A stretch of DNA of 64,000 nt from Phycisphaerales bacterium (GTDB taxonomy: Bacteria > Planctomycetota > Phycisphaerae > Sedimentisphaerales > Anaerobacaceae): positions 62,001 to 126,000 of the forward strand of contig JAUVYV010000003.1 in the NCBI GenBank assembly GCA_030602885.1, given 5' to 3'. Made by a program: the position numbers and the translations under genes. The stretch's first letter is position 1. Each line of letters starts with the position of its first letter. The notes beneath the pieces were generated by a model, which made no database searches, was not told the DNA's origin, and was given only the letters and a program-made list of their open reading frames with translations. Below are positions 1-64,000 of the stretch, piece by piece.

Positions 1-264
1 GCAGTTCGCACGCCGCATAACATAAAAATACGTAGTGTCACTCTCATGCAGCATATAATCAGGAACAGTCATCTCGCTCGCATCCACATCAGCAACAGCT
101 AGCACATCGTCAAAGTCAACAGAATCCATGCCGGCCCCGCGATACAGAAGACAGCAGCCGTTCACCCTCGACCAGAACCACCCCAACGAAAGCACAGTCC
201 CAAGCTTATACCCGTTCGCCGTCTGCCCGGCAAACAACGCCTCTTTCAACCACAACCGCTCCAT
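1..264 (-). CDS. Hypothetical phage-module protein, partial (C-terminus off the window)
   Basis: This frame is not in the ORF track because it runs off the left edge. An ATG at 264 shares one base with the TGA of the beta-helix gene (TGATG junction), which is typical of translational coupling. It stays open for 88 codons, beginning MERLWLKEALFAGQ and ending near YFYVMRRANC at the edge. I do not recognise a family. Position and strand place it in the phage-type structural operon, downstream of the tail-like genes, so a tail-associated or accessory role is an inference only. Confidence 0.6.
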   Translation of the reverse strand, partial: MERLWLKEALFAGQTANGYKLGTVLSLGWFWSRVNGCCLLYRGAGMDSVDFDDVLAVADVDASEMTVPDYMLHESDTTYFYVMRRANC

Positions 265-1379
265 CAACTCGGCGTCCTCGTAATGCTTGATTCACCCTCG
301 GCAGGCGTATGTGTCAATATCACTGTCTCACCGTCGTCATCGTAATACTCAATTGCACCGCTAAGCTTGTCCTGCACCGCCTTGTTCACTAACATCTTCG
401 CCGCCTTATCAAGACCGATTTCTGTCAACTCCCCCTTGATACCCTCCGACCAGCCATCCCCGCCCTGAGTTATCGTCCCGCTAACTGTCTCGTAGCTGCA
501 CCCCGACACCACAATCTTCCCGTTGACCTGCCATAAGTCAAAAGGCCCGAAACTCGGACTGCCCGACGACGCCGAATACACCGAGCAGTTCTTTAGCACC
601 GCAGCAGCGTTTGTGCCGTAACTATAAATACCACCAACTGGCCCTGTGTGATTTGAACCCGCCGAGACATCAAATACGCAGTTTGTGAACACAGCCCGCG
701 CATTATTTGACAGATACACAGCGAGCAGGAATTGGTCAGAAACATCATTACGCTTGGCAAGAAAAACGCAGTTCAGAAAACTTCCTCTGCCGATCCCGTA
801 AACGGCTCTACAGGGACTACTTGTGGCGTATGTGCCCAGGCCCTGAAAAATGCAGTTTTCGGCGACAATGCCCTCGGCTGAACCGGCATTCCACCCGTCG
901 TACTTGCCACGAACCCTGCTGTTGCGCAAAAAGACGTGCTTAGCACTATTGGCGTATAACCCATCGTATGCCCCGTAGATGTCACAATCCTCAATGACGA
1001 TATTTTCCTTCGCCAAGAAGCTGATGCCCTTGGCGTTAGTCGCCAAAGCCTCGACGGCGAGGTTCCTGACAACACAGTCATTTGCCAGTGACAATGCATC
1101 TCCCGCAGCCGGGATAATCTTCGACTTGTTTCGATGAGTCCCTATAAATGTTAACGCCTTACTGCCGGCGCTAACGTTCTCGGCATAGTCGCCGGGCCAG
1201 ATGATAATTGTGTCCCCGGAAGACACAGCCGACACAGCCGCGCCAATCGTCAGCTTCGCGTCATTGCCTAAGTTGACCGGATATTGCCCCGCATGACCGT
1301 TGTTGGCATCACTGCCTGCCTTTGAAACGTGCCACACCCTGCTCGAATCATTTAAATAAATCATCCTCATGTCCCTCAT
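264..1379 (-). CDS. Parallel beta-helix (right-handed repeat) protein, tail-spike-like
   Basis: A 371-residue protein. After a short N-terminus with WHVSKAGSDANNG and a 'GDTIIIWPGDYAENV' segment, which is typical of DUF1565/pectate-lyase-like right-handed beta-helices, it carries regularly spaced strands: 'VVRNLAVEA', 'IVIEDCDIYGA', 'VFLRNSRVRG', 'IVAENCIFQG', 'FTNCVFDV', 'LKNCSVYS'. No signal peptide is visible. In a phage-like structural operon this fold usually forms a tail spike or fibre that binds or cuts surface glycans; that role is inferred. In-frame ATGs occur at codons 1, 4 and 6, so the exact start is uncertain. Confidence 0.75.
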   Translation of the reverse strand: MRDMRMIYLNDSSRVWHVSKAGSDANNGHAGQYPVNLGNDAKLTIGAAVSAVSSGDTIIIWPGDYAENVSAGSKALTFIGTHRNKSKIIPAAGDALSLANDCVVRNLAVEALATNAKGISFLAKENIVIEDCDIYGAYDGLYANSAKHVFLRNSRVRGKYDGWNAGSAEGIVAENCIFQGLGTYATSSPCRAVYGIGRGSFLNCVFLAKRNDVSDQFLLAVYLSNNARAVFTNCVFDVSAGSNHTGPVGGIYSYGTNAAAVLKNCSVYSASSGSPSFGPFDLWQVNGKIVVSGCSYETVSGTITQGGDGWSEGIKGELTEIGLDKAAKMLVNKAVQDKLSGAIEYYDDDGETVILTHTPAEGESSITRTPS

Positions 1380-1415
1380 AACTTCTTAGCTGCATTCCCT
1401 CAATTGTGATCTGTT

Positions 1416-2204
1416 TTACGTCTCTTCCGTCCACGTCCCGTTCTTCGCAATTACTGCCCAGGCACCGTTACTGTCCGCCACAAGCTTAAGACAGGCACCA
1501 ATAACACTGGCCGCCTTGTACTTGCCAGCAGTCTGCCCACTATCGTCACGAATCGCCGCAGACCCGGGAGCAATTCGAAGCTCCGTTGCCGTCTGAACTG
1601 CAAAGGTAAATACCGTCCCCTCGACGGCTGAATCAGGCAAAGTAAGCGTAACCGTCCCCGTCGCCCCCAGGTTTGTATGAACACTGCCCGACTCCGAAGC
1701 CCCAAGCGTATCATCGCTCGTGTGCGCTTCTATCGCCTGCGTAATACCACCTGCCCCGTAAGGCACAGCAAAACTATGGCCCCCGCGACAATCGGTTATC
1801 GATGTTATGTCACCATTTGATGTGGTCACTATCGCAAGCCGAATATGAGGCACCTGCGCCATATCCGGAAAGCCGCTGTATTCATCTGTAATGAGATTGC
1901 CTCCCGCATCTATGTATAGATAGATGTTCGCCTTGTCATCCACTAATGTATTACCCGACGAACCGGCGCAGCTTACCAGCTCCGTTCCCAGCCAGAACGC
2001 ACCCGCCTTAACTCCGATATCCAGACCACCCTCGTCGTACACCCGCAAGTCATTCGACCGCCTCGTCGCCAGCAGCAACCTGTAAAGCAGCTTGCGAAAC
2101 TGCAGATAGTAAGGCGACTGCCCGGTCGCTATATACTCGACACCCGTTTCACTGTCCGACTGTACGTTCAGCAGCTCATTATCACTCGGATACACCTCTG
2201 CCAT
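1416..2204 (-). CDS. Putative tail fibre / receptor-binding-like protein
   Basis: 262 residues, starting MAEVYPSDNELLNV, with an AGAGGT Shine-Dalgarno five bases upstream. The first about 140 residues look like a phage fibre N-terminal attachment region ('YYLQFRKLLYRLLLATRRSNDLRVYDEGGLDIGVKAG...'). The C-terminal part ('NLGATGTVTLTLPDSAVEGTVFTFAVQTATELRIAPG') is a low-complexity beta-rich region of the kind seen in phage appendage proteins. It lies between the Ig-like tail protein and the beta-helix protein, which fits a tail appendage. No enzymatic motif was seen, and the family assignment is not certain. Confidence 0.55.
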   Translation of the reverse strand: MAEVYPSDNELLNVQSDSETGVEYIATGQSPYYLQFRKLLYRLLLATRRSNDLRVYDEGGLDIGVKAGAFWLGTELVSCAGSSGNTLVDDKANIYLYIDAGGNLITDEYSGFPDMAQVPHIRLAIVTTSNGDITSITDCRGGHSFAVPYGAGGITQAIEAHTSDDTLGASESGSVHTNLGATGTVTLTLPDSAVEGTVFTFAVQTATELRIAPGSAAIRDDSGQTAGKYKAASVIGACLKLVADSNGAWAVIAKNGTWTEET

Positions 2205-2224
2205 AACACACCTCTCGTTATCAC

Positions 2225-2998
2225 TTACACCACACTCAGAACCAGTTGATTCGCATCCTTGTCAAAAGATGAAACACTTACTGTCTCGGCAGGCCTTGCC
2301 GCCGGCACTACCGTCACCTCGCCCGTCTCGACATACTCGCTTTCATTACCACCCTCGTCACGGACCTTAACAGCAAACCTATACGCTCCCGCCTCCAAAG
2401 GCTCACTCACCCACTCGATAGCGTCGGTATCAACACCGAACTCATCCATCCCAAAGCTTCCTCTGCCAAACCCAACGCCTGCCGACCAATCTCGGCCAAA
2501 ATCACTCATCCCAAATCGACTCAATCCATACCCCGCCTTGTCCTGCCAACAAGGCCAAACACTTACCGGCTCAACCGTAAGCGGATTGTCGTAGTCAATC
2601 TCACCTGTTCCGTTGTCAAAATAGACTTCAAACATCGCCCCGACAGGCAAATGCTGACTCCTCAAAAGACAAATCCTCACCCGCCCGCTGCCGCCATAGC
2701 TCTCGAGTGCTTCACTGAAATCAACCCCTGCCTCTTCCGGCTCAACTGCAAAAACCTCAATCCGCATAGCCGTCTCAAATGAACTCGGCACACAAACCAC
2801 AATCTGCCGTTGCTCACAATTAACCGTCGCCCCCGCAAACTTGCCGTTCACATAAACCTGATAAAACTTATCACCCCAAATCGAATGCCACTTCACCAGA
2901 CACAGCCGATATCCACCGACAACCCTGCCATCAGCCCAGACACCGAGGGGTATCACGAATGCTGTAACTCTTCCTATTCCAGTGGCAATCAGTCCCAT
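2225..2998 (-). CDS. Hypothetical phage tail-like protein with C-terminal Ig/FN3-like region
   Basis: 257 residues with GGGAGAG eight bases before the ATG. The middle holds a glycine/phenylalanine repeat ('GLSRFGMSDFGRDWSAGVGFGRGSFGMDEFGVD'), and the C-terminal 60 residues read like an Ig or fibronectin strand pattern ('LEAGAYRFAVKVRDEGGNESEY'). I do not recognise a named family. It is flanked by the 123-residue tail-like protein and the fibre-like protein on the same strand with gaps of 5 and 20 bases, so it is probably a structural component of the same particle. Confidence 0.5.
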   Translation of the reverse strand: MGLIATGIGRVTAFVIPLGVWADGRVVGGYRLCLVKWHSIWGDKFYQVYVNGKFAGATVNCEQRQIVVCVPSSFETAMRIEVFAVEPEEAGVDFSEALESYGGSGRVRICLLRSQHLPVGAMFEVYFDNGTGEIDYDNPLTVEPVSVWPCWQDKAGYGLSRFGMSDFGRDWSAGVGFGRGSFGMDEFGVDTDAIEWVSEPLEAGAYRFAVKVRDEGGNESEYVETGEVTVVPAARPAETVSVSSFDKDANQLVLSVV

Positions 2999-3003
2999 CG
3001 CTT

Positions 3004-3375
3004 CTACTCTCCCAATTGGGTATAGATAATTTCATAATCAGCGACCAAGCCACCTCCGCTCACCCGCTCATCCTTGACCTTAAAAGAATCCATCCGCAAA
3101 TTCTCAAACTCCTCTCCGCTGCTCGTCACCAGCGTATGTGTCCTGCCCTCCATAAAAGCAGATACCGCTTCCACCCTCCTGTCCAAATCTGCCCTGCTTC
3201 TCGCCCGCAGCTCTCCAACCTGCCGTATCTGCCTGCTTCGTCGGCCCATGTCGATACTCAGCACGCCATCCAGACCCGCTGCTGCCCGCTCTATCGAAGC
3301 CCTTTGAGCACTGCCGACCTCGATTACCGTATGCCGTTCGTCAAACAACTTCTGCCCGTCCAACGTGACACTCAT
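3004..3375 (-). CDS. Hypothetical phage tail/baseplate-like protein
   Basis: The track extends this ORF to a TTG at 3390. I prefer the ATG at 3375 (MSVTLDGQKLFDERHTV) because GAGGG lies eight bases upstream, giving 123 residues. The protein has 'ELRARSRADLDRRVEAVSAFMEGRTHTLVTSSGEEFENLRMDSF', a pattern resembling small phage distal-tail or tail-completion proteins; this resemblance is weak. It immediately follows the connector-like gene. No membrane segment or catalytic motif was found. Confidence 0.5.
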   Translation of the reverse strand: MSVTLDGQKLFDERHTVIEVGSAQRASIERAAAGLDGVLSIDMGRRSRQIRQVGELRARSRADLDRRVEAVSAFMEGRTHTLVTSSGEEFENLRMDSFKVKDERVSGGGLVADYEIIYTQLGE

Positions 3376-3386
3376 CGCCATTGCCC

Positions 3387-4043
3387 TCAATCCCGCACCA
3401 ATCTGCCGCTGCCGCCATATCTGGTGACATCAGCTACTCCATCCGAATCCAAATCAATACAAACCCGACACCGCTCTCGTGCCTTCTCGAACAGCTTCCG
3501 GTAATAAAGACTCTTCTCCCAGAAACTCTCATCCCCGACCTTGCTCGCCACCGTCGCATACACCGCCGATATAACCGCAAACACCGACGTCTGACCGAGC
3601 GCATCCGCATCGAGAATATCCGCCGCCTCAATGTCGCTTGCCGCATTCCCCGGCTTGATCCCCAGATACTCCGTCAGCCGAAACCCAACCTCCGTTGCCT
3701 GAGGTCTGTACGTGGTCACGCGATAAGAAATATCCGTTCCTGCCGGCGGCGCCACCGCCTCGCCGCTCGGATCCGCCCGGACCACCGAAACCGTAAGCTG
3801 TGTACCTGAATCTACCGACACTACCTCGTAACCACCATCTACTAAACCATCAGAAGATTGCAGATATACCACTCCTCCTGCCGCAACTCCTGCGCTTTCA
3901 AAATCCGCACCATTAGCCGTAAACGCCGTCCCGTTCAGCGCCCCTCCTGAGCCCGACGCCAAAACCTGGCTCACCAGAGCTAACTCGCCGAACAACACCG
4001 GCTCATACTTCAAAATGTCAACGTCATTCGAAAAAATTGCCAT
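3387..4043 (-). CDS. Putative head-completion / head-tail connector protein
   Basis: 218 residues from the ATG at 4043, which has GGAG eight bases upstream; the track start at 4049 is a GTG. The first 120 residues are beta-rich ('LASGSGGALNGTAFTANGADFESAGVAAGGVVYLQ'). The C-terminal half is helical and contains 'DILDADALGQTSVFAVISAVYATVASKVGDESFWEKSLYYRKLFEKARER', which resembles the helical part of phage head-tail connectors. Its place directly after the major capsid gene fits that role. No named family was recognised with certainty. A strong nested hairpin separates it from the capsid gene. Confidence 0.45.
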   Translation of the reverse strand: MAIFSNDVDILKYEPVLFGELALVSQVLASGSGGALNGTAFTANGADFESAGVAAGGVVYLQSSDGLVDGGYEVVSVDSGTQLTVSVVRADPSGEAVAPPAGTDISYRVTTYRPQATEVGFRLTEYLGIKPGNAASDIEAADILDADALGQTSVFAVISAVYATVASKVGDESFWEKSLYYRKLFEKARERCRVCIDLDSDGVADVTRYGGSGRLVRD

Positions 4044-4062
4044 AATCACTTCTCCATATACT

Positions 4063-4127
4063 GGATGCGTTGTCGCGTGGATGAGTGAGCCCCCAACTCA
4101 TCCACGCTCTTTTTCAACAACGCATCC
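4063..4127 (-). promoter_or_regulatory. Nested intergenic hairpin between capsid and connector genes
   Basis: An outer perfect 11-bp stem (GGATGCGTTGT at 4063-4073 with ACAACGCATCC at 4117-4127) encloses an inner perfect 12-bp stem (GCGTGGATGAGT at 4075-4086 with ACTCATCCACGC at 4096-4107) with a 9-base loop. On the transcribed strand no long U tract follows, so it is not a clear intrinsic terminator. It could be a processing or stability structure that sets capsid expression above that of the downstream genes; the function is inferred. Confidence 0.65.
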
Positions 4128-4134
4128 GTCACCC

Positions 4135-5289
4135 TCAGCTCGCAGCTAAATCACGAATAAGCCCGTGGGCCGCTTCGTTCTTAAGTTCCAGCGTGTACTC
4201 ACCAATCAGCTCGCCGCACTCGTAGTCACCACCGCTCGCCAACGGCTTGAAGTGGAAACTGCGACCCGCCAAAGGCAGTACATTCGCCCGCGAAGAATCC
4301 AGCAGCAGCACCGCATCTTGCGGCAGCCACCGTGTCGTCACAATCCTACAAACACCAAAGTCGCTCTCATAGATGCTGATCATGTCAGTGTAAGTGGTCT
4401 CACCAGCCGCAAAGCTCCTGCTGCTGGCCGCAAAAGCGTTTATCTTTCGCTTCTGAAAACCGCCCACAACAATCAGGTCCACGTTACCGTTGCTGTTCTC
4501 CCATATCTGCCTCAACACATAGTTGATCTTCGCCTCATCCAACTCCGTCCCCGTCGGAAACCCACTGTCACCGGTGTGGAAGACATTCGTTGTCAGATGC
4601 TGGACAATCCCCTTCATTGTCCGTCGCACCGAGTCGTCCCCCTGCGGGCTTGTAGCCGGTTGTCCTCCACTGATCACCGTGTTCTCCAGATCGCGAATCA
4701 GCTCACGAAGCCGCTCCTGCTTCTGATAATCCATCTCATCGGCCAGACCAAGCTGGCTCGCTGCCATATCGGTCCCGCTCACCTCCACCGTCGCCGCAAA
4801 TATCTGCGTATAGTTGCCACACCTGTCGCGATTCGTAAACCTCGCACTCGGTTTGTCCGCACCCTCAAGAGCCGCATTACCTAAGATGTTGATGACCTGA
4901 TTGTCCGCCAGATCCTCAGCCGTCGTGCCCGCGTATCCGCGAACAACCGTCAGCGTGTCACTGTTCACAGCCGTCACCAGCATCAGCTCCTCGCTGTCTT
5001 GAATCTGAATCTGATCACCCACACGGAATCGACTGCCGTTATCCACATCAAAGTTCGTATCCGCAGCCGGATCGCTAAATGTGCTGTCATTGACCGCATC
5101 CTTGTTCGCCAGCAGCTTATCCTCCAGCCACTCATGATGCGTGCTTCGCACCTCCGTCAGCGGGTCACCCAGAGCATCCAGCAGCGGTGTCTCATATGGT
5201 GACACTATCCCAATCAAATCCGAAACGTCCTCTGCCAGCTCCGGCAAAGTCGTACCCGCCGAATATGTCGCCTTTCCTGTAAAAGCCAT
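4135..5289 (-). CDS. Major capsid protein, SU10/DUF5309-type (HK97-like fold)
   Basis: 384 residues with AGGAGAG seven bases before the ATG. The N-terminus 'LAEDVSDLIGIVSPYETPLLDALGDPLTEVRSTHHEWLEDKLL' matches the hallmark opening of DUF5309/SU10-type major capsid proteins (established family knowledge; similarity judged by eye). It continues with an E-loop-like region, 'FRVGDQIQIQDSEELMLVTAVNSDTLTVVRGYAGT', and ends in 'LKNEAAHGLIRDLA', which is also typical. It forms the shell of the particle. Gene order portal-scaffold-capsid is the classic Caudoviricetes head module. The frame is intact, with no sign of decay. Confidence 0.88.
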   Translation of the reverse strand: MAFTGKATYSAGTTLPELAEDVSDLIGIVSPYETPLLDALGDPLTEVRSTHHEWLEDKLLANKDAVNDSTFSDPAADTNFDVDNGSRFRVGDQIQIQDSEELMLVTAVNSDTLTVVRGYAGTTAEDLADNQVINILGNAALEGADKPSARFTNRDRCGNYTQIFAATVEVSGTDMAASQLGLADEMDYQKQERLRELIRDLENTVISGGQPATSPQGDDSVRRTMKGIVQHLTTNVFHTGDSGFPTGTELDEAKINYVLRQIWENSNGNVDLIVVGGFQKRKINAFAASSRSFAAGETTYTDMISIYESDFGVCRIVTTRWLPQDAVLLLDSSRANVLPLAGRSFHFKPLASGGDYECGELIGEYTLELKNEAAHGLIRDLAAS

Positions 5290-5329
5290 TTGCCAACTCT
5301 CCTTCTAAATCAAAATCACACCAATCACT

Positions 5330-5857
5330 TCAAACAAAATTCCTTCGCAGCTTCAGATACTCCTGCAAATCCGTCCGATTACCCGTCGTCGCCGCCTTCT
5401 TCGCCGCACTCTCCAGAACTGTCCGACCGCTCGTCACTCGTTGTCTGACTCCCGCAGTTCTGTGGATAGTCGCCGGCCCACCGCCGCTGTCACCGAACAG
5501 ATATGGTTTCTCCCTTTTCAACTGCTCAATCACGCCGTCCAAATCCGCTTTGTCCGCACCTCCCAATCTGGCGTTTACAACCAGCAATGCCGTCTCCAAA
5601 TCATTCGTATGCTCCGAGACCAGTCTCCTCATCAGCTTCTGCTCCTCCTGCACGACATCCAACTGCTCAACCAGCTTGGCGGCTTCAGACTTGGCCTCGG
5701 CCAATTGACCTGCCAATTCTTCCGCCATTTTCTCAGCACTCTGTGCCCGCTTGCGATAGCGGATCGATTCGGCGACCGGAACAAACTTCACGCTCTCAAC
5801 ACCAGCCTGTTCCGCTGTCGTCTCCGATAACTCCTTCTCTTCGTCAATCTGACTCAT
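5330..5857 (-). CDS. Scaffolding-like coiled-coil protein of the phage head module
   Basis: 175 residues. Residues about 30-85 form a strongly heptad-like charged helix ('RKRAQSAEKMAEELAGQLAEAKSEAAKLVEQLDVVQEEQKLM'), followed by a G-rich linker and a basic C-terminal tail ('LQEYLKLRRNFV'). This layout (acidic N-terminus, coiled coil, basic C-terminus) is common in phage scaffolding proteins, and the position between portal and major capsid supports the role. The start overlaps the portal stop by one base (TAATG), with GAGGAG about ten bases upstream. No protease domain is visible. Confidence 0.6.
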   Translation of the reverse strand: MSQIDEEKELSETTAEQAGVESVKFVPVAESIRYRKRAQSAEKMAEELAGQLAEAKSEAAKLVEQLDVVQEEQKLMRRLVSEHTNDLETALLVVNARLGGADKADLDGVIEQLKREKPYLFGDSGGGPATIHRTAGVRQRVTSGRTVLESAAKKAATTGNRTDLQEYLKLRRNFV

Positions 5858-7389
5858 TATTGCACTTGCTCCTCTACCTTGGTTTCATAACCTAATTCTC
5901 TGAGTACCTGCTCAGTCGGAACACCCAGCCCTTTCTTCATCTGGGCCTCCTTCAGCTTCTCCATAACATTCTCAGGCAGCGGACTTGGGAAAATAATCTC
6001 AACCTCCCTGTCCGCCTTGCTCGTACTGTAAATATTCGCCTTGTCGAGTATCTCCAGCACCATCGCCGTTATCTTCTTCAGGCCTTCGCCATAGGTGAAC
6101 TTCTTCCGTTCGGTCTTGCTCAGCATCCCCATTAGCGTAAGCCGCAGTGCAACCGCACTTGTAAGATTGCCAAGCTTGCTTTTCAACACACCTGCTACAA
6201 GCGGCGTCACCCCGCTTATCTTGTCCATCGCCTCTCGGATTTCCGCGATGTGCATACCTTCGCTCGGTGTCGCCGCATCCCCGCCGAACTCCTCAATCGT
6301 CGCCTCCGGATTGTCCGTGTACCACATCCTCCCAGGTGACACGGGCCTGTCCTCAAAGCCTTCTATCCCCTTGCCCAGATACATCTTGAAAGACTGAAAT
6401 GTAATCCTGTTCGCCCTGTCACTCAGCCGCGTATTAAGCTCGTCCTGTATCGGTATCAGCGGCTCGACATCGCTCAGCCCCTCGTAGTAGAACGGCTGGG
6501 CAATATTCTGAACGTGAACCACCGGCAGGAATCCCCAGGGCAGCTCTCCCTCCGCCACAAGCTCCTTGTCCTCGTACCTCTGCCACGCATCCGCCGATAC
6601 AACCTCCGTAACCGCAACCACCTGCCGTTTCTCAACCGACCCTCGACCAAGCAGCCGCGAAAGAAATGAACTCCCCTTGCTCAGCTCATTTCTCGCCTGA
6701 TGAAAATGCTGAACATACACGCTGATTTTCTTGTAATCATTCTCATCCAGGATAGGCAGTGCTCTCGGCGCCTCAATCAGTTCCAGCCCGATTGCTCGTG
6801 CCAATTGCAGCACTCCCTCGTGTGAGAGGGTTTTGGAGGAGTAGATGTGCTCGAAAACTTTTTCGCCAGGCCTGACCATACAATCGACGAAACCATAGAC
6901 ACTCCCGAGCACCGCCATATCCTGAAAGAACCCAATACCACCGTTAGCCGCAAACACTGCCTTTAATATCGCCTCAACTTCTGCACGTTTCGGCTTCTTC
7001 GGTGCCTTGGAAACAAAGCTTATCGGCTTGCCAAACAAAAAATCCACCGCTGCATTTATCCGCCACCCGATATCATTCTCAATCACTACCTCCTTGCGCC
7101 GTATATCCTTGGCCGCCCTGCCGCCAAATACCCCAGTCATCGCCGAGTGCGCCAATCCCGTTATCCGGGATGGGAGCCCATACTCCTGCGCTTGTACATA
7201 ACACCGCCCCGAATCACCTGCCTTTCGGCCGCGGGAGTGCACCTCTCCAACGTCCTCCATCCGGTTTGCGTAATACTCCCAAAGCTTCGAAAAGTGCCCT
7301 GCTATCTCAACCGACCGCTCATCGACAAGCCACTCAACGTAGTCAGCCACAAGCTGCTCATCTTTGAAAATCCCAAGGTCAAATCCCAT
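5857..7389 (-). CDS. Phage portal protein, SPP1 Gp6-like
   Basis: 510 residues from the ATG at 7389, which is preceded by GGCGGAG and AGAGG; the track start at 7413 adds eight residues. The C-terminal half has 'ISGVTPLVAGVLKSKLGNLTSAVALRLTLMGMLSKTERKK', which matches the conserved Gp6-like portal core. 'VEPLIPIQDELNTRLSDRANRITFQSFKMYLGKG' precedes it, as in that family. The portal dodecamer sits at one capsid vertex and passes DNA during packaging. No terminase gene is found upstream in the window, which is unusual for this order. The frame is intact. Confidence 0.85.
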   Translation of the reverse strand: MGFDLGIFKDEQLVADYVEWLVDERSVEIAGHFSKLWEYYANRMEDVGEVHSRGRKAGDSGRCYVQAQEYGLPSRITGLAHSAMTGVFGGRAAKDIRRKEVVIENDIGWRINAAVDFLFGKPISFVSKAPKKPKRAEVEAILKAVFAANGGIGFFQDMAVLGSVYGFVDCMVRPGEKVFEHIYSSKTLSHEGVLQLARAIGLELIEAPRALPILDENDYKKISVYVQHFHQARNELSKGSSFLSRLLGRGSVEKRQVVAVTEVVSADAWQRYEDKELVAEGELPWGFLPVVHVQNIAQPFYYEGLSDVEPLIPIQDELNTRLSDRANRITFQSFKMYLGKGIEGFEDRPVSPGRMWYTDNPEATIEEFGGDAATPSEGMHIAEIREAMDKISGVTPLVAGVLKSKLGNLTSAVALRLTLMGMLSKTERKKFTYGEGLKKITAMVLEILDKANIYSTSKADREVEIIFPSPLPENVMEKLKEAQMKKGLGVPTEQVLRELGYETKVEEQVQ

Positions 7390-7744
7390 ACCTCTTTCTC
7401 CGCCTTTATCCACTACAAACCCACGTACTACCCCATGATAATCTCGTTTTGGTCATTTGGATTTCGCCAACTCGAATTTCGTGCTTCAAATTTCGAACTT
7501 GTCCGTTAAGCCTTTCCTCGGCTCTCCGCTATTGGACGAACCTGCGCATTTGGTCCAATTTCCCGCCCGTTTGCTGTTCTTTTCTTCTCTCTAATTGCTT
7601 GCTCTGAAAGCACTAAAAAATTTTTCAAGATTCCCGATTTTGCTCTCCGGCTATATGCGCATTTGCGCCAAACGCGCGTTTGAAACATGCGCTCAAGTTC
7701 CCCCTGACTTCATGTCAATCTACCATTACATCCTCCTGGCCTGC

Positions 7745-8285
7745 CCCCCGAGGGAATCGACTGCGCTCTTTTCGGTGAGAATTTTGTGGGGACATACTGG
7801 CTTTTGTCGAATGCTGAGGGCGGGGTCAAACTTAGTGCCTATCCTGATAATCGGCTCGTTATGAGGCCGAGCGAAAAGCCCCAGGCCAAGGCGGCAGGGG
7901 CAAAATTGCCGCAGGCGTAGCCTAAGCTACGTCGAGGACGATTTTGGCCCGACAACGCAGGCATCGGGCTTTGCAGCCGACCGTAATAGAGCGGGTTATT
8001 AGGATAGGCTCTTAAGGTCGGAGAATGTGATGCGGAGATGGCACAGCAGATACTGGCAGCGAAAGATGACGTAGTGCAGGAGCAAACAAAAGTACAAGGC
8101 GAAGCTGAGTAGCGGGATGAGGATTCGGGCGAGCCGCTCTGCCCGAAGTGCGGCTCGGACCTTGTGGAATACGAGAAGTACTCGAGAAAGATGTTCTTCC
8201 TGGGGATATTGTTTTTCAGAATTCCAGTGCCTTTTTCCGAAGGATAGTTACAGATGTCTTGGCTGCGGGCACGTCTGGAGGTAAG
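7745..8285 (+). pseudogene. Broken DUF2007 / zinc-ribbon protein gene interrupted by an inserted element
   Basis: Pieces of one protein are readable. Before the insert: 'GIDCALFGENFVGTYWLLSN' then AEGGVKL. After it: 'KVGECDAEMAQQILAAKDD', an in-frame TAG near 8109, then 'CPKCGSDLVEYEKYSRKMFF' and, after a one-base frameshift, 'YRCLGCGHVWR' and stop. Removing the element and one TTA rejoins the frame as VKLKVGE. DUF2007 proteins often have this signal-transducing-like domain plus a C-terminal CxxC zinc ribbon. The N-terminus is missing as well. A different DUF2007-like gene at 44577 is intact. Confidence 0.7.
7835..8011. mobile_element. 177-bp foldback (MITE-like) element with 23-bp terminal inverted repeats
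   Basis: The left end GTGCCTATCCTGATAA... (7835-7857) is an imperfect inverted copy of the right end ...TTATTAGGATAGGCTC (7989-8011). Both sides are bordered by TTA (7832-7834 and 8012-8014), a likely 3-bp target duplication. The interior also folds back on itself, centred on CGTAGC-CTAA-GCTACG. No coding capacity is present. It sits inside the DUF2007 gene. A 3-bp target and GAGCC-type ends would suit mobilisation by an IS5-group transposase, but that is inference. Confidence 0.75.
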
Positions 8286-8339
8286 AGGGATAGTGTCTGA
8301 ATCGCACTGCTTTTTCTGCGTGAGCCGGAGAGTATTGAG

Positions 8340-8475
8340 CTAAGCTACCTTGAATAAGTTTTTAGACAATAACAACCCCTTGTCATTCCCGCGAAAGCGG
8401 GAATCCAGTAGTAAAACAGCTTGAGACAAAGCTTCAATCAATCTATTGTCTAAAAACTTTGTAACAGTATCTTAG
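8340..8475. mobile_element. 136-bp MITE-like element with about 32-bp terminal inverted repeats
   Basis: The ends CTAAG...CTTAG are inverted. Inside them AAGTTTTTAGACAATA (8356-8371) is matched by a perfect 16-bp inverted copy at 8444-8459, each 11 bases from its CTAAG end. Comparison with the uninterrupted copy at 9745-9839 shows it is an insertion, which is direct evidence of mobility or acquisition. It carries a TGTCATTCCCGC palindrome in its centre and no ORF. A target duplication is not clear. Confidence 0.65.
8381..8408. repeat. REP-like palindrome, copy 1
   Basis: TGTCATTCCCGCGAAAGCGG followed by GAATCCAG forms a stem (ATTCCCGC/GCGGGAAT) with a GAAA-type loop. It matches a second copy at 12635-12662 with one base difference in the loop. 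It lies inside the 136-bp inverted-repeat element. Confidence 0.75.
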
Positions 8476-8537
8476 TCGGGTTTTTTTAGCTCTTCGGCTT
8501 TTGCACAGGTCTAACTTTGACAAGAACATATGTAACT

Positions 8538-8622
8538 TGTCATTCTGAGCGCAGCGAAGAATCTCACACTAACAACGTGGTAAAATCTTAGGCCAGGGCC
8601 AGATGCTTCGCTTAGCATGACA
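8538..8622. repeat. Intergenic inverted-repeat pair (TGTCATTCTGAGCG type)
   Basis: TGTCATTCTGAGCGCAGCGA followed by AGAATCT (8538-8564) is opposed by AGATGCTTCGCTTAGCATGACA at 8601-8622, an imperfect reverse complement with a four-base deletion. This gives a bulged hairpin with about a 36-base loop. It lies in the non-coding stretch upstream of the nitrilase-like gene. Function unknown; it resembles dispersed palindromic units. Confidence 0.6.
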
Positions 8623-8862
8623 GCTTGATATTGGTCAGTTTGAGTGATGAAAATGGCTTGACTCTCTCTTTCAGAGATGTCCATAGTTTTGCCCCAAGCA
8701 ATTGGGTATGCTGGAGTCTGCTTTGAATGGACACGGCGAGAGAGAAATGATTGACAAAGAAGCCCGGGTAGCGTAATATGTGCGATGTGAATAGCCATCA
8801 ACTTTCAACTGTGGAAAGGACATCCTCAACTAATGCCTAACCAAGAAAAGAAGGAGTACAAA

Positions 8863-9561
8863 ATGAAAATAGTTGCTGGGACAATCTCGAGTCAAGGATG
8901 CGGGTACCCTACAGCTAACTCAAATCGTCTGGATCTTTATCGACAAATCTTATCACAGTCGCGAGAAAGAAATTGTGATGTGGTGTGTTTACCTGGCGGT
9001 TATCTGGCTGCTCAAAGCAACACAGAAAGAGATAAACTTGCAGAAAAGCTCGCAGAAGAAGCAGAAAAAAATAATATTGCGATTGTGATTGGGATTGATG
9101 TACTTGATAATAGATCCGCTTTTGCTGTATCATGGGTCCCCGCAGAGGAGCAAAGTTGGCACACATGGCAACAGCGTTCGAGTAATTCTACTGATTGGAG
9201 GCCCGAGAACGAAAGGTACTACGAGCAGCGTACTTTGACTTTGCCAGAGGGTGCAATTGAGGTGCTCATATGCGGGGAAATTTTCAATCCTGTGATACGT
9301 CGTAGTATTATAGAACGAAGTAATAATCTCACCGCTGTCGTTGATATTGCTCACCAAGCAGGAAGAGGTTTCAACCGAGCCACGAGGCCTATGCTGAGAT
9401 TGTCGAAGCAAGCTAATCTGGTGGTACTGTATTCAATAAACACACAGGGCCGGGGCATATATAAACACCTGTTTGACCACGGGGAAAACATGTCTACGGC
9501 AAATTCTGACATAGTTATGGAGGGTCCAACCTGGGCAGAGCTAAAGATTTGGGATGTCTAA
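8863..9561 (+). CDS. Carbon-nitrogen hydrolase (nitrilase)-like protein, catalytic residues partly lost
   Basis: I chose the ATG at 8863 (MKIVAGTISSQG) rather than 8833 because AAGGAG lies six bases upstream; this gives 232 residues. The order of blocks fits the nitrilase superfamily: 'NCDVVCLPGGYLAAQ', 'NNIAIVIGIDVLDN', 'EVLICGEIFNP'. The usual Glu of the LPE block is Gly (about G45) and the usual Lys is replaced (about R123), while the Cys (about C137) is kept. It may be a pseudoenzyme or a divergent member. It is AT-richer than its neighbours and lies between direct repeats of the scpB 3' end, which suggests acquisition. Confidence 0.55.
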   Translation: MKIVAGTISSQGCGYPTANSNRLDLYRQILSQSRERNCDVVCLPGGYLAAQSNTERDKLAEKLAEEAEKNNIAIVIGIDVLDNRSAFAVSWVPAEEQSWHTWQQRSSNSTDWRPENERYYEQRTLTLPEGAIEVLICGEIFNPVIRRSIIERSNNLTAVVDIAHQAGRGFNRATRPMLRLSKQANLVVLYSINTQGRGIYKHLFDHGENMSTANSDIVMEGPTWAELKIWDV

Positions 9562-9744
9562 CAAGGCTGTTTTTTGATACTATCGGCCTTTGAAATAGAC
9601 AGCCAGCACGATGTGGTTGCTAACCATAGGTTGAATAACTCAGCTATTGTTTTGTCACCCTTAGCCGCTTCCGGAGCGACTTTCGCCTTAAACTGAGCAC
9701 TCTGATTGCGTCTTTTGTTTTTCAAGAATATGCCTGCTGAACGT

Positions 9745-9839
9745 ATAAGGGACAGAGCTTGAATCGCACCGGCTTTTCTGCGTGAGCCGGAGAGTATTGA
9801 GCTACTCGGGTTTTTTTAGCTCTTCGACTTTTGGCAGGT
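9745..9839. repeat. Right direct-repeat copy (3' end of scpB and its flank)
   Basis: This uninterrupted 95-bp copy includes the last scpB codons (minus strand) and the downstream flank. It matches 8282-8340 plus 8476-8512 with a few substitutions. The pair flanks one gene, as attachment sites or duplication borders would. Confidence 0.75.
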
Positions 9840-10485
9840 CTTTGATGGAGTTTAGGCCGAAGTGCTGGAGGAATTTTTTTGTGGTGCCGTAGAGCATTGG
9901 CCTGCCTAAGACTTCTGCGCGGCCGACGATTTTGACCAGTCCCTTGTACATCAGATTTCGAACCATCTCACCGGCTGCGACGCCTCGGATGACCTCGACG
10001 TCGGCTCGCATAATCGGCTGTTTATAGGCAATGATGGCCAATGTCTCCAGGGCGGCCTGGCTGAGCTTGCTGTCGTCGCGGGCGCGCAGCAGTTTCTTTA
10101 GCCAGTGGTTGTAGCCGCTGAGTGTTAGCATCTGGTATCCGCCTGCGATTTGCTCGATACGGAAGGCATTATTGGCGACCTTGTATTTTTCGTTGAGGCT
10201 TTTGACGTGCCGGCGAATCTGCTTTACCCCCGTCTCCACGATATCCGCCAGTCGCACGGGTGATAGCGGCTCATCGCTGGCAAACAGCACCGCTTCGACA
10301 ACGGATTCGACGGTCGGCTCGAAATCGGCTGGTGGCTGTGGGAGATCGGGCTGCTCCTGTGCGTTTTCTGCGTCGGCAACCTGAGGCTCATCTGACGGCA
10401 GAGCCTGCTGTTCGGCTTGTTGCTCCGGCTGCTGGTCTTCGATGGTTTGCTCGTTATCGACGATGGCTTCCTGCTCTTCTGTCAT
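9802..10485 (-). CDS. scpB: Segregation and condensation protein B
   Basis: The C-terminal about 170 residues are a clear ScpB winged-helix pair: 'VVEAVLFASDEPLSPVRLADI', then 'LSQAALETLAIIAYKQPIMRADVEVIRGVAAGEMVRNLMYKGLVKIVGRAEVLGRPMLYGTTKKFLQHFGL'. ScpB binds the kleisin ScpA and the SMC ATPase to organise and segregate the chromosome. A Gln/Glu-rich disordered N-terminus of about 60 residues is longer than in typical ScpB. The track start at 10566 is GTG; I use the ATG at 10485 (227 residues), with moderate certainty because no strong Shine-Dalgarno is seen. scpA is not in the window. Confidence 0.92.
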   Translation of the reverse strand: MTEEQEAIVDNEQTIEDQQPEQQAEQQALPSDEPQVADAENAQEQPDLPQPPADFEPTVESVVEAVLFASDEPLSPVRLADIVETGVKQIRRHVKSLNEKYKVANNAFRIEQIAGGYQMLTLSGYNHWLKKLLRARDDSKLSQAALETLAIIAYKQPIMRADVEVIRGVAAGEMVRNLMYKGLVKIVGRAEVLGRPMLYGTTKKFLQHFGLNSIKDLPKVEELKKPE

Positions 10486-10733
10486 AGTTTTTTCCACGTA
10501 AACGGGTCTGCGTCTTTTCTGCTTACTGTTATTTTTACCTGTTTTAACATTTTTTGCAACCCCCACCCCAACTTTTTCCCCTCAATTTTCCGTCCCCCCG
10601 GCACACCGACGGGTTACCAAAATCGCCTGCCCCGCAAACGACATCGCATGGGTGAAAAGAAAAACCCAAAACCCTCAACTTGTTGAGCAGGTGAAAAGAA
10701 AAAATTTCACCTCCCACCTTCCCCAGCCCTCTG

Positions 10734-11513
10734 CTATTCTTCCGCTTCGGCATACCATCCGGTCGTAAGGTTGTTTTTGACGCAGTAGTTTATATACCCG
10801 TGAGACTTCTTTATCGCCGTCATCGTCGTTGCGATATCCTTCTTGTTCATAACGTACATCCTCCCCCACTTCTGACCGTACTCCCCGCCGAACGCCTCAA
10901 CCCCTTTGATTTTCTTAGCGTTTGTAAAAAGATTCAAGTTCAGTCCCTTTTTCATAACCTTAACCGTAACAAACACTCGCTTCGGCGAATAATAGTAGAT
11001 CCGGTACTTGTGTGCCTTGTTATATATCCCGTCTCCTATCTTTTGTATCTTCCCATCGAGCTCATGGAAAAGTTTCGCGCTTTCCGCCGTTCCCTTTTTC
11101 AGATATTCATTAATCTCGTACGTGCTGCTCTTCGATATCTTATCAGGTGCCTCCACACTGATGTTTTCGAGCTTGCTGATTTCATTTTTCAATTCGAGCA
11201 CTTCCAGCGACTTCGGGCACTTCTGCCAGTCATGCTCCCAGCACACTATCATCTCCGCCTCTGCTACCGCGTGCTTATGCCTGGCAAAATCCGAAGACTT
11301 GAACTCGAATTCTATCTTTACTTCTTCCCACCTGTTCTTGCCGACAAAGCGTTTCGCTATACAATCCGGATATCCCGTCCGGATCAGTTCCACGTACATC
11401 CCGAATTCGTGCGCCACCTTGCCGAAAAGAAATACCACACCCTGTTCGTTCGTTGGCGCATAAACCAACCCCCTGAAATTGATCAATCTGCCTACTATGG
11501 TTCTTCTCTTCAT
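10734..11513 (-). CDS. Putative PD-(D/E)XK-like domain fused to DUF5655
   Basis: 259 residues. N-terminal half: 'GYPDCIAKRF' then 'WEEVKIEFEFKSSDFARHKH' and 'EMIVCWEHDWQKCP', a D...ExE-x-K layout that looks like a PD-(D/E)XK nuclease core. Middle: a helical linker. C-terminal about 110 residues: 'YRIYYYSPKRVFVTVKVMKKGLNLNLF' and 'WGRMYVMNKKDI', typical of DUF5655 (often labelled predicted transport protein, true role unknown). It follows the 11555 gene after 41 bases. Such pairs occur in defence-like contexts, but a defence role here is inference. Confidence 0.65.
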   Translation of the reverse strand: MKRRTIVGRLINFRGLVYAPTNEQGVVFLFGKVAHEFGMYVELIRTGYPDCIAKRFVGKNRWEEVKIEFEFKSSDFARHKHAVAEAEMIVCWEHDWQKCPKSLEVLELKNEISKLENISVEAPDKISKSSTYEINEYLKKGTAESAKLFHELDGKIQKIGDGIYNKAHKYRIYYYSPKRVFVTVKVMKKGLNLNLFTNAKKIKGVEAFGGEYGQKWGRMYVMNKKDIATTMTAIKKSHGYINYCVKNNLTTGWYAEAEE

Positions 11514-11554
11514 TTTAAACCTCGCTTATCCCTATCATTTCGAAATCCACATGT

Positions 11555-12280
11555 TCATCGCATCATTCTTGGTACGTCCACAACAACCCCTTCCCCAAAG
11601 ACATCGTAAACCAACCTGTCACAGGAGTATATGTGAATCTTGTCGAAAGTGAGAGCGTCCTTGAGTTTGAGTTCACCCGGCATCTTTTTAAGCAGATCTA
11701 TTGCACTCTCGAATCTGTAGGAAATAGACATTGGGCCGTCGTCTTCAACAATAAGTTCATCCCCTGCAAACCTACAAAAACTGGTCCTATTCAAAACTTG
11801 CGTTTTTTTCTGGATCGCATGCACGATTATCTCAACCCACTGCTTTTCCATCCCGTAATCACCCCATCCTGCACTTGTCAATTCTTCGCCCGGCATCTTC
11901 ATTGCAATATTGGATTTGTTTGGAAGCAATCCGTTAAGAGTATAATACGGGAGTTCCATTAAACTGCTTTCAGGATACTCTTCAAATTCCTTTTCATCCA
12001 TCTTGTATTTGCCTACTGTTGCCCTTGTGTGCTCTAATCCTAAATAAACATCAGCCCCGGATACCACAAATCTGAAATCCGGCGACTCCCCTCTCAGGAT
12101 TTCAACCGGCGTCTCGAGCTTGTGGGTCTTAATCCCTGCCAACAGGAAGATGCAGAGCGACCGGAGTTCATGCCCCGTTCTTGTGTTATCTTTAGCAAAC
12201 TTAAAGTACGCGCTGGTGATTTCAACCAGACCTTCCTCACCTCTCACATTTATTCTCTGCCCAACATCTGACAACACCAC
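11555..12280 (-). CDS. Hypothetical protein with possible PD-(D/E)XK-like motif
   Basis: 241 residues from a GTG start preceded by GAGGGAG. The segment 'ESPDFRFVVSGADVYLGLEHTRA' resembles the PD...ExT arrangement of uncharacterised nuclease-fold proteins. The rest ('GDYGMEKQWVEIIVHAIQKK', 'IHIYSCDRLVYDVFGEGVVVDVP') is not recognised. It is 41 bases upstream of the DUF5655 gene on the same strand, and nine bases downstream of the stop of a truncated ORF, so the three form one transcription unit. No transmembrane segment was seen. Confidence 0.55.
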   Translation of the reverse strand: MVLSDVGQRINVRGEEGLVEITSAYFKFAKDNTRTGHELRSLCIFLLAGIKTHKLETPVEILRGESPDFRFVVSGADVYLGLEHTRATVGKYKMDEKEFEEYPESSLMELPYYTLNGLLPNKSNIAMKMPGEELTSAGWGDYGMEKQWVEIIVHAIQKKTQVLNRTSFCRFAGDELIVEDDGPMSISYRFESAIDLLKKMPGELKLKDALTFDKIHIYSCDRLVYDVFGEGVVVDVPRMMR

Positions 12281-12289
12281 GATACTCCC

Positions 12290-12430
12290 TCAGAGAAACT
12301 CAAGAAACTGGAATGACTGCAATTCACTTCTTGCATCTTTCTCTTTCAACCAGGCGCCACTCTCCACATCGTCCTTCTCTTGTTGCTGAACCGGAGCATG
12401 CTGGAGATGCACTTTCCCAATTCTATCCAT
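12290..12430 (-). pseudogene. Small or truncated ORF at the head of the nuclease-like cassette
   Basis: This reading frame is absent from the ORF track because only 46 codons follow its single ATG. The open frame is longer, back to a TAA near 12558, and reads protein-like: 'EWRVSYEKFVVETRW' then 'GMDRIGKVHLQHAPVQQQ' and 'SELQSFQFLEFL'. No good start with a Shine-Dalgarno lies at its beginning, so it looks like the 3' remnant of a longer gene. The stop lies nine bases before the GTG of the next gene, whose Shine-Dalgarno follows the stop directly. Confidence 0.4.
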
Positions 12431-12634
12431 ACCCCATCTCGTTTCAACAACAAACTTCTCGTAGCTTACCCGCCATTCGTTTGACGGGCTTTGCCTTTTC
12501 CCTTTTGCCTTGCTTCTTATGCCCTCGCGACTTTTTTCTCCGTGTCCTCTTCTTTACTCAAAGTTAACTCAAACTGACCGTTTTTAGGGTAAGCACAGAT
12601 ATAAGTATTGTATTGATAAGAACATAGCGTAATT

Positions 12635-12662
12635 TGTCATTCCCGCAAAAGCGGGAATCCAG
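12635..12662. repeat. REP-like palindrome, copy 2
   Basis: TGTCATTCCCGCAAAAGCGG followed by GAATCCAG; it differs from copy 1 (8381-8408) by one base in the loop. The flanks, with TCTAAAAAACTT and CTTAG near 12723-12751, vaguely recall the ends of the 136-bp element, so this may be a decayed relative. The surrounding 12431-12779 interval holds no other gene I can support. Confidence 0.7.
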
Positions 12663-12779
12663 AATCTCAAAAACAGTGTTAATCTGCGTTATTTATCCGC
12701 CGTCCTTTTGGCGGAATCAGTATCTAAAAAACTTCGTGTCTTAGTGACTTCATAGCCAAAATCCGTGTCAATCCGTGGT

Positions 12780-13892
12780 TCAAAGCTCTTTCCACGTAAA
12801 CGGGTCCGCATCCTTCTTACTAATCCTAATCGTCATGCTTGACAGCCGTTTTTTTAATTGTTGCGCGAACTTTTTGAGTATGAACCTCTCGGACACCGTG
12901 TGAGAAAGGCACAGACAGGTCAACCCCGCTTCCTTGGCCGCTAAGGCCTGATGGTGCTTTAGCTCGCCGGTGACATAGAGGTCTGTTTTTGCAGCGATGA
13001 CCTGGTTGACGATATGGCCGCAAGAGCCGGCACAAACGGCTGCGGTCCTTACGGTGCGTTTGGCAGGGCCGACGATGCCGATGGCTTTTGCGCCGGTTTG
13101 CCGCTTGATTGCGGCGATGATTCTGCTCAGCGGTATTGGTTTTTCGAGCTTGCCTATTCTGCCTAAGCCGAACTTGTCCTTCTCGTTATAGAGTCTGAAC
13201 ACATCGAACGCCGGCGTTTCGTAAGGGTGCGATGTCAGTATCGCGTCTATTACATCTCGCAGCTTCTCAGCCGGTACAATCGTCTCGAATCGAAGCTCGG
13301 GGACTTTTTCGAGCCGGCCTTTTTTGCCGATGGCAGGCTTAGCACCATCGAGAGGCAGGAAGCTGCCCTCGCCCTGCCCCGTAAACCCGCAACGGCTGTA
13401 GTTACCGATATGACCGGCGCCGGCGGCAAAGACGGCGTTGGCGACTTTGGCGGCTGAGCCGGTGGGAACGAAGACAACAAGCTTGTAATTATCGCCTCCT
13501 GGTACATCGACGTAGTCGCCGAGCGGTTCGGCATCCTTGATACCGACAATCTCGGCCAGACCGTCGTTGACTCCGCCATCGACTACATCCAGTGCGGTAT
13601 GCACCGAGAACACGGCTATCTTCGACTTGACAAGCTCATGTACTACCGAACCGGACCCCGATGCGGTGACACTCTTTAGCCCATCCCATATCACGGGGTG
13701 ATAGCTGATGATCATGTCGGTCTTAAGCCGCTTCGCCTCTGCGAGGACGTCGGCGGTTATGTCGATTGTTAGCAGAATATTGCTTACTTTCTTGTCGGTA
13801 TCACCGACCAGCAGGCCGACATTGTCCCAGCCCTGCGCCAGTCGAAGCGGCACAATCTCCTCAATTTTCTTCGCAATTTCTTTAACATTCAT
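12780..13892 (-). CDS. Nif3-like dinuclear metal centre protein
   Basis: 370 residues, the long form with an inserted PII-like (CutA-like) domain. N-terminal block 'LAQGWDNVGLLVGD' and 'TDMIISYHPVIWDGLKSV' carry metal-binding His/Asp. Residues about 130-245 form the insert ('YKLVVFVPTGSAAKVANAVFAAGAGHIGNYSRCGFTGQGEGSF'). The C-terminal block 'DLYVTGELKHHQALAAKEAGLTCLCLSHTVSERF' carries the remaining ligands. The family forms hexameric toroids; bacterial members are annotated GTP cyclohydrolase I type 2 homologues, with the true substrate unsettled. It overlaps pabC by four bases (ATGA) and is last in the rpmE operon. Confidence 0.9.
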   Translation of the reverse strand: MNVKEIAKKIEEIVPLRLAQGWDNVGLLVGDTDKKVSNILLTIDITADVLAEAKRLKTDMIISYHPVIWDGLKSVTASGSGSVVHELVKSKIAVFSVHTALDVVDGGVNDGLAEIVGIKDAEPLGDYVDVPGGDNYKLVVFVPTGSAAKVANAVFAAGAGHIGNYSRCGFTGQGEGSFLPLDGAKPAIGKKGRLEKVPELRFETIVPAEKLRDVIDAILTSHPYETPAFDVFRLYNEKDKFGLGRIGKLEKPIPLSRIIAAIKRQTGAKAIGIVGPAKRTVRTAAVCAGSCGHIVNQVIAAKTDLYVTGELKHHQALAAKEAGLTCLCLSHTVSERFILKKFAQQLKKRLSSMTIRISKKDADPFTWKEL

Positions 13893-14761
13893 CTCTTATT
13901 GCACGCCTTTTCCACGTACTTTTTGTAAAGTTTTGAAAGTTTTTTCACGTTTTCCCCCGGTCTTCCATCCCCGACCGTGTGCTTTTCCACCGCCACAACC
14001 GGCATTATTTCCATAATAACGTTGGTTAGGAAGATTTCATCGGCAACGAGCATATCATCAATAGACAAATCCTTCTCCATCAGCTTCATATTATTGCTTC
14101 GGGCAATTTCGCAGACGGTCTTTCGGGCTATGCCGCCCAGGACGGGCGTGCTTGTCGCGGGGGTCAAGACAGTTGAGTCCTTAACCAAAAAGACGTTGCT
14201 GACGCAGCCTTCAGCAAGTTTGCCGTCGGTGGTAAACCAGAGAGCTTCTGCGGCTCTTTTCTCGTGAGCTTGTCTTAGGGCGATCATACGCGGGAGATAG
14301 CTTGTGGTCTTGTGACCACAGGTTGGCTCGGTAACGTTTTGCCTGAAGGGGCAGAGCACGACGAGGACGCCTTTTTTGTAGTATTCAGCCGGATAGGGCT
14401 GGAGCTTCGTTGCCGCGATGAGCAAAGTGGCTTTTCGGGTTTCGTCCGATTGTGATATTGCCCCGGCCGAAAGAGTCAGGCGAATGCGGGCATCGGTCAG
14501 TTTGTTGGCCTTGAGAACATCGTACACTGCCTCGGTCAGGAATTTCCTGTCGTAGTCGTGCTCAATCGAAAGGGCCTTTGCGCTTGCGAACAGCCGGCCC
14601 AGATGGTCATCGAGTCGAAAGACCCCGCCCTTCGGAGGGGCGGGGTAACTTCGCATCGTCTCGAACAGACCGGCCCCGTACAGAAACCCACCGTCCGTTG
14701 CCGAGACACAGGCCTTCTCAGCATCTATCAGCGCATCATTTAAGAAAACCTTTTCTGCCAT
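13889..14761 (-). CDS. pabC: Aminodeoxychorismate lyase (class IV aminotransferase)
   Basis: I use the ATG at 14761 (MAEKVFLNDALIDAEKACVSATDGGFLYGAGLFETMRS), which overlaps the pabB stop in a TAATG junction and gives 290 residues; the track start is upstream inside pabB. The class IV PLP fold is clear: 'GHKTTSYLPRMIALRQAHEKRAAEALWFTTDGKLAEGCVSNVFLV'. This enzyme releases pyruvate from 4-amino-4-deoxychorismate to give p-aminobenzoate for folate. Adjacent pabB makes PabC more likely than a branched-chain or D-amino-acid aminotransferase, which share the fold. Confidence 0.85.
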   Translation of the reverse strand: MAEKVFLNDALIDAEKACVSATDGGFLYGAGLFETMRSYPAPPKGGVFRLDDHLGRLFASAKALSIEHDYDRKFLTEAVYDVLKANKLTDARIRLTLSAGAISQSDETRKATLLIAATKLQPYPAEYYKKGVLVVLCPFRQNVTEPTCGHKTTSYLPRMIALRQAHEKRAAEALWFTTDGKLAEGCVSNVFLVKDSTVLTPATSTPVLGGIARKTVCEIARSNNMKLMEKDLSIDDMLVADEIFLTNVIMEIMPVVAVEKHTVGDGRPGENVKKLSKLYKKYVEKACNKR

Positions 14762-16173
14762 TATCTGCTTCGCTTGTTCCGGACGGCGTTGATGCCTGCG
14801 AGCAATGCCCTTGCTTTTGTTATTGTTTCGTTCCATTCGGCGTTGGGGTCGGAATCGGCGACGATGCCGCCACCTGTTTGAGCATAGGCCTTTTGTTTTG
14901 CGATGATAATGGTTCGTATGGCGATATTCAAGCAGGAGCTGCCGTCGAGGCTGATATAACCAATGCCGCCTGTATAAACGCCTCTTGCGGTCGGCTCGGT
15001 TTCGTCGATGATTTGCATCGCCCGGATTTTGGGAGCGCCGGTGATCGAGCCGCCGGGGAATATCGCCTTCAGGATGTCGCAGAACGTGGTATTTTCTCGA
15101 AGCCGGCCTGCTACCGTTGCGACTGCGTGAAAAACCGTCGGGTACGTCTCGATGGTTCTCGGCTGGGTGACTTTTCTTGTGCCGGGTACGCAGATTCTGG
15201 CGATGTCGTTGCGTTCGAGGTCGATTATCATATTCAGCTCGGCTTGTTCTTTTTCGCTTGTGAGCAGGTCGCTGAAGTTGTCGGCGTTGATTTGCTTCGC
15301 AGCCTCGTTTTTGTCTTCGATTCGCATTCGGGTGCCTTTGATCGGTTTTGTGCTGATGACGCCATCTTCGATTGTGATGAACATCTCAGGTGAGGCGCTG
15401 ACGACTTGAAAATCGCCTGCGTCAATGTAAGCTGAGTAGGGACTCGGGTTGTAGTGGTTTTGCCAATGGAAGAGATCTATCGGGTGGGCGGTGTAATCGC
15501 ATTCGAATCGCTGGGAGAGGTTTATCTGATAGACGTCACCATCGTAGATGTAGCGTTTTATTTTCCTTAGGGCCTTGAAGTAGTAGTCCGTGCTCATATT
15601 GCAGCCGATTTGAGAGAAGTCGATGTTTTCGATGTCCGCAAGTGACGGCTGTTCGAGGGAGATTTTTTGCGCCCGCTCCAACAGCTTTTCGAGACCAGCG
15701 AGTTTCCCTTCGGGGGTTTCAGTATCGTCGGCAAGGCCGAGGGCGATTAGCCAAAACTGCTGTTTCTTATGGTCGTATGCAATCAGCCGGTCGTAGAAGC
15801 ACAGACGAATCAGGGGCATCTTCAGGTCATCAACGGTTGTTTCAGGCAGCTTCTCTATGTACCTGCCAAGCTCATAGCTGAAGAAACCGATCCATCCACC
15901 GGTGAATATCCCCTTGGGAAAACAGAGATTTCCGTTTGCTTCAAACGTGTACTTGCCAAGTGCTTCCTGAAGTTTTGGAAATGGGTCGCTCTGTCCTGCT
16001 CGCAATTCCAGGACCTCTCTTGGCTCTGCTGCCCAGTAAGTGAGGCCGTCACCGTCGGTCTTTGCTGAATTGCCGCCCAGGATTGATGGATGCTTGAGCT
16101 GGGAGAATGTTTCACTCAGAGCAGGCAGACTTGTCGAGATGCGGACCTTTTTAGCGTGGAGTTTGCAGGCCAT
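14761..16173 (-). CDS. pabB: Aminodeoxychorismate synthase component I
   Basis: 470 residues from the ATG at 16173 (MACKLHAKKVRI); the track ORF reads on through deoC and is not real there. The chorismate-binding domain is intact: 'GDVYQINLSQRFE', 'FQVVSASPEMF', 'TKPIKGTRMR', 'ERNDIARICVPGT', 'FPGGSITGAPKIRAMQIIDE', 'ARGVYTGGIGYIS'. The PIKGT motif separates PabB from TrpE (PIAGT, seen in the trpE of this window). It makes aminodeoxychorismate with a glutaminase partner. No pabA is adjacent, so TrpG at 56251 may serve both pathways (inference). Confidence 0.92.
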   Translation of the reverse strand: MACKLHAKKVRISTSLPALSETFSQLKHPSILGGNSAKTDGDGLTYWAAEPREVLELRAGQSDPFPKLQEALGKYTFEANGNLCFPKGIFTGGWIGFFSYELGRYIEKLPETTVDDLKMPLIRLCFYDRLIAYDHKKQQFWLIALGLADDTETPEGKLAGLEKLLERAQKISLEQPSLADIENIDFSQIGCNMSTDYYFKALRKIKRYIYDGDVYQINLSQRFECDYTAHPIDLFHWQNHYNPSPYSAYIDAGDFQVVSASPEMFITIEDGVISTKPIKGTRMRIEDKNEAAKQINADNFSDLLTSEKEQAELNMIIDLERNDIARICVPGTRKVTQPRTIETYPTVFHAVATVAGRLRENTTFCDILKAIFPGGSITGAPKIRAMQIIDETEPTARGVYTGGIGYISLDGSSCLNIAIRTIIIAKQKAYAQTGGGIVADSDPNAEWNETITKARALLAGINAVRNKRSR

Positions 16174-16205
16174 GGTTTCGGGCTGTGTTGTGGTTGTAGC
16201 CGTAG

Positions 16206-16898
16206 TCACTGCAGTTGTCCCGCCTTGAACTGCTCTATTATTTGTACTCCCAACGATGTCCCGATTCTTTCTGCTCCTGCTTCGAGCATATCGAGGGCCT
16301 GTTGTGCGGTTTTGATTCCGCCTGCCGCCTTTACCTTGCAGTGTGGGGCGTATTCTTTCATCAGTTTTATGTCTTCGACGGTCGCGCCGCCCGCGGGGTG
16401 CATGCCGGTACTGGTCTTTACGAAATCGACGCGGCATCTATCGGCGATCCGGCAAGCGAATATCTTCTGCTCGCGCGTCAGTGCCGCCGATTCGATTATG
16501 ACCTTGAGACAAACAGCCGGCCTCATCGAGCGGCAGACCTTCAAAACCGCCAGGAGCTCGTTGGCGAGATACTTTTCATTGCCTTCGATTATCGCCGCCA
16601 AATCAGCAACCATATCAATCTCGTCGGCGCCGGAAAGAATTGCTTCTTTGGCCTGGGCGACTTTGATTTTTGTAAAATCGGCGCCGAACGGCAGGGATAC
16701 TACTCCGCCAACGGCAACCTTCGAGTCGTGTAATAAATCAGCGGCAAGAGGAACCCAGCGTGGATTTACCGAGATCGCTGCAAAACCGAAGCTCTGCGCT
16801 TCAGCGCAGAGCTGTTTGATTTGCTCACTTGTTGTCTCGGGCTTGAGCAATGTGTGATCGATGAGAGCCGCCAACTGTTTCTCGTCTGAGATGGTCAT
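16206..16898 (-). CDS. deoC: Deoxyribose-phosphate aldolase
   Basis: 230 residues. The class I aldolase TIM barrel is clear: 'LAALIDHTLLKPETTSEQIKQLCAEAQSFGFAAISVNPRWV', 'VVSLPFGADFTKIKVAQAKEAILSGADEIDMVADL', 'CLKVIIESAALT', and the Schiff-base lysine in 'CRVDFVKTSTGMHPAGG', then 'CKVKAAGGIKTAQQALDMLEAGAERIGTS'. It cleaves 2-deoxyribose 5-phosphate to acetaldehyde and glyceraldehyde 3-phosphate. The start overlaps the end of the kinase/deoxyribosyltransferase fusion by four bases, which suggests linked deoxynucleoside salvage. Confidence 0.95.
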   Translation of the reverse strand: MTISDEKQLAALIDHTLLKPETTSEQIKQLCAEAQSFGFAAISVNPRWVPLAADLLHDSKVAVGGVVSLPFGADFTKIKVAQAKEAILSGADEIDMVADLAAIIEGNEKYLANELLAVLKVCRSMRPAVCLKVIIESAALTREQKIFACRIADRCRVDFVKTSTGMHPAGGATVEDIKLMKEYAPHCKVKAAGGIKTAQQALDMLEAGAERIGTSLGVQIIEQFKAGQLQ

Positions 16899-17980
16899 GT
16901 CCCTATGTATCCTTTCTCTCTGAAAAATTCCATGGCCATGTCAACATCTTCGAATACTTTTGTTGCGGTTTGGCTGACGAATACCGAGGGGGTTTGTTTT
17001 GCGGGCCAGATGACATAGACTTCCTTTGCGGCTTCGTGGGCGTGCTGGAGCTCTCTTTCGACGCCGCTTGATATCGCGGCCCTGCCATCCGCCATGGTCG
17101 GGATAAAACTGATAATCATATCCGACTGGTCTATCAGCATAAAATCCCGCGCGTATGTCTGGCTATTGATGTCGCGCTCGATTTGCCGCACCTGTTCCAA
17201 ATCCAGCCGAACTGTCTGCCCGCAAATCGCCACCTCGATGAAGTCCTGGCCCTTCTGTGCCGCGTGCTCGGCGTACTTAGGAAGGTATGCCTCTTCAAGG
17301 TCGCCCGGGTCAAAGCAGGTGAAAAACTCCTTCACCCTGCTGCGGAACCCGTTGATTTTTATTTTCACGTCCTCCATCTCGGCAACAGCGGTCATCGGAA
17401 AGCTCAGATATGCCCGCTTTCTTTTCGGCTCGAAGAGGAGTCGGTAAAATGTTTCGATTGTTTGCTCGGCGGCGCCGCGTGCGAGGCAATAGAACGGGAC
17501 AGTATCGTCGATGCCTTTGCAGAGCATTTCAGTGCCGATGATTTCTTCCTCGCGCCATACGATGAGGTCTTTAAGGGTATGGTCGGTGGAATGCCCGTCA
17601 AGCAGACGGTTGTGTAGAGCGGCGACGCCGTCGATCATACAGATGTACATATCCGCGTCGAGCTGGCGCATCTGGTCGAAATCAACGGCTGGGAACAGCC
17701 CATGCCGCCAGCGGAAGGTCGCATGAGTGTTTACAATCAGATTTGGCGCTTTCCTTGCCTTTGCAATGATGTCCTTAAAAATGCTGCGACGCAGAGAGTG
17801 AAGCCTTTTGATCGGTATATCCAGAATTTTGCCGGGCGCTATGTCGGGGGCTTCTGCGTACATCATATCGCCTACGCTGCACAGCAGGACTTCCCTGCCA
17901 TTGTCCTGCGCCAGTTGACAGACGTTCTGCAGGTAGCTTTTCTTATCAAGTCCGACCATTCCAGTGACAACTATCACCAT
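16895..17980 (-). CDS. Nucleotide kinase-like domain fused to nucleoside 2-deoxyribosyltransferase-like domain
   Basis: 361 residues. Residues 1-180 are a P-loop kinase-like domain: 'VVTGMVGLDKKSYL' near the N-terminus, and 'LIVNTHATFRWRHGLFPAVD' about residue 81, as in AAA_18/adenylate-kinase-like proteins. Residues 188-361 resemble the nucleoside 2-deoxyribosyltransferase fold: 'KRAYLSFPMTAV', 'MLIDQSDMIISFIPTMADGRAAISSGVERELQHAHE', 'KEVYVIWP'. The fusion plus the overlapping deoC suggests deoxynucleoside metabolism or sanitation. GGAG lies nine bases before the ATG. The substrate is unknown, and catalytic Glu assignment would need alignment. Confidence 0.7.
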   Translation of the reverse strand: MVIVVTGMVGLDKKSYLQNVCQLAQDNGREVLLCSVGDMMYAEAPDIAPGKILDIPIKRLHSLRRSIFKDIIAKARKAPNLIVNTHATFRWRHGLFPAVDFDQMRQLDADMYICMIDGVAALHNRLLDGHSTDHTLKDLIVWREEEIIGTEMLCKGIDDTVPFYCLARGAAEQTIETFYRLLFEPKRKRAYLSFPMTAVAEMEDVKIKINGFRSRVKEFFTCFDPGDLEEAYLPKYAEHAAQKGQDFIEVAICGQTVRLDLEQVRQIERDINSQTYARDFMLIDQSDMIISFIPTMADGRAAISSGVERELQHAHEAAKEVYVIWPAKQTPSVFVSQTATKVFEDVDMAMEFFREKGYIGT

Positions 17981-18007
17981 CGCTCACAGCTCCAGGGCAA
18001 GATTGGC

Positions 18008-19096
18008 TTAGAGATTCTGGAGTCGCTGCTGTCTGTCAGAATCTTTCAGTGCTGCGACAAGCTCGCTCATATCGCCGGCCATTATGCGGTCGAGCGAGTA
18101 GAGGGACAAGTTAATTCTGTGGTCGGTGACGCGGTTCTGAGGGAAGTTGTATGTCCTGATTTTCTGTGACCTGTCGCCAGAGCCAATCATTGTCTTTCTC
18201 TTTGCGTCGCGTTCGGTGCGTTTCTGTCTTTGGTAATGTTCGTAAATTCTGGTTCTCAGGATACGCCATGCTTTTGCGCGGTTCTTATGCTGGCTCTTCT
18301 CGTCCTGCATACTGACGGTGATACCAGTAGGGACATGTTTGAGCTTTATTGCGCTGCTTACCTTGTTGACGTTCTGGCCTCCGGGCCCTCCGGCTCGGCT
18401 GACATGCTCTGTTACATCATTCGGGTCTATTTGCACATCGATCTGGTCGGGCTCGGGCAAAACGGCGACGGTGGCGGCGGAGGTGTGTATTCTGCCCTGC
18501 GATTCGGTTTCGGGAACCCTTTGAACGCGATGTCCGCCCCCTTCATAGCCGAGCTCGGACCAGACGCCGGGTCCTTTGACGGAAAAGATGACTTCTCGAA
18601 AGCCGCCCATTTCGGAAGGACTGAAATCGAGCTGCTCAAGCTTCCACCGCCGGCTGTCGGCGTAACGGACATACATATTGTACAGGTCGTGCGCGAAAAG
18701 GGCCGCCTCCTCACCGCCTGTGCCTGCTCGTATTTCTACAATGATTGAGTCAATCGCTTCATCGTCGGCCATTACCAGTGTGTTTGTGATATCTTCGAGC
18801 AAGGCATTTTTCTTTTGAGTGAGCTGCTGCTTTTCTTCCCGGGCCAGCGACTTCAGTTCGTCATCCGTTTCATTACTTGCGATTATTTGCTCGGCTTCTT
18901 CCATTGCAGCTACTGTTTTTTTGTAGTCGCGGTATTTGGTAACTATAGGTCTGAGCCGGCCCTGGTCTTTGGATAAGGCGATTAGCTTCGCCGGGTCGCG
19001 ATTAGCGGCCGGGTCGGCAATTTGCCTGCCCAGCTCATCGAAACGCTCATCAAGCTCAATGAGCTTGGTCAACAAGGTATCCCTGGCATCAGCCAT
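18008..19096 (-). CDS. prfA: Peptide chain release factor 1
   Basis: 362 residues, the normal RF1 length. The GGQ peptidyl-hydrolysis motif is present ('[22 protein letters not shown]', about 239-241), and the stop-codon-reading PxT tripeptide is PET in '[22 protein letters not shown]', which marks RF1 rather than RF2. RF1 ends translation at UAA and UAG. It follows rpmE on the same strand, a common bacterial arrangement; the usual downstream methyltransferase prmC is not found, and the fused kinase gene follows after 27 bases. Confidence 0.97.
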
Positions 19097-19208
19097 AAGT
19101 ATGTTTCCGCATTACGTGACGTGTTTGTAGGGCCATAGAAAAATCAAAGGCCCCAATTTTGCATCGAACGAACAAAAAGGGAGCCCCAATTATCAGCGAA
19201 CATCTGAG

Positions 19209-19439
19209 CTAATTCTTCTGGTTTTTCTTCTGTTTTTTGAAATAATCCGTGCCGTATTTCTTCTGAAACCGCTCGACGCGTCCTGCCGTATCGACGAATT
19301 TTTGCTTGCCGGTGTAGAAGGGGTGGCAGACGGAGCAGATTTCGGCGTGTATTTCGCCGATGGTGCTGCGGGTTTCGAAGGTATTTCCGCAGCCGCAGTG
19401 AACCACAACTTTCTCATATTTTGGATGTATGCCTTCTTT
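19209..19439 (-). CDS. rpmE: 50S ribosomal protein L31
   Basis: 76 residues from the ATG at 19439 ([26 protein letters not shown]), with GGGAG seven bases upstream; the track ORF starts eight codons too early. The zinc-binding cysteines are present ('CGCG' and 'CSVCHPF'), so this is the zinc-containing form of L31. The C-terminal '[16 protein letters not shown]' is diagnostic. First gene of the long rpmE-prfA operon, with a sigma70-like promoter just upstream. Confidence 0.97.
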
Positions 19440-19470
19440 CATAACGGTTCTCCCAAATGCCAAAAAACGA

Positions 19471-19498
19471 ATTATATCAATAATTCGGGGGACTTCAA
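19471..19498 (-). promoter_or_regulatory. Sigma70-like promoter of the rpmE-prfA operon
   Basis: On the minus strand, TTGAAG (19498-19493) and TATAAT (19476-19471) are separated by 16 bases and lie about 32 bases upstream of the rpmE ATG. The -10 box is a perfect consensus match. No experimental start site is known. Confidence 0.6.
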
Positions 19499-19739
19499 CA
19501 AAAATTTTCTATATTTGACGCGATATGAAGGCCTTTCAACAATGGTGGGCCCGCATATTTTATGAGACACAGCACAGTAAGACGGCGAGCTCCGGGCGGG
19601 AGCACCGCAGGCGACGGGCCGAAAAAACAGGCTTTTTTTCTGGAAACGTTGAAGCTTTATCGGTTTTTAATCGATAAGACTACTATCTATACTTTAGGTA
19701 GGAGGCCACATCTTATATGTTGGATATGGAGATGCCGTA
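19499..19739. other. Divergent intergenic region between rpmE and the TIM-barrel gene
   Basis: This is the non-coding gap between divergently transcribed operons. Apart from the rpmE promoter at its left edge, and a TATACT box near 19682 that could serve the plus-strand gene, nothing is recognised. The track ORFs across it have no recognisable product. Confidence 0.5.
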
Positions 19740-20504
19740 ATGCAGATTCGCTATGTTGTTTCATCAATGGTGTTTTGGGGACGTCAGAGCAGGCTCAGTC
19801 TCGAACAGGAGTGCCAGCTTTTAAAGTCCCTTGGCTTTGGTGTGGAGCTGTGGCCCAACACCGGGGGACTTGACGAGTGCCGTTATGACAGGATCAACTG
19901 GCCCCGGCTCATCGCCGCTACTGAGGGTATGCTCGTATCCATGCGGTCTCGCAATGATAATCCCACTTTGGAGCAGTGGGCCGAACAAATCGAATGTGCG
20001 AAGCTGCTCAACGCCAATATCGTGGCTGACCTGCAGAGCCTCGGCATCCGTCAGGGCAGCGAAATCCACGGGTGGGATTTTGTCGGTGAAGTGGTCAAGA
20101 TCGCCGGCGAGAATGGTGTGAAGCTGTGCCTGGAGACGGGTTCGCTTGATAAAGTGAGACAGGTCGGTGAGAAATTCGACTCTGTGTCGTATTGCCTGGA
20201 CACCGGTTTTGCGAATATCGACCCGCAGTTCAGATTCAGAGAGTATGTGGACGGCCTTGCGGAGAGAGTGGCTCATCTGCACTTGAGCGATAATTTCGGG
20301 ACATCGGATGACCACGAGCCGTTGGGCTGCTGTGCCAGCATTTTACGCGAGGATTGGGACTATCTGCTGAATGCTTTGAACAGGTACGACAACGATATTA
20401 CCGGCGCGCTGGAAATGTCCCCGTGTCCGCCGATTGTGATGATACGCCAGGCGAGCGAATTTCTGTTCGATGATCTCAAATGGCCCAATCGTCCACACGA
20501 ATAG
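19740..20504 (+). CDS. Sugar phosphate isomerase/epimerase (xylose isomerase-like TIM barrel)
   Basis: 254 residues, with TGGAG eight bases upstream of the ATG. The AP_endonuclease_2/xylose-isomerase-like barrel is seen in 'QSRLSLEQECQLLKSLGFGVELWPN', 'CAKLLNANIVADLQSLG', 'VVKIAGENGVKLCLETGSLDKV', 'VSYCLDTGFANID', 'RVAHLHLSDNFGTSDDHEPLGCC', with Glu, Asp and His residues placed to bind a divalent metal. No signal peptide, unlike the two Tat-signalled relatives at 23637 and 28235. Substrate unknown. Confidence 0.8.
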   Translation: MQIRYVVSSMVFWGRQSRLSLEQECQLLKSLGFGVELWPNTGGLDECRYDRINWPRLIAATEGMLVSMRSRNDNPTLEQWAEQIECAKLLNANIVADLQSLGIRQGSEIHGWDFVGEVVKIAGENGVKLCLETGSLDKVRQVGEKFDSVSYCLDTGFANIDPQFRFREYVDGLAERVAHLHLSDNFGTSDDHEPLGCCASILREDWDYLLNALNRYDNDITGALEMSPCPPIVMIRQASEFLFDDLKWPNRPHE

Positions 20505-20771
20505 CCTACCCGCAACCAGCCGATATACGACCCGGACAGCAAGATCTGAAACCTGTGACAGCACGGTGAGCTTGCCCCAAACGAGTACGCATATCCAAAA
20601 GCAACGTGAAACGTTCGCCTTTCTCTGCCTTTCGAGTCTCGGCGTTACCGAAGAATTTTGCCTCAAGATTAGTCGGCTTGTGAGAAAAACAGTTGACGAG
20701 GAAGCGTCAATGTTGGATGCTGAATACGGTGTTGCTGTTTCTGTCAAGGAGTTTTGTTGGAGGTACGACTT

Positions 20772-21434
20772 ATGAGAACGGGATGTTTGTGTGCGTTGTT
20801 GGTTTCAGCTCTGGTCTTCTCCGGCTGTGCTGCGGGTGAGGGCGAGAGCCAGGCGAGAGCTGACTTTGACTTTGGCAAGCTGGACAAGGTGGCGGTTGTG
20901 GATGTTTCCGGTGCCGTGGTGGGCGATGCAGCCAAGAATCAGATTGGCGACTTCTTTGTGATGGAGCTGCTAAAGAAAGGATTTGCGCCGGTGGAGCGGG
21001 CACAGGTCCAGACGCTGCTCAAAGAGCAGAAGTTCCAGGTATCGGAGATAACTTCCACTGAGGACGCTGCGCGAGCCGGCAAGATCCTGAATGTTCCGGC
21101 GGTACTGCTGGTCAACATACCGAACTACGATGAAGAGATGTCGATGACGGCAAAGATGATAGACGTCGAGGACGGCAGCATTTTGTGGCTCGGGACCGGT
21201 TCGGGCAGGACGGGCAAGACCCTGGCGACGATATTTGGAGCCGCTGCGGGCGCAGGTGCCGGCGCTGCGGTGGCCGGGGGCGACAGCGGTGACAGAGTTT
21301 TGGGAGGCATCGCAGGCGGTGTATTGGGCGGCGTTGCAGGCAGGGCCTTGACGCCTCAGCAGGCGGAGCAAACCCAGAAGATAATCAAGATGATTTGCAA
21401 GACCTTGCCGTCGAGACTCCAACCCGGCAGATGA
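20772..21434 (+). CDS. Lipoprotein with CsgG-like N-domain and glycine-zipper C-terminus
   Basis: 220 residues from the ATG at 20772, which has GGAGG eight bases upstream. Signal peptide MRTGCLCALLVSALVFSGC ends in an LVFSGC lipobox. Residues about 35-150 ('KVAVVDVSGAVVGDAAKNQIGDFFVMELLKKGFAPVERAQVQTLL') resemble CsgG-type outer-membrane lipoproteins. A Gly/Ala-rich glycine-zipper stretch follows ('AAAGAGAGAAVAGGDSGDRVLGGIAGGVLGGVAG'). Probably lipid-anchored in the envelope. It converges with another glycine-zipper lipoprotein 29 bases away. Exact role unknown. Confidence 0.7.
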   Translation: MRTGCLCALLVSALVFSGCAAGEGESQARADFDFGKLDKVAVVDVSGAVVGDAAKNQIGDFFVMELLKKGFAPVERAQVQTLLKEQKFQVSEITSTEDAARAGKILNVPAVLLVNIPNYDEEMSMTAKMIDVEDGSILWLGTGSGRTGKTLATIFGAAAGAGAGAAVAGGDSGDRVLGGIAGGVLGGVAGRALTPQQAEQTQKIIKMICKTLPSRLQPGR

Positions 21435-21463
21435 ACTGTTTTGCTATAGTTATCAAGCGGCCG

Positions 21464-21874
21464 CTAAAAGCCGTATACAGGTCTTAACTCGTCCTGGGTC
21501 GGCAGGTGGTCGTAGTATTCGCCTCTGGGGCCGACATAACCGGTGCCCTGCCTTTTGAGTTTGACCGGAGTCACCGAACCATTGCTGTTGGTAATGTTGA
21601 CCGTGACGGTGTCCGCCTGCTGAGAATACGTACCGGACTGGGCTTCAGCTTCCTTCTTGTCCTGTTCGTTTCCGATGATGTAGCCTGCCCCGCCACCAAC
21701 AGCAGCACCGATAAGTGTTCCTTCGGTATCTCCGCCTATGGCCTGGCCCGCCAGGGCACCAACACCGGCCCCGATGAGACCGCCTGTTTTTGCGTCGCTT
21801 TCACAACCCGCCGAAAACACCAGGATAGTGCCGGCAAGAAGTGCGGCAGGAATTGTCATCCAACTTCTGTACAT
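21464..21874 (-). CDS. Glycine-zipper lipoprotein
   Basis: 136 residues. An N-terminal signal with lipobox 'VFSAGC' is followed directly by a glycine-zipper 2TM segment ('TGGLIGAGVGALAGQAIGGDTEGTLIGAAVGGGAGYIIGNEQDKKE'), as in the OmsB/Rick-17kDa-type surface proteins. The C-terminus is a short polar domain ending 'GEYYDHLPTQDELRPVYGF'. It is convergent with the CsgG-like lipoprotein gene. Likely an outer-membrane or periplasmic envelope component; function unknown. Confidence 0.75.
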   Translation of the reverse strand: MYRSWMTIPAALLAGTILVFSAGCESDAKTGGLIGAGVGALAGQAIGGDTEGTLIGAAVGGGAGYIIGNEQDKKEAEAQSGTYSQQADTVTVNITNSNGSVTPVKLKRQGTGYVGPRGEYYDHLPTQDELRPVYGF

Positions 21875-21950
21875 AGCTAACCTCCATCAAATAATCATTG
21901 TCAAATGTCTCACACTCACATCATATATCGGCGTATCTGTGTCTTGCTCA

Positions 21951-22094
21951 TCATTCTTGTTTCCAGAAGGCGGCGACGAACCATCTGCTGTTCTTACGTC
22001 TGGCGAAAGCGGCAGGTTCGCCGATTCTGCCGCCCTGCAATACGCTTGTTTCATCACACACAGACGGAATTCGCTTTATTATCTCGATCACAGG
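21951..22094 (-). pseudogene. Remnant of a GH97-type glycoside hydrolase C-terminus
   Basis: A 47-residue minus-strand frame reads 'IEIIKRIPSVCDETSVLQGG' then 'RIGEPAAFARRKNSRWFVAA' before the stop. This resembles the C-terminal domain of family GH97 alpha-glucosidases (consensus recalled as P-x-x-WDETRVL-x-G-x-x-G...ARRK-x-x-W), with the Trp before DET changed to Cys. Nothing of the catalytic domain remains upstream. It sits downstream of the Gfo/Idh gene. The rest of the 21875-22288 gap holds no other recognisable gene. Confidence 0.45.
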
Positions 22095-22288
22095 GCTTGA
22101 GCCGGTCGGTGCCAAAACCATTCGGGAAGAGCTTCCTGCCGGGCGGCGGGAAGATGCGCGAACGGCATTATGACGCCCTTGTAATGATTGACGGCTTCGG
22201 ATTTTACCGCCGCAGGGGATGTCGTTCCTTTCGGTTTCGATATGCCTTTGGCACCCTCTGTGCAAAGGCGCAGGAGGAGACAAGCCAA

Positions 22289-23581
22289 TCAAATAAGCTG
22301 TGTTTTCCCGGGCACGGCTACGGGTCTAACGGGCAGGTCACCAAATTCATATTTAGGCGGTGTCAAATCCAGTTTCGATGCCTTCATCACCCAGTCCCAC
22401 TTGAGTTCTCTTCCTGTATAGGCACTCATCCGTCCTAATATTCCGGCCATCGTGCTTTCGGCGACTCGCTTGCCCTCGTTGAGGCCCTTGCCGTCCTGAA
22501 TGCTCTTGATCAGGTCGATGTGTTCGAGTACGTACGGGTTTGCATTGTTGCCCTCACACTTATATGCATTCTCTCCTTCTATCCAGCCATTTGTCTCGTC
22601 GGTATAGCATGTCCCCTTCGTGCCGATGAGGAACTCGGAGACCCTGTCGCTGCAGCCGTTGATTTGCCTGGCCATGCTGGTGACGCGAACTCCGTTGGCA
22701 TATTCGTACTCTACAGCAAAGTGGTCCCATATATTGCCCTCCTTGCGGACGGCCCTGCCGCCCATACCGAGTGCCTTGACCGGATTGGCGCCGAGCGCCC
22801 ATTTCATAATATCGAGGTTGTGAACATGCTGTTCAACGTAATGGTCGCCGCTGGTCCATACATACCAGGGCCAGTTGCGGCACTGACCCTCCATCTCGTT
22901 GCTATACTCGCTCGGCTCATACCACTTCCAGTACCCCTTCATGTCTCCGCCGCACCAGTACGCATAGGCGCTCTTAATCTCGCCGATGGCGCCGTCGCGC
23001 ACTCTCTTCATAATCTCGATGTAATGCTTCTGGTGTCTTCTTTGAGTACCTGCCACTATCGCCAGGCCTTTTTGTCTGGCCAGTTCCGATGTTTCTATCA
23101 GCGAACGGATGCCGATCGGGTCAACGCCAGCGGGCTTTTCCATGAAGACATGTTTGCCCGCCTCGATTGCCGCCTTTATATGCTGCCCCCGCCAGTGGGG
23201 CGGTGTTGCATGGATAATCATATCGACATCCGATGCTATTACCTTCTTATATGCATCGAAGCCAACAAAAATCGTATCCCTAGTGGCCTTGAATCGGTCG
23301 CCAAGGACCTGTCTTAGTTTGTCACCGGAATCGCGCATTCGGTCCTTAAACAAATCTCCCATGGCAACCAGCTCAACATCTTTTACGCCCTTGGCGCAGT
23401 CTTCCATAGCGCCGGTGCCTCTGCCGCCACAGCCAATCAAACCGATGCGTATCTTGCCCGAACCCGATGCAAAGACCCTGCTTGCGCCTGAGCCCAGAGC
23501 CGCCAGGGACACTGCTGTGGATGTCTTGATAAAGTCTCTGCGGGAAAGCTCGTCACTTCTGCGGTTGTCTTTGGTACCCAT
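22289..23581 (-). CDS. Tat-exported Gfo/Idh/MocA family oxidoreductase
   Basis: 430 residues from the ATG at 23581 (GAAAGGTG upstream). The N-terminus has a twin-arginine signal ('SRRDFIKTSTAVSLAALGSGA'). The Rossmann motif is 'KIRIGLIGCGGRGTGAME', followed by 'ADMIIHATPPHWRGQH' and the catalytic 'EKPAGVD' lysine region typical of the family. The C-terminal dehydrogenase domain includes 'WVWTSGDHYVEQHVHNLD'-type residues. These NAD(P)-dependent enzymes oxidise sugars or sugar derivatives, and secreted versions are abundant in Planctomycetes. It is upstream of, or paired with, the TIM-barrel gene at 23637 on the same strand. Confidence 0.88.
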   Translation of the reverse strand: MGTKDNRRSDELSRRDFIKTSTAVSLAALGSGASRVFASGSGKIRIGLIGCGGRGTGAMEDCAKGVKDVELVAMGDLFKDRMRDSGDKLRQVLGDRFKATRDTIFVGFDAYKKVIASDVDMIIHATPPHWRGQHIKAAIEAGKHVFMEKPAGVDPIGIRSLIETSELARQKGLAIVAGTQRRHQKHYIEIMKRVRDGAIGEIKSAYAYWCGGDMKGYWKWYEPSEYSNEMEGQCRNWPWYVWTSGDHYVEQHVHNLDIMKWALGANPVKALGMGGRAVRKEGNIWDHFAVEYEYANGVRVTSMARQINGCSDRVSEFLIGTKGTCYTDETNGWIEGENAYKCEGNNANPYVLEHIDLIKSIQDGKGLNEGKRVAESTMAGILGRMSAYTGRELKWDWVMKASKLDLTPPKYEFGDLPVRPVAVPGKTQLI

Positions 23582-23636
23582 TACTATCACCTTTCAATTA
23601 CTTGCTGTTATCTACTGCCACAGTTGAGTGAACGTA

Positions 23637-24548
23637 CTAAAAGTCGTCGCACCAGCGATAGGCCTTGATAAGCGCCTTTTCACCTTCTTTACCCGGCTTG
23701 CTTTTGCCGTGCTCCATACACAATACGCCCTTGTAGCCTTTCTTGTGCAGGTGCTTAAAGATGTTGCGATAGTTGATTTCGCCGGTGGTCGGCTCTTTTC
23801 TGCCGGGGTTGTCGCCGACGTGGAAAGCACCAATTTTGTCGTACGCCATGTCGATATTCGGAATCAGGTTGCCCTCGGTAATCTGTTGATGATAGAGGTC
23901 ATTGACCATCTTGCAGTAATCGCTGCCCACCGCTTTGCATATCTGGTATGCCTGAGCTATTTTATGCAGGAACATTTGCGGATGGTCGGTCCAGTTGTTT
24001 AGCGGCTCGACCAGAACAGTGAAGCCCGCTGGCTCAGCTACCTCGCAGCAGTACTTGAGGTTATCAACCATGTTGGCTGTCTGGTATCCCCATTCCAGAT
24101 TCGTCGCATATACCCCGGGTGCATATACTGCGTACATACAGCCGGTTCGCTTGCCCACGTCGATGGCCGCTTTCGTCCTTCTGATAAACATCTCACGCAG
24201 GGACTTGTCCTTGAGAACAAAAGTCGGCTTGCTGAACTCGGCATAGGCGACGAAAGGCCCCATTGCCAGGCCCAACCTTTTGCACTCAGCCGCAATTTTG
24301 TCCTGCAGCTCTTTGGGTTTGTTAGGCAGCCCGTTATCGAACATCGCCGTAAAACCCGTATCCGCCATAAACTTCAATTGGTCGATCAGGTCCTTGCCTG
24401 CGTGACCCTCGAACATGCCGAAATAGGGGCCATAGCCGAGTTTGAACTTGCCGCCTGAAGATGCGGCTTGGGTTTTCGAAGCAGCCACCGACGAAATCGC
24501 CACCGCACCGGCTGCCAATGATGTGGAGATGAATGTTCTGCGATCCAT
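23637..24548 (-). CDS. Tat-signalled hydroxypyruvate isomerase-like TIM-barrel protein
   Basis: 303 residues with AAGGAGGT before the ATG. The N-terminus 'MDRRTFISTSLAAGAVAIS' is a twin-arginine-like signal. The barrel has 'LKYCCEVAEPAGFTVLVEPLNNW', 'GSDYCKMVNDLYHQQITEGNLIPNI', and 'IGAFHVGDNPGRKEPTTGEINYRNIFKHLHKKGYKGVLCMEHG', which is the hydroxypyruvate isomerase/Hyi signature with metal-binding Glu, Asp, His and Glu. It lies directly upstream of the Gfo/Idh gene, which suggests they act on one sugar acid pathway outside the cytoplasm. Confidence 0.85.
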   Translation of the reverse strand: MDRRTFISTSLAAGAVAISSVAASKTQAASSGGKFKLGYGPYFGMFEGHAGKDLIDQLKFMADTGFTAMFDNGLPNKPKELQDKIAAECKRLGLAMGPFVAYAEFSKPTFVLKDKSLREMFIRRTKAAIDVGKRTGCMYAVYAPGVYATNLEWGYQTANMVDNLKYCCEVAEPAGFTVLVEPLNNWTDHPQMFLHKIAQAYQICKAVGSDYCKMVNDLYHQQITEGNLIPNIDMAYDKIGAFHVGDNPGRKEPTTGEINYRNIFKHLHKKGYKGVLCMEHGKSKPGKEGEKALIKAYRWCDDF

Positions 24549-24731
24549 TGAGTTACCTCCTTATGTCAAAAATGCCGGAATTGTTTTGTTAAATGACACA
24601 TAACTTTAGACGGTCTTTTACCACTTGGGAGGCGCCATATCAAGAGGGGACGAGATTTTTCTTTTGGACTTTTCACGCTTTTTCCGTATTATCATTCTCG
24701 GGAAAGAAGACGTATGTTCCGAGGTTCTGGT

Positions 24732-24971
24732 ATGATACGGCTTGTCGAACAGAATATTGAAGCGGTCAGGGAACTCAGGAGCGACCTGGATTTTCTGGTT
24801 GAATTTAAGCCGCTTAAGGAAGGTGAATATGCCAACGCCTATTTTGGCTTGCTCGAAGCGATTGAGGATCTGTTTGACAGACACGTTGATTTGGTGATGC
24901 CCCGTGCTGTAACGAACCGCTATTTTCTTGAGGCAATCAACAGCAGTCGAGAGGTACTGTATGCGGCTTGA
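24732..24971 (+). CDS. MntA-type nucleotidyltransferase (antitoxin) with catalytic motif deleted
   Basis: 79 residues from the ATG at 24732, which has GAGG seven bases upstream. The N-terminus 'MIRLVEQNIEAVREL' runs straight into 'RSDLDFLVEFKPLKEGEYANAYFGLLE' and ends 'REVLYAA', all typical of MntA proteins. In full-length relatives (about 105 residues) a stretch with the GSxxxG/R nucleotide-binding motif lies between AVREL and RSDLD; here it is cleanly missing in frame. The second motif (DxD) remains. It overlaps hepT and is probably inactive as an AMP-transferase. Confidence 0.7.
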   Translation: MIRLVEQNIEAVRELRSDLDFLVEFKPLKEGEYANAYFGLLEAIEDLFDRHVDLVMPRAVTNRYFLEAINSSREVLYAA

Positions 24972-25305
24972 GAGCAAAAAACTTCCGGAGGATATTCGGC
25001 AGTCAGCTCAACAGACACTTAAATTCACTGCAAACAAGACACTAAGCGGATACTGTGACGATCCTATGCTGAAAAGCGCTGTCGAGAGGCAGTTTGAGAT
25101 AGTCGGCGAAGCATTGAAACGACTCGCAAAAACAGAGCCTGAAGTGGTGGAGCAAATTAGCCGCTATAAACGTATCATCTCTTTTCGTAACATTCTGATT
25201 CACGGATATGATGTTGTTGAAGACATCGTGGTCTGGGATGTTATAAGAAAAGACTTGCCGGTGCTGTTCGAGCAGGTAAATGCGCTGCTGGGCGGCAGCA
25301 ACTGA
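24961..25305 (+). CDS. HepT-type toxin (HEPN/DUF86 ribonuclease)
   Basis: 114 residues from the ATG at 24961, overlapping the MntA-like gene by 11 bases. The HEPN RX4-6H motif is present in 'SFRNILIHGYDVV' (Arg, four residues, His), followed by the Tyr that MntA modifies in characterised type VII systems. 'AVERQFEIVGEALKRLAK' is the conserved DUF86 helix. HepT proteins cut RNA and are neutralised by AMPylation. Because the partner lacks its nucleotide-binding motif, neutralisation may fail or be done by another protein; this is inference. Confidence 0.8.
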   Translation: MRLESKKLPEDIRQSAQQTLKFTANKTLSGYCDDPMLKSAVERQFEIVGEALKRLAKTEPEVVEQISRYKRIISFRNILIHGYDVVEDIVVWDVIRKDLPVLFEQVNALLGGSN

Positions 25306-25410
25306 GACGACACGCCGCGACTATGTACTGCTTCTGACAAGAAGCGAATAAATAACCATTCAGTGAACCAGCGGACTCCGTGTTGACTACTCTTCGTGAG
25401 ACGTGCAATT

Positions 25411-26826
25411 ATGAATAAGGTCTTTTTTGAAAACAAGAGCGTACTGGTGATGGGTCTGGGTAGGTTCGGCGGGGGTGCGGATGTTGTAAGCTTTTTGTGC
25501 CGGGCCGGCGCGAAGGTGACAGTTACCGATTTGTCTGCCCCTGAGCGGCTTGCAGATTCGATGAGTCGGCTTGAGGAGCTTGCAGGCGTTGAATACCGTT
25601 TGGACTCGCATAACAGGGACGATTTTGAGCGAACAGACGTTCTGGTGGTCAATCCTGCGGTTAAGCCCAACAATGAGTATGTTCAGATTGCGCGTAGTGC
25701 CGGCGCGCTCGTCACTTCGCAGATAGAGATATTCTTCGAGCTTTGCCCCGCAAGAATCATCGGCATCACGGGAGCCAACGGCAAGAGTACGACAGCGGCG
25801 TTGACGGCACACCTTTTGAGGGGCAGATACCAGCAGCCAGCCACGGGTCACGAGTCACGAGTCACGAGTCACGAGAGTGTTTGGCTGAGCGGCAACATCG
25901 GCAATGAGCCGCTGCTGACCATACTCGACGAAATCAAAGGCGGCGACCTGGTTGTGCTCGAGCTGTCGAGTTTTCAGATTGAGCAATTGGCTCCAACCAA
26001 CAAGGTGCCGCACGTAGCGCTGCTTACGAATCTTACGCCCAATCATCTGGACCGGTACGGGACATTCGAGGCATATTGCCGGTCGAAAGAGCCCCTTTTT
26101 CAATACCAGAAACTCGATGAGCGTAACCCTGCCGTTTCAATATTCAATGCGGAGGACGAGATTGGCTGTGAGTGGTTTGACAGGTACAGCAGGGAACGTG
26201 GCAGGAGTTGCATGAAATTCTCAGCGGATGAGTTGAGCGGCGGGATTCGCAGCAGGTTTGCTTTGCCGGGAAAGGCGAATCTATCCAACTTGGCTGCTGC
26301 TGTCTGCATTGCGGGTTATTTTGGGGTAGATGAGGGACACATAAGCGATTGTTTGCCGAGCTTTAAGGCACTGCCGCATCGGCTTGAACCGGTTGGAGAG
26401 ACTGAGGGCGTGCGGTGGTACAACGATTCGAAGGCGACGACGCCGCTAAGCGCGATTGCGGCGCTGGAGGCGTTTGAGCAGCCGGTGATTATTATTGCAG
26501 GCGGGTATGACAAGGGGATTTCGTTCGATGAGCTGGGCAAAAGGATAGCGCAGCGGGCCAGGGCCGCCGTTCTGATAGGGCAAACCGCCGAAAAAATTGC
26601 AGGTGCGATTGAAAAGAAGTTAGCCACAAAGGACACAGAGAGGGTCATAAAAGTTGAGGTTGTCGGTTCACTTAATGATGCGGTTGATTCAGCCGGCAAG
26701 CTTGCTGTCAGGGGTGATGTCGTTTTGCTCAGTCCTGCCTGTGCAAGCTATGATATGTTTGACAATTTCGAACAGCGTGGACAGGAGTTTGCGGAGTTGG
26801 TGCGGGCGAAGCAGCGGCCGTTATAA
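25411..26826 (+). CDS. murD: UDP-N-acetylmuramoyl-L-alanine:D-glutamate ligase
   Basis: 471 residues from the ATG at 25411. 'NKSVLVMGLGRFGGGAD' is the N-terminal domain; the ATP loop is 'IIGITGANGKSTTAALTAHLL', followed by 'VVLELSSFQIEQL', 'NLTPNHLDRYGTF' and 'WYNDSKATTPLSAIAALE', the MurD C-terminal lysine region. It adds D-glutamate to UDP-MurNAc-L-Ala in the cytoplasm. An oddity: just after the ATP loop a low-complexity stretch is encoded by four perfect tandem copies of GTCACGA, which inserts 'ATGHESRVTSHES' where other MurDs have a short loop. The frame is kept. Confidence 0.95.
   Translation: MNKVFFENKSVLVMGLGRFGGGADVVSFLCRAGAKVTVTDLSAPERLADSMSRLEELAGVEYRLDSHNRDDFERTDVLVVNPAVKPNNEYVQIARSAGALVTSQIEIFFELCPARIIGITGANGKSTTAALTAHLLRGRYQQPATGHESRVTSHESVWLSGNIGNEPLLTILDEIKGGDLVVLELSSFQIEQLAPTNKVPHVALLTNLTPNHLDRYGTFEAYCRSKEPLFQYQKLDERNPAVSIFNAEDEIGCEWFDRYSRERGRSCMKFSADELSGGIRSRFALPGKANLSNLAAAVCIAGYFGVDEGHISDCLPSFKALPHRLEPVGETEGVRWYNDSKATTPLSAIAALEAFEQPVIIIAGGYDKGISFDELGKRIAQRARAAVLIGQTAEKIAGAIEKKLATKDTERVIKVEVVGSLNDAVDSAGKLAVRGDVVLLSPACASYDMFDNFEQRGQEFAELVRAKQRPL
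25847..25874 (+). repeat. Tandem heptamer (GTCACGA)x4 inside murD
   Basis: Four perfect 7-bp units lie in a row. A change of one unit would shift the reading frame of this essential gene; a change of three would not. The encoded loop lies after the ATP-binding motif. Confidence 0.9.
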
Positions 26827-27069
26827 GGACGTTGGGCCGTGGGGCGGAGAAAATCACAATAAATTTTTCATTATCATTTCCTATAAAGATCGGCCTCTGT
26901 GAATAGGGGGCTTTGGTCTTTTCATCTCGCTGGCGGCGTTTACCGGGTGTTGAGAGAGGTATCGCGGTCTAATCGGGCAGGGCCGGAGCCGGCGACGGTC
27001 TCTAAAGCGGGGCTTTGAAGCGGTCGATTCTGAGGGTGTGAATGTGTGAAGATTTTGAGGGGCCGGCAA

Positions 27070-27462
27070 ATGGAAAACACGCTCGAGCGAAGAAGGGAAA
27101 AACGGCTGAGGTATCACTGGCCCATCTGGTTTGCCGAGGACTTTAACGCAGTGCTCTCTCAGGGTCAAATGGTCGATGTCTGCAGTGAAGGAGCGGCGTT
27201 TACGTGTCGTGCCGACAGTAGCTGCCCGTATCCCGGTCAACAGTTGACGGCCCGATTCAACGTGCCGCGTTACGGGCCCGACGAATCGTTTGACGTGGCT
27301 GATTTTATCCGCTCCGGTCACATCTGCCGGGTGGAGCATGTCAACGGCCATTTGCGGCGAGTTGCGATACGATTCTTCGAGCCGCTGCCTTTCAAGCCGG
27401 GTGAGCAGGAAGAGAATCAATTCGAAACGCAGGAAGACCTTGATGCAATGGCGGTCTGCTGA
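27070..27462 (+). CDS. PilZ domain protein
   Basis: 130 residues from the ATG at 27070 (track start 27046). The basic 'ERRREKRLRYHWPIWF' N-terminus matches the RxxxR part of the PilZ c-di-GMP-binding loop, followed by 'GQMVDVCSEGAAFTC' in place of the usual (D/N)xSxxG block (here DVCSEG), and beta strands to 'RRVAIRFFEPLPF'. Such single-domain proteins act as c-di-GMP receptors. It is a stand-alone gene between murD and cobO, with no linked diguanylate cyclase. Confidence 0.75.
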   Translation: MENTLERRREKRLRYHWPIWFAEDFNAVLSQGQMVDVCSEGAAFTCRADSSCPYPGQQLTARFNVPRYGPDESFDVADFIRSGHICRVEHVNGHLRRVAIRFFEPLPFKPGEQEENQFETQEDLDAMAVC

Positions 27463-27615
27463 TTGCACGTCCTGCGGTTTTTTGAGTATTTGAACACCCT
27501 GCCACTTTCGCTATCAGCGTTTTGCGCACCGCGCTGAAGGTCCATCTCTCTGTTTTAAGGTTGGCCCGAGCGATTTTTGATTTTCAATTTTGGGTTTTGG
27601 CCTTAATATAGCTGC

Positions 27616-28158
27616 ATGCTTGAGAAGGGATTAGTACAGATTTATACCGGCGACGGCAAGGGCAAGACCACGGCAGCGTTCGGGCTTGCGCTGCGGGCGG
27701 CAGGACAGGGAAACAAGGTTCTTATCTATCAGTTCCTAAAACCACCATCACTCGATATCGGTGAGCGCTTCGCCCTGCAGTTAGGCGCGGTCCGCATCAG
27801 GGTAGAGGCCCTCGACGTGCCCTGGGACATGTCAAAGTCGCCCGGCGACGAAAAGGCGGTTGCCCGGACTCGAGTTGCAGTCAGCAAGGTTCTTGAGCGG
27901 CTCGCCGAAACCGCCGAGAAGAGGTTCTACGACGTCATAATCCTGGATGAGATTGTCTATTGCCTTTCGAAAGGACTGACGACCATCGACGAAATCAAAC
28001 GCCTCATCAGCAGAAGAGACAGCCGTGTTGAGATTGTCATGACCGGAAGAGACGCTCCGCAGGAGCTCATCGCGCTTGCGGACCTCGTGACCGAGATGAA
28101 CAGCATCAAGCATCCCTTCGACTCCGGATTCAGCGCCCGCCGAGGCATCGACTATTGA
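27616..28158 (+). CDS. cobO: Corrinoid adenosyltransferase (CobA/CobO/BtuR type)
   Basis: 180 residues. The Walker A loop 'IYTGDGKGKTTAAFGLALRAAGQGNKVLIYQFLK' is diagnostic, followed by 'FYDVIILDEIVYCLSKGL' and 'VEIVMTGRDAPQELIALADLVTEMNSIKHPFDSGF'. It transfers the adenosyl group of ATP to cob(I)alamin or cobyrinic acid diamide. At 180 residues it matches the family. No other cobalamin biosynthesis genes or B12 riboswitch are visible nearby, so it may serve salvage. Confidence 0.92.
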   Translation: MLEKGLVQIYTGDGKGKTTAAFGLALRAAGQGNKVLIYQFLKPPSLDIGERFALQLGAVRIRVEALDVPWDMSKSPGDEKAVARTRVAVSKVLERLAETAEKRFYDVIILDEIVYCLSKGLTTIDEIKRLISRRDSRVEIVMTGRDAPQELIALADLVTEMNSIKHPFDSGFSARRGIDY

Positions 28159-28234
28159 CATTTTTCTCTCGTCGGATATCCTGTCTATATGAAACACCTA
28201 AGCTCAATGGGCTTTTAAAACGAAAGGACCAAAT

Positions 28235-29107
28235 ATGCCAGCACGATTTGAAATCTCCCGACGTCGAGTCTTGACCGGCGCTGCAGGTGTCGCCGCTACC
28301 GGCGTCTTCAATCTGCCAAGAGCTGGCGGCGCCGAAATCCAGCGAGTCGTCAGGAGCGACCGAATCAATCAGTCCGTCAGCAGATGGTGCTACAGCAAGA
28401 TTCCGCTCGAAAAGTTCTGCGAAATCTGTAAGACAATGGGCCTGGTCGGCATCGACCTGCTCGAACCTGGGGAGCTGCCTGTAGTCAAGAAGCACGACCT
28501 GGTGTGCACAATGCTGTTCTCGCACAGCCTGACCGAAGGCCTTGCCCATAAGAAAAACCACGCCGAATGCCTCAGCAAGATTCGCAGGAGCATCGACGCC
28601 GCCTCCGAATTCGGCTTCAAGAACGTTATTACTCTCTCCGGCAACCGCTACGGCATCAGCACCGACGAAGGCATCGCAAATATCGTCGAGGCACACAAGG
28701 AAATCATCGGTTATGCCGAGAAGAAGAAAGTTACGCTTTGTATGGAGTATCTGAACAGCAAGGTGGACCACAAAGACTATATGTTCGACAACATTGCGTT
28801 CGGCGTTGAGGTTTGCAGGCAGGTCGGCTCGGACAACTGCAAAATCCTCTATGACATCTACCACGCGCAGATTATGGAAGGCGACATCATCCGAACTATC
28901 CGCGATTTCCATCAGTACATCGGCCATTACCATACCGGCGGCAATCCCGGCAGGAACGAAATCGACGACACGCAGGAGCTCTACTATCCCGCCATTATGC
29001 GGGCAATTGTCGCCACAGGTTTTTCCGGCTACGTCGCCCACGAGTTTGTTCCCAAGCGCGACCCGTTGAAGTCTCTGGCCGAAGCGATAAAGATCTGCGA
29101 TGTGTGA
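28235..29107 (+). CDS. Tat-signalled hydroxypyruvate isomerase-like TIM-barrel protein (second copy type)
   Basis: 290 residues; AAAGGA upstream of the ATG. The N-terminus 'SRRRVLTGAAGVAATGVF' is a twin-arginine signal. The barrel includes 'KKVTLCMEYLNSKVDHKDYMFDN', 'GSDNCKILYDIYHAQIMEGDIIRTI', 'IGHYHTGGNPGRNEIDDTQELYYP' and 'GFSGYVAHEFVPKRDP', the same signature as the gene at 23637. Metal-binding Glu, Asp, His and Glu positions are kept. It ends 15 bases before ispD, an unexpected neighbour; they may share a transcript. Confidence 0.85.
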   Translation: MPARFEISRRRVLTGAAGVAATGVFNLPRAGGAEIQRVVRSDRINQSVSRWCYSKIPLEKFCEICKTMGLVGIDLLEPGELPVVKKHDLVCTMLFSHSLTEGLAHKKNHAECLSKIRRSIDAASEFGFKNVITLSGNRYGISTDEGIANIVEAHKEIIGYAEKKKVTLCMEYLNSKVDHKDYMFDNIAFGVEVCRQVGSDNCKILYDIYHAQIMEGDIIRTIRDFHQYIGHYHTGGNPGRNEIDDTQELYYPAIMRAIVATGFSGYVAHEFVPKRDPLKSLAEAIKICDV

Positions 29108-29122
29108 CGGAGCGTAGTTGCA

Positions 29123-29863
29123 ATGTCGAAAAAGGTTGCAGCGATAATATGTGCTGCGGGGCCCGGCAGACGGTTCGGCGGTAAGAGAAAAAAGCAGCTC
29201 GTCGATGTGGCCGGCAGGGCGGTCTTTCTGCGAAGCGTCGAGCTCTTCGCCAATCGCGATGACGTCAAACAAGTTCTTCTCGGGATCGCGCCGGACGATG
29301 AGGAGCTCGTAAAGGTAAGATGGGGCGCGAACCTGTCGCTTTTCAATATAAAGATATTCTTCGGCGGTGCAACGCGATTCGAGACCATCAACATCGCCCT
29401 GGGCCTGGTTAAAGACGACATCGACCTTGTTGCCGTTCACGACGCGGCCAGGTGCTGTGTAACGGAAAAGTGGGTCAGTGACGTAATCGCCGCCGCCGCC
29501 AAGACGGGCGCCGCCATACTCGCCGCCCCCATCTCAGCCACCGTCAAAGAGGTCAAGGACGGTATGATAGTCAAGACCGTGGACCGGTCATGTCTGTACG
29601 AAGCCCAGACGCCTCAGGTCTTCGAGACAGCACTTTTGAAAAAGGCGCACAAAGAAGCCGATACCGGCGATTGTGAAAAGATAAGCGATGACTCTCTGCT
29701 GGTCGAGGCCCTCGGCCATGAAGTCGCCATAGTCGAGACAGACTCCTCCAACATCAAGATAACCTTCGGCAGCGATATCGCCATCGCCGAGGCCATCCTC
29801 AAGACCCGCTCCAAACGCAAACCGAAAGGCCCCATCGGCCCATACGCCGACGCACAGTGGTGA
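29123..29863 (+). CDS. ispD: 2-C-methyl-D-erythritol 4-phosphate cytidylyltransferase
   Basis: 246 residues. The nucleotidyltransferase start 'VAAIICAAGPGRRFGGKRKKQL' and 'LVAVHDAARCCVTEKWVSDVI' are IspD signatures, followed by 'TVKEVKDGMIVKTVDRSCLYEAQTPQVFE' and 'VAIVETDSSNIKITFGSDIAIAEAIL'. It makes CDP-methylerythritol in the MEP isoprenoid pathway. The protein has a short basic C-terminal tail. No ispF is linked, although the two are often adjacent in other bacteria. Confidence 0.93.
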   Translation: MSKKVAAIICAAGPGRRFGGKRKKQLVDVAGRAVFLRSVELFANRDDVKQVLLGIAPDDEELVKVRWGANLSLFNIKIFFGGATRFETINIALGLVKDDIDLVAVHDAARCCVTEKWVSDVIAAAAKTGAAILAAPISATVKEVKDGMIVKTVDRSCLYEAQTPQVFETALLKKAHKEADTGDCEKISDDSLLVEALGHEVAIVETDSSNIKITFGSDIAIAEAILKTRSKRKPKGPIGPYADAQW

Positions 29864-30051
29864 TTCTCGTCGCGCGTATTTCGTACTGCCTTCGGCGGGT
29901 AAAATTGCGTACTACGTGAAGGAAAGGATTTAACCGGCTCGCCCCTCAATCCGAATACAATCAGGGCTTGTGGACGTTTTTTCTTTTTTACTTTCCTGCT
30001 ATATGCTAAAATCCGCTCGATGGAACCACAATCATTATCAGGGATGGACGT

Positions 30052-31524
30052 ATGCCCAAGCCGAAAATAGAAACCTGTCAGTACAGGATAAGGGCGGCAC
30101 ATCGATATGAAGTGGTCGAGACGGTTTCGAGGCCGAGCGTGGTAGGCAAGAGATTGCATTTTATAGGTGCAGGCGGCGTGGGTATGAGCGGGCTGGCAGA
30201 GCTTCTCATCAAACACAAGGCCATTGTCAGCGGCTCGGACCAGATGCCGGGCGAGGTGGTCAATCGGCTGCGCAGCTCGGGAGCCGATATAAAAATCGGC
30301 CATAGCGCCGCGAACCTAAGCCCGCAAACAGATGCGGTTGTTGTATCGGCAGCCGTAAAGGAAGACAATCCCGAGCTTAGACTTGCTCGTGAGCTGGGGC
30401 TGAAGGTCTATAAATATGCTGAGATGTTAGGCTGGGTCTTCAATCGCTACCGCGGCATAGCGGTCGCGGGTACACACGGCAAGAGCACCACCAGCGGCTG
30501 GTTGGTGTATTGTCTCAAAGAAGCAGGGGTGGATCCCAACTTCATCGTCGGGGCAGATATCACTCAGCTTGGCTACTCCTCGGGCATTGGCGATGGTGAC
30601 TGTTTTGTCGCCGAGGCGTGCGAATATGACCGCAGTTTTCTGAACCTAAAACCGCAGTTTGCCTGCATCCTTAACATCGAGCCCGACCATCTCGACTATT
30701 ATAAAGACATCGACGACATTATCGACGCATACACGGATTTCGCCTGCAATACAATTCCAGGCGGCACTGCAATAATGAACGGCGACGACAACAACACAGC
30801 TAAGCTCATAGCAAACCTGCCCCACGAGATATCCTGTCAGACGTTCGGCCTCAACGATACCTGCACCTGGCGCGCCGCCAATGTCACCGAAAAAGACGGC
30901 TTGTACGAATACGACATTTACCGCAACGGCGACAGACTCGGCAAAACACGAAACTCCCTGCCGGGCATTCACAACGTATATAACGGCTTGGCTGTGATCG
31001 CTATGGCCATCAACGCCGGAGTCGAACCCAAGGTCATTCTGCAGGTCCTGACTGAATTTACCGGCGTGGACCGTCGGCTGATGTCCAAAGCCGTCGTCGA
31101 TGGTGTAACCATACTTGACGACTATGCCCATCACCCGACGGAAATCAGGGCGTCGCTGCGGGCGATACGCGAAAGGTTCAGGCCCAAACGGCTGTGGTGC
31201 ATCTTCCAGCCGCACCAGTACAGCAGAACAAGGTTTTTGCTTGATGATTTTGCCGAAAGCTTTACCCTTGCCGATATAACCATTGTGCCCGAAATCTACT
31301 TCGTTCGGGACTCCGAGGCAGCCAGAGAAAAGGTCAACTCGCAGATACTCGTTGACAAGATGCGTGCCGGGGGAGCCGATGCGATTTTTATCGACGGCTT
31401 CAGTACGATTTGTAATTATCTGAAGGACAATGTAAGCGCCGGCGATGTGGTCGTCACGATGGGCGCCGGCGACGTTTGGAAGGTGGCAGATGAATATATT
31501 CAGTGGCTTGGAAAAAATCGTTAA
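30052..31524 (+). CDS. murC: UDP-N-acetylmuramate:L-alanine ligase
   Basis: 490 residues. 'LHFIGAGGVGMSGLAELLIKH' opens the Rossmann domain; the ATP loop is 'GIAVAGTHGKSTTSGWLVYCL'; 'CEYDRSFLNLKPQFACILNIEPDHLDYY' and 'DDYAHHPTEIRASLRAIRERF' are conserved MurC blocks. It adds L-alanine to UDP-MurNAc. An N-terminal extension of about 35 residues precedes the core. It starts a murC-murB-ddl-ftsQ-like set whose members overlap or nearly touch, so they are probably co-transcribed. Confidence 0.96.
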   Translation: MPKPKIETCQYRIRAAHRYEVVETVSRPSVVGKRLHFIGAGGVGMSGLAELLIKHKAIVSGSDQMPGEVVNRLRSSGADIKIGHSAANLSPQTDAVVVSAAVKEDNPELRLARELGLKVYKYAEMLGWVFNRYRGIAVAGTHGKSTTSGWLVYCLKEAGVDPNFIVGADITQLGYSSGIGDGDCFVAEACEYDRSFLNLKPQFACILNIEPDHLDYYKDIDDIIDAYTDFACNTIPGGTAIMNGDDNNTAKLIANLPHEISCQTFGLNDTCTWRAANVTEKDGLYEYDIYRNGDRLGKTRNSLPGIHNVYNGLAVIAMAINAGVEPKVILQVLTEFTGVDRRLMSKAVVDGVTILDDYAHHPTEIRASLRAIRERFRPKRLWCIFQPHQYSRTRFLLDDFAESFTLADITIVPEIYFVRDSEAAREKVNSQILVDKMRAGGADAIFIDGFSTICNYLKDNVSAGDVVVTMGAGDVWKVADEYIQWLGKNR

Positions 31525-32371
31525 GGAAAAGCGCCCTCTGGCGAAGGAGACGTGGTACGGCCTGGGCGGGCCTGCGGACTATTTTGTCAGGCCTGAAAGC
31601 GTAGAGCAGCTCAGGGAGGTTGTCGTACGCTGCAACGAGAACAACGTGCCGATATACGTGCTCGGGTTCGGCTCTAATCTGTTGATAAGTGACGAGGGTG
31701 TCCGCGGTGCGGTGGTGCAGCTTAAGGCCGATGAGTTTGCGAAGGTGGAATTTGAAGATGAACGTGTCCGGGCATGGGCAGGAGTGGAGCTGAGCAAGCT
31801 GGTACTGGATTGCGTCAAGAAGGGACTTTCGGGTATTGAGACACTGACGGGCATTCCCGGTTCGGTGGGCGGGGCCGTTCGGATGAACGCGGGGGGCAAT
31901 TTCGGTGATATCGGGGCGGTTGTCGAGTCGGTGACATTGATGGACAGGCAGGGCAACGTTTTTGATAAGAGCAAGCCGGAGCTGGAATTTGATTATCGGC
32001 GCACGAATATCACGGCCAAGTTTATTCTTAACGCTCAGATGAAGCTTAGCAGCGGTGACCCCGAGCAGATTATGCGTACGGTCAAGGAGATATGGGTTTA
32101 TAAGAAGAACAACCAGCCGTTGAATACGACAAATTCCGGTTGTATCTTCAAGAACCCGCGAGGCGAATCAGCCGGGGCGATAATAGACAGAGCGCAACTG
32201 AAGGCCCTGCAGGCCGGCGGGGCGGTGGTCAGTGAAAAGCACGCGAATTTCATCATTGCTCAAAAGGGATGCACCAGCAAGGATGTGATGCAACTGATAA
32301 AACTCGTCAGAGAGCGCGTCAAGAAACGGTTCGATATCGAGCTGGAGCTTGAGATTGAGATCTGGAAATGA
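31490..32371 (+). CDS. murB: UDP-N-acetylenolpyruvoylglucosamine reductase
   Basis: 293 residues from the ATG at 31490 (MNIFSGLEKIVKEKRPLAKETWYGLGGPADYF), which lies inside the end of murC; the track start is earlier. FAD-binding 'VLGFGSNLLISDEGVRG', 'GIPGSVGGAVRMNAGG', the 'DYRRT' segment, and 'NTTNSGCIFKNP' with the catalytic Ser/Cys position mark a type II-like MurB. It reduces enolpyruvyl-UDP-GlcNAc to UDP-MurNAc, the step before MurC. ddl overlaps its stop by four bases. Confidence 0.95.
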   Translation: MNIFSGLEKIVKEKRPLAKETWYGLGGPADYFVRPESVEQLREVVVRCNENNVPIYVLGFGSNLLISDEGVRGAVVQLKADEFAKVEFEDERVRAWAGVELSKLVLDCVKKGLSGIETLTGIPGSVGGAVRMNAGGNFGDIGAVVESVTLMDRQGNVFDKSKPELEFDYRRTNITAKFILNAQMKLSSGDPEQIMRTVKEIWVYKKNNQPLNTTNSGCIFKNPRGESAGAIIDRAQLKALQAGGAVVSEKHANFIIAQKGCTSKDVMQLIKLVRERVKKRFDIELELEIEIWK

Positions 32372-33378
32372 CGATGGGTGTTGCATCTTCTGCAAATGTG
32401 GAATCTTCTGATATCGGCAACGATGTGAAGGTTGCTGTATTGATGGGGGGCGTGAGCCGGGAGCGGGACGTAAGTCTGGCGAGCGGCAGGTTCGTGGCCC
32501 AGGCCCTGCGTGAGGCGACAGTAGAGGTTGTCACGTCGGACATCGGGCCTGACAATCCTGGCATACTGGAGGACGACGGTATCGATGTATTTTTTATTGC
32601 GCTTCACGGCAGGTTTGGCGAGGACGGCCGGCTTCAGCAGATACTTGGGAGCAGGGGGCTTGTCTATACGGGCAGCGGGCCTGAGGCGAGCAGACTGGCG
32701 TTCGACAAGATGGCGACCAAGAAGGTCTTTACCAACTCGGGCGTTGTCACTCCTGTTGCTGTCGAGTTCACTCCCGACATCCCTAAGTCGGACATTCGAC
32801 GTCGGCTCGATGACCTTGGTGGCAGGTACGTCATCAAACCAATCCGCGAGGGTAGTACTATCGGTGTTTCAATTGTGGATGACGCCGGCTTGGCGATGGA
32901 GGCGGCACACAACTGTTACGATGAATTCGGCGATTGCATGATCGAGCAATACATCGCGGGCAGGGAGCTGACCGTCAGCATATTGGGCAATACCCCGTTG
33001 CCAATTATCGAAGTCAGGCCAAAGGGCGGATTTTATGACTACGATGCCAAGTACATTGCCGATGATACCGAGTACCTCTTTGACACGGTGGACAGCGACA
33101 AGCTTGCAGAGGACATCCAAAAATCCGCCGTTGCATGTTTTAATGCGCTCGGATGTCGGCACTTTGGGCGGGTTGATTTTATTCTGGGCAATGACGGGGC
33201 AGCTTACGCCCTCGAGGTCAATACAATTCCGGGTCTTACCAGCCATTCGCTTTTGCCGAAGGCGGCGGCGAAGGTCGGTCTGTCGATGAGTGATTTGTGC
33301 GTCAGAATCGTCAAGTTAGCATTGGCGGGCCGAAGGGCGGAACATCCGGTTAATCCTGCGATGGGCGATACAGGTTAG
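32368..33378 (+). CDS. ddl: D-alanine:D-alanine ligase
   Basis: 336 residues; ATGA overlap with the murB stop. 'KVAVLMGGVSRERDVSLASGRFVAQAL' is the Ddl N-terminus; the ATP-grasp domain contains 'YVIKPIREGSTIGVSIV', 'DCMIEQYIAGRELTVSILG', and 'GRVDFILGNDGAAYALEVNTIPGLTSHSLLPKAA' with the metal-binding Glu/Asn. It makes the D-Ala-D-Ala dipeptide of peptidoglycan. Its presence with murB and murC fits a normal wall, as now accepted for planctomycetes. Confidence 0.95.
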   Translation: MTMGVASSANVESSDIGNDVKVAVLMGGVSRERDVSLASGRFVAQALREATVEVVTSDIGPDNPGILEDDGIDVFFIALHGRFGEDGRLQQILGSRGLVYTGSGPEASRLAFDKMATKKVFTNSGVVTPVAVEFTPDIPKSDIRRRLDDLGGRYVIKPIREGSTIGVSIVDDAGLAMEAAHNCYDEFGDCMIEQYIAGRELTVSILGNTPLPIIEVRPKGGFYDYDAKYIADDTEYLFDTVDSDKLAEDIQKSAVACFNALGCRHFGRVDFILGNDGAAYALEVNTIPGLTSHSLLPKAAAKVGLSMSDLCVRIVKLALAGRRAEHPVNPAMGDTG

Positions 33379-33380
33379 CG

Positions 33381-34319
33381 ATGGCCAGAGGAAGAACAAA
33401 AAAGGGCAAGGCGAAACGGATATCGTTCACGTCCGGGGTATCGAAGAGAAAGAAAAAAGCCCGGACGGCAGGTGGTCCGTCTCTGAGAGGGTTTCTGAAA
33501 GCGCTGGCCGTCGTCTTTGTGCTGGCCGCTCTGGTGGTCGGCCTTATCTATCTTGATAAATACCTAAAGCAGGACCTTGGCATCGGCGCCAGGGCCGGAG
33601 TGATTGAATTTGCAGGCGAGATGCCGGACTGGGTGTCAGAAGAGCTCAGCAAGCGAGTTTATGCGGCAGCGACCGCAGGCGGTGAGGATTTGCGACTCGA
33701 TGAAGATGCAGCGGCCTCGGTGCAGCAGAGCATCGAAACACGCGTCCCCTGGCTTGCCGAGGTCAGAGTGGAGGTGACGGGCGAGAAGATACGGGTGTAC
33801 GGACGGTGGCGCAGGCCGACAGCGCTTGTCAAGTGGGGTTTGGAAAAGTTCTACGTTGACGACGAGCTTGTTGTGCTCGATTATGTACCGGTCTCGAATC
33901 TGCCCATAGTGACAATAACGGGGCTGACGGTCGGGGCAAATGCACCGGTCGTCGGGGACATTTGGTCGGGTGAGGACCTGAATGCCGCTTTGGCCGTGCT
34001 GACCCGGCTGGAGCGGATGGATGCCGTTGTGACGCCGGACAAACCGCTGCTTGCCGAAATCGAAACCATCGACGTCGCCAACTTCGAGGGCCGGCGGGAC
34101 GCACGGGATGCACATATTGTGCTTTACGCCAAGGACCGTACGCAGATTATCTGGGGCGCTGAGGTCGGGATGTGGCAGCGATATCTCGAGGCCACCGACG
34201 AGCAAAAGCTGGCGAAGCTGTACACGTATTACGAAGAGTATGGCACACTGTCCGGCGTCAAGTACATCAACCTCCGCGACCCGCAGCAGACTATCCACCT
34301 GCCGATTGATAAGTATTAA
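33381..34319 (+). CDS. ftsQ: FtsQ-like division protein
   Basis: 312 residues. A very basic N-terminus ('ARGRTKKGKAKRIS') precedes one membrane segment ('FLKALAVVFVLAALVVGLIYLD'), then a POTRA-like and beta domain ('VPWLAEVRVEVTGEKIRVYGRWRRPTALVKWG', 'KFYVDDELVVLDY', 'HIVLYAKDRTQIIWGAE', 'KYINLRDPQQTIHLP'). This topology and the position directly after ddl are those of FtsQ, a bitopic divisome protein. Sequence similarity to model FtsQ is weak, so the name rests on context and topology. ftsA/ftsZ do not follow. Confidence 0.75.
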   Translation: MARGRTKKGKAKRISFTSGVSKRKKKARTAGGPSLRGFLKALAVVFVLAALVVGLIYLDKYLKQDLGIGARAGVIEFAGEMPDWVSEELSKRVYAAATAGGEDLRLDEDAAASVQQSIETRVPWLAEVRVEVTGEKIRVYGRWRRPTALVKWGLEKFYVDDELVVLDYVPVSNLPIVTITGLTVGANAPVVGDIWSGEDLNAALAVLTRLERMDAVVTPDKPLLAEIETIDVANFEGRRDARDAHIVLYAKDRTQIIWGAEVGMWQRYLEATDEQKLAKLYTYYEEYGTLSGVKYINLRDPQQTIHLPIDKY

Positions 34320-34329
34320 CCCGCATTTC

Positions 34330-34360
34330 TCACAGCCCTGTGATTTCAGGCGTTTTTTTT
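34330..34360 (+). terminator. Possible intrinsic terminator after ftsQ
   Basis: TCACAG and CTGTGA form a short stem 11 bases after the ftsQ stop, and eight Ts lie nine bases further on. The stem is short and the gap to the T tract is long, so this is tentative. Confidence 0.4.
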
Positions 34361-34790
34361 GTGGCAAACGGAGGTTGAATTGTCCCGAATCTTTTTCCGG
34401 GCATCGATTTTCAGATGCGGTGCGGGTTCTGCGCGGCCCTGCCGGGTCGGTTGAAAATTGGTCCCCGGTTTGAGGTCTGAACTGGGCCCCGCACCACGAT
34501 GGGTGCGGGGTTCTGCGCTGCCCTCGACAGGCTCCGGCAGCTTGAAAAATTGGGTTCGTTTTGGGTTTGATTGGGTTCGTTTTTTCATTGTCGCAACTCG
34601 CGATTTTCGTCTTAACTCTTTCTTGAATAGAGGGTTAGGTCTATTTCTTGCATTTTTTGAATTGGGTTTGAATTGGGTTTGTTTGGGTTTGTTTTTCCGC
34701 AGTCCGAAGGTCGCGTATTTTCCGTAATTCCTTTTCTTATAGAGAGTTAGGTTCATTTTTGTTTTTTGGAAATTGGGTTCGTTTTGCATA
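34361..34790. repeat. GGGTTTG/GGGTTCG repetitive intergenic tract
   Basis: The plus strand carries many copies of GGGTTTG and GGGTTCG spaced by T- and A-rich bases (for example AATTGGGTTTGAATTGGGTT), plus a GC-rich hairpin CCCCGCACC-ACGAT-GGGTGCGGGG near 34483-34505. The track ORF on the minus strand (QTQFKPNSKNARNRPN) is the translation of this repeat, not a likely protein. Similar tracts are common between genes in Phycisphaerae assemblies (recalled, not searched). Confidence 0.6.
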
Positions 34791-34791
34791 A

Positions 34792-35337
34792 TTACACTGT
34801 TTGGCGGATGATGTTTAGCCGTTGGATTTCGAGTATTGTTTTGTAGAGACTGTGCTCGATTCTGCGTTCGTACATGAGGAGTCGTTCGAGGACCCTTGCA
34901 TTTGACAGGTCGTTTATGGCGGCCCGGCCGAGGGCTAAGGAATCGTCTGAGGGGTTTTGGCCGGGGTTTGAGCGGTCGGGGAGGTTCAAGTGGAGCGATT
35001 GGGCGAGTTTTGCCAGTGGGTTAGAGCTATTACGCTGGAGCATGGCGTCGATGGCCTGGTTCTGGAAGCGGACGGAGCGTTTTAGCCGCCAGGAGAGGGA
35101 GATAACGCGGTCTGCGAGCATTGATTCCATTGGGCTGGTGGGGTTTAGCTCGGTGAGCATCTGGTCTCGGTAGAGGTCGAAGTCGGCCTGTGATTCGCCG
35201 GCGATTACGGGCTGGCGGGCTAAGAGGCCGTGTTTGAGGGAGTTTTGCGCGGCGACGGCCTTGCCCCTGGGGGTGCGTGGGCCGGTTGATTTTAGAGCGT
35301 TAAGACGGTTTGCTTTGTTTTGAGCCGTTGTAGCCAT
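34792..35337 (-). CDS. Conserved hypothetical protein of the 'NALKSTGPRTPRGKA' family
   Basis: 181 residues. The N-terminus 'NKANRLNALKSTGPRTPRGKAVAAQNSLKHGLLARQPVI' is a distinctive, widely repeated block in Planctomycetes and related bacteria (known by pattern; function unknown). The middle is helical and the C-terminus ends 'YERRIEHSLYKTILEIQRLNIIRQ', resembling a DNA-associated or regulatory helical protein. No catalytic motif. It lies alone between repetitive DNA on both sides, which suggests it belongs to a repeat-associated or mobile unit. Confidence 0.65.
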   Translation of the reverse strand: MATTAQNKANRLNALKSTGPRTPRGKAVAAQNSLKHGLLARQPVIAGESQADFDLYRDQMLTELNPTSPMESMLADRVISLSWRLKRSVRFQNQAIDAMLQRNSSNPLAKLAQSLHLNLPDRSNPGQNPSDDSLALGRAAINDLSNARVLERLLMYERRIEHSLYKTILEIQRLNIIRQTV

Positions 35338-36143
35338 GATTTGGTCCTCCGAATTTTTGATACTGTATTAAGTTTTTAATTGTTAGATGGGTATTATACA
35401 ACATAGGAAGTTAGATGTCAAGTTAATTTTTTTTAATTTAGCCACCCTTCGACAAGCTCAGGGCAGGCAGAGTTCACAGAGATTCATTTTTTAGACAGGA
35501 TTGACAGGATTAGCAAGATTTCTGTTCGCTGTGGACAGAGGGGAGGTTTACCACGAAGGACACGAAGGGACACGAAGATTACAGCGGGCAGATTGGCTTT
35601 GTGTACTCGGCAGGTTACTCTCTGAAAGCGAGCTTTCTCCGAGTAACCATACCTTCGTCCACGGAATCGCTACGCGTTTCTCTTTGGGAGCCAATCTGTC
35701 CTATGGGTGGGTAGATGGAGTTGGGGCAAAGGGGGCTTGAAACCGCTAAATATTAACAGCGAAAAAGACTTGCTTTCTCGGGCTATCTCTATAGGATGTG
35801 GTTATGGAAAGTTGTGGATTGTTTGGACAGATTGGCAGTTAAGGGAGAGGCATCCTCTGTCAATTCGGCAGGTGAGTCGCTTTTTTGTAAAGATGTTTTT
35901 AAGATGACACGCCGATTTCTTGTCGAAAAACGACATATTTTTCATAATACCAAGAAAACAGGTAGCTTGGCACGCGTTTTGCGGGAGAGTAAGTAAATAT
36001 TTGGAATAGTCAGTTGCCGAAGGGTCGGCGGCTGGACAAGGTTAGCATCGTACGGATTTAAAGCATCACACACCGCCTACCGTTTCTTCTGGCTTCCGGA
36101 TGACAATATAAACACAGAGCCAATTAGCTTGAAAGGGAAAAAC
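35338..36143. other. Non-coding, repeat-bearing region upstream of the TIGR04141 pair
   Basis: No gene is supported in this 0.8-kb stretch. It has an AT-rich start, dispersed phrases such as CAGGATTGACAGGATTAG and CACGAAGGACACGAAGG, and a nested palindrome at 35589-35708. The track ORFs at 35501, 35707 and 35796 lack recognisable content. Confidence 0.55.
35589..35708. repeat. Nested inverted repeat (120 bp)
   Basis: CAGATTGGCT (35589-35598) pairs with AGCCAATCTG (35699-35708). Inside it GGTTACTC (35613-35620) pairs with GAGTAACC (35641-35648), and GAAAGC (35624-35629) with GCTTTC (35632-35637). The three nested stems are perfect. No coding content. It may be a small non-autonomous element or a structured RNA. 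Confidence 0.65.
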
Positions 36144-36347
36144 ATGGCAGGGAAATGCCCACATTGTGGCAAAATTATAACGTCGTTGCGATTCAAGTCA
36201 GTGGATGCCTCTGAGCCGTTTGGATTGTCCTGGAAGGCGATCACATATAACTGTCCATTCTGCAATTCTGTCCTTGGCTGTCAAATCGATCCTATCGCGG
36301 TTAAAACTGATATCGTCAATGCAATAGCCAAGAAGTTATCGATCTGA
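36144..36347 (+). CDS. Small double-CxxC zinc-ribbon protein
   Basis: 67 residues from the ATG at 36144 (track start 36129). 'CPHCGK' near the N-terminus and 'CPFCNS' about 30 residues later give a four-cysteine zinc ribbon. The rest is 'IITSLRFKSVDASEPFGLSWKAITYN' between the knuckles and a short hydrophobic tail. It ends 13 bases before the TIGR04141 gene on the same strand, so it is probably its operon partner. Function unknown. Confidence 0.65.
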   Translation: MAGKCPHCGKIITSLRFKSVDASEPFGLSWKAITYNCPFCNSVLGCQIDPIAVKTDIVNAIAKKLSI

Positions 36348-36360
36348 TGCGACGTTAGCC

Positions 36361-37944
36361 ATGGCACAAAAGATTGCAACAAATAAGCTAAGCATCTATC
36401 TTATCAAGAACGAATATACCGAGCATGGGGATATTTTAAAAGATTCCTCTTCGTCCCTGAAGCATAAGAAAGTGGCGGGGATAGGGACTTTCTATTATGG
36501 GGAATCTCATTCTTTTCCGCCTTCTTGGATATCTAAGTTTTTTGGCTCAGCGCTGGGCGATGATGTCAATATCTTCAGCGCGAGCGCAAAAGGGTTATTG
36601 CTAATGGAGGTTAAGGAAAGAATCTTTGCTCTTGCATTCGGTTATGGATGGCAATTCTTGAGGCCCGGCATCTATGAAGAGCGGTTTGGTTTGAAAACGG
36701 CATTGAGCATCATTGACTCCGAAAACCTGAGGAAGATTGAGAAGAAAAACATGGTTACAGTTCCCAAGGATACGAGCGAGCAGTTGAGCAAGGCGGGCAT
36801 CGCTGCTGATTTTGGGATAGACATAGAACAGGATTTAATCCGTGCGATTACTGGCAAAACCATAGACGAAAAGCGATATGGCAAAAGCGTAACGGGAAAA
36901 GACTCGTTAAGTGTATCAGTAAAGGTCGAACTTGGTTCGGTCAGGGATTTCCTCAAGTTGTGCTACGAGTGTTATTTGAGCAATGGTTACAAAAAGAATT
37001 TCGACTGGATCGACCAAATTTCGGAGATCAAAGACCCCAATCTCACTGAGGCGCTTAATGAAGGATTGGTGGATAACCTCAAAAACGGTGATCTGAAAAA
37101 GACGTGGATGGCGGTGCCCGAATTATTGGATTGGGAGAAAGTTTCGGGTTTCAAGTACTCGACGGCTCGCAAGGAACAAGTGAAGGACGACATTGATATT
37201 CCAACATTCCTGAGTTCTCTTACCACGGATCAAAGGGACAACCTCGACATCGACCTTCTTAAAAGAAAATCAGCTTATTGCATCGGGACACAAAATGACG
37301 AGATAATGCATCATTGGAACGCTTTTAGTTGCTTGTACTGCGAAGAGCATGACGCCAGCAAGATGAAAACGTACCTACTAAGTAATGGCAAATGGTATGA
37401 AATCGAATCGAATTTTGCAGCGGAAGTGAATGAGGATTTCCAAAATCTAAGAAATACTGGTTCGTCAATAATCCTTCCGCCTTTCAACCATAAAAACGAA
37501 AATGAGTACAATAGAGCAGTCGCACAAAGCAACGGCACATTCTGTTGCATGGATTGCAACCTTATTAATCATGGTGGAGCGCACAGCAAGATTGAATTCT
37601 GCGATTTGATGACCAATGACAAGAAGTTTATACATGTTAAGCGCTACGGCGCATCTCGTGTGTTAAGCCACCTATTCTTCCAAGGGTTGATATCTGGAGA
37701 ATTGTTCTTGGGGGATCAAGCATTCAGAGAGAAAGTGAACGCAATACTTCCGGATCGTTTCAAAATAAGTGATCCAACAGCAAAGCCAATACCTGCCAGT
37801 TACGAGATCATATATGGAATTATTAGCACTTATCCCGGTGATTTGGAAATTCCGTTCTTCAGCAAAGTTAGCATAAGAACGGCAAGAAGACGATTAGAGA
37901 CTTTTGGATACAAGGTCTCTCTGCTAAAAATTGCAACAATTTGA
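36361..37944 (+). CDS. Sporadically distributed TIGR04141/DUF6119 family protein
   Basis: 527 residues. 'NKLSIYLIKNEYTEHGDILKD' at the start, 'GIYEERFGLKTALSIID' and 'TVPKDTSEQLSKAGIAADFGIDIEQDLIRAITG' near residues 95-175, and 'CCMDCNLINHGGAHSKIEFCDLMTNDKKFIHVKRYGASRVLSHLFFQG' near residue 400 are hallmarks of the TIGR04141/DUF6119 family. It occurs patchily, often in islands with restriction or defence genes; its biochemical role is not established. It is more AT-rich than the surrounding genes and lies next to repeats, which fits horizontal transfer. Confidence 0.8.
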   Translation: MAQKIATNKLSIYLIKNEYTEHGDILKDSSSSLKHKKVAGIGTFYYGESHSFPPSWISKFFGSALGDDVNIFSASAKGLLLMEVKERIFALAFGYGWQFLRPGIYEERFGLKTALSIIDSENLRKIEKKNMVTVPKDTSEQLSKAGIAADFGIDIEQDLIRAITGKTIDEKRYGKSVTGKDSLSVSVKVELGSVRDFLKLCYECYLSNGYKKNFDWIDQISEIKDPNLTEALNEGLVDNLKNGDLKKTWMAVPELLDWEKVSGFKYSTARKEQVKDDIDIPTFLSSLTTDQRDNLDIDLLKRKSAYCIGTQNDEIMHHWNAFSCLYCEEHDASKMKTYLLSNGKWYEIESNFAAEVNEDFQNLRNTGSSIILPPFNHKNENEYNRAVAQSNGTFCCMDCNLINHGGAHSKIEFCDLMTNDKKFIHVKRYGASRVLSHLFFQGLISGELFLGDQAFREKVNAILPDRFKISDPTAKPIPASYEIIYGIISTYPGDLEIPFFSKVSIRTARRRLETFGYKVSLLKIATI

Positions 37945-38212
37945 TTCAACCGATACCGCCCACCTTTGAATCCGATGTCGAAGAATTTTTAATTGAGTTT
38001 CTGCAAGCGCAGAGTTCCGGTAATTTGGTTTGATTCCCGTTTCAGTCCTTTTGTGATAATCATTTCACAGCTCAAAGCAGCATAAAATGCTGGCATAGAC
38101 CTCAACGACAACTCTCTCGCGCTGAGCTGCGACCAAGCCAACAGAAAAACGTGGCGGAAAAAATGCCAGAAAGCTATCATAGCCGGAAAATGCAGGTTTT
38201 GAGGATATTGGA

Positions 38213-38893
38213 ATGGATGAGCAATACGGCCTGATATTCGACCTTGACGGCGTCATCGCCGATACCGAATCGGTCAACGTCCGCGCAACGGCAAAGGCAT
38301 TCGATGAGCTTTTCGAAATTGCGGACGTAAAACCGGAAGATTTCGAGGCCGGGCTCGGCAGGGGGGCTGAAGAATACGTCAAGGCCGGTGCCCGAGCACA
38401 CGGCATTGAGCTGACCGACGAGCAGGCAAGGCAAGCCGCGAAACTGCGACAGCAATGCTTTCTGCAAATCCTCACAGCCGAACCGCTCCCGCCTTACCCC
38501 GGCGTTATGGCCCTTATTGATGCAGCCCTCGTATCGGAAAATGTTAAGGTTGGTATCGCTACATCGGGCACACTCGAAAAATCCCGTGCCGCACTCGAAG
38601 CCGCTAAAATACCTTACCGGAAGATGGTCTATGTCAACGGCGGCGACGTCAAAAACAAAAAGCCCGACCCCGAATTATTTTTGACCGCTGCTAAGCGTAT
38701 GAATCTTACCCCCGAACGATGCGTCGTCATCGAAGACGCCCCCAACGGAGTCGAAGCCGCCAAAGCCGCCGGCGCAAAATGCATTGCCGTCACCAACACC
38801 ACTTCTGCGGACAAGCTTGCACAGGCAGAGATTATCGTAGAGTCTCTGGAAGATATCGATTTGAACAGAATCATCGGTTTGATAGACGGGTGA
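38213..38893 (+). CDS. HAD-superfamily phosphatase / beta-phosphoglucomutase-like
   Basis: 226 residues; GAGG lies upstream of the ATG. Motif I 'GLIFDLDGVIADTESVN' holds the nucleophile Asp, motif II 'VGIATSGTLEKSRAALEAA', the conserved lysine in 'VKNKKPDPELFLTAAKRM' and motif III/IV 'CVVIEDAPNGVEAAKAAGAKCIAVTNTT'. The four-helix cap between motifs I and II marks subclass IA. Likely a sugar-phosphate phosphatase or mutase. Convergent with the DUF434 gene downstream, ten bases away. Confidence 0.88.
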   Translation: MDEQYGLIFDLDGVIADTESVNVRATAKAFDELFEIADVKPEDFEAGLGRGAEEYVKAGARAHGIELTDEQARQAAKLRQQCFLQILTAEPLPPYPGVMALIDAALVSENVKVGIATSGTLEKSRAALEAAKIPYRKMVYVNGGDVKNKKPDPELFLTAAKRMNLTPERCVVIEDAPNGVEAAKAAGAKCIAVTNTTSADKLAQAEIIVESLEDIDLNRIIGLIDG

Positions 38894-38903
38894 ATGGGGG
38901 GAT

Positions 38904-39629
38904 TTACATGTGTGGCGACAGGTCAATAATCCGGGCGTGGGCAAGTCTTTGTTTGATGATTTCCGCCGCAAGGTTCACCCACTTCTTACAGCCGTCAAGA
39001 ACAACACTATCGCTGCTGGCGACAATATGTTCTGATTTAATCAAGCGGGCATCGGGACTGATTGTAAGTTCGATTTCCCAATCCCATTCGTTGTCGCGTG
39101 CGAGTTCTCCGATTAGAGTTTTCAGCCGTCCGCTGTTGGAAACGGGACTATCCAAAAGCCACAATACCCGGCCTGGTTTCGCCTCTTCCAGGAAGCTTCC
39201 TATCAGCTCAATCGCGGGTATAGTCTCGGTGACTTTGCGATATGTCCCGTGTATGCCCGCTAAATCCCGAAAGCAGCCGTCCCGTCCTTTGAAAATCAGA
39301 CCCCCGCTCATTGCCGCTTCGACGGTGATGAGACAATTATATCCGTCAATGGCAATATCCCGCCCGTTTATAGCGTCGGGCTTAACCAGTTTTTGCGTTC
39401 TTAATTCAAGCTGCTCATCCGAACACGCGCTTCGCATAACCGCCAATCGCTGCCGCTGTGTCAGTGCAAACCGGTCACCCACTAATTTCAAAGCGCTCTT
39501 TTCCGCATACCCCTTCGAAAGCAAAAGCGAATAGTCAGCCAGCGCAGACCGCAGCTCACACATCATCTCCGGCGCAAAAAGCTTCGCATCCGCCGGATGT
39601 TGTCCTCTATGTGTCCTTTTGTCGGGCAT
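38904..39629 (-). CDS. DUF434 domain protein
   Basis: 241 residues from the ATG at 39629 (MPDKRTHRGQHPADAKLF); the track start 32 codons upstream lies in non-coding DNA. The DUF434 block is 'RGQHPADAKLFAPEMMCELRSALADYSLLLSKGYAEKSALKLVGDRFALTQRQRLAVMRSACSDEQ', followed by a DUF5616-like C-domain with 'DIAIDGYNCLITVEAAMSGG' and 'VLWLLDSPVSNSGRL', which may be a PIN- or nuclease-like fold; function unproven. A palindrome resembling a foldback-element end lies 29 bases upstream. Confidence 0.75.
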   Translation of the reverse strand: MPDKRTHRGQHPADAKLFAPEMMCELRSALADYSLLLSKGYAEKSALKLVGDRFALTQRQRLAVMRSACSDEQLELRTQKLVKPDAINGRDIAIDGYNCLITVEAAMSGGLIFKGRDGCFRDLAGIHGTYRKVTETIPAIELIGSFLEEAKPGRVLWLLDSPVSNSGRLKTLIGELARDNEWDWEIELTISPDARLIKSEHIVASSDSVVLDGCKKWVNLAAEIIKQRLAHARIIDLSPHM

Positions 39630-39657
39630 GGCACTGGCCCTTTGTCTCTTTGCCTTC

Positions 39658-39679
39658 GAGCCTATCCTAAAACAGGCTC
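39658..39679. repeat. Short palindrome resembling the foldback-element terminus
   Basis: GAGCCTATCCTAAAACAGGC followed by TC, then TTA. Its first 12 bases match the reverse complement of the right end of the 177-bp element (GAGCCTATCCTA), and its own ends GAGCCT/AGGCTC are inverted. It may be a terminal remnant or chance; the flanking TTA adds interest. Confidence 0.45.
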
Positions 39680-39825
39680 TTACTTGTGGACACGATAACA
39701 CATCATTTTCGTGCGGACAACTCAATTCCGTTCGCTACTGCCCGAACAGATAGAATCGAATTGACACCGCTCGTTTCTATGCCTACCATTAGTTCTTCGC
39801 AGGTTCGCTTTTGCAGGAATTACAG

Positions 39826-40698
39826 ATGCCCAGTCATAACCTGGCACAGGTAAAGATTGATGATTTGGAAATCATCGGTTACTCGGTCGCAGGCGAAGAA
39901 ACCGTGGTCGCTGTGCCGCGGCTCGACGTCTGCTTCGACATCGGCAAGGCCCCAAACCAGGTCATCTCCATAAATCACGTCCTGCTCACCCACGGCCACA
40001 TGGACCACGCCGCCGGAATTGCTTATTACCTTTCCCACCGTAAATTCTGCGGCCAGTCACCCGGCACCATCCTTGCCCCGACAAATCTGCTGCCCTGGAT
40101 AGAGCAGCTCATCAACGTCTGGTCTCGCCTCGACGGCAATAAGGTCCCTGCAAATCTCGTCGGTGTAAAACCCGGCGACGAATATCAGATAAAGCCAAAT
40201 CTCTTCACCAGGGTCTTCCCCACAAAGCACACCCGCGGCTCCGTCGGCTATACCGTCCTCGAAAAGCGAAAAAAACTTAAACCCGAATACACAAAGCTCA
40301 CCGGCGGACAGATTGTCGAGCTCAAAAAGCAGGGCGTCACCATCGATTATCCCCTCGAAATACCTATCGTTACCTACCTCGGTGACACACAGCGCGTTGA
40401 TTTCTCACAGCTAAAGTACATCGCCCAGAGTAAAATCCTTATCGCCGAATGTACCTTCTACGTCGATGAGCACATCAGAAGGGCCGAAGCCGGCAGGCAC
40501 ATGCACATCAACGAGTTCGTTTCACTTGTAGAATCACTAAATAACGAGCACATCATAATCACGCACGCTACACAGCGAACCCCTCTGCGAGAAATACGCA
40601 GGATTCTAAAAGAAAACCTGCCCCCCGAAAAATACAAGCGAGTAACGCTGCTTATGGCCGACAGACAAAACCCCCGCCGCCGTCACTCGCCCCAGTGA
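39826..40698 (+). CDS. Metallo-beta-lactamase fold hydrolase, RNase Z-like
   Basis: 290 residues from the ATG at 39826 (the track start is a TTG). The zinc motif 'HVLLTHGHMDHAAGIAYYL' (HxHxDH), then 'TKHTRGSVGYTVL' with a conserved His, 'IPIVTYLGDTQRVDF' with Asp, and 'NNEHIIITHATQRTPLREI' with the final His, together fit an RNase Z/ElaC-like or related MBL enzyme. It lacks an obvious exosite, so tRNA 3' processing is possible but unproven. Confidence 0.75.
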   Translation: MPSHNLAQVKIDDLEIIGYSVAGEETVVAVPRLDVCFDIGKAPNQVISINHVLLTHGHMDHAAGIAYYLSHRKFCGQSPGTILAPTNLLPWIEQLINVWSRLDGNKVPANLVGVKPGDEYQIKPNLFTRVFPTKHTRGSVGYTVLEKRKKLKPEYTKLTGGQIVELKKQGVTIDYPLEIPIVTYLGDTQRVDFSQLKYIAQSKILIAECTFYVDEHIRRAEAGRHMHINEFVSLVESLNNEHIIITHATQRTPLREIRRILKENLPPEKYKRVTLLMADRQNPRRRHSPQ

Positions 40699-41019
40699 GC
40701 TGCCGTTGCTGCTCTCTTTTTAGCAAAAGGCCTCTTATCGGTCCGGCATATCTTTGAGCTTGCCCTGCTTTCTCAACACATTCGCAAGATTGCCCCGTGC
40801 TACCGGGTAGTCGGGCTTCAGATTTCATGCAAGACAAATCCCAAATCAGCTCAAACCGTGAGCCGCTCAAAGTGGAACTTCTTTAGACACAGATTAACAC
40901 TGATTTACACGGATTTATATTTTTATGTCTCTGTGTTCTCTCCTGGGGAGTCCTACCGGACTGTGACCTCTGTGGCTAATACAAATTCCTATACCATCAA
41001 GCTGACGCTTCATTATCGC
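40699..41019. other. Intergenic region with dispersed phrases and a TPR remnant
   Basis: This gap between the MBL gene and the glycosyltransferase (convergent) contains the phrase TTTAGACACAGATTAACACT and similar repeated fragments, and a short minus-strand TPR-like remnant. No intact gene was found. Confidence 0.5.
40735..40821 (-). pseudogene. Fragment of a tetratricopeptide-repeat protein
   Basis: On the minus strand a short frame reads 'LKPDYPVARGNLANVLRKQG' then KLKDMPDR and stop, which matches a TPR helix pair (kPdyxxAxxNLAxvLxxqGkl). A TGA lies just upstream in frame, so only the last repeat of a former TPR protein remains. Too short to be certain. Confidence 0.4.
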
Positions 41020-42075
41020 TTAGCTGGCCCTGCCTTTCGCTTTTTCGGCCTCTCTGCGAAATATCTCCGCATATACCTTCTCGTAGCCCGCCGCCATCTT
41101 ATCTATCGTAAAATTCGCCTCAACGTGCTCTCTGCAGCGCTTGCGACTTATCTTCTCGATTTTCCCAGCCGCTTCAACCGCCTCATCCACGTTGTTCACC
41201 AGATACCCCGTTTCTTTATCGGCGATTACTTCACGACACGACCCCAGATCCATCGCAATAACCGGCACTCCCGCCGCCATCGATTCAGCCATCACCAGAC
41301 CGAAACGCTCCGGGATTGTATTGAGATGAATAACCGCATAAGCTTCCTTGAGAAGTGCGTCACGCTGTACAGGGTTCACCGGCCCGATATACCGAATCGA
41401 GCTGTCATTGACATACGGTTTGATGAAATTATCGAAGTAGCTCTCGTCCTGAATTATCCCTGCTATTATCAAATCCATCCCACACTTCCGGGCGACCTCT
41501 ATCGCCAGATGTGCCCCTTTGTCCGGATGTATCCGCCCGAAGAAGACCAGATTGTCCCCGGGCTTGTCTCTGAACGTCAGATTCGAAAGGTCAATCCCGT
41601 TATATACCGTCGCCACATAAGGCAGCTCCGCATCTCTGTCCGAATCGCTTATCGATACGTAATATGTCTCTTTGTGGTCGCGATAAACCCGAAGTATGTC
41701 CGGGTCTGAAAAGCCGTGGATGGTTGTCAGCATAGGCGTTTTTATCAACGGCAGATACGTCAGCGGGATATAATCGAAATTACTGTGAATCAAATCGAAC
41801 TCGCCCGCACGCTTCATCACCTTGCCGATGTGCAGAACCGTCGAGACCAGCGGGATTTGGCTTTTGTCCTCTTCGTAGCCGCGCTCGACAAAACCAACGA
41901 GCTTCGCCTTCGTCTGCGATTCCTTTGTGGCAAAGAGCGTTACATTCTTCCAGCCGCGGGCCACGAGCCCTTCGGTTATGTTGCTTGCCACCGTCTCCCA
42001 CGCACCGTACGCTCTTGGCGGTGTTCGCCACGCAACCGGCGCCAAAATCGCTATCCGTTTGTCCTTGATATCCAT
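41020..42075 (-). CDS. Glycosyltransferase family 4 protein
   Basis: 351 residues from the ATG at 42075, with GGAGG about ten bases upstream. The N-domain 'RIAILAPVAWRTPPRAYGAWETVASNITEGLVARG' and C-domain 'DNLVFFGRIHPDKGAHLAIEVARKCGMDLIIAG', then 'PERFGLVMAESMAAGVPVIAMDLGSCREVI' with the nucleotide-binding EX7E, fit GT4 enzymes that use UDP- or GDP-sugars. The adjacent upstream nucleotide-sugar dehydrogenase suggests a surface polysaccharide role. Acceptor unknown. Confidence 0.85.
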   Translation of the reverse strand: MDIKDKRIAILAPVAWRTPPRAYGAWETVASNITEGLVARGWKNVTLFATKESQTKAKLVGFVERGYEEDKSQIPLVSTVLHIGKVMKRAGEFDLIHSNFDYIPLTYLPLIKTPMLTTIHGFSDPDILRVYRDHKETYYVSISDSDRDAELPYVATVYNGIDLSNLTFRDKPGDNLVFFGRIHPDKGAHLAIEVARKCGMDLIIAGIIQDESYFDNFIKPYVNDSSIRYIGPVNPVQRDALLKEAYAVIHLNTIPERFGLVMAESMAAGVPVIAMDLGSCREVIADKETGYLVNNVDEAVEAAGKIEKISRKRCREHVEANFTIDKMAAGYEKVYAEIFRREAEKAKGRAS

Positions 42076-42106
42076 TCTTGTTATTCCTCCAGCCGGCACC
42101 AATCTC

Positions 42107-43747
42107 TTATCTGCTGCTCTTGCGAACCTCTTCCTTGATGCGCTGAATATGGCCCCGGCCGAGACCTTTCACCTCACAGCCCAGCTTGAAATAACGTAGT
42201 ATCTTATCGTCACCGAGTATCCCGAAGCAGTCAATCACGGCAATCGGCCCGCCTGCCCACTCTACTATCTTTTCCGGCTCCAGCTCCAGATACGGCTCGT
42301 GTGGAACCGCCAGAATCAACGCCGAAACTCCCTTTATCGCCGAGTCGATATCCTTCTGAACCCTGACGTTCACCAAATCATCCTGATTCCGGAAGAATCT
42401 GGCCCACGAATGACCCGGCGCCGGATAGACGTCCTGCTTCTCAAGCTCGTACCAGTGCTCCACATAAGGGTCGTGAACCGTCATCTCTGCCCCCATCTCC
42501 GTGAGCTTTCGCACCACTATCTCAGAGCCGCTGTAACGCGTATCCCCTACATCTTGTCGGTAGCTCGCTCCGCAAAGCAGTATTTTCGCTCCCGCAATCT
42601 GACTGCCCATATTCCGAAGCGCATCACGAGTCAGCTCCGCCACGTGCAGGCCCCGCGTGTCATTGATATCAATCGCCATCGGTGTAATCTTGAATATGTC
42701 ATCCTGGAACCCGAGAATATGCTTATATGCCCAGTAGCCCAGCCCTCCATCCTTCGGCAGACAATATCCACCTATACCCGGCCCCGGGAATATCATATTG
42801 CTGTGGGTCGGCCGAATCTTTATCGCCTTGATAACCTTAGTCAAATCAACGCCGTTGCGCTCGGCGAACAAACTCCACTCATCCAGAAATGCCAGTGTTG
42901 TTGCTCGATAGGAATTTTCCACGATTTTCGTCGTCTCCGACTCAATCGGCCGGTCCATCACAGTCAACGGATACTCTTCAGTGTTCAATACCTCGTGCAG
43001 GAACTTCTCAACTCGCTGCCGCGCCTCCTGATTACATCCGGAACAAACCCGCCAGAAGTCCCGTATCGATGAAACGTAATGTCTGCCCGGCATAACACGC
43101 TCAAAACTGTGTGCAAGAAGCGGCTCGGTCTCTATCCCGCGGGCTGCAAACGCCTTCTTCATTATCGGCCACGCCACAAATTCCGTCGTTCCCGGCGCCA
43201 CCGTCGTCTCTATCAGCGTCAGGCACTTCGCCGGCACTTTCTCGCTGATAGTCTTCATCGTCGCCTCGAGCGCCCCCATCTCGACCTCGCCCGTCCGCAT
43301 ATTTCCAAGGTCGTTCTTCGTATAATCGCACTGAACGTCAACCACGACGCAGTCCGCCAATTTGAGACAGTCATTGTTATATGTCGCTACCAGTGTCTTC
43401 TTATCAAGAACACAACGACGTATCATCGGGTCTACTTCAGGGTCTTCTGCCTTTACCGGACTGTTGCCCTCGTTCAGCATCGGTATCTTCCAGTAGCTCC
43501 GCGTGCTCGGCCGCTGGCAGCCAATAACGAGCTTGCTCGGCTCACCCGTCTTCTTATCCACCGTATCTGCGACGATTGCCGCCATCACCGCACCGACAAA
43601 CCCCACCCCCATCACAACAACAATCTCCCTGCCCTCGCTGCGGGCCGCACCAGCTAACGAGGTAATTCGTTCAAATTCCGCAGCATACTCCTGCTCCTGT
43701 GGAATAGCGTATTTTTCGCCCTCAGGACTGATTGAATAATCTGACAT
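42107..43747 (-). CDS. UDP-glucose/GDP-mannose dehydrogenase family protein
   Basis: 546 residues, somewhat longer than typical (about 430-480). 'REIVVVMGVGFVGAVMAAIVADT' is the N-terminal NAD-binding loop; 'TLIETTVAPGTTEFVA' and 'MPGRHYVSSIRDF' follow; the catalytic cysteine is in 'FPGPGIGGYCLPKDGGLGYWA'; the UDP-binding C-domain has 'LLCGASYRQDVGDTRYSGSEIVVRKL'. It oxidises a nucleotide sugar to the uronic acid. The 31-base gap to the glycosyltransferase suggests an operon for exopolysaccharide. Confidence 0.9.
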   Translation of the reverse strand: MSDYSISPEGEKYAIPQEQEYAAEFERITSLAGAARSEGREIVVVMGVGFVGAVMAAIVADTVDKKTGEPSKLVIGCQRPSTRSYWKIPMLNEGNSPVKAEDPEVDPMIRRCVLDKKTLVATYNNDCLKLADCVVVDVQCDYTKNDLGNMRTGEVEMGALEATMKTISEKVPAKCLTLIETTVAPGTTEFVAWPIMKKAFAARGIETEPLLAHSFERVMPGRHYVSSIRDFWRVCSGCNQEARQRVEKFLHEVLNTEEYPLTVMDRPIESETTKIVENSYRATTLAFLDEWSLFAERNGVDLTKVIKAIKIRPTHSNMIFPGPGIGGYCLPKDGGLGYWAYKHILGFQDDIFKITPMAIDINDTRGLHVAELTRDALRNMGSQIAGAKILLCGASYRQDVGDTRYSGSEIVVRKLTEMGAEMTVHDPYVEHWYELEKQDVYPAPGHSWARFFRNQDDLVNVRVQKDIDSAIKGVSALILAVPHEPYLELEPEKIVEWAGGPIAVIDCFGILGDDKILRYFKLGCEVKGLGRGHIQRIKEEVRKSSR

Positions 43748-44108
43748 CTTCGGTTCCTCTTCTGATAATTAAACGAAATTTAATTCAGACAGCATAGGTT
43801 GTCTCGCATCTTCAAAAATGCGCCCTGTCCACCTCTTTGTCCTGTCGATGATTGTTACACCTTATCCGCCCGTGCGAGGCAGGCCGACACCGAAAGTGTA
43901 TCAACAACCCGCCGTATTTCAACAGTTTTCATGAACAATAGGGCATGTACAAGTTCATATGGCGCCGACGCGAGCTTTTTATGTCTCTGCCTTTTGTCGC
44001 TTGAGTGGACCGGCGTGCAATTGAGTTGAAAAAAACCTGCCATGATTGAAAGGCGGCTATTCGCCTGACGCTGCCTTTGTCGCCTTGCATCCAAACGTTG
44101 TTCCGTAC
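43748..44108. other. Intergenic region, no feature recognised
   Basis: Both strands were read. The track ORFs at 43799, 43855 and 44046 show no family-like content, and no tRNA, strong hairpin or repeat was seen in this 361-base gap. Confidence 0.45.
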
Positions 44109-44462
44109 TCAGCCGCCCTTCGCATTGTTGGCGCCCTGAGCAAGCGGCTGCGGCTCGACTACCTTGCGATAGCCGAGTGCTTTTATTACCTCAAGAACCT
44201 CTGTCCATGTTGGAAATGGTCGCGTGTTCCGACGCTTATATTCGTCGATTGCCATCAGAAATTCAAACTGCTCGTCCGACATTTGTCCTTCTTCGGCACT
44301 GCGTCGCTCATCGCTTCTCCGTCTGCCAGGCCCGCGGCGCCTGTCAAGACCCAAATGTTGATTGTCGGCATTCCGGCGGCGGTCCAGCCCTGAACGCCTG
44401 TCCACAACGCTTTGCCGCCGGTCACTGCCGCTTCTATGCTCTACAAAATCGTCCTGGTCCAT
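44109..44462 (-). CDS. Small conserved protein with G-x-DRR-rich N-terminus
   Basis: 117 residues. The first half repeats the theme 'GSDRRQ', 'RRSGLDRRR', '[18 protein letters not shown]', highly charged and probably disordered. The C-terminal 45 residues '[41 protein letters not shown]' form a compact helix-turn-helix-like unit that I have seen in planctomycete proteins of unknown function. The basic repeats could bind nucleic acid (inference). The DUF2007-like gene lies 114 bases upstream on the same strand. Confidence 0.65.
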
Positions 44463-44576
44463 TTATGACTATTACCCCCTTTGGTATTCCATTTGCACTC
44501 ACAGACGGTTCGGCCTACGCCCGCATACCATCGCATCGGCGAACGCTCTGAGTACCTGATCCCTGTCTTATACGTT

Positions 44577-44897
44577 CTAAAAATCGTCATCGAAGAACTC
44601 TGCGCCAAGGTCACTGTCGTCCTGCTCATCTAATGCAAAGTCATAAAAGTCATCGTATGCGTCCTGAGATTCAATGACCACATGCGCTTCGTCCACAAAT
44701 TCTTCCGGCACGAGCACAGCCACTCGTTCTTTGTCTGAAGAATCGTCTCTCTGTTCCCGTATTATTGCCGGTATGTCATTGTTTTTCAGAAGCGTTTCAT
44801 AGTCTCGCGCCTGTTCCATGTCATCGGCAAAGGCAACAACGACCAGCTCCTGAACTCGTGCCTGACCTTTCTGGCTTCTCGGACTATGCTTTACCAT
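44577..44897 (-). CDS. DUF2007-like putative signal-transducing protein
   Basis: 106 residues. The core 'LVVVAFADDMEQARDYETLLKNNDIPAIIREQRDDSSDKERVAVLVPEEFVDEAHVVI' has the DUF2007 pattern: a strand, a helix, then 'GI'-type turn (here NDIP) and a second strand-helix. The C-terminus is very acidic ('DEQDDSDLGAEFFDDDF'). The family is small, cytosolic and of unknown function. It is an intact relative of the interrupted DUF2007 gene at 7745-8285, though without the C-terminal zinc ribbon. Confidence 0.7.
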   Translation of the reverse strand: MVKHSPRSQKGQARVQELVVVAFADDMEQARDYETLLKNNDIPAIIREQRDDSSDKERVAVLVPEEFVDEAHVVIESQDAYDDFYDFALDEQDDSDLGAEFFDDDF

Positions 44898-45196
44898 TTC
44901 TTCTCTCCGAAACAGATGGATTATTTCGGCCCTTTTTCAGAAAAACCTTCGTCGAAATCTTGTCGTCAAAATAAGTCCGTGGAATTATCAAAAATTTGAA
45001 TGTTTTTTGCAGAAAGCCGGCTCCTCGCCCCATCTTGTATGTCGGCTGACAGGCGATTTTGGACCCTATAAAAATTTAGCGATACGCCCGATTTTTTTGT
45101 TGCAAATAGACACCGGTTCGGCAATAACAATCCTCTGAGTCGCGTTGTGGACTATTAGAATGTCACTTTTTAACTTGTTATGGAGGTTTATCGCAA

Positions 45197-45382
45197 ATGG
45201 CAAAGAAAAGAGAATCGTTGATTGTTGCGAGCAAGGTAAAGGCCTACATCAAGGCCAAGAAGATGATGACCTCATCCGAAGCGCTTGGGACTATTAGTGA
45301 TGCGGTCTATGCAATGCTTGATGTTGCGGCGACGAGAGCAAAGGCAAATCGTCGCAGTACCATAAAAGCGCAGGACATCTGA
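45197..45382 (+). CDS. Bacterial histone-fold DNA-binding protein
   Basis: 61 residues, preceded by GGAGG. The whole protein is one histone fold: alpha1 'VASKVKAYIKAKKMMTS', long alpha2 'ALGTISDAVYAMLDVAATRAKANR', and the loop-alpha3 ending 'RRSTIKAQDI', where the Arg-Thr and Asp pair matches the RKTIKxEDI signature of archaeal HMf-type histones. Length and pattern match the small bacterial histones described in Bdellovibrio (Bd0055). It probably forms dimers that bind or coat DNA. It stands alone and is followed by a strong terminator, so it is probably monocistronic and well expressed. Confidence 0.85.
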   Translation: MAKKRESLIVASKVKAYIKAKKMMTSSEALGTISDAVYAMLDVAATRAKANRRSTIKAQDI

Positions 45383-45915
45383 GACCCAATTGCTGTAACA
45401 ACTGCTGAGGCAGTATCTTATAGTTAAGCGCGTGACTATGTTGACCGAGCCGTTCCGCACTGCGGGTGCGGAACGGCGTTTTTTTGCGTCTATGGGCTTC
45501 TGCCATCCGGCGGCCTGACGGCTAATCTCAGTTATCAGTCCTTGTCCGAAATCCCGGAAACTATTCCGCGTGTTTGGTTTATCGAAGACCCGCCTGCGTT
45601 CTTTTTGACTCACACGCCGCACCGCCCTTCGCTGACCGGTAAAATCCGCCTTACCGCCACAAAAACGCCGCTTTTTAGAAAATTTACTGGATTTGGCAAT
45701 GTGAAAAACCCGATTAGTACAACAGGAACTGTGATTATAAGAGTGTTTTTCTATCTGTGCCCGATTAAGGCCATATTACTTCGTGCCGATAACCTGCTTA
45801 CCAGCAGAGTGCAGTCGGGCTGTGCAAGTCCCCAACTGCACTGATTGCTTACCTGAGGTGGACTGTAAGCTGCTGGTGGATAGGCAGTTACAAAAGAGAA
45901 GCAGCGAGGAGTTAA
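45383..45915. other. Intergenic region between histone and glucan operons
   Basis: After the histone gene and its terminator (45449-45485), about 430 bases lie before the glucan genes. The one plus-strand track ORF (45542) has no family-like content. A promoter for the glucan operon is expected near its 3' end, but no good -35/-10 pair was found. Confidence 0.5.
45449..45485 (+). terminator. Intrinsic terminator of the histone gene
   Basis: A perfect 12-bp stem GCCGTTCCGCAC / GTGCGGAACGGC with a five-base loop is followed by seven Ts. It lies 67 bases past the histone stop and is the clearest intrinsic terminator in the window outside the trp leader. Confidence 0.92.
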
Positions 45916-47208
45916 ATGAGAGTCTTCATGTTGGGTTGGGAGTTTCCGCCGTTTATCAGTGGGGGGCTGGGGACGGCTTGTTACGGTCTGACCAAGGCGC
46001 TGGACCAGCTCGGCACGGAGGTCATCTTCGTCCTGCCAACCATGGTCCAAAGCAGGTACACTACCCACGTAAAGCTTCTTACCCCCGATTTGGCGATGTC
46101 CGAAGCCCCCTTCAAGGTTCACCAGCTCAAGAACGTGTTGTTTCGGACAATCACTTCTCCCCTTCAGCCATATCTGACATCAAGCGATTATCAGCAGCAT
46201 ATCGAACAATCCCTGGCGCATATCCAGAGGCAGCGAGGACAAACCTATGACCTCTGCGGCGGTCTCGACTACAGCGGTGATATGTTTACCGAGGTCGCCC
46301 GTTATGCCCAGATTGCCGTCAAACTCGCCGAAAATGAGCATTTTGACGTCATACACGCCCACGACTGGATGACCTATCCCGCCGCCGTCGCCGTCGCCGC
46401 AGGGCTGCACAAGCCGTTGGTCGTGCACATCCATTCCACTGAGTTTGACCGAAGCGGAGAGCACGTTAACCAGCCCATATACGATATTGAGCGGGAAGGC
46501 ATGCATGCTGCCGACAAGGTTATCACCGTCAGCCACTACACCCGCAGCATATTAATCAGTCGCTACGGAATCCCCGGTGAAAAAGTTGAAGTTGTTCATA
46601 ATGGCGTCGAACGCAATGGAAATCAGAACTGGTCATTGGCCGACGGCGAGATCAGCAAGGACGAGAAAATTGTGCTCTTCCTCGGCCGAATCACGATGCA
46701 GAAGGGCCCCGAATACTTTCTGAGAGCGGCCAAAAAGGTCCTTGAAAAAATGGATAATGTCAAATTTGTCATGGTCGGCTCCGGTGACCTTATGCATCGA
46801 GCTGTTGAAATCGCAGCCGAGCTCGGAATCGGAAGCAAAGTCCTCTTTACCGGATTTCTGCGAGGTGACGATGTTCACAAGATATACAAAATGGCCGATT
46901 TGTATGTCATGCCATCGGTTTCTGAGCCCTTCGGAATCACCCCGCTTGAGGCCCTTGAAAATGACGTGCCCGTCATCATAAGCAAGCAGAGCGGAGTATC
47001 AGAAGTCTTACAGCACGCGCTCAAAGTCGATTTCTGGGACGTCGATGAGATGGCCAACAAAATTATCGCCGTTCTCAAGTACGCACCACTCGAAATAACG
47101 CTGCGAAACCACGGCAATTTTGAAGTCAGAAGACTGCGATGGATCGATTCCGCCGAAAAGTGTCTGAGAATTTACGACGATGCTTTAGCCGCAGTCGCAT
47201 ACGCATAA
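45916..47208 (+). CDS. Glycogen synthase-type glycosyltransferase
   Basis: 430 residues; GAGGAG precedes the ATG. The start 'MRVFMLGWEFPPFISGGLGTACYGLTKAL' is the starch/glycogen synthase-like N-domain with the GGL loop, and the C-domain has 'KIVLFLGRITMQKGPEYFLRAAKKVL' and 'MPSVSEPFGITPLEALENDVPVIISKQSGVSEVL' with the EX7E. It probably builds alpha-1,4-glucan from ADP- or UDP-glucose, supported by the GH57 and debranching genes 42 bases and 1.3 kb downstream. Confidence 0.85.
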   Translation: MRVFMLGWEFPPFISGGLGTACYGLTKALDQLGTEVIFVLPTMVQSRYTTHVKLLTPDLAMSEAPFKVHQLKNVLFRTITSPLQPYLTSSDYQQHIEQSLAHIQRQRGQTYDLCGGLDYSGDMFTEVARYAQIAVKLAENEHFDVIHAHDWMTYPAAVAVAAGLHKPLVVHIHSTEFDRSGEHVNQPIYDIEREGMHAADKVITVSHYTRSILISRYGIPGEKVEVVHNGVERNGNQNWSLADGEISKDEKIVLFLGRITMQKGPEYFLRAAKKVLEKMDNVKFVMVGSGDLMHRAVEIAAELGIGSKVLFTGFLRGDDVHKIYKMADLYVMPSVSEPFGITPLEALENDVPVIISKQSGVSEVLQHALKVDFWDVDEMANKIIAVLKYAPLEITLRNHGNFEVRRLRWIDSAEKCLRIYDDALAAVAYA

Positions 47209-47250
47209 CACCACCATCGACGGTTAGGCATAAAGCAGGGAGTAACGGAT

Positions 47251-48504
47251 ATGGCTTCGGTATGTTTCTACTTTCAGGTACATCAGCCCGCGCGGCTTAG
47301 ACACTATACCGTCTTTGACAACAAAGCCGATTATTTTGATGACTACAAAAACGCCGAAATCTGCAGAAAGGTCGCCAACAAATGCTATCTACCTGCCAAT
47401 CGATTGATCCTTGATATCATACGCAGATGCGACGGCAGGTTTAAGGTTGCCTACTCGCTCACAGGCATTCTCCTCGAGCAGCTCTTTTCATTCTCCCCGG
47501 AAGTGATGAGCACTTTCGATGCGCTTGCCCAGACCGGCTGCGTCGAGTTCCTTGCCGAAACATATTATCACAGCTTGAGTTTCCTGTATTCGCACGACGA
47601 GTTTGTTGAGCAGATAAATAAGCACGCTGAAACCATTGAGAAGCTCTTTGGCCAAAAACCACGTATCTTCAGAAATACTGAGCTTATTTATAACAATGAC
47701 CTTGCTGCACTGATTGAATCCACCGGTGCCTTCGATGCGATCATAACCGAAGGAGCCGACCACATCCTTGGCTACCGCAGCCCAAATTTCATCTACAGGC
47801 CAAAAGGATCTGAAAAGCTGAAGTTGTTGCTCAAAAATTATTCGCTCAGCGACGATATTGCCTTCAGATTCTCAAATCGCCACTGGACGCAGTGGCCCCT
47901 GACCGCCGAAAAGTTTGCCCGCTGGGTCAACGACGTCAACGGCAACGGCTTTGTCGTGAACCTCTTCATGGATTACGAAACATTTGGCGAGCATCAGTGG
48001 GCCGATACCGGTATCTTCGAATTCATGCGACACTTGCCGGAAGAGGTGCTCAAATACCCGGATAATGGCTTCAAAACACCTTCCGAGGTCATCAAAGCGT
48101 ACGAGGCCGTAGATACTGTCGATGTCCCGCATTTGATTAGCTGGGCCGACACCGAAAGAGACCTCTCCGCCTGGCTCGGAAATGCCATGCAGTCAAATGC
48201 CATACATGAGCTCTACCGAATGGAGAAGAATATCAAAAGCAGCGGCGATCAGGATTTGATCGCGGACTGGAGGCGACTGCAGAGTTCCGACCATTTCTAC
48301 TATATGTGCACCAAGTACTTCGCCGATGGCGACGTCCATAAGTATTTTAATCCATATGATTCGCCTTATGACTCATACATCAACTTCATGAACGTGCTGG
48401 GCAACCTGCAAAGTCGCTGTGCTAAAAAAACTTCCGGGCCGAATCTCCGCGAAATCACCCGGAACGAAATACCGCCTGACCTCCGCACGCAGGCAGTCCA
48501 TTGA
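47251..48504 (+). CDS. Glycoside hydrolase family 57 alpha-amylase-like protein
   Basis: 417 residues with GGGAG upstream. 'SVCFYFQVHQPARLRHYTVFD' is the GH57 opening; 'FLAETYYHSLSFLYSHDEFVEQI' and 'PRIFRNTELIYNNDLAALI' hold the nucleophile Glu region, and 'NLFMDYETFGEHQW' the catalytic Asp. Family members are alpha-amylases, 4-alpha-glucanotransferases or branching enzymes; the length and blocks favour an alpha-amylase type. It is the middle gene of the three-gene glucan operon. Confidence 0.88.
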   Translation: MASVCFYFQVHQPARLRHYTVFDNKADYFDDYKNAEICRKVANKCYLPANRLILDIIRRCDGRFKVAYSLTGILLEQLFSFSPEVMSTFDALAQTGCVEFLAETYYHSLSFLYSHDEFVEQINKHAETIEKLFGQKPRIFRNTELIYNNDLAALIESTGAFDAIITEGADHILGYRSPNFIYRPKGSEKLKLLLKNYSLSDDIAFRFSNRHWTQWPLTAEKFARWVNDVNGNGFVVNLFMDYETFGEHQWADTGIFEFMRHLPEEVLKYPDNGFKTPSEVIKAYEAVDTVDVPHLISWADTERDLSAWLGNAMQSNAIHELYRMEKNIKSSGDQDLIADWRRLQSSDHFYYMCTKYFADGDVHKYFNPYDSPYDSYINFMNVLGNLQSRCAKKTSGPNLREITRNEIPPDLRTQAVH

Positions 48505-48556
48505 ACGTTGCAGATCGCTGCCGAACCATACAGACTTCTGACATCGGAGCGCAGCC

Positions 48557-50581
48557 GTGTTGGCATTGCAGAAGCAAACGAAAAACCTCGCTATCTCGGT
48601 CCCGACAGATTCCAGGCCGCTTGACGAGCTGCTCGCTAAGGAATGGCTTCTCTCCAACAGCAGGGGCGGCTACGCCTCTTCAACCGTCGTCGGCTGTAAT
48701 ACCAGACGTTATCACGGCCTGCTCGTCGGCGCCCTCAACCCGCCTGCCAACAGGATTATGGCCCTGGCAAACTGCCTCGAGATGCTCGTACTGAACGGCC
48801 GTAGCTACAATCTCGCCACTTTTCAATTCCCCGACACATTCGCTCCTGATGGCTATAAATACTTAAACGCGTTTCGCAGGGACACGGGCGCTCACTTCGA
48901 TTATCAATGCGACGACATTGCAATTACAAAATCCGTCTATCTGCTGCCTGACTCTGACACAGTTGTTTTGGCCTACCAGTTCCACTCACTTCCCGAGTCC
49001 TGTGAATTTATCATCAGGCCTTTCATAGGCCTGCGGGACTTCCACTCGCTCCAGAAATCCTATGCTTCTCTGCATTGCACACCCATTGAGGATGGACTGC
49101 TTATCAGACATGATGTCCCCCAAAGCTGTGAGCTTTTCCTGACCTGCCCTGATTCAAACTTCGAAAAAGACCCCCAGTGGTGGTTCAATTTCACCTACTC
49201 TGTGGACAAAGAAAGAGGCCAGGAGTTCGCAGAAGACCTCTGGACACCCGGCTTCTTCAGGGCAGCCATTAATTCTCCCGGTACAATTGTGCTGTATGCA
49301 AATCTAAGCACAAAATATACTCATGATCAGGCAAAAACACCCGACATCGATGCGGTTCGCTCCACGCTTGATAGGCACCAAAGGACAATAAGCGCACCTG
49401 CCAACGCCGACAAGACACTGGCTGCTTTGTACTTAGCCGCCGACCAGTTCATTGTACACCGTTGCTCTCAGGGCCGCGACCATACTACCATACTGGCCGG
49501 CTACCCGTGGTTTGACGATTGGGGCAGAGATGCCTTTATTGCTTTACCAGGCCTGCTGCTCGCCACAGAACGTCTCGACCAGGCAAAATCCGTCCTGACT
49601 ACCTTTGCAAACGCCGCCGATAACGGAATGATTCCAAATCGCTTCGATGATTATAGCTGCGCTGCTCACTTCAACAGTATCGACGCATCGCTTTGGTTCA
49701 TCAACGCCGCGTTCCAGTATCTCGATGCCTCGCGCGACCGGCGGACCTTCACCGAGCTTCTGCTGCCGATGATTCTCGCAATCACCGATGCATATCGCAA
49801 TGGCACCGGATTCGGCATTCACGCCGACGATGACGGTCTTATAACCGCCGGTGACCGTGACACTCAGCTTACTTGGATGGATGCGAAATATGCCGGAATC
49901 GCCTTTACGCCGCGATATGGAAAAGCGGTTGAGGTCAATGCCCTCTGGTATAACGCCCTTATGCTCCTCGCAGAGTTCTACGAAAACAGCGATGCAACTG
50001 ACACGGAGCATTCGCATGATACTTTCCTCTCGACAGCCGAAAAGGTCAGGCAGAGTTTCTCCGCGATATTCTGGAATCACCCGCTCGGTCACCTCAATGA
50101 TTGTGTGCTACCCGACGGCTCGGTTGACAACACACTGCGCCCGAATCAGATATTCGCCGTCTCTCTACCCTTCTCGCCTTTGTCCCGCGAAAAGCAAAAG
50201 TGCGTCGTTGACACAGTCCGCCGAAAACTGCTCACTCCCTGTGGTCTGCGGACCTTGCCCCGGGATGACCCTCGCTACCAGGGCGCCTATACAGGCCCGC
50301 GGCAGCAGCGAGACCGGGCCTATCACCAGGGAACGGTGTGGCCCTGGCTCATCGGCCCCTTCGTCGAGGCGTATCTTAAGGTCAATAACTTTAGCCGAAA
50401 AAGTAAGACAAAAGCCGCCGAGTTCATCGAGCCGTTGCTTACGCATCTCACTGAGCGGGGCTGTATCGGCCAGGTCTGCGAAATCTGCGACGGCGACCAC
50501 ACACACGAACCAAAAGGCTGCTTCGCACAGGCCTGGAGCGTAGCCGAGCTGATCAGGGCATATCTCCTGATTAACCGCTGA
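48557..50581 (+). CDS. Glycogen debranching enzyme (amylo-alpha-1,6-glucosidase, GH133-like)
   Basis: 674 residues from a GTG with CGGAG seven bases upstream. The N-terminal GDE_N_bac domain starts 'LLSNSRGGYASSTVVGCNTRRYHGLLVGALNPP'; the C-terminal (alpha/alpha)6 domain has 'TILAGYPWFDDWGRDAFIALPGLLL', 'TWMDAKYAGIAFTPRYGKAVEVNALWYNALMLL' and 'YHQGTVWPWLIGPFVEAYLK', the catalytic blocks of the archaeal and bacterial type. It removes alpha-1,6 branches. Last gene of the glucan operon. Confidence 0.92.
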   Translation: MLALQKQTKNLAISVPTDSRPLDELLAKEWLLSNSRGGYASSTVVGCNTRRYHGLLVGALNPPANRIMALANCLEMLVLNGRSYNLATFQFPDTFAPDGYKYLNAFRRDTGAHFDYQCDDIAITKSVYLLPDSDTVVLAYQFHSLPESCEFIIRPFIGLRDFHSLQKSYASLHCTPIEDGLLIRHDVPQSCELFLTCPDSNFEKDPQWWFNFTYSVDKERGQEFAEDLWTPGFFRAAINSPGTIVLYANLSTKYTHDQAKTPDIDAVRSTLDRHQRTISAPANADKTLAALYLAADQFIVHRCSQGRDHTTILAGYPWFDDWGRDAFIALPGLLLATERLDQAKSVLTTFANAADNGMIPNRFDDYSCAAHFNSIDASLWFINAAFQYLDASRDRRTFTELLLPMILAITDAYRNGTGFGIHADDDGLITAGDRDTQLTWMDAKYAGIAFTPRYGKAVEVNALWYNALMLLAEFYENSDATDTEHSHDTFLSTAEKVRQSFSAIFWNHPLGHLNDCVLPDGSVDNTLRPNQIFAVSLPFSPLSREKQKCVVDTVRRKLLTPCGLRTLPRDDPRYQGAYTGPRQQRDRAYHQGTVWPWLIGPFVEAYLKVNNFSRKSKTKAAEFIEPLLTHLTERGCIGQVCEICDGDHTHEPKGCFAQAWSVAELIRAYLLINR

Positions 50582-50678
50582 AAGCCGACATCTGTCGTAT
50601 CGCCAATGCCACTCTTTCCTCACAAAGTCTCACAACCGCCGCACTTTTTAACCCTTCTCTACGTACACTATCTTGTGG

Positions 50679-50718
50679 TATAATTATCTCAAACCGACCG
50701 TTTTGTTCCAAAACGGTC
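50679..50718 (+). promoter_or_regulatory. Extended -10 promoter-like element and 5' hairpin before the coiled-coil gene
   Basis: TGG-TATAAT (-10 at 50679-50684) has an extended TGn but no good -35. Just downstream, GACCGTTTT and AAAACGGTC (50696-50718) form a perfect 9-bp stem with a five-base loop. The hairpin would sit at the 5' end of the transcript, or could act as a terminator of the glucan operon. Confidence 0.4.
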
Positions 50719-50843
50719 AGTTTTCGCGTCGCTAGTCGCTCGTGACTCGTCGCTCGTTTTGTTGAAGCCGACTTCGTCGGCAGTGATTTATCCGCCTAAT
50801 GATATAAAAGCCAAAGTGAACAACTTATTTGGGAGAACACAAA

Positions 50844-51698
50844 ATGAAGAAGCTCCTGCTCATCACACTTATATCCCTGTTTGCTTCCGCCCTCGCCGTC
50901 ACCACGCTCCTTGCTCAACAGGCCGACAGCTCATCCACATCCGAGACGCAAACCTCTTCCCGTTCCGATTCTCTTTACAGAAGGGCAAAACCCAGAATCG
51001 ACTTCGTAACAATAGCGGAATTTTACCTTCCCGATGGACAGGCAGTCTCCGGCAGGCTGATTTCAGAAGACAAAAACCAAATCGTCATAGAAGAATTCGT
51101 TGAAAGCACCCTCACTACACGTTCCTACAGCAAAAGAGAGATTGACTCGCGAAGTCTCAGTAAACGCAAGATTCCCGAATCAAAGCACTATACCCAGATC
51201 GCCGACTATTTTGCCGCAAGAACCTGGGACTTCCGCGACGACCCGGACGACTTCATCCAGGCCATCCGAGCATACGAAAAAGCCAGGCAAATCCTCCAGG
51301 ATTCCGACAGGGCTGAAGACCAGCAAATCGCCCAAGTCGACAGGGCAATCGCAAAGCTTAACGAAGACCGCCGGGTCTGGACGAGAGAAGTCGAATCACG
51401 CGCAAAACTCAAAGACCTCGAATTCGAAGCCGAGCTTCCAAAACGACTCAAGCAGATTGAACGCCTGCTGGCGGAAAACGCTGTCCGTCTCGATGAAAGC
51501 ATCAAATTCGTCGAGAGAACCGTCGCAGACCTCAAAGCCGACAACCGGGCAATTCAGGAAAATCTCGCACGCATGAACAAGGAATTCACACAACAGATAC
51601 GCATCCTCGACACTCGAATCCTCGAAAACAGAGCATCCATAAACAACCTCTGGTACCGCGGATTCATTGTGCCGGGCTCCGGTGGTAGCACCAACTAA
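50844..51698 (+). CDS. Secreted coiled-coil protein of unknown function
   Basis: 284 residues from the ATG at 50844 (GGGAG upstream); the track start at 50829 is a TTG. Signal peptide 'MKKLLLITLISLFASALAV' ends near the Ala-Gln-Gln region. Residues about 60-105 ('YLPDGQAVSGRLISEDKNQIVIEE') look like a small beta domain. The rest is long charged helices ('EFEAELPKRLKQIERLLAENAVRLDESIKFVERTVADLK') that predict a coiled coil. Likely periplasmic. No family recognised. Confidence 0.65.
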   Translation: MKKLLLITLISLFASALAVTTLLAQQADSSSTSETQTSSRSDSLYRRAKPRIDFVTIAEFYLPDGQAVSGRLISEDKNQIVIEEFVESTLTTRSYSKREIDSRSLSKRKIPESKHYTQIADYFAARTWDFRDDPDDFIQAIRAYEKARQILQDSDRAEDQQIAQVDRAIAKLNEDRRVWTREVESRAKLKDLEFEAELPKRLKQIERLLAENAVRLDESIKFVERTVADLKADNRAIQENLARMNKEFTQQIRILDTRILENRASINNLWYRGFIVPGSGGSTN

Positions 51699-51742
51699 AC
51701 GATGCCCTGCCGCATCCCTCCGCCACCGCCGCGGGCGAGTTT

Positions 51743-52375
51743 CTAAAAGCTACTGGCTGTCTGCCGCACCTTCTCAATCGCTGCACCCCGTTTTTCCTTC
51801 GCAACCTCGCCACCGCCCGCCAGTGTCGGCTCAACAACAATCGCTCTGATATCCGTAAAACCGATAAAGCCTAATATAAGCTCGATATACTTCTTCTGCA
51901 TATCGAACGCTGCACCTGCCGAACCCTCGGCGTATTCACCGCCCCTCGCGTAAACCGCAAGTATCGGTTTGCCCGTCACTAATCCCTTGTAGTTGCCGCT
52001 CTCATCGACGGTAAACGTCTGGCCGGGCTGAACGATGATATCGATATACTGCTTCAGCCGATACGGTATCCCGAAATTCCACATCGGCGCCGCAAGCACA
52101 TACTTATCCGCCGATTTGAAATGCTCGATTAAAGCCGTTACCTTCGCCCACGCCTGCTTCTCCTCTGCCGAATGCTCCTTGCCGTGCATTATCTTGTACT
52201 TGCCCGATACCGCCGCACCGTCAAACGCAGGTAGCTGCGACTTGAACAAATCCAGCACCTCCACCTCGTCACCCGGATTTGCCTTTTTATACGCCTCGAC
52301 AAAAGCATCCGTCACCGCTACCGAATGCGACCTCTCACCCCGCGGCGACCCTTTAATATAAAGCACCTTGCTCAT
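51743..52375 (-). CDS. azoR: FMN-dependent NADH-azoreductase-type flavodoxin-like oxidoreductase
   Basis: 210 residues with AGGAGG upstream of the ATG. 'KVLYIKGSPRGERSHSVAVTDAFVEAYKKANPGDEVEVLDL' is the AzoR start, 'KYVLAAPMWNFGIPYRLKQYIDIIVQPGQTFTV' the FMN-binding PMWNFxxP block, and 'PILAVYARGGEY' follows. Reduces azo and quinone compounds with NADH. It is 157 bases downstream of trpA on the same strand, with no clear terminator between them, so read-through is possible. Confidence 0.88.
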   Translation of the reverse strand: MSKVLYIKGSPRGERSHSVAVTDAFVEAYKKANPGDEVEVLDLFKSQLPAFDGAAVSGKYKIMHGKEHSAEEKQAWAKVTALIEHFKSADKYVLAAPMWNFGIPYRLKQYIDIIVQPGQTFTVDESGNYKGLVTGKPILAVYARGGEYAEGSAGAAFDMQKKYIELILGFIGFTDIRAIVVEPTLAGGGEVAKEKRGAAIEKVRQTASSF

Positions 52376-52532
52376 TTGATTGCCTCCTTATATCGTACTT
52401 GCCATACTCCCACACTACAGAGCATGATTCTACAACCAGATTCCTGGCCGTCAACTTCTAAGGGCTATACCGGCGCAAAACAGGCCATGTGCGCAAAAAA
52501 AAGATGTAGGAGCAGTAAAGGTAGGATGCAGT

Positions 52533-53339
52533 TTACTGCGTCGGTCCTTCCGCCAGTGCCTGCTTCACAGTTGCTATGAATTCCGATATCTCCGCCACCG
52601 CCTTGTCCTTATCGTCTAAGTTCTCTTCAATCAGCCCAACTATCTTCGAACCGATTATCACGCCGTCCGCTCCTGCGGCGGCGACCGTCTTTGCGTGTTC
52701 GGGTTTGCTTATCCCAAAGCCGACGCACACCGGAACGTCCGTTACGCCCTTTATCTTTTTGACTAATCCCTCGACCGCGCCGCTAAGCTCGTTCCTGCTG
52801 CCGGTAACCCCTAATACCGACACCGTGTAAATAAAACCCGTTGTCTTCGATGCAATCAGCTTCATCCGCTCGGCATCCGTATTCGGCGTCACCATAAAAA
52901 CCGTATCGAGCCCCGCACCTCTTGCAGGGTCCGCCACCTCATCGGCATCATCGATACTCAAATCGGCAATCAGGACGCTGTTGACGCCCGCCTTATGAAA
53001 ATCACTGAAAAATTTCTCCGTCCCGTATTGATACACAAGGTTATAGTACATCAGCAGACCAATGGGGATATCCCTGTGGACTTTTATTTGCTTGATGAAT
53101 TCGAGAGCTTTCTTGACCGTCATGCCATTGCTGAGTGAGCGAATATCCGCCTTTTGTATCGTAGGCCCGTCCGCAATCGGGTCCGAAAACGGTATCCCAA
53201 GTTCAAGTATGTCCGCCCCGGCATCAATTGCAGCTTTGACTATCTCTATGCTCGTCTCGAAATCAGGGTCACCAATTACAAAAAAAGGTATCAACGCCGC
53301 CCCGTCCACTTCCGAAAAAACCTGGCTGTACGTCTTCAT
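52533..53339 (-). CDS. trpA: Tryptophan synthase alpha chain
   Basis: 268 residues. 'ALIPFFVIGDPDFETSIEIVKAAIDAGADILELGIPFSDPIADGPTIQ' holds the catalytic Glu (LELGIPFSDP) and Asp residues; 'VCVGFGISKPEHAKTVAAAGADGVIIGSKIV' is the phosphate-binding end. It cleaves indole-3-glycerol phosphate to indole for TrpB. Last gene of the trp operon. Its substrate needs TrpC, which is not in the operon. Confidence 0.96.
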   Translation of the reverse strand: MKTYSQVFSEVDGAALIPFFVIGDPDFETSIEIVKAAIDAGADILELGIPFSDPIADGPTIQKADIRSLSNGMTVKKALEFIKQIKVHRDIPIGLLMYYNLVYQYGTEKFFSDFHKAGVNSVLIADLSIDDADEVADPARGAGLDTVFMVTPNTDAERMKLIASKTTGFIYTVSVLGVTGSRNELSGAVEGLVKKIKGVTDVPVCVGFGISKPEHAKTVAAAGADGVIIGSKIVGLIEENLDDKDKAVAEISEFIATVKQALAEGPTQ

Positions 53340-53385
53340 CCCTTAGAACCTCATCCTCAACTTCTCAATAATCAATCATCAATAC

Positions 53386-54564
53386 TCAGTCCTTCACCGG
53401 CCGATACTTTTCCACAATCCCCACGTCCTTATCGCCTCTGCCCGATAGATTCACAACAACAACCGTTTCCGGATCGAGCTTACCCTTCAGGCCGACTAAA
53501 TGCGCCAGTGCATGTGCGCTCTCCAGCGCCGGCAGTATCCCCTCGGTCTTGCTCAGAAGCTCGAACGCATCCAGCACCTCCTTGTCCTCAGCAGCCACAT
53601 ACTCGACCCTGCCCGAATCTTTCAGCATACAGTGCTCAGGCCCGACCGCCGGGTAATCCAGACCCGCGCTTACCGATTCGGTTTCATACACCTGTCCCTC
53701 GTCATCCTGTAAAAGGTAGGCCTTCGCACCGTGAAGAACACCCACACGACCGGCCACTAAAGTCGCCGCGTGCCGACCGCTGCTCAAACTCCGCCCGCCT
53801 GCCTCGATGCCTATGAGCTTGACGTCCTTATCATCGATAAACTCGTTGAATATCCCTATAGCATTGCTGCCTCCGCCCACGCACGCCAAAACCATATCGG
53901 GCAGTCTTCCGATTTCGTCCAGACACTGCTGCCTGGCTTCGATGCCGATACATATCTGAAAGTGCTTTACTATCGTCGGATACGGATGTGGCCCGCACGC
54001 CGAGCCGAACAGGTAAAACGTATCTGTCACATGTGCCGTCCAGTACCGAAGCGCATCATTTATCGCGTCCTTTAATGTCCCCGTCCCGCCTTCCACGTCG
54101 ATAACCTCAGCCCCGCATAACTTCATCTTGTGGACGTTGACGCTCTGCCGTTCAATATCCACCACCCCCATGAAAATCTTCGTCTCCATCCCGAACAGAG
54201 CACCAATCATCGCCGTCGCTAATCCATGCTGGCCGGCGCCGGTCTCCGCTATCAGTTTTGTCTTACCCATATATTTGGCGAGCAATCCCTGCCCTAAAGT
54301 GTTGTTCACTTTATGTGCTCCGCCGTGCAGCAAATCTTCCCGTTTTAAATAGACCTTGCAGCCAACATGCTCGCTGAAGCGCTTCGCATAATAAAGAGGC
54401 GAGGGCCGACCCGCATAGTGCCGCGAAAGGTCCTCGAGCTCCGACACAAACTCATCGTCCTCATAGAATCGATAAAACGCCTCCTCCAATTCCTCCAGTG
54501 CCGGTATAAGAACCTCGGGAACATAAAACCCGCCGTAATCACCAAATCTGCCTTTCTGCTTCAT
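53386..54564 (-). CDS. trpB: Tryptophan synthase beta chain
   Basis: 392 residues. The PLP lysine is in '[25 protein letters not shown]' (about K85), with '[20 protein letters not shown]' as the phosphate loop and '[20 protein letters not shown]' conserved. It is the TrpB1 type that pairs with TrpA. It condenses indole and serine to tryptophan. It starts nine bases past the trpF stop. Confidence 0.97.
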
Positions 54565-54573
54565 GCCTTTAAC

Positions 54574-55197
54574 TCATCCTCTCAAATGTTCTATGTTATC
54601 GAACAACGCTTTCATCTTCTTATGGTCCTTCTTGCCCGGCTCGACCTCTATCCCGCTGCATACATCTATCCCGTAAACGCCGAGCTTAACCGCCTTCACA
54701 ACATTATCAGGGTTTATACCACCAGCTAAAAAAACACGCTTGGTTATGTGACCTATTATATTCCAGTCAAACGTAAGACCTGTGCCTCCGTATTTCTCCG
54801 GATCGTACGCATCCAGCAAAATCGCATCCGTAAAATACTCCTCCGCTCGTTCGATATCGTTCTCATCTTTCACCCGTATCGCCTTCATTGTCCGCACGTT
54901 TACCGTCCGAAACTGCTCGCAGAACTCCGGCGTCTCGTCTCCGTGAAGCTGCACCCAATCGAAACTATATCTCCCAAGCGGCTCCTGAATCTCTTCCAAT
55001 GACGAATTAACAAAAAGCCCCACAGTATCCACAAAACCCGGCAGCTTTCCTATGATCTCCGCCGCTTGCTCGGTCGTCACATACCTCGGGCTTTTCGGGT
55101 AAAAATTAAAACCCAGCAGGTCCGCGCCCATATCCACCGCTGCCATCGCATCTTTGTAGTTCGTAAGACCGCAAATTTTGACCTTTACTATCAACAT
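54574..55197 (-). CDS. trpF: Phosphoribosylanthranilate isomerase
   Basis: 207 residues. 'VKVKICGLTNYKDAMAAVDMGADLLGFNFYPKSPRYV' is the PRAI start with the catalytic Cys, and 'RVFLAGGINPDNVVKAVKLGVYGIDVCSGIEVEPGKKDHKKMKAL' the phosphate end. It converts phosphoribosylanthranilate to CdRP. It follows trpD by 15 bases, where trpC usually lies between or is fused. Confidence 0.95.
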   Translation of the reverse strand: MLIVKVKICGLTNYKDAMAAVDMGADLLGFNFYPKSPRYVTTEQAAEIIGKLPGFVDTVGLFVNSSLEEIQEPLGRYSFDWVQLHGDETPEFCEQFRTVNVRTMKAIRVKDENDIERAEEYFTDAILLDAYDPEKYGGTGLTFDWNIIGHITKRVFLAGGINPDNVVKAVKLGVYGIDVCSGIEVEPGKKDHKKMKALFDNIEHLRG

Positions 55198-55212
55198 CCC
55201 TGCTAATTCTCA

Positions 55213-56235
55213 CTACTGCCGACCGTTCGAAATCTCAATCAACCTCTCCAGACACCGATTTGCCTTCCCCTCATCGACCGACGCCCCTGCCAGCTCCAGT
55301 GCCGACTTGAAATCATCTGCAAGCCCCCCCACGATGATTCCCGCCGCAGCATTCAGCAGCACAATATCACGCCTCGGCCCCTTCCCCGAGCCGCTCAAAA
55401 TCTCTCGTATCACCTGTGCATTTGCAATCGCGTCGCCCGTCTCAAGCTCCTCTATCGCCGTGCTCGATATCCCCAGCTCTGACGGGTCAAGCTCCGACGA
55501 AACAATCTGACCGTCCCGGACCTCCCGAATCTGCGTCGTCCCGAGTATGCTTATCTCATCCATACCCTGGCCGTGAACGACCATCGCACGTTCTGCCCCG
55601 AGTATCTTCAGTGTCTCGGCTATTCTGTCCAAAAGTGCCGCATCCGCTACACCCATCACCTGCCGCTTTACCCCCGCCGGGTTCGCCAGCGGCCCTAAGA
55701 TATTAAACGCCGTTCGAAAATCTAAGCTCTTGCGTATCGGCTGAACGAACTTCATTGCCGGATGAAACTTCGGCGCAAACATAAAACCGATATGCGCCTC
55801 TTCTATGCACTCTGCCACTACCTCAGGCCCCGGCTCGATATTCACGCCAAGCTCCGCAAGAACATCCGCAGAACCGCAACGGCTCGTAATTCCTCTATTG
55901 CCGTGTTTCGCCACATACACCCCTGCTCCCGCTGCTACCACCGCTGCCGCCGTCGATATATTGAACGTCTTAACCGTCGCTCCTCCCGTTCCGCACGTAT
56001 CTATCAGCGGCTCGGCGTTCACCTTGACCGACACCGCATGCTCACGCAGCGACTTGGCCAGACCGGCGATCTCACCGCTCGTCGCACGCTTCATCCGCAT
56101 CATCGCCAGAAAAGCCGCAATCTGAACCTCGCTCACCTCGCCGGTGAATATCCTGTCCTGCAGAGATTTGGCCTGCTCGAACGTCAAATCCCTGCCCTCA
56201 AGAATTATCTCAAGAAACTCCGTTATCGTCGCCAT
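55213..56235 (-). CDS. trpD: Anthranilate phosphoribosyltransferase
   Basis: 340 residues. 'DTCGTGGATVKTFNISTAAAVVAAGAGVYVAKHGNRGITSRCGSADVLAELG' is the diagnostic glycine-rich PRPP-binding block, with 'NILGPLANPAGVKRQVMGV' following. It joins anthranilate and PRPP. GGAG lies nine bases before the ATG. No fused glutaminase; the trpG gene is separate and upstream by 15 bases. Confidence 0.97.
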   Translation of the reverse strand: MATITEFLEIILEGRDLTFEQAKSLQDRIFTGEVSEVQIAAFLAMMRMKRATSGEIAGLAKSLREHAVSVKVNAEPLIDTCGTGGATVKTFNISTAAAVVAAGAGVYVAKHGNRGITSRCGSADVLAELGVNIEPGPEVVAECIEEAHIGFMFAPKFHPAMKFVQPIRKSLDFRTAFNILGPLANPAGVKRQVMGVADAALLDRIAETLKILGAERAMVVHGQGMDEISILGTTQIREVRDGQIVSSELDPSELGISSTAIEELETGDAIANAQVIREILSGSGKGPRRDIVLLNAAAGIIVGGLADDFKSALELAGASVDEGKANRCLERLIEISNGRQ

Positions 56236-56250
56236 TACTCACTGCTCCTG

Positions 56251-56850
56251 TTATCCTTTTTTTGAAAGCGCAATCCCCAGCACATTCTCGATAATCTTGC
56301 CGCCCGCAGGCGTCAATATGCTCTCCGGGTGAAACTGTACGCCGAATATCGGCAGCTCCCTGTGTCTGATACCCATATTTATCCCTTCAAACTCCGCCGT
56401 CTCCTCCAGGCACTCCGGCAGTTCCACGCTGCACAAACTGTGGTATCGGCCTGCCTGCAGCGGATTCTCGATACCGGTAAATATGCCCTTACCGTTGTGC
56501 GTAACACGCGACGGCTTACCGTGCACCGGCTCCGGGGCATAACCTATCCTGCCGCCGAAATACTCCACTATAACCTGATGGCCAAGGCAAACCCCGAATA
56601 TCGGCACCTTATCCTTAAAATACTCCACCGCCGAAAGTGACACTCCTGCGCTGCTCGGATTGCCGGGCCCGGGGCTAATCAGGAGCAAATCCGGCTCGAA
56701 CTTCTCGGCCACTCGCCTCAAATCCTCAAGCGACGTATCTGCCCGATAAACCTTCGCTTCGCAGTTGCGCTTGCAGAAATCATCCACCAGATTATAGGTG
56801 AACGAATCGAAATTGTCGATGAACAAAACCTTCCTCGGCTTACCTTCCAT
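56251..56850 (-). CDS. trpG: Anthranilate synthase glutaminase component (possibly also for PabB)
   Basis: 199 residues, AAGGAG upstream. Class I glutamine amidotransferase: 'VLFIDNFDSFTYNLVDDF', oxyanion loop 'LLLISPGPGNPSSAGVSL', nucleophile Cys in 'IFGVCLGHQVIVEYFGG', and His-Glu in 'IFGVQFHPESILTPAGG'. It supplies ammonia to TrpE. Because the folate pabB/pabC operon has no glutaminase, it may be shared (inference). Confidence 0.95.
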   Translation of the reverse strand: MEGKPRKVLFIDNFDSFTYNLVDDFCKRNCEAKVYRADTSLEDLRRVAEKFEPDLLLISPGPGNPSSAGVSLSAVEYFKDKVPIFGVCLGHQVIVEYFGGRIGYAPEPVHGKPSRVTHNGKGIFTGIENPLQAGRYHSLCSVELPECLEETAEFEGINMGIRHRELPIFGVQFHPESILTPAGGKIIENVLGIALSKKG

Positions 56851-56868
56851 ACTATTCTCCTTGCATTA

Positions 56869-58464
56869 CTACTTTTCCCTTATTGCCCGCATGCACGAGC
56901 CGGCCTTGTGCTCGGTCTCTTCGAACTCCGTCTTCGGAACACTGTCGTGAACAATCCCCGCGCCTACACGAATGTACGCCGCATGGTCCTTAATCTGTAA
57001 GCTCCGTATCGTAATACAACTGTCGAACTGACCGTCAACCGTCAGATACATCACCGCTCCGCCGTAATAGCCCCGCTTCGTCTTCTCTAACCGGCGGATT
57101 ATCTTCATCGCCTCTATCTTCGGAGCCCCCGTCAATGTCCCCATATTCATCGTCGCAAGATACGCGCTCAGCGCATCAAGATTATCGGCTAATGTCCCCT
57201 TCACATTGCTGACTAAATGCTGAACCGACTCATACTTCTCCACCGTCAAAAGCTCGGTAACCATTCGGCTGCCCGGCTCAGCCACCCTCGCAATATCGTT
57301 TCGAGCCAAATCGACTAACATCATATGCTCGGCTAATTCCTTGCGGTCTATCTTCAGCTCCGCCTCATACCTGAAATCAATATCCGCATCAATCTTCCCG
57401 CCTGTCTTACCTCTCGGCTTTGTACCGGCAATAGGCCGAATCTCCACACTCCGCTCCTCCGTCCCTCTTACCCGAAGGTTCAGCTCCGGGCTTGAACCCA
57501 GCAGAACCGTATTCGGCGTATGCAGATAGAACATGTACGGCGACGGATTCAGCTCTCGAAGCCGCTTATAGACATCTAACGGCTCATCTACGCACGGCTC
57601 CATCTTGGTCCTGCTCAGAACCACCTGACAAATATCGCTGTCCAGAATATGCTGCTTCGCCTCTTTCACCATCGCTTCATATTCCGGCTGCTCCGTATCG
57701 GTCGAGCTGTCCGCCGGCTCGCCCGTGTATATCTCCCCGGTTGGCGTCTCGAATCTCGCGATATTCGCGTAATAGTCAAAACAATCCTGCGCTTCGCTTA
57801 TCGCTGCCTCGCGGTCACCGTTCGTTATTATTACGTTCACGACCACATACCCCTGGCTGTGCTCGTGGTCCACAAGGAAGATGTTGTCCGCAAAGTAAAG
57901 CTCATAATCCGGGTTGCCTAATATGTCCTCCTTGTTGACGGGAAGCTTCTCGAACTGGTCTATGAAATCGTAGCTCAGTGCCCCCAACAGTCCGCACGTA
58001 ACTCGAAACGGCTTGCTCGCTAACTGAAATCCAAACGCCACCGCACGAAGAACATCCATCTGATTTGTGCACCCAAGCCGCGTCTGCTCGTCAACCAGCT
58101 CCTCAGTGTGTTTGATTCTTCCCTTTATCAGGTCGGTTTCGAAATCAACCTCTTCACAGAAGTCGAATCTCTCGGCATTTGATGTCAGGTACGCTATCAT
58201 TCGCATCCCCGTCTTGTTCAGCGCCTTTATGGTAAATTTCCTGCCGGTCCCCATAAGGTACAGCGCCGGCCTGGCCGTCCCGAAGCTCAGCGCACCGGCC
58301 CCCTTCATGTACTCGCGCGACTCGAACAGGCAGCAGTTCTTCGCTCGGCCGTAGTCGCTTATCTTCGCAAAGAAGTCCATCGGGTCAGCCATTGCGACCT
58401 GTTTGACAATCGGCACTATCTGCCCGGGCTTGGCATTCAATATGATTTGTCTGTAATCTTCCAT
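56869..58464 (-). CDS. trpE: Anthranilate synthase component I
   Basis: 531 residues from the ATG at 58464 (MEDYRQIILNAKPGQIVPIV), with AAGGA ten bases upstream. The ORF-track start at 58560 reads through the attenuator and is not used. Chorismate-binding blocks: 'SDICQVVLSRTKMEP', 'PYMFYLHTPNTVLLGSSPE', 'IRPIAGTKPRGKT' (the PIAGT of TrpE), 'VDLARNDIARVAEPGSRMV', 'GTLTGAPKIEAMKIIRRLE'. It makes anthranilate with TrpG. It is the first structural gene after the leader and terminator, so its expression should depend on Trp-tRNA level. Confidence 0.96.
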   Translation of the reverse strand: MEDYRQIILNAKPGQIVPIVKQVAMADPMDFFAKISDYGRAKNCCLFESREYMKGAGALSFGTARPALYLMGTGRKFTIKALNKTGMRMIAYLTSNAERFDFCEEVDFETDLIKGRIKHTEELVDEQTRLGCTNQMDVLRAVAFGFQLASKPFRVTCGLLGALSYDFIDQFEKLPVNKEDILGNPDYELYFADNIFLVDHEHSQGYVVVNVIITNGDREAAISEAQDCFDYYANIARFETPTGEIYTGEPADSSTDTEQPEYEAMVKEAKQHILDSDICQVVLSRTKMEPCVDEPLDVYKRLRELNPSPYMFYLHTPNTVLLGSSPELNLRVRGTEERSVEIRPIAGTKPRGKTGGKIDADIDFRYEAELKIDRKELAEHMMLVDLARNDIARVAEPGSRMVTELLTVEKYESVQHLVSNVKGTLADNLDALSAYLATMNMGTLTGAPKIEAMKIIRRLEKTKRGYYGGAVMYLTVDGQFDSCITIRSLQIKDHAAYIRVGAGIVHDSVPKTEFEETEHKAGSCMRAIREK

Positions 58465-58519
58465 TTCTTTCATATCCTTATTATAAATCTTTGTGTTCTC
58501 TGTGTCCTCTGTAGCCAAT

Positions 58520-58552
58520 AAAAAAAACGACCTGCTGTTGTCCAACAGGCCG
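58520..58552 (-). terminator. trp attenuator terminator (3:4 hairpin and U8)
   Basis: On the minus strand CGGCCTGTTG and CAGCAGGTCG flank a ten-pair stem with two G-U pairs (58552-58528, loop GACAA), directly followed by eight Us (58527-58520). It lies between the leader peptide and trpE. It competes with the 2:3 pairing of the leader. Confidence 0.88.
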
Positions 58553-58600
58553 CGTTTCATACGCTTAACGGATTTTCCTATCTATAGCAGTCGTCCGCTC

Positions 58601-58622
58601 GCCTGCCGGCTATCCAACAGGC
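58601..58622 (-). promoter_or_regulatory. trp leader 1:2 hairpin and antiterminator segment
   Basis: GCCTGTTGG (58622-58614), loop ATAG, CCGGCAGGC (58609-58601) form the 1:2 hairpin. The same CCGGCAGGC can instead pair over nine positions with the second GCCTGTTGG at 58550-58542 (2:3 antiterminator), which blocks the terminator. Segments 1 and 3 are identical nine-mers, which gives the switch directly. Confidence 0.85.
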
Positions 58623-58663
58623 CACCACCATACCCAACTGGTTGTGCGGACTATCTGACTCAT
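58610..58663 (-). CDS. trpL: trp operon leader peptide
   Basis: This 17-codon ORF, too short for the track, reads MSQIVRTTSWVWWWPVG and stops. Four of its codons are Trp, three in a row, which is the hallmark of a tryptophan attenuator leader. It starts at 58663, only about 1-3 bases from the expected transcription start, so it looks nearly leaderless, and no Shine-Dalgarno is possible. The stop lies in the loop of the 1:2 hairpin. A ribosome stalled on the Trp codons would cover segment 1 and free segment 2 to pair with 3. Confidence 0.88.
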   Translation of the reverse strand: MSQIVRTTSWVWWWPVG

Positions 58664-58671
58664 AATACCGC

Positions 58672-58700
58672 ATTGTATCACAATTCTGAGAATCTGTCAA
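58672..58700 (-). promoter_or_regulatory. Sigma70-type promoter of the trp operon
   Basis: TTGACA (58700-58695) and TACAAT (58677-58672), 17 bases apart on the minus strand: a perfect -35 and a one-mismatch -10. The start site is expected about 58666-58664. The leader ATG at 58663 follows at once. Confidence 0.85.
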
Positions 58701-58789
58701 TACCCCTGACACAAATTTAAAATAAAATTTCCCTTCCTGTAAAGCTGCTCCTGCTTCGGTCTTTTTATCGGTCCAATACCCAAAATTTC

Positions 58790-59161
58790 TCAGTCAAACC
58801 ACTCATCGGCCGGGTCAAAAGCCGGTATCGGCACGTTGACTACCCGCATCTTCCCCACCGCCCGATGCCGGCAGCCAGGCCGAATAAACACCGCCGTCAT
58901 CGGCCTCACCGCCACCAGCTCACCGTCTAATTCCATATGTCCTTCACCTTCGAGTATCAGATAAAGCTCTGTGAGTCTCTTGTGATAATGAACCTTTGCA
59001 TCCTCGATAATATCGACCATGTGCATAGTGGCCGTCTGGTTGTCGTCCGCCACAAAGGCCCGCCGTGAAAACCCGCACGGGCACCTCGCTGGCTCAATCT
59101 CATCCAACTGCGCAACCATATAATTCGCCATCGTGTACCTCAGTCCTGTCGCCGATGTCAT
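58790..59161 (-). CDS. Cupin domain protein
   Basis: 123 residues in the track form. An ATGA overlap with the HEPN gene favours the ATG at 59161, but a better Shine-Dalgarno (GAGG) precedes a later ATG at 59131. The cupin core is 'DDAKVHYHKRLTELYLILEGEGHMELDGELVAVRPMTAVFIRPGCRHRAVG' (approximate), with His-x-His, Glu and His for a metal. A short 'CPCGFSRRAF' precedes. Likely a small-molecule-binding or enzyme domain; role with the NTase/HEPN pair unknown. Confidence 0.8.
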   Translation of the reverse strand: MTSATGLRYTMANYMVAQLDEIEPARCPCGFSRRAFVADDNQTATMHMVDIIEDAKVHYHKRLTELYLILEGEGHMELDGELVAVRPMTAVFIRPGCRHRAVGKMRVVNVPIPAFDPADEWFD

Positions 59162-59541
59162 TGCTCTAACTCAGGACAGGTGTTACACACTTTGTCGATA
59201 ATAGCCTGGGCCTTCGCTATAGCGAGTTCTGCATCACTCCGTGAAACCTGTATCAGTCCCCCGTAGTCGCCGGTTTCTCGCAGGTCCATCAAAAAATCAA
59301 ACGCCTTACCGAGATCAATAGGCCATTGGCTCGTTTTAATAAGGTCACGGTGCAGCGCTGCACGCAGTGCAGAATGCTTTGAGAAGCTTTGGCCTCGAAA
59401 CGCAAACAGTGTAGTAAGTGCATGAAAGGCCGCATAGTAAGCACGGGAAGCAGCCGAGTCAGGGTCGGTCTCAATAAGCTGCCTTGCCGAAGACAGTGTG
59501 CGTAGAGCACGTTCCCATTGCGTCATGGCAAATTCATTCAT
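59158..59541 (-). CDS. HEPN domain protein
   Basis: 127 residues from the ATG at 59541, which overlaps the nucleotidyltransferase stop by four bases (ATGA). 'WERALRTLSSARQLIETDPDSAASRAYYAAFHALTTLFAFRGQSFSKHSALRAALHRDL' is the canonical HEPN opening, with 'SRAYYAAFHAL' and 'KHSALRAAL'. It has no RX4-6H ribonuclease motif of the HepT type. It may be a substrate-binding partner rather than a toxin. Confidence 0.85.
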   Translation of the reverse strand: MNEFAMTQWERALRTLSSARQLIETDPDSAASRAYYAAFHALTTLFAFRGQSFSKHSALRAALHRDLIKTSQWPIDLGKAFDFLMDLRETGDYGGLIQVSRSDAELAIAKAQAIIDKVCNTCPELEQ

Positions 59542-59852
59542 AGCACTATCCCTTCGCGCCGAGCGGCTCGAAAGAGGGGACAATCAAGCCGTTCATAATC
59601 GGACGCGAGAATCGGCTTGGCGCTAATGCGACGACCAAGCTGCAGGGACACAGGATAAAGAGCGTCAAGGTTAGTCTGCAAATCACGACCATAATCTAAT
59701 GGCCCATCAAGCAAAACGAGGATATCCACGTCACTGTCTTCTCCGGTTTCGCCACGGGCCTCAGAACCGTACAGAACTACCGCTCGAAGACGGTCGTGGT
59801 ATGCAGCTATCAAACGGGACCTGATTTGCCGCATTAAGTCTTCTCTGGTCAT
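59538..59852 (-). CDS. Minimal nucleotidyltransferase (MNT) domain protein
   Basis: 104 residues. 'YHDRLRAVVLYGSEARGETGEDSDVDILVLLDG' has the full GSxAR and DxD signature of pol-beta-type minimal nucleotidyltransferases. Thus, unlike the MntA-like gene at 24732, it looks catalytically complete. It forms a pair with the HEPN gene by four-base overlap, and a cupin gene follows. MNT/HEPN pairs are often toxin-antitoxin-like or antibiotic-modifying; activity here is unknown. Confidence 0.88.
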   Translation of the reverse strand: MTREDLMRQIRSRLIAAYHDRLRAVVLYGSEARGETGEDSDVDILVLLDGPLDYGRDLQTNLDALYPVSLQLGRRISAKPILASDYERLDCPLFRAARREGIVL

Positions 59853-60000
59853 TAGTCGTGCTCACAAATACGATATTTTTGCCGCCACGTACGATTATAT
59901 CTGTTTTTTCTCCCGCGGTCAACAGAGCAAAGTCAGCAGTAAAAGCAACCGGTTGTCGCAAATACACTCTATTATAGTGCCGGCACTCGGATTTCGGATT

Positions 60001-61722
60001 TCAGCTCTTGAGCTGCTTATAGCTGTCTTCGCCGCCGTTTATCAGATGAATCAACGGCTGAGGCCGGTCAACCCCCTCGATAAACCTCGGCCTTGCCGCC
60101 CACGGTGTCACGCTGAGTACGTTTGTCATGTCCATCCAGTACTGAAGCCGCGCCACAGGCAGATTCCACGTCATATGGAAATGATTGGCAGGGGGGTACT
60201 GCTTGTACTCAACCATCGTCGCATACCTCGGTACCACAAACGTATGAGGCCACGTCGGCGTCGTCAGCTTGCACATCGCCTGCCCCAACTTCTCCGGCAC
60301 TTCCGTAGTAGACGCCTCATCCCATATCATACTAAACAGGCCATTGACTTTACTGAAAGCCATTCGTGCCGCAACGCCCTCGATTCCGCCGGGCGTCATG
60401 AATGTCACGCTGTTGCCCCCGCCCGGAAAATAACCCGCATCCGCCAAAGGCATGCTCACTCCGTCCATAATCTTTTTAACGCTCGCCCCCGGCTTCGCCG
60501 CCCAGTCAAACGACGCACTGCCCGAATTGTCACCGTCAACCAATCCCTTCTGATACCAGGCCGCCTTCTTGTCTAACCGCTTCAAGCCGATCTTCTTCGC
60601 CAACTCCCGTATCTCCCACGCCTCCCAAACCTTCCGAAAATCCATAAACAAAGGCGGATTACCACCGCTAAGATACGTCATAAACAGCATCGTAAGTAAT
60701 CCTTGCACATCCGCTTCGGTTGCGTATGGCAGGGGGGCTTTACGACCTTGATGGTCAAATGTACTGTTAAAAAGCGACTCCATCGCATCCGCTACCGGCA
60801 GGGGGGTCCCTCGCAAATCACTGCCCCACTCAAGCTGACTCATGAAACCGCCCCCGACCGCATTCAGCTCCGCCATCAAATCCCGCACAATCAGGTACAT
60901 CCCCAAGCTCTGATTGAACCGCTCACTGTCCGCTTCATCCCGAAGCTCCAAACGCTTCCCCACGTACTTATCAATCCATCTCCGCAGGGCCTTCAACTCC
61001 TTCCCGTCGTATGCTCCCTTGCTGAGCATATCGCTAAGCAGTTTCATATCTAATCGCGTAATCTCTAAGCCGAACGTGTTCCTCGTCGGTATCACATGCG
61101 CCAGCGCCGTCTCCATCCCCATCGAGTCATGTCCGAATATCACAACCCGCCGACCACGCAGGCCTACTGCCGTCACTGCCGCATAGCACCAGTCGATAAG
61201 CCAATTCGCCGTCTGCTCGCTCATTTTTGGATTTGCACCCGTATCAGGCCAGTTGCCGACGTTCAAAGTCGCCGGCCGTCCGTATTGAGCCAGCGCACCA
61301 TTCAGCGCATGCGCATAGACAACGCCGGGCTTCGGCCCGCTGTTACCGCACGTAATGTTGATTGGCGTCTCCTTCGGAAACTGCTGCAGCAGTGATATCG
61401 TCGTAAGCTGTGGAAATGCCCACGTATCCGGCACGCAAACAAGAATATCCACTCCCGCCTTTCGGAACTGCTGCGCGACAGTATCTGCCTGCCGCTCGCC
61501 GTCCACAAGGACCGTCGAATACACCACCGGCACCGGCGTGCCGTCCGGCAGCACCACCGCACCATTGATAGTATCTGCCGCCATCTTCACGATATTCCGG
61601 CACCGCTTCCTGCTCGCCTCATCAATCCGCGGGTCGCTCGTCGCAAATACAGCAATCACCGGCTCCTTCGGCTCCGCCCTGCGAATATTCGACAATCGCA
61701 CCGCTCCGCTTTTCTTAACCAT
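60001..61722 (-). CDS. L-fucose isomerase family protein
   Basis: 573 residues, GGAG upstream. 'PVIAVFATSDPRIDEASRKRCRNIVKMAADTI' opens domain 1, 'VCVPDTWAFPQLTTISLLQQFPKETPINITCGNSGPKPGVVYAHALNGALAQYG' and 'RRVVIFGHDSMGMETALAHVIPTRNTFGLEITRLDM' follow as in FucI. The end 'FVVPRYATMVEYKQYPPANHFHMTWNLPVARLQYWMDMTNV' matches the C-domain with the metal His. It interconverts aldose and ketose. The ribose-type ABC importer downstream on the window edge is likely its transporter. Confidence 0.85.
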   Translation of the reverse strand: MVKKSGAVRLSNIRRAEPKEPVIAVFATSDPRIDEASRKRCRNIVKMAADTINGAVVLPDGTPVPVVYSTVLVDGERQADTVAQQFRKAGVDILVCVPDTWAFPQLTTISLLQQFPKETPINITCGNSGPKPGVVYAHALNGALAQYGRPATLNVGNWPDTGANPKMSEQTANWLIDWCYAAVTAVGLRGRRVVIFGHDSMGMETALAHVIPTRNTFGLEITRLDMKLLSDMLSKGAYDGKELKALRRWIDKYVGKRLELRDEADSERFNQSLGMYLIVRDLMAELNAVGGGFMSQLEWGSDLRGTPLPVADAMESLFNSTFDHQGRKAPLPYATEADVQGLLTMLFMTYLSGGNPPLFMDFRKVWEAWEIRELAKKIGLKRLDKKAAWYQKGLVDGDNSGSASFDWAAKPGASVKKIMDGVSMPLADAGYFPGGGNSVTFMTPGGIEGVAARMAFSKVNGLFSMIWDEASTTEVPEKLGQAMCKLTTPTWPHTFVVPRYATMVEYKQYPPANHFHMTWNLPVARLQYWMDMTNVLSVTPWAARPRFIEGVDRPQPLIHLINGGEDSYKQLKS

Positions 61723-61754
61723 CGCTATTACTCCTGACTCATAACCACGCCAAA

Positions 61755-62723
61755 CTAACTGCCCGTACTCTGCAATTCTTTTCCCTTCGAACGCGCCAGT
61801 TGGTCAACTGAGACCGCGATAACGATAATCAGACCAATCACTATCAACTGAGCATTCGTCGATATCCCTAACAGCGTACACCCGTTCCGCAGGAAACTTA
61901 TCAGCAGCGTCCCTATAATCGTCCCGACTATCGTCCCCTGCCCGCCCGCCAGGCTCGCCCCGCCTATCACCACCGCCGCAATAACATCCAGCTCCGTCCC
62001 AAGTCCCGCGGTCGGCTGGGCCGACACCGTCCGGCTTACCTGTATCATCGACGCTATACCGACCAGCACACCTATAAACATATAAATGCAGATCAGATTC
62101 AAATCGACATTAACGCCCGCATGAAATGCCGCCTCACGGTTCGACCCTATCGCGTATGTGTATCGCCCTAACTTCATATATCGAAGGATGAATATTGCCG
62201 CTGCTGTGATAACCGCAAAAATAATAATCGAAACCGGCACAGCTAAAATAGAACCCTCACCAAGATACTTGTAATCAGCAATGTTAATCGGCTGACCGTC
62301 CCGCATCACCAGCGCTATCCCGCGATAAAAGCTCATCGCCCCCAGCGTCACTATAAACGGCTGCAGCCGAAGCTTCGTTATCAAAACCCCATTCAGGAAC
62401 CCGCATACGACCCCGACACCAATCCCTGCGATTGTCCCATACACTAATGACGCACCCTGTGGATTAGCCCCGCCCATCGCCTCCATCACCGCCGCTCCCG
62501 CCATCCCGCAAAGAGCCAGCATACTCCCCACCGATAAATCAATCCCCGCCGATATAATCACAAAAGTCATCCCTATCGCAATTATCCCATAGACGCTTGA
62601 CCGCCGCAGAACGTTAAGGAAATTATCCATCGTCAAAAACGTATCGGGCCGAAACGCCGACAGAATACATATTATCAGCACTAAACTGCCGAACGGCAGC
62701 AACTGCCTCACGAACTTACTCAT
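61755..62723 (-). CDS. Sugar ABC transporter permease (RbsC type)
   Basis: 322 residues; its ATG overlaps the ATPase gene end, with GGAGG within that gene. Many hydrophobic segments are visible, beginning 'LLPFGSLVLIICILSAFRP', with 'SVYGIIAIGMTFVIISAGIDLSVGSMLALCGMAGAAVMEAMGG' and 'ELDVIAAVVIGGASLAGGQGTIVGTIIGTLLISFLRNGCTLLGI', which is the BPD_transp_2 signature. It forms the membrane channel of a monosaccharide importer. A substrate-binding protein is not seen in the window. Confidence 0.93.
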   Translation of the reverse strand: MSKFVRQLLPFGSLVLIICILSAFRPDTFLTMDNFLNVLRRSSVYGIIAIGMTFVIISAGIDLSVGSMLALCGMAGAAVMEAMGGANPQGASLVYGTIAGIGVGVVCGFLNGVLITKLRLQPFIVTLGAMSFYRGIALVMRDGQPINIADYKYLGEGSILAVPVSIIIFAVITAAAIFILRYMKLGRYTYAIGSNREAAFHAGVNVDLNLICIYMFIGVLVGIASMIQVSRTVSAQPTAGLGTELDVIAAVVIGGASLAGGQGTIVGTIIGTLLISFLRNGCTLLGISTNAQLIVIGLIIVIAVSVDQLARSKGKELQSTGS

Positions 62724-64000
62724 TTGCTTCCTCCACTGCCGCCAGGTGCATTATCTCTTCCTGACTCGTTTCGCTCGTCTTCAGGTTGCCCACTAACTTG
62801 CCTCGCCGCATCACAAGTATCCTGTCCGTCACACCTAAAAGCTCACCTAACTCCGACGAAATAAACAAAATTGCCTTGCCCTCTTTCGCCAATTTGTTGA
62901 GCAGACCATAGACCTCCTTCTTCGCCCCGACGTCAATCCCGCGTGTCGGCTCGTCAAAAATCATAAATCGCGACTCTGTTAGAAGCCACCTCGCAATCAC
63001 GAGTTTCTGCTGATTACCCCCGCTAAGCGATTCTGCCGGCGCATCAGCCCCAGCCCATTTGATAGCCAACTGCCTGCCCAGCTTCTCGGCGATACCGTTC
63101 TCCTTAGCCGGGCTGATTGTTCTGCTCATCCCAATCAAGTCCAGACCAGCCAGCGTTATGTTCCACGAGCACGCCAGATTCAAACACAACCCCGTTCGCT
63201 TCCGGTCCTCCGTCAAAAAAGCAATCCCGTTTGCTATTCCCTCGCCAGGGCTCTTAATCGTCACCGCCTTGCCGTCCAGCGAAACCTTCCCCGTCGCCTT
63301 CTTGTCAATACCGAAAATCGCCCTCGCTACCTCCGTCCGCCCCGCGCCGACAAGACCCGCCATCCCCACAATCTCACCGGCCCCGACCTCAAAACTAACG
63401 TCCCTTATCTTCGCGCCTGAATTCAGCCCCTCAATCTTCACCCTCGTCTCGCCGATTCTTACGTCACGCGCAGGGAAAAACTCCGTCAGCTCACGACCTA
63501 CCATGTGACGTACAATCGTCGCAATATCCAGCTTGCTCATCGGCTCGCTGTGTACCACCTGCCCGTCCCGAAGCACCGTCACTTCATCAGCTAATCCAAC
63601 TATCTCCTCCAGGCGATGCGATATATAAATCACCGAAATCCCGTTGCTTCGCAGCCGCCTCACTATCTCGAACAGCCGCTCAACCTCGCTCTCCGAAAGC
63701 GAGCTCGTCGGCTCATCCATCACGATAATCGATGCCTTCCGCGCAAGCGCCTTGAGTATCTCCGCGACCTGGCAGTCACCCGTCGAAAGCTCCGCCACCA
63801 CCGCCCCCGGCTCAATATCAAAATGAAAATTCTCAGCCAATTCCGCCGTGTTGTTCACCATTACATTGTTGTCAATCATAAACGGCAGTGCTCCCCTCGG
63901 CTCATTCCCCAAAAAAACATTCTCCGCCACCGTCAGATGCTCGGCTAAGTCCGGGTCCTGATAAATCATCGAAACCCCCGCCTCTATCGCCTTCTCAGGC
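62716..64000 (-). CDS. Sugar ABC transporter ATP-binding protein (RbsA/MglA type), partial
   Basis: The gene runs off the right edge: codons before the track start at 63969 continue in frame ('PEKAIEAGVS' then MIYQDPDL). Both ATPase halves are visible: first-half signature 'AELSTGDCQVAEILKALARKASIIVMDEPTSSLSESEVERLFEIV' and a second half with 'VGMAGLVGAGRTEVARAIFG' (Walker A), 'ESLSGGNQQKLVIARWLLTESRFMIFDEPTRGIDVGAK'. Duplicated ATPases mark ribose/galactose-type importers. It couples to the permease at 61755. Confidence 0.93.
   Translation of the reverse strand, partial: PEKAIEAGVSMIYQDPDLAEHLTVAENVFLGNEPRGALPFMIDNNVMVNNTAELAENFHFDIEPGAVVAELSTGDCQVAEILKALARKASIIVMDEPTSSLSESEVERLFEIVRRLRSNGISVIYISHRLEEIVGLADEVTVLRDGQVVHSEPMSKLDIATIVRHMVGRELTEFFPARDVRIGETRVKIEGLNSGAKIRDVSFEVGAGEIVGMAGLVGAGRTEVARAIFGIDKKATGKVSLDGKAVTIKSPGEGIANGIAFLTEDRKRTGLCLNLACSWNITLAGLDLIGMSRTISPAKENGIAEKLGRQLAIKWAGADAPAESLSGGNQQKLVIARWLLTESRFMIFDEPTRGIDVGAKKEVYGLLNKLAKEGKAILFISSELGELLGVTDRILVMRRGKLVGNLKTSETSQEEIMHLAAVEEANE

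Follow-up and report, generated by a model that had tools for sequence, protein, structure and literature searches.

A 61-residue protein encoded in the window, the 64,000-nucleotide stretch of DNA analysed here, is very probably a chromosomal FtF (face-to-face) alpha3 histone, nearly without a tail, that would wrap DNA as a tetramer and organise it with HU. It is a well-conserved further member of a type already described in the phylum and not a new system. Planctomycetota are among the main bacterial holders of FtF histones (PMC11390915), so a planctomycete example, to which an earlier note on this DNA gave comparative value, is not new. In Sedimentisphaerales chromosomes, FtF histones are a stable, order-wide component beside HU that appears to be inherited vertically. 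The order-wide locus, the exact loss of the gene in one genus and a leader stem-loop found in relatives are worth following; none of the three was found in the literature (open-licence papers).

The histone gene and its predicted fold

The gene (Table 1) has an ATG start and a TGA stop and encodes MAKKRESLIVASKVKAYIKAKKMMTSSEALGTISDAVYAMLDVAATRAKANRRSTIKAQDI, a protein of 6.6 kDa with a pI of about 10.2 and a net charge of about +7.5. Across 37 equal-length homologs the median pS was 0.69 and the median pN 0.14. Because the codons are so strongly selected, the reading frame is a real gene, and it is under strong purifying selection.

Table 1. Features of the histone unit and its surroundings (positions in the window)
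Feature	Position	Strand	Description and basis
Gene for DRR-repeat-rich protein	44109-44462		117 aa, divergent, no family
Weak DUF2007-like gene	44577..44897	-	106 aa, divergent; below curated cut-off; context
Promoter-like pair	45100..45127	+	conserved upstream alignment (35 sequences); consensus-based inference
Shine-Dalgarno GGAGGT	45182..45187	+	9 nt ahead of ATG; sequence and conservation
Histone gene	45197..45382	+	61 aa; probable FtF-type alpha3 histone; ORF, phmmer, model, Foldseek, pN/pS
Intrinsic terminator of histone unit	45449..45485	+	12-bp perfect GC stem and T7
GT4/GT5-like glycosyltransferase gene	45916..47208	+	opens a separate unit; context
GH57 glycoside hydrolase gene	47251..48504	+	context

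When all PDB chains were searched with phmmer, the best match was HLp of Leptospira perolatii (9qt0; E 6.1e-13, 51 bits), followed by HBb/Bd0055 (8cmp; E 3e-5, 27 bits) and archaeal HTkC (E 0.02, 18.5 bits). An AlphaFold monomer model built from 47 related sequences had a mean pLDDT of 89.5. It predicts alpha1 at residues 11-20, alpha2 at 27-50 and a one-turn alpha3 at 58-60, lengths that fit the alpha3 family. Foldseek placed the HLp structures 9qt0 and 9qt1 first (TM to target 0.93, rmsd 0.9 Å). Next came HBb, for which the TM to target was about 0.85, and HTkC; nucleosomal histones ranked far lower. As judged from sequence and model, the protein is an alpha3-truncated histone. The single stand-alone histone fold of 61 residues claimed in the earlier note is thus borne out by the HLp sequence match, the model and Foldseek; neither another fold nor a loss of dimer-interface residues, the two outcomes named there as speaking against it, was seen.

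In Pfam no model scored above cut-off for the protein, the sole match being a sub-threshold one to DUF1931 (E 0.02), and NCBIfam gave no match, probably because the family is covered by no model. Automatic annotation may consequently overlook the gene. We rejected a pseudodimeric histone of the DUF1931 kind, since the match lies below cut-off and the chain holds one 61-aa fold, not two fused folds. A nucleosomal HMf-type histone, with an alpha3 of ~10 residues, was also rejected, since this chain stops after a single alpha3 turn. The archaeal nucleosomal histone HMfB shares the histone fold and the RxTxxxxD motif but has longer alpha2 and alpha3 helices than the planctomycete protein. HMfB polymerises into hypernucleosomes by a four-helix bundle.

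Distribution, neighbourhood and loss of the gene

The gene belongs to a MAG of the Sedimentisphaerales (Planctomycetota). This genome, 3.2 Mb in size and 97.6% complete, has a single copy of the histone and one HU gene. The MAGs with close homologs bear the names Sedimentisphaerales or Phycisphaerae (phylum Planctomycetota), in support of the planctomycete-type host suggested earlier. The histone was found in 121 of 148 sampled genomes of the order (59 of the 66 good ones) and in 140 of 392 genomes of a phylum sample, where none of the matches listed came from other orders of the same class. The order includes single-contig assemblies, some of which may derive from cultured species. A phage or plasmid origin was rejected, there being no match in phage or plasmid collections. 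Six related genes, at just 31-44% identity, lie on large IMG/VR contigs (138-619 kb); these histone-like genes (L141-L146, around position 5000) encode 59-66 aa. The FtF residues R and N are kept in L141 and L145 and not in L142-L144 or L146, and a phage-type helicase gene lies near the histone-like gene of L145.

The neighbours of the gene are also widely kept. Among 80 loci, several of them truncated, the gene for the 117-aa protein was present in 70, the DUF2007-like gene in 69, the glycosyltransferase gene in 71 and the GH57 gene in 67. This conservation of gene order across the order's loci points to vertical inheritance of the histone locus.

For genus g281 of the same family (L164-L171), a profile search of eight genomes, 85-99% complete, found no credible histone. 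Seven of them have the neighbours intact and in order, and in the eighth the contig stops next to these genes; from the divergent gene to the glycosyltransferase gene the distance is about 620-850 bp instead of 1019. The loss of the gene from an entire genus within the family means that the histone is not universally essential, and a genus missing just this gene offers a natural comparison for histone function. Each of the eight g281 genomes has at least two HU-family genes, while 9 of 13 histone-bearing genomes checked have one. The larger number of HU-family genes in the histone-less genus than in most histone-bearing genomes is suggestive only.

Conservation of the order DUF2007-like/histone/GT4/GH57 across Sedimentisphaerales could also be explained by a local role, for example in regulating the neighbouring glycosyltransferase and GH57 genes, in place of general chromatin organisation, and the codon usage does not mark the protein out as very abundant. 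We consider this improbable. Genus g281 retains the neighbours without the histone, and in some genomes copies lie outside this neighbourhood (L123). The gene has its own terminator and the protein no added domain, its DNA-contact residues are all kept or conservatively replaced, and its relative in Leptospira is a nucleoid protein of high abundance (PMC10627809). A general DNA-organising role is the reading that we prefer.

Assignment to the FtF histones and proposed mode of DNA binding

A survey of prokaryotic histones sets FtF histones, which have R and N as tetramer residues where alpha2 ends, apart from 'bacterial dimers' such as HBb, which are without both (PMC11390915). The tetramer of HLp is held by R49, N53 and R55, together with an R55-D62 clamp (PMC12701072). 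Subtracting 2 from the HLp number gives the number in the planctomycete histone, where the contacts correspond to R47, N51 and R53 and the clamp residue D62 to D60; none of the four residues varies among the 80 genome homologs. The interface residues of the FtF type are therefore present, and the fold typical of it, in which alpha2 is shortened and alpha3 reduced to 3-4 residues, is also seen in the model. An N-terminal tail is common among bacterial FtF histones, yet not defining (PMC11390915). Here it is absent: 7 residues precede the core, and nearly all close relatives are alike in this (7-10 residues in L061-L096). At other loci in the order (L005, L017-L019, L139) the same histone core carries Lys/Ala/Thr-rich N-terminal tails of up to about 50 residues, which resemble H1-like tails.

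The DNA-contact residues of HLp are A13, S14, K15, K17, K21, T27, G29, K54, T56, T57 and R59, with K54 and R59 coming from simulations (PMC12701072). In the alignment they map to A11, S12, K13, K15, K19, T25, S27, R52, S54, T55 and K57. Because the tetramer residues are kept, the DNA-contact residues correspond and HLp is the best match, the best reading of sequence, model and analogy is an HLp-type histone that would form tetramers and wrap DNA, not a histone of the Bd0055 type.

HLp (PDB 9QT0-9QT2, PMC12701072) has 63 aa and shares with the planctomycete protein the fold, the truncated alpha3, a stand-alone gene, the tetramer residues, the RD clamp and the DNA-contact residues, at about 44-46% identity. 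The two differ at G29 (S27 in the planctomycete histone) and F63 (I61), in host phylum and in neighbourhood, which for HLp is SMC/MAP/DUF350. Leptospira is also reported to be without HU, whereas the planctomycete genome has one. HTkC of Thermococcus kodakarensis (9F2C) is of FtF type with a similar alpha3 truncation, but it is archaeal and only about 31% identical. HBb and HLp are the only bacterial histones described as structurally and functionally characterised (PMC12701072), and alpha3 histones are generally single-gene units (PMC11390915).

The earlier note had taken Bd0055 of Bdellovibrio as the model. HBb/Bd0055 (Bdellovibrio bacteriovorus, whose genome likewise has HU; 8FVX, 8CMP, 9EZZ; PMC10627809, PMC11317129) works as a dimer by bending or coating DNA, and the planctomycete protein might do the same: the alpha3 fold, the short alpha2 and alpha3 and the loop-2 R-T-D motif are common to both, and the sequence match to 8cmp is significant. 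In HBb, however, S and D stand in the places of R47 and N51, and bacterial dimers are without the R and N (PMC11390915) that are invariant among the homologs here. With R47 and N51 present and a score of 51 bits to HLp versus 27 to HBb, Bd0055 is the wrong kind of model, and a dimer of this sort is quite improbable.

In an HLp-type histone, two chains would pair head to tail in a handshake dimer, and two such dimers would then dock at both ends via loop 2, the one-turn alpha3 and the C-terminal portion of alpha2, using R47, N51 and R53 with the R53-D60 clamp. DNA would be held without sequence preference via S12/K13, K15, K19, T25-S27, R52, S54/T55 and K57, and would wrap the rim of the tetramer; the analogy with HLp suggests a length of about 60 bp. 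The histone, presumably abundant and made from its own short mRNA, may have a general part in organising DNA alongside HU.

Expression unit of the histone gene

A ribosome site precedes every homolog, an ATGGAGG-like sequence being conserved there, in agreement with the strong ribosome site that had been noticed ahead of this gene. The promoter-like pair consists of TTGCAA (45100-45105), 16 nt and CAATAA (45122-45127), and AAAATTTAGC...TTTTTTTG stands ahead of it. When the upstream regions of relatives were aligned, a TTGCAA/TAATAA-like pair was followed by a leader and then ATGGAGG, the -35/-10-like position being conserved; a generic sigma-70 scan did not list the pair at 45100-45127. The terminator reads GCCGTTCCGCAC-TGCGG-GTGCGGAACGGC, then GTTTTTTT, and the scan counted 13 pairs in it. 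Terminator-like hairpins occur at the corresponding position downstream in 66 of 80 relatives, compared with about 16 in shuffles, and the claim that the gene has its own perfect terminator holds. The interval 45197-45485 given in the earlier note extends from the ATG through the last base of the T run. We also considered a structured 3′ UTR in relatives (TAACATC...GATGTTA; judged by eye) and rejected it, the pairing being broken in several of them.

The codon adaptation index of the histone gene, taken relative to ribosomal genes, was 0.759. This is an ordinary value, reached by 46% of chunks of that length cut from the window's genes. Ribosomal genes scored 0.72-0.82. Because these barely differ from the window genes, codon usage is uninformative on expression: high expression of the histone is neither shown nor excluded by it, and the description of the protein as well expressed found no confirmation.

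In many relatives (L061-L111) the leader ahead of the histone gene contains a stem-loop, GTGCCGGACT...AAGGATT...AGTGCCGG. Six tested pairs were paired in 87% of cases, versus at most 45% when slid, and changes on both sides in 14 cells gave modest covariation. In the window's own leader (45117-45182) the stem is not intact. Control of the histone mRNA in the order via this conserved stem-loop, lying between the promoter and the ribosome site, would be a case of dosage control of a bacterial histone, but it is unlikely; if it exists, its loss or change in the window's species would belong to the story as well. The broken hairpin and the shortness of the reading frame would also suit a chance ORF or a degenerate, unexpressed relic, but the probability of this is negligible, given the E value of 6e-13 to a solved histone structure, the conserved ribosome site and terminator, and above all the codon-level selection (pN 0.14 versus pS 0.69), which already refutes it.

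Further downstream, the leader of the glycosyltransferase gene contains an imperfect long hairpin at 45793-45884, CCTGCTTACCAGCAGAGTGCAGTC...GACTGTAAGCTGCTGGTGGATAGG. Nothing in Rfam reached the gathering threshold, and a match to mir-28 at this position was dismissed as chance by its score (23 versus 64 bits); the hairpin itself is real sequence.
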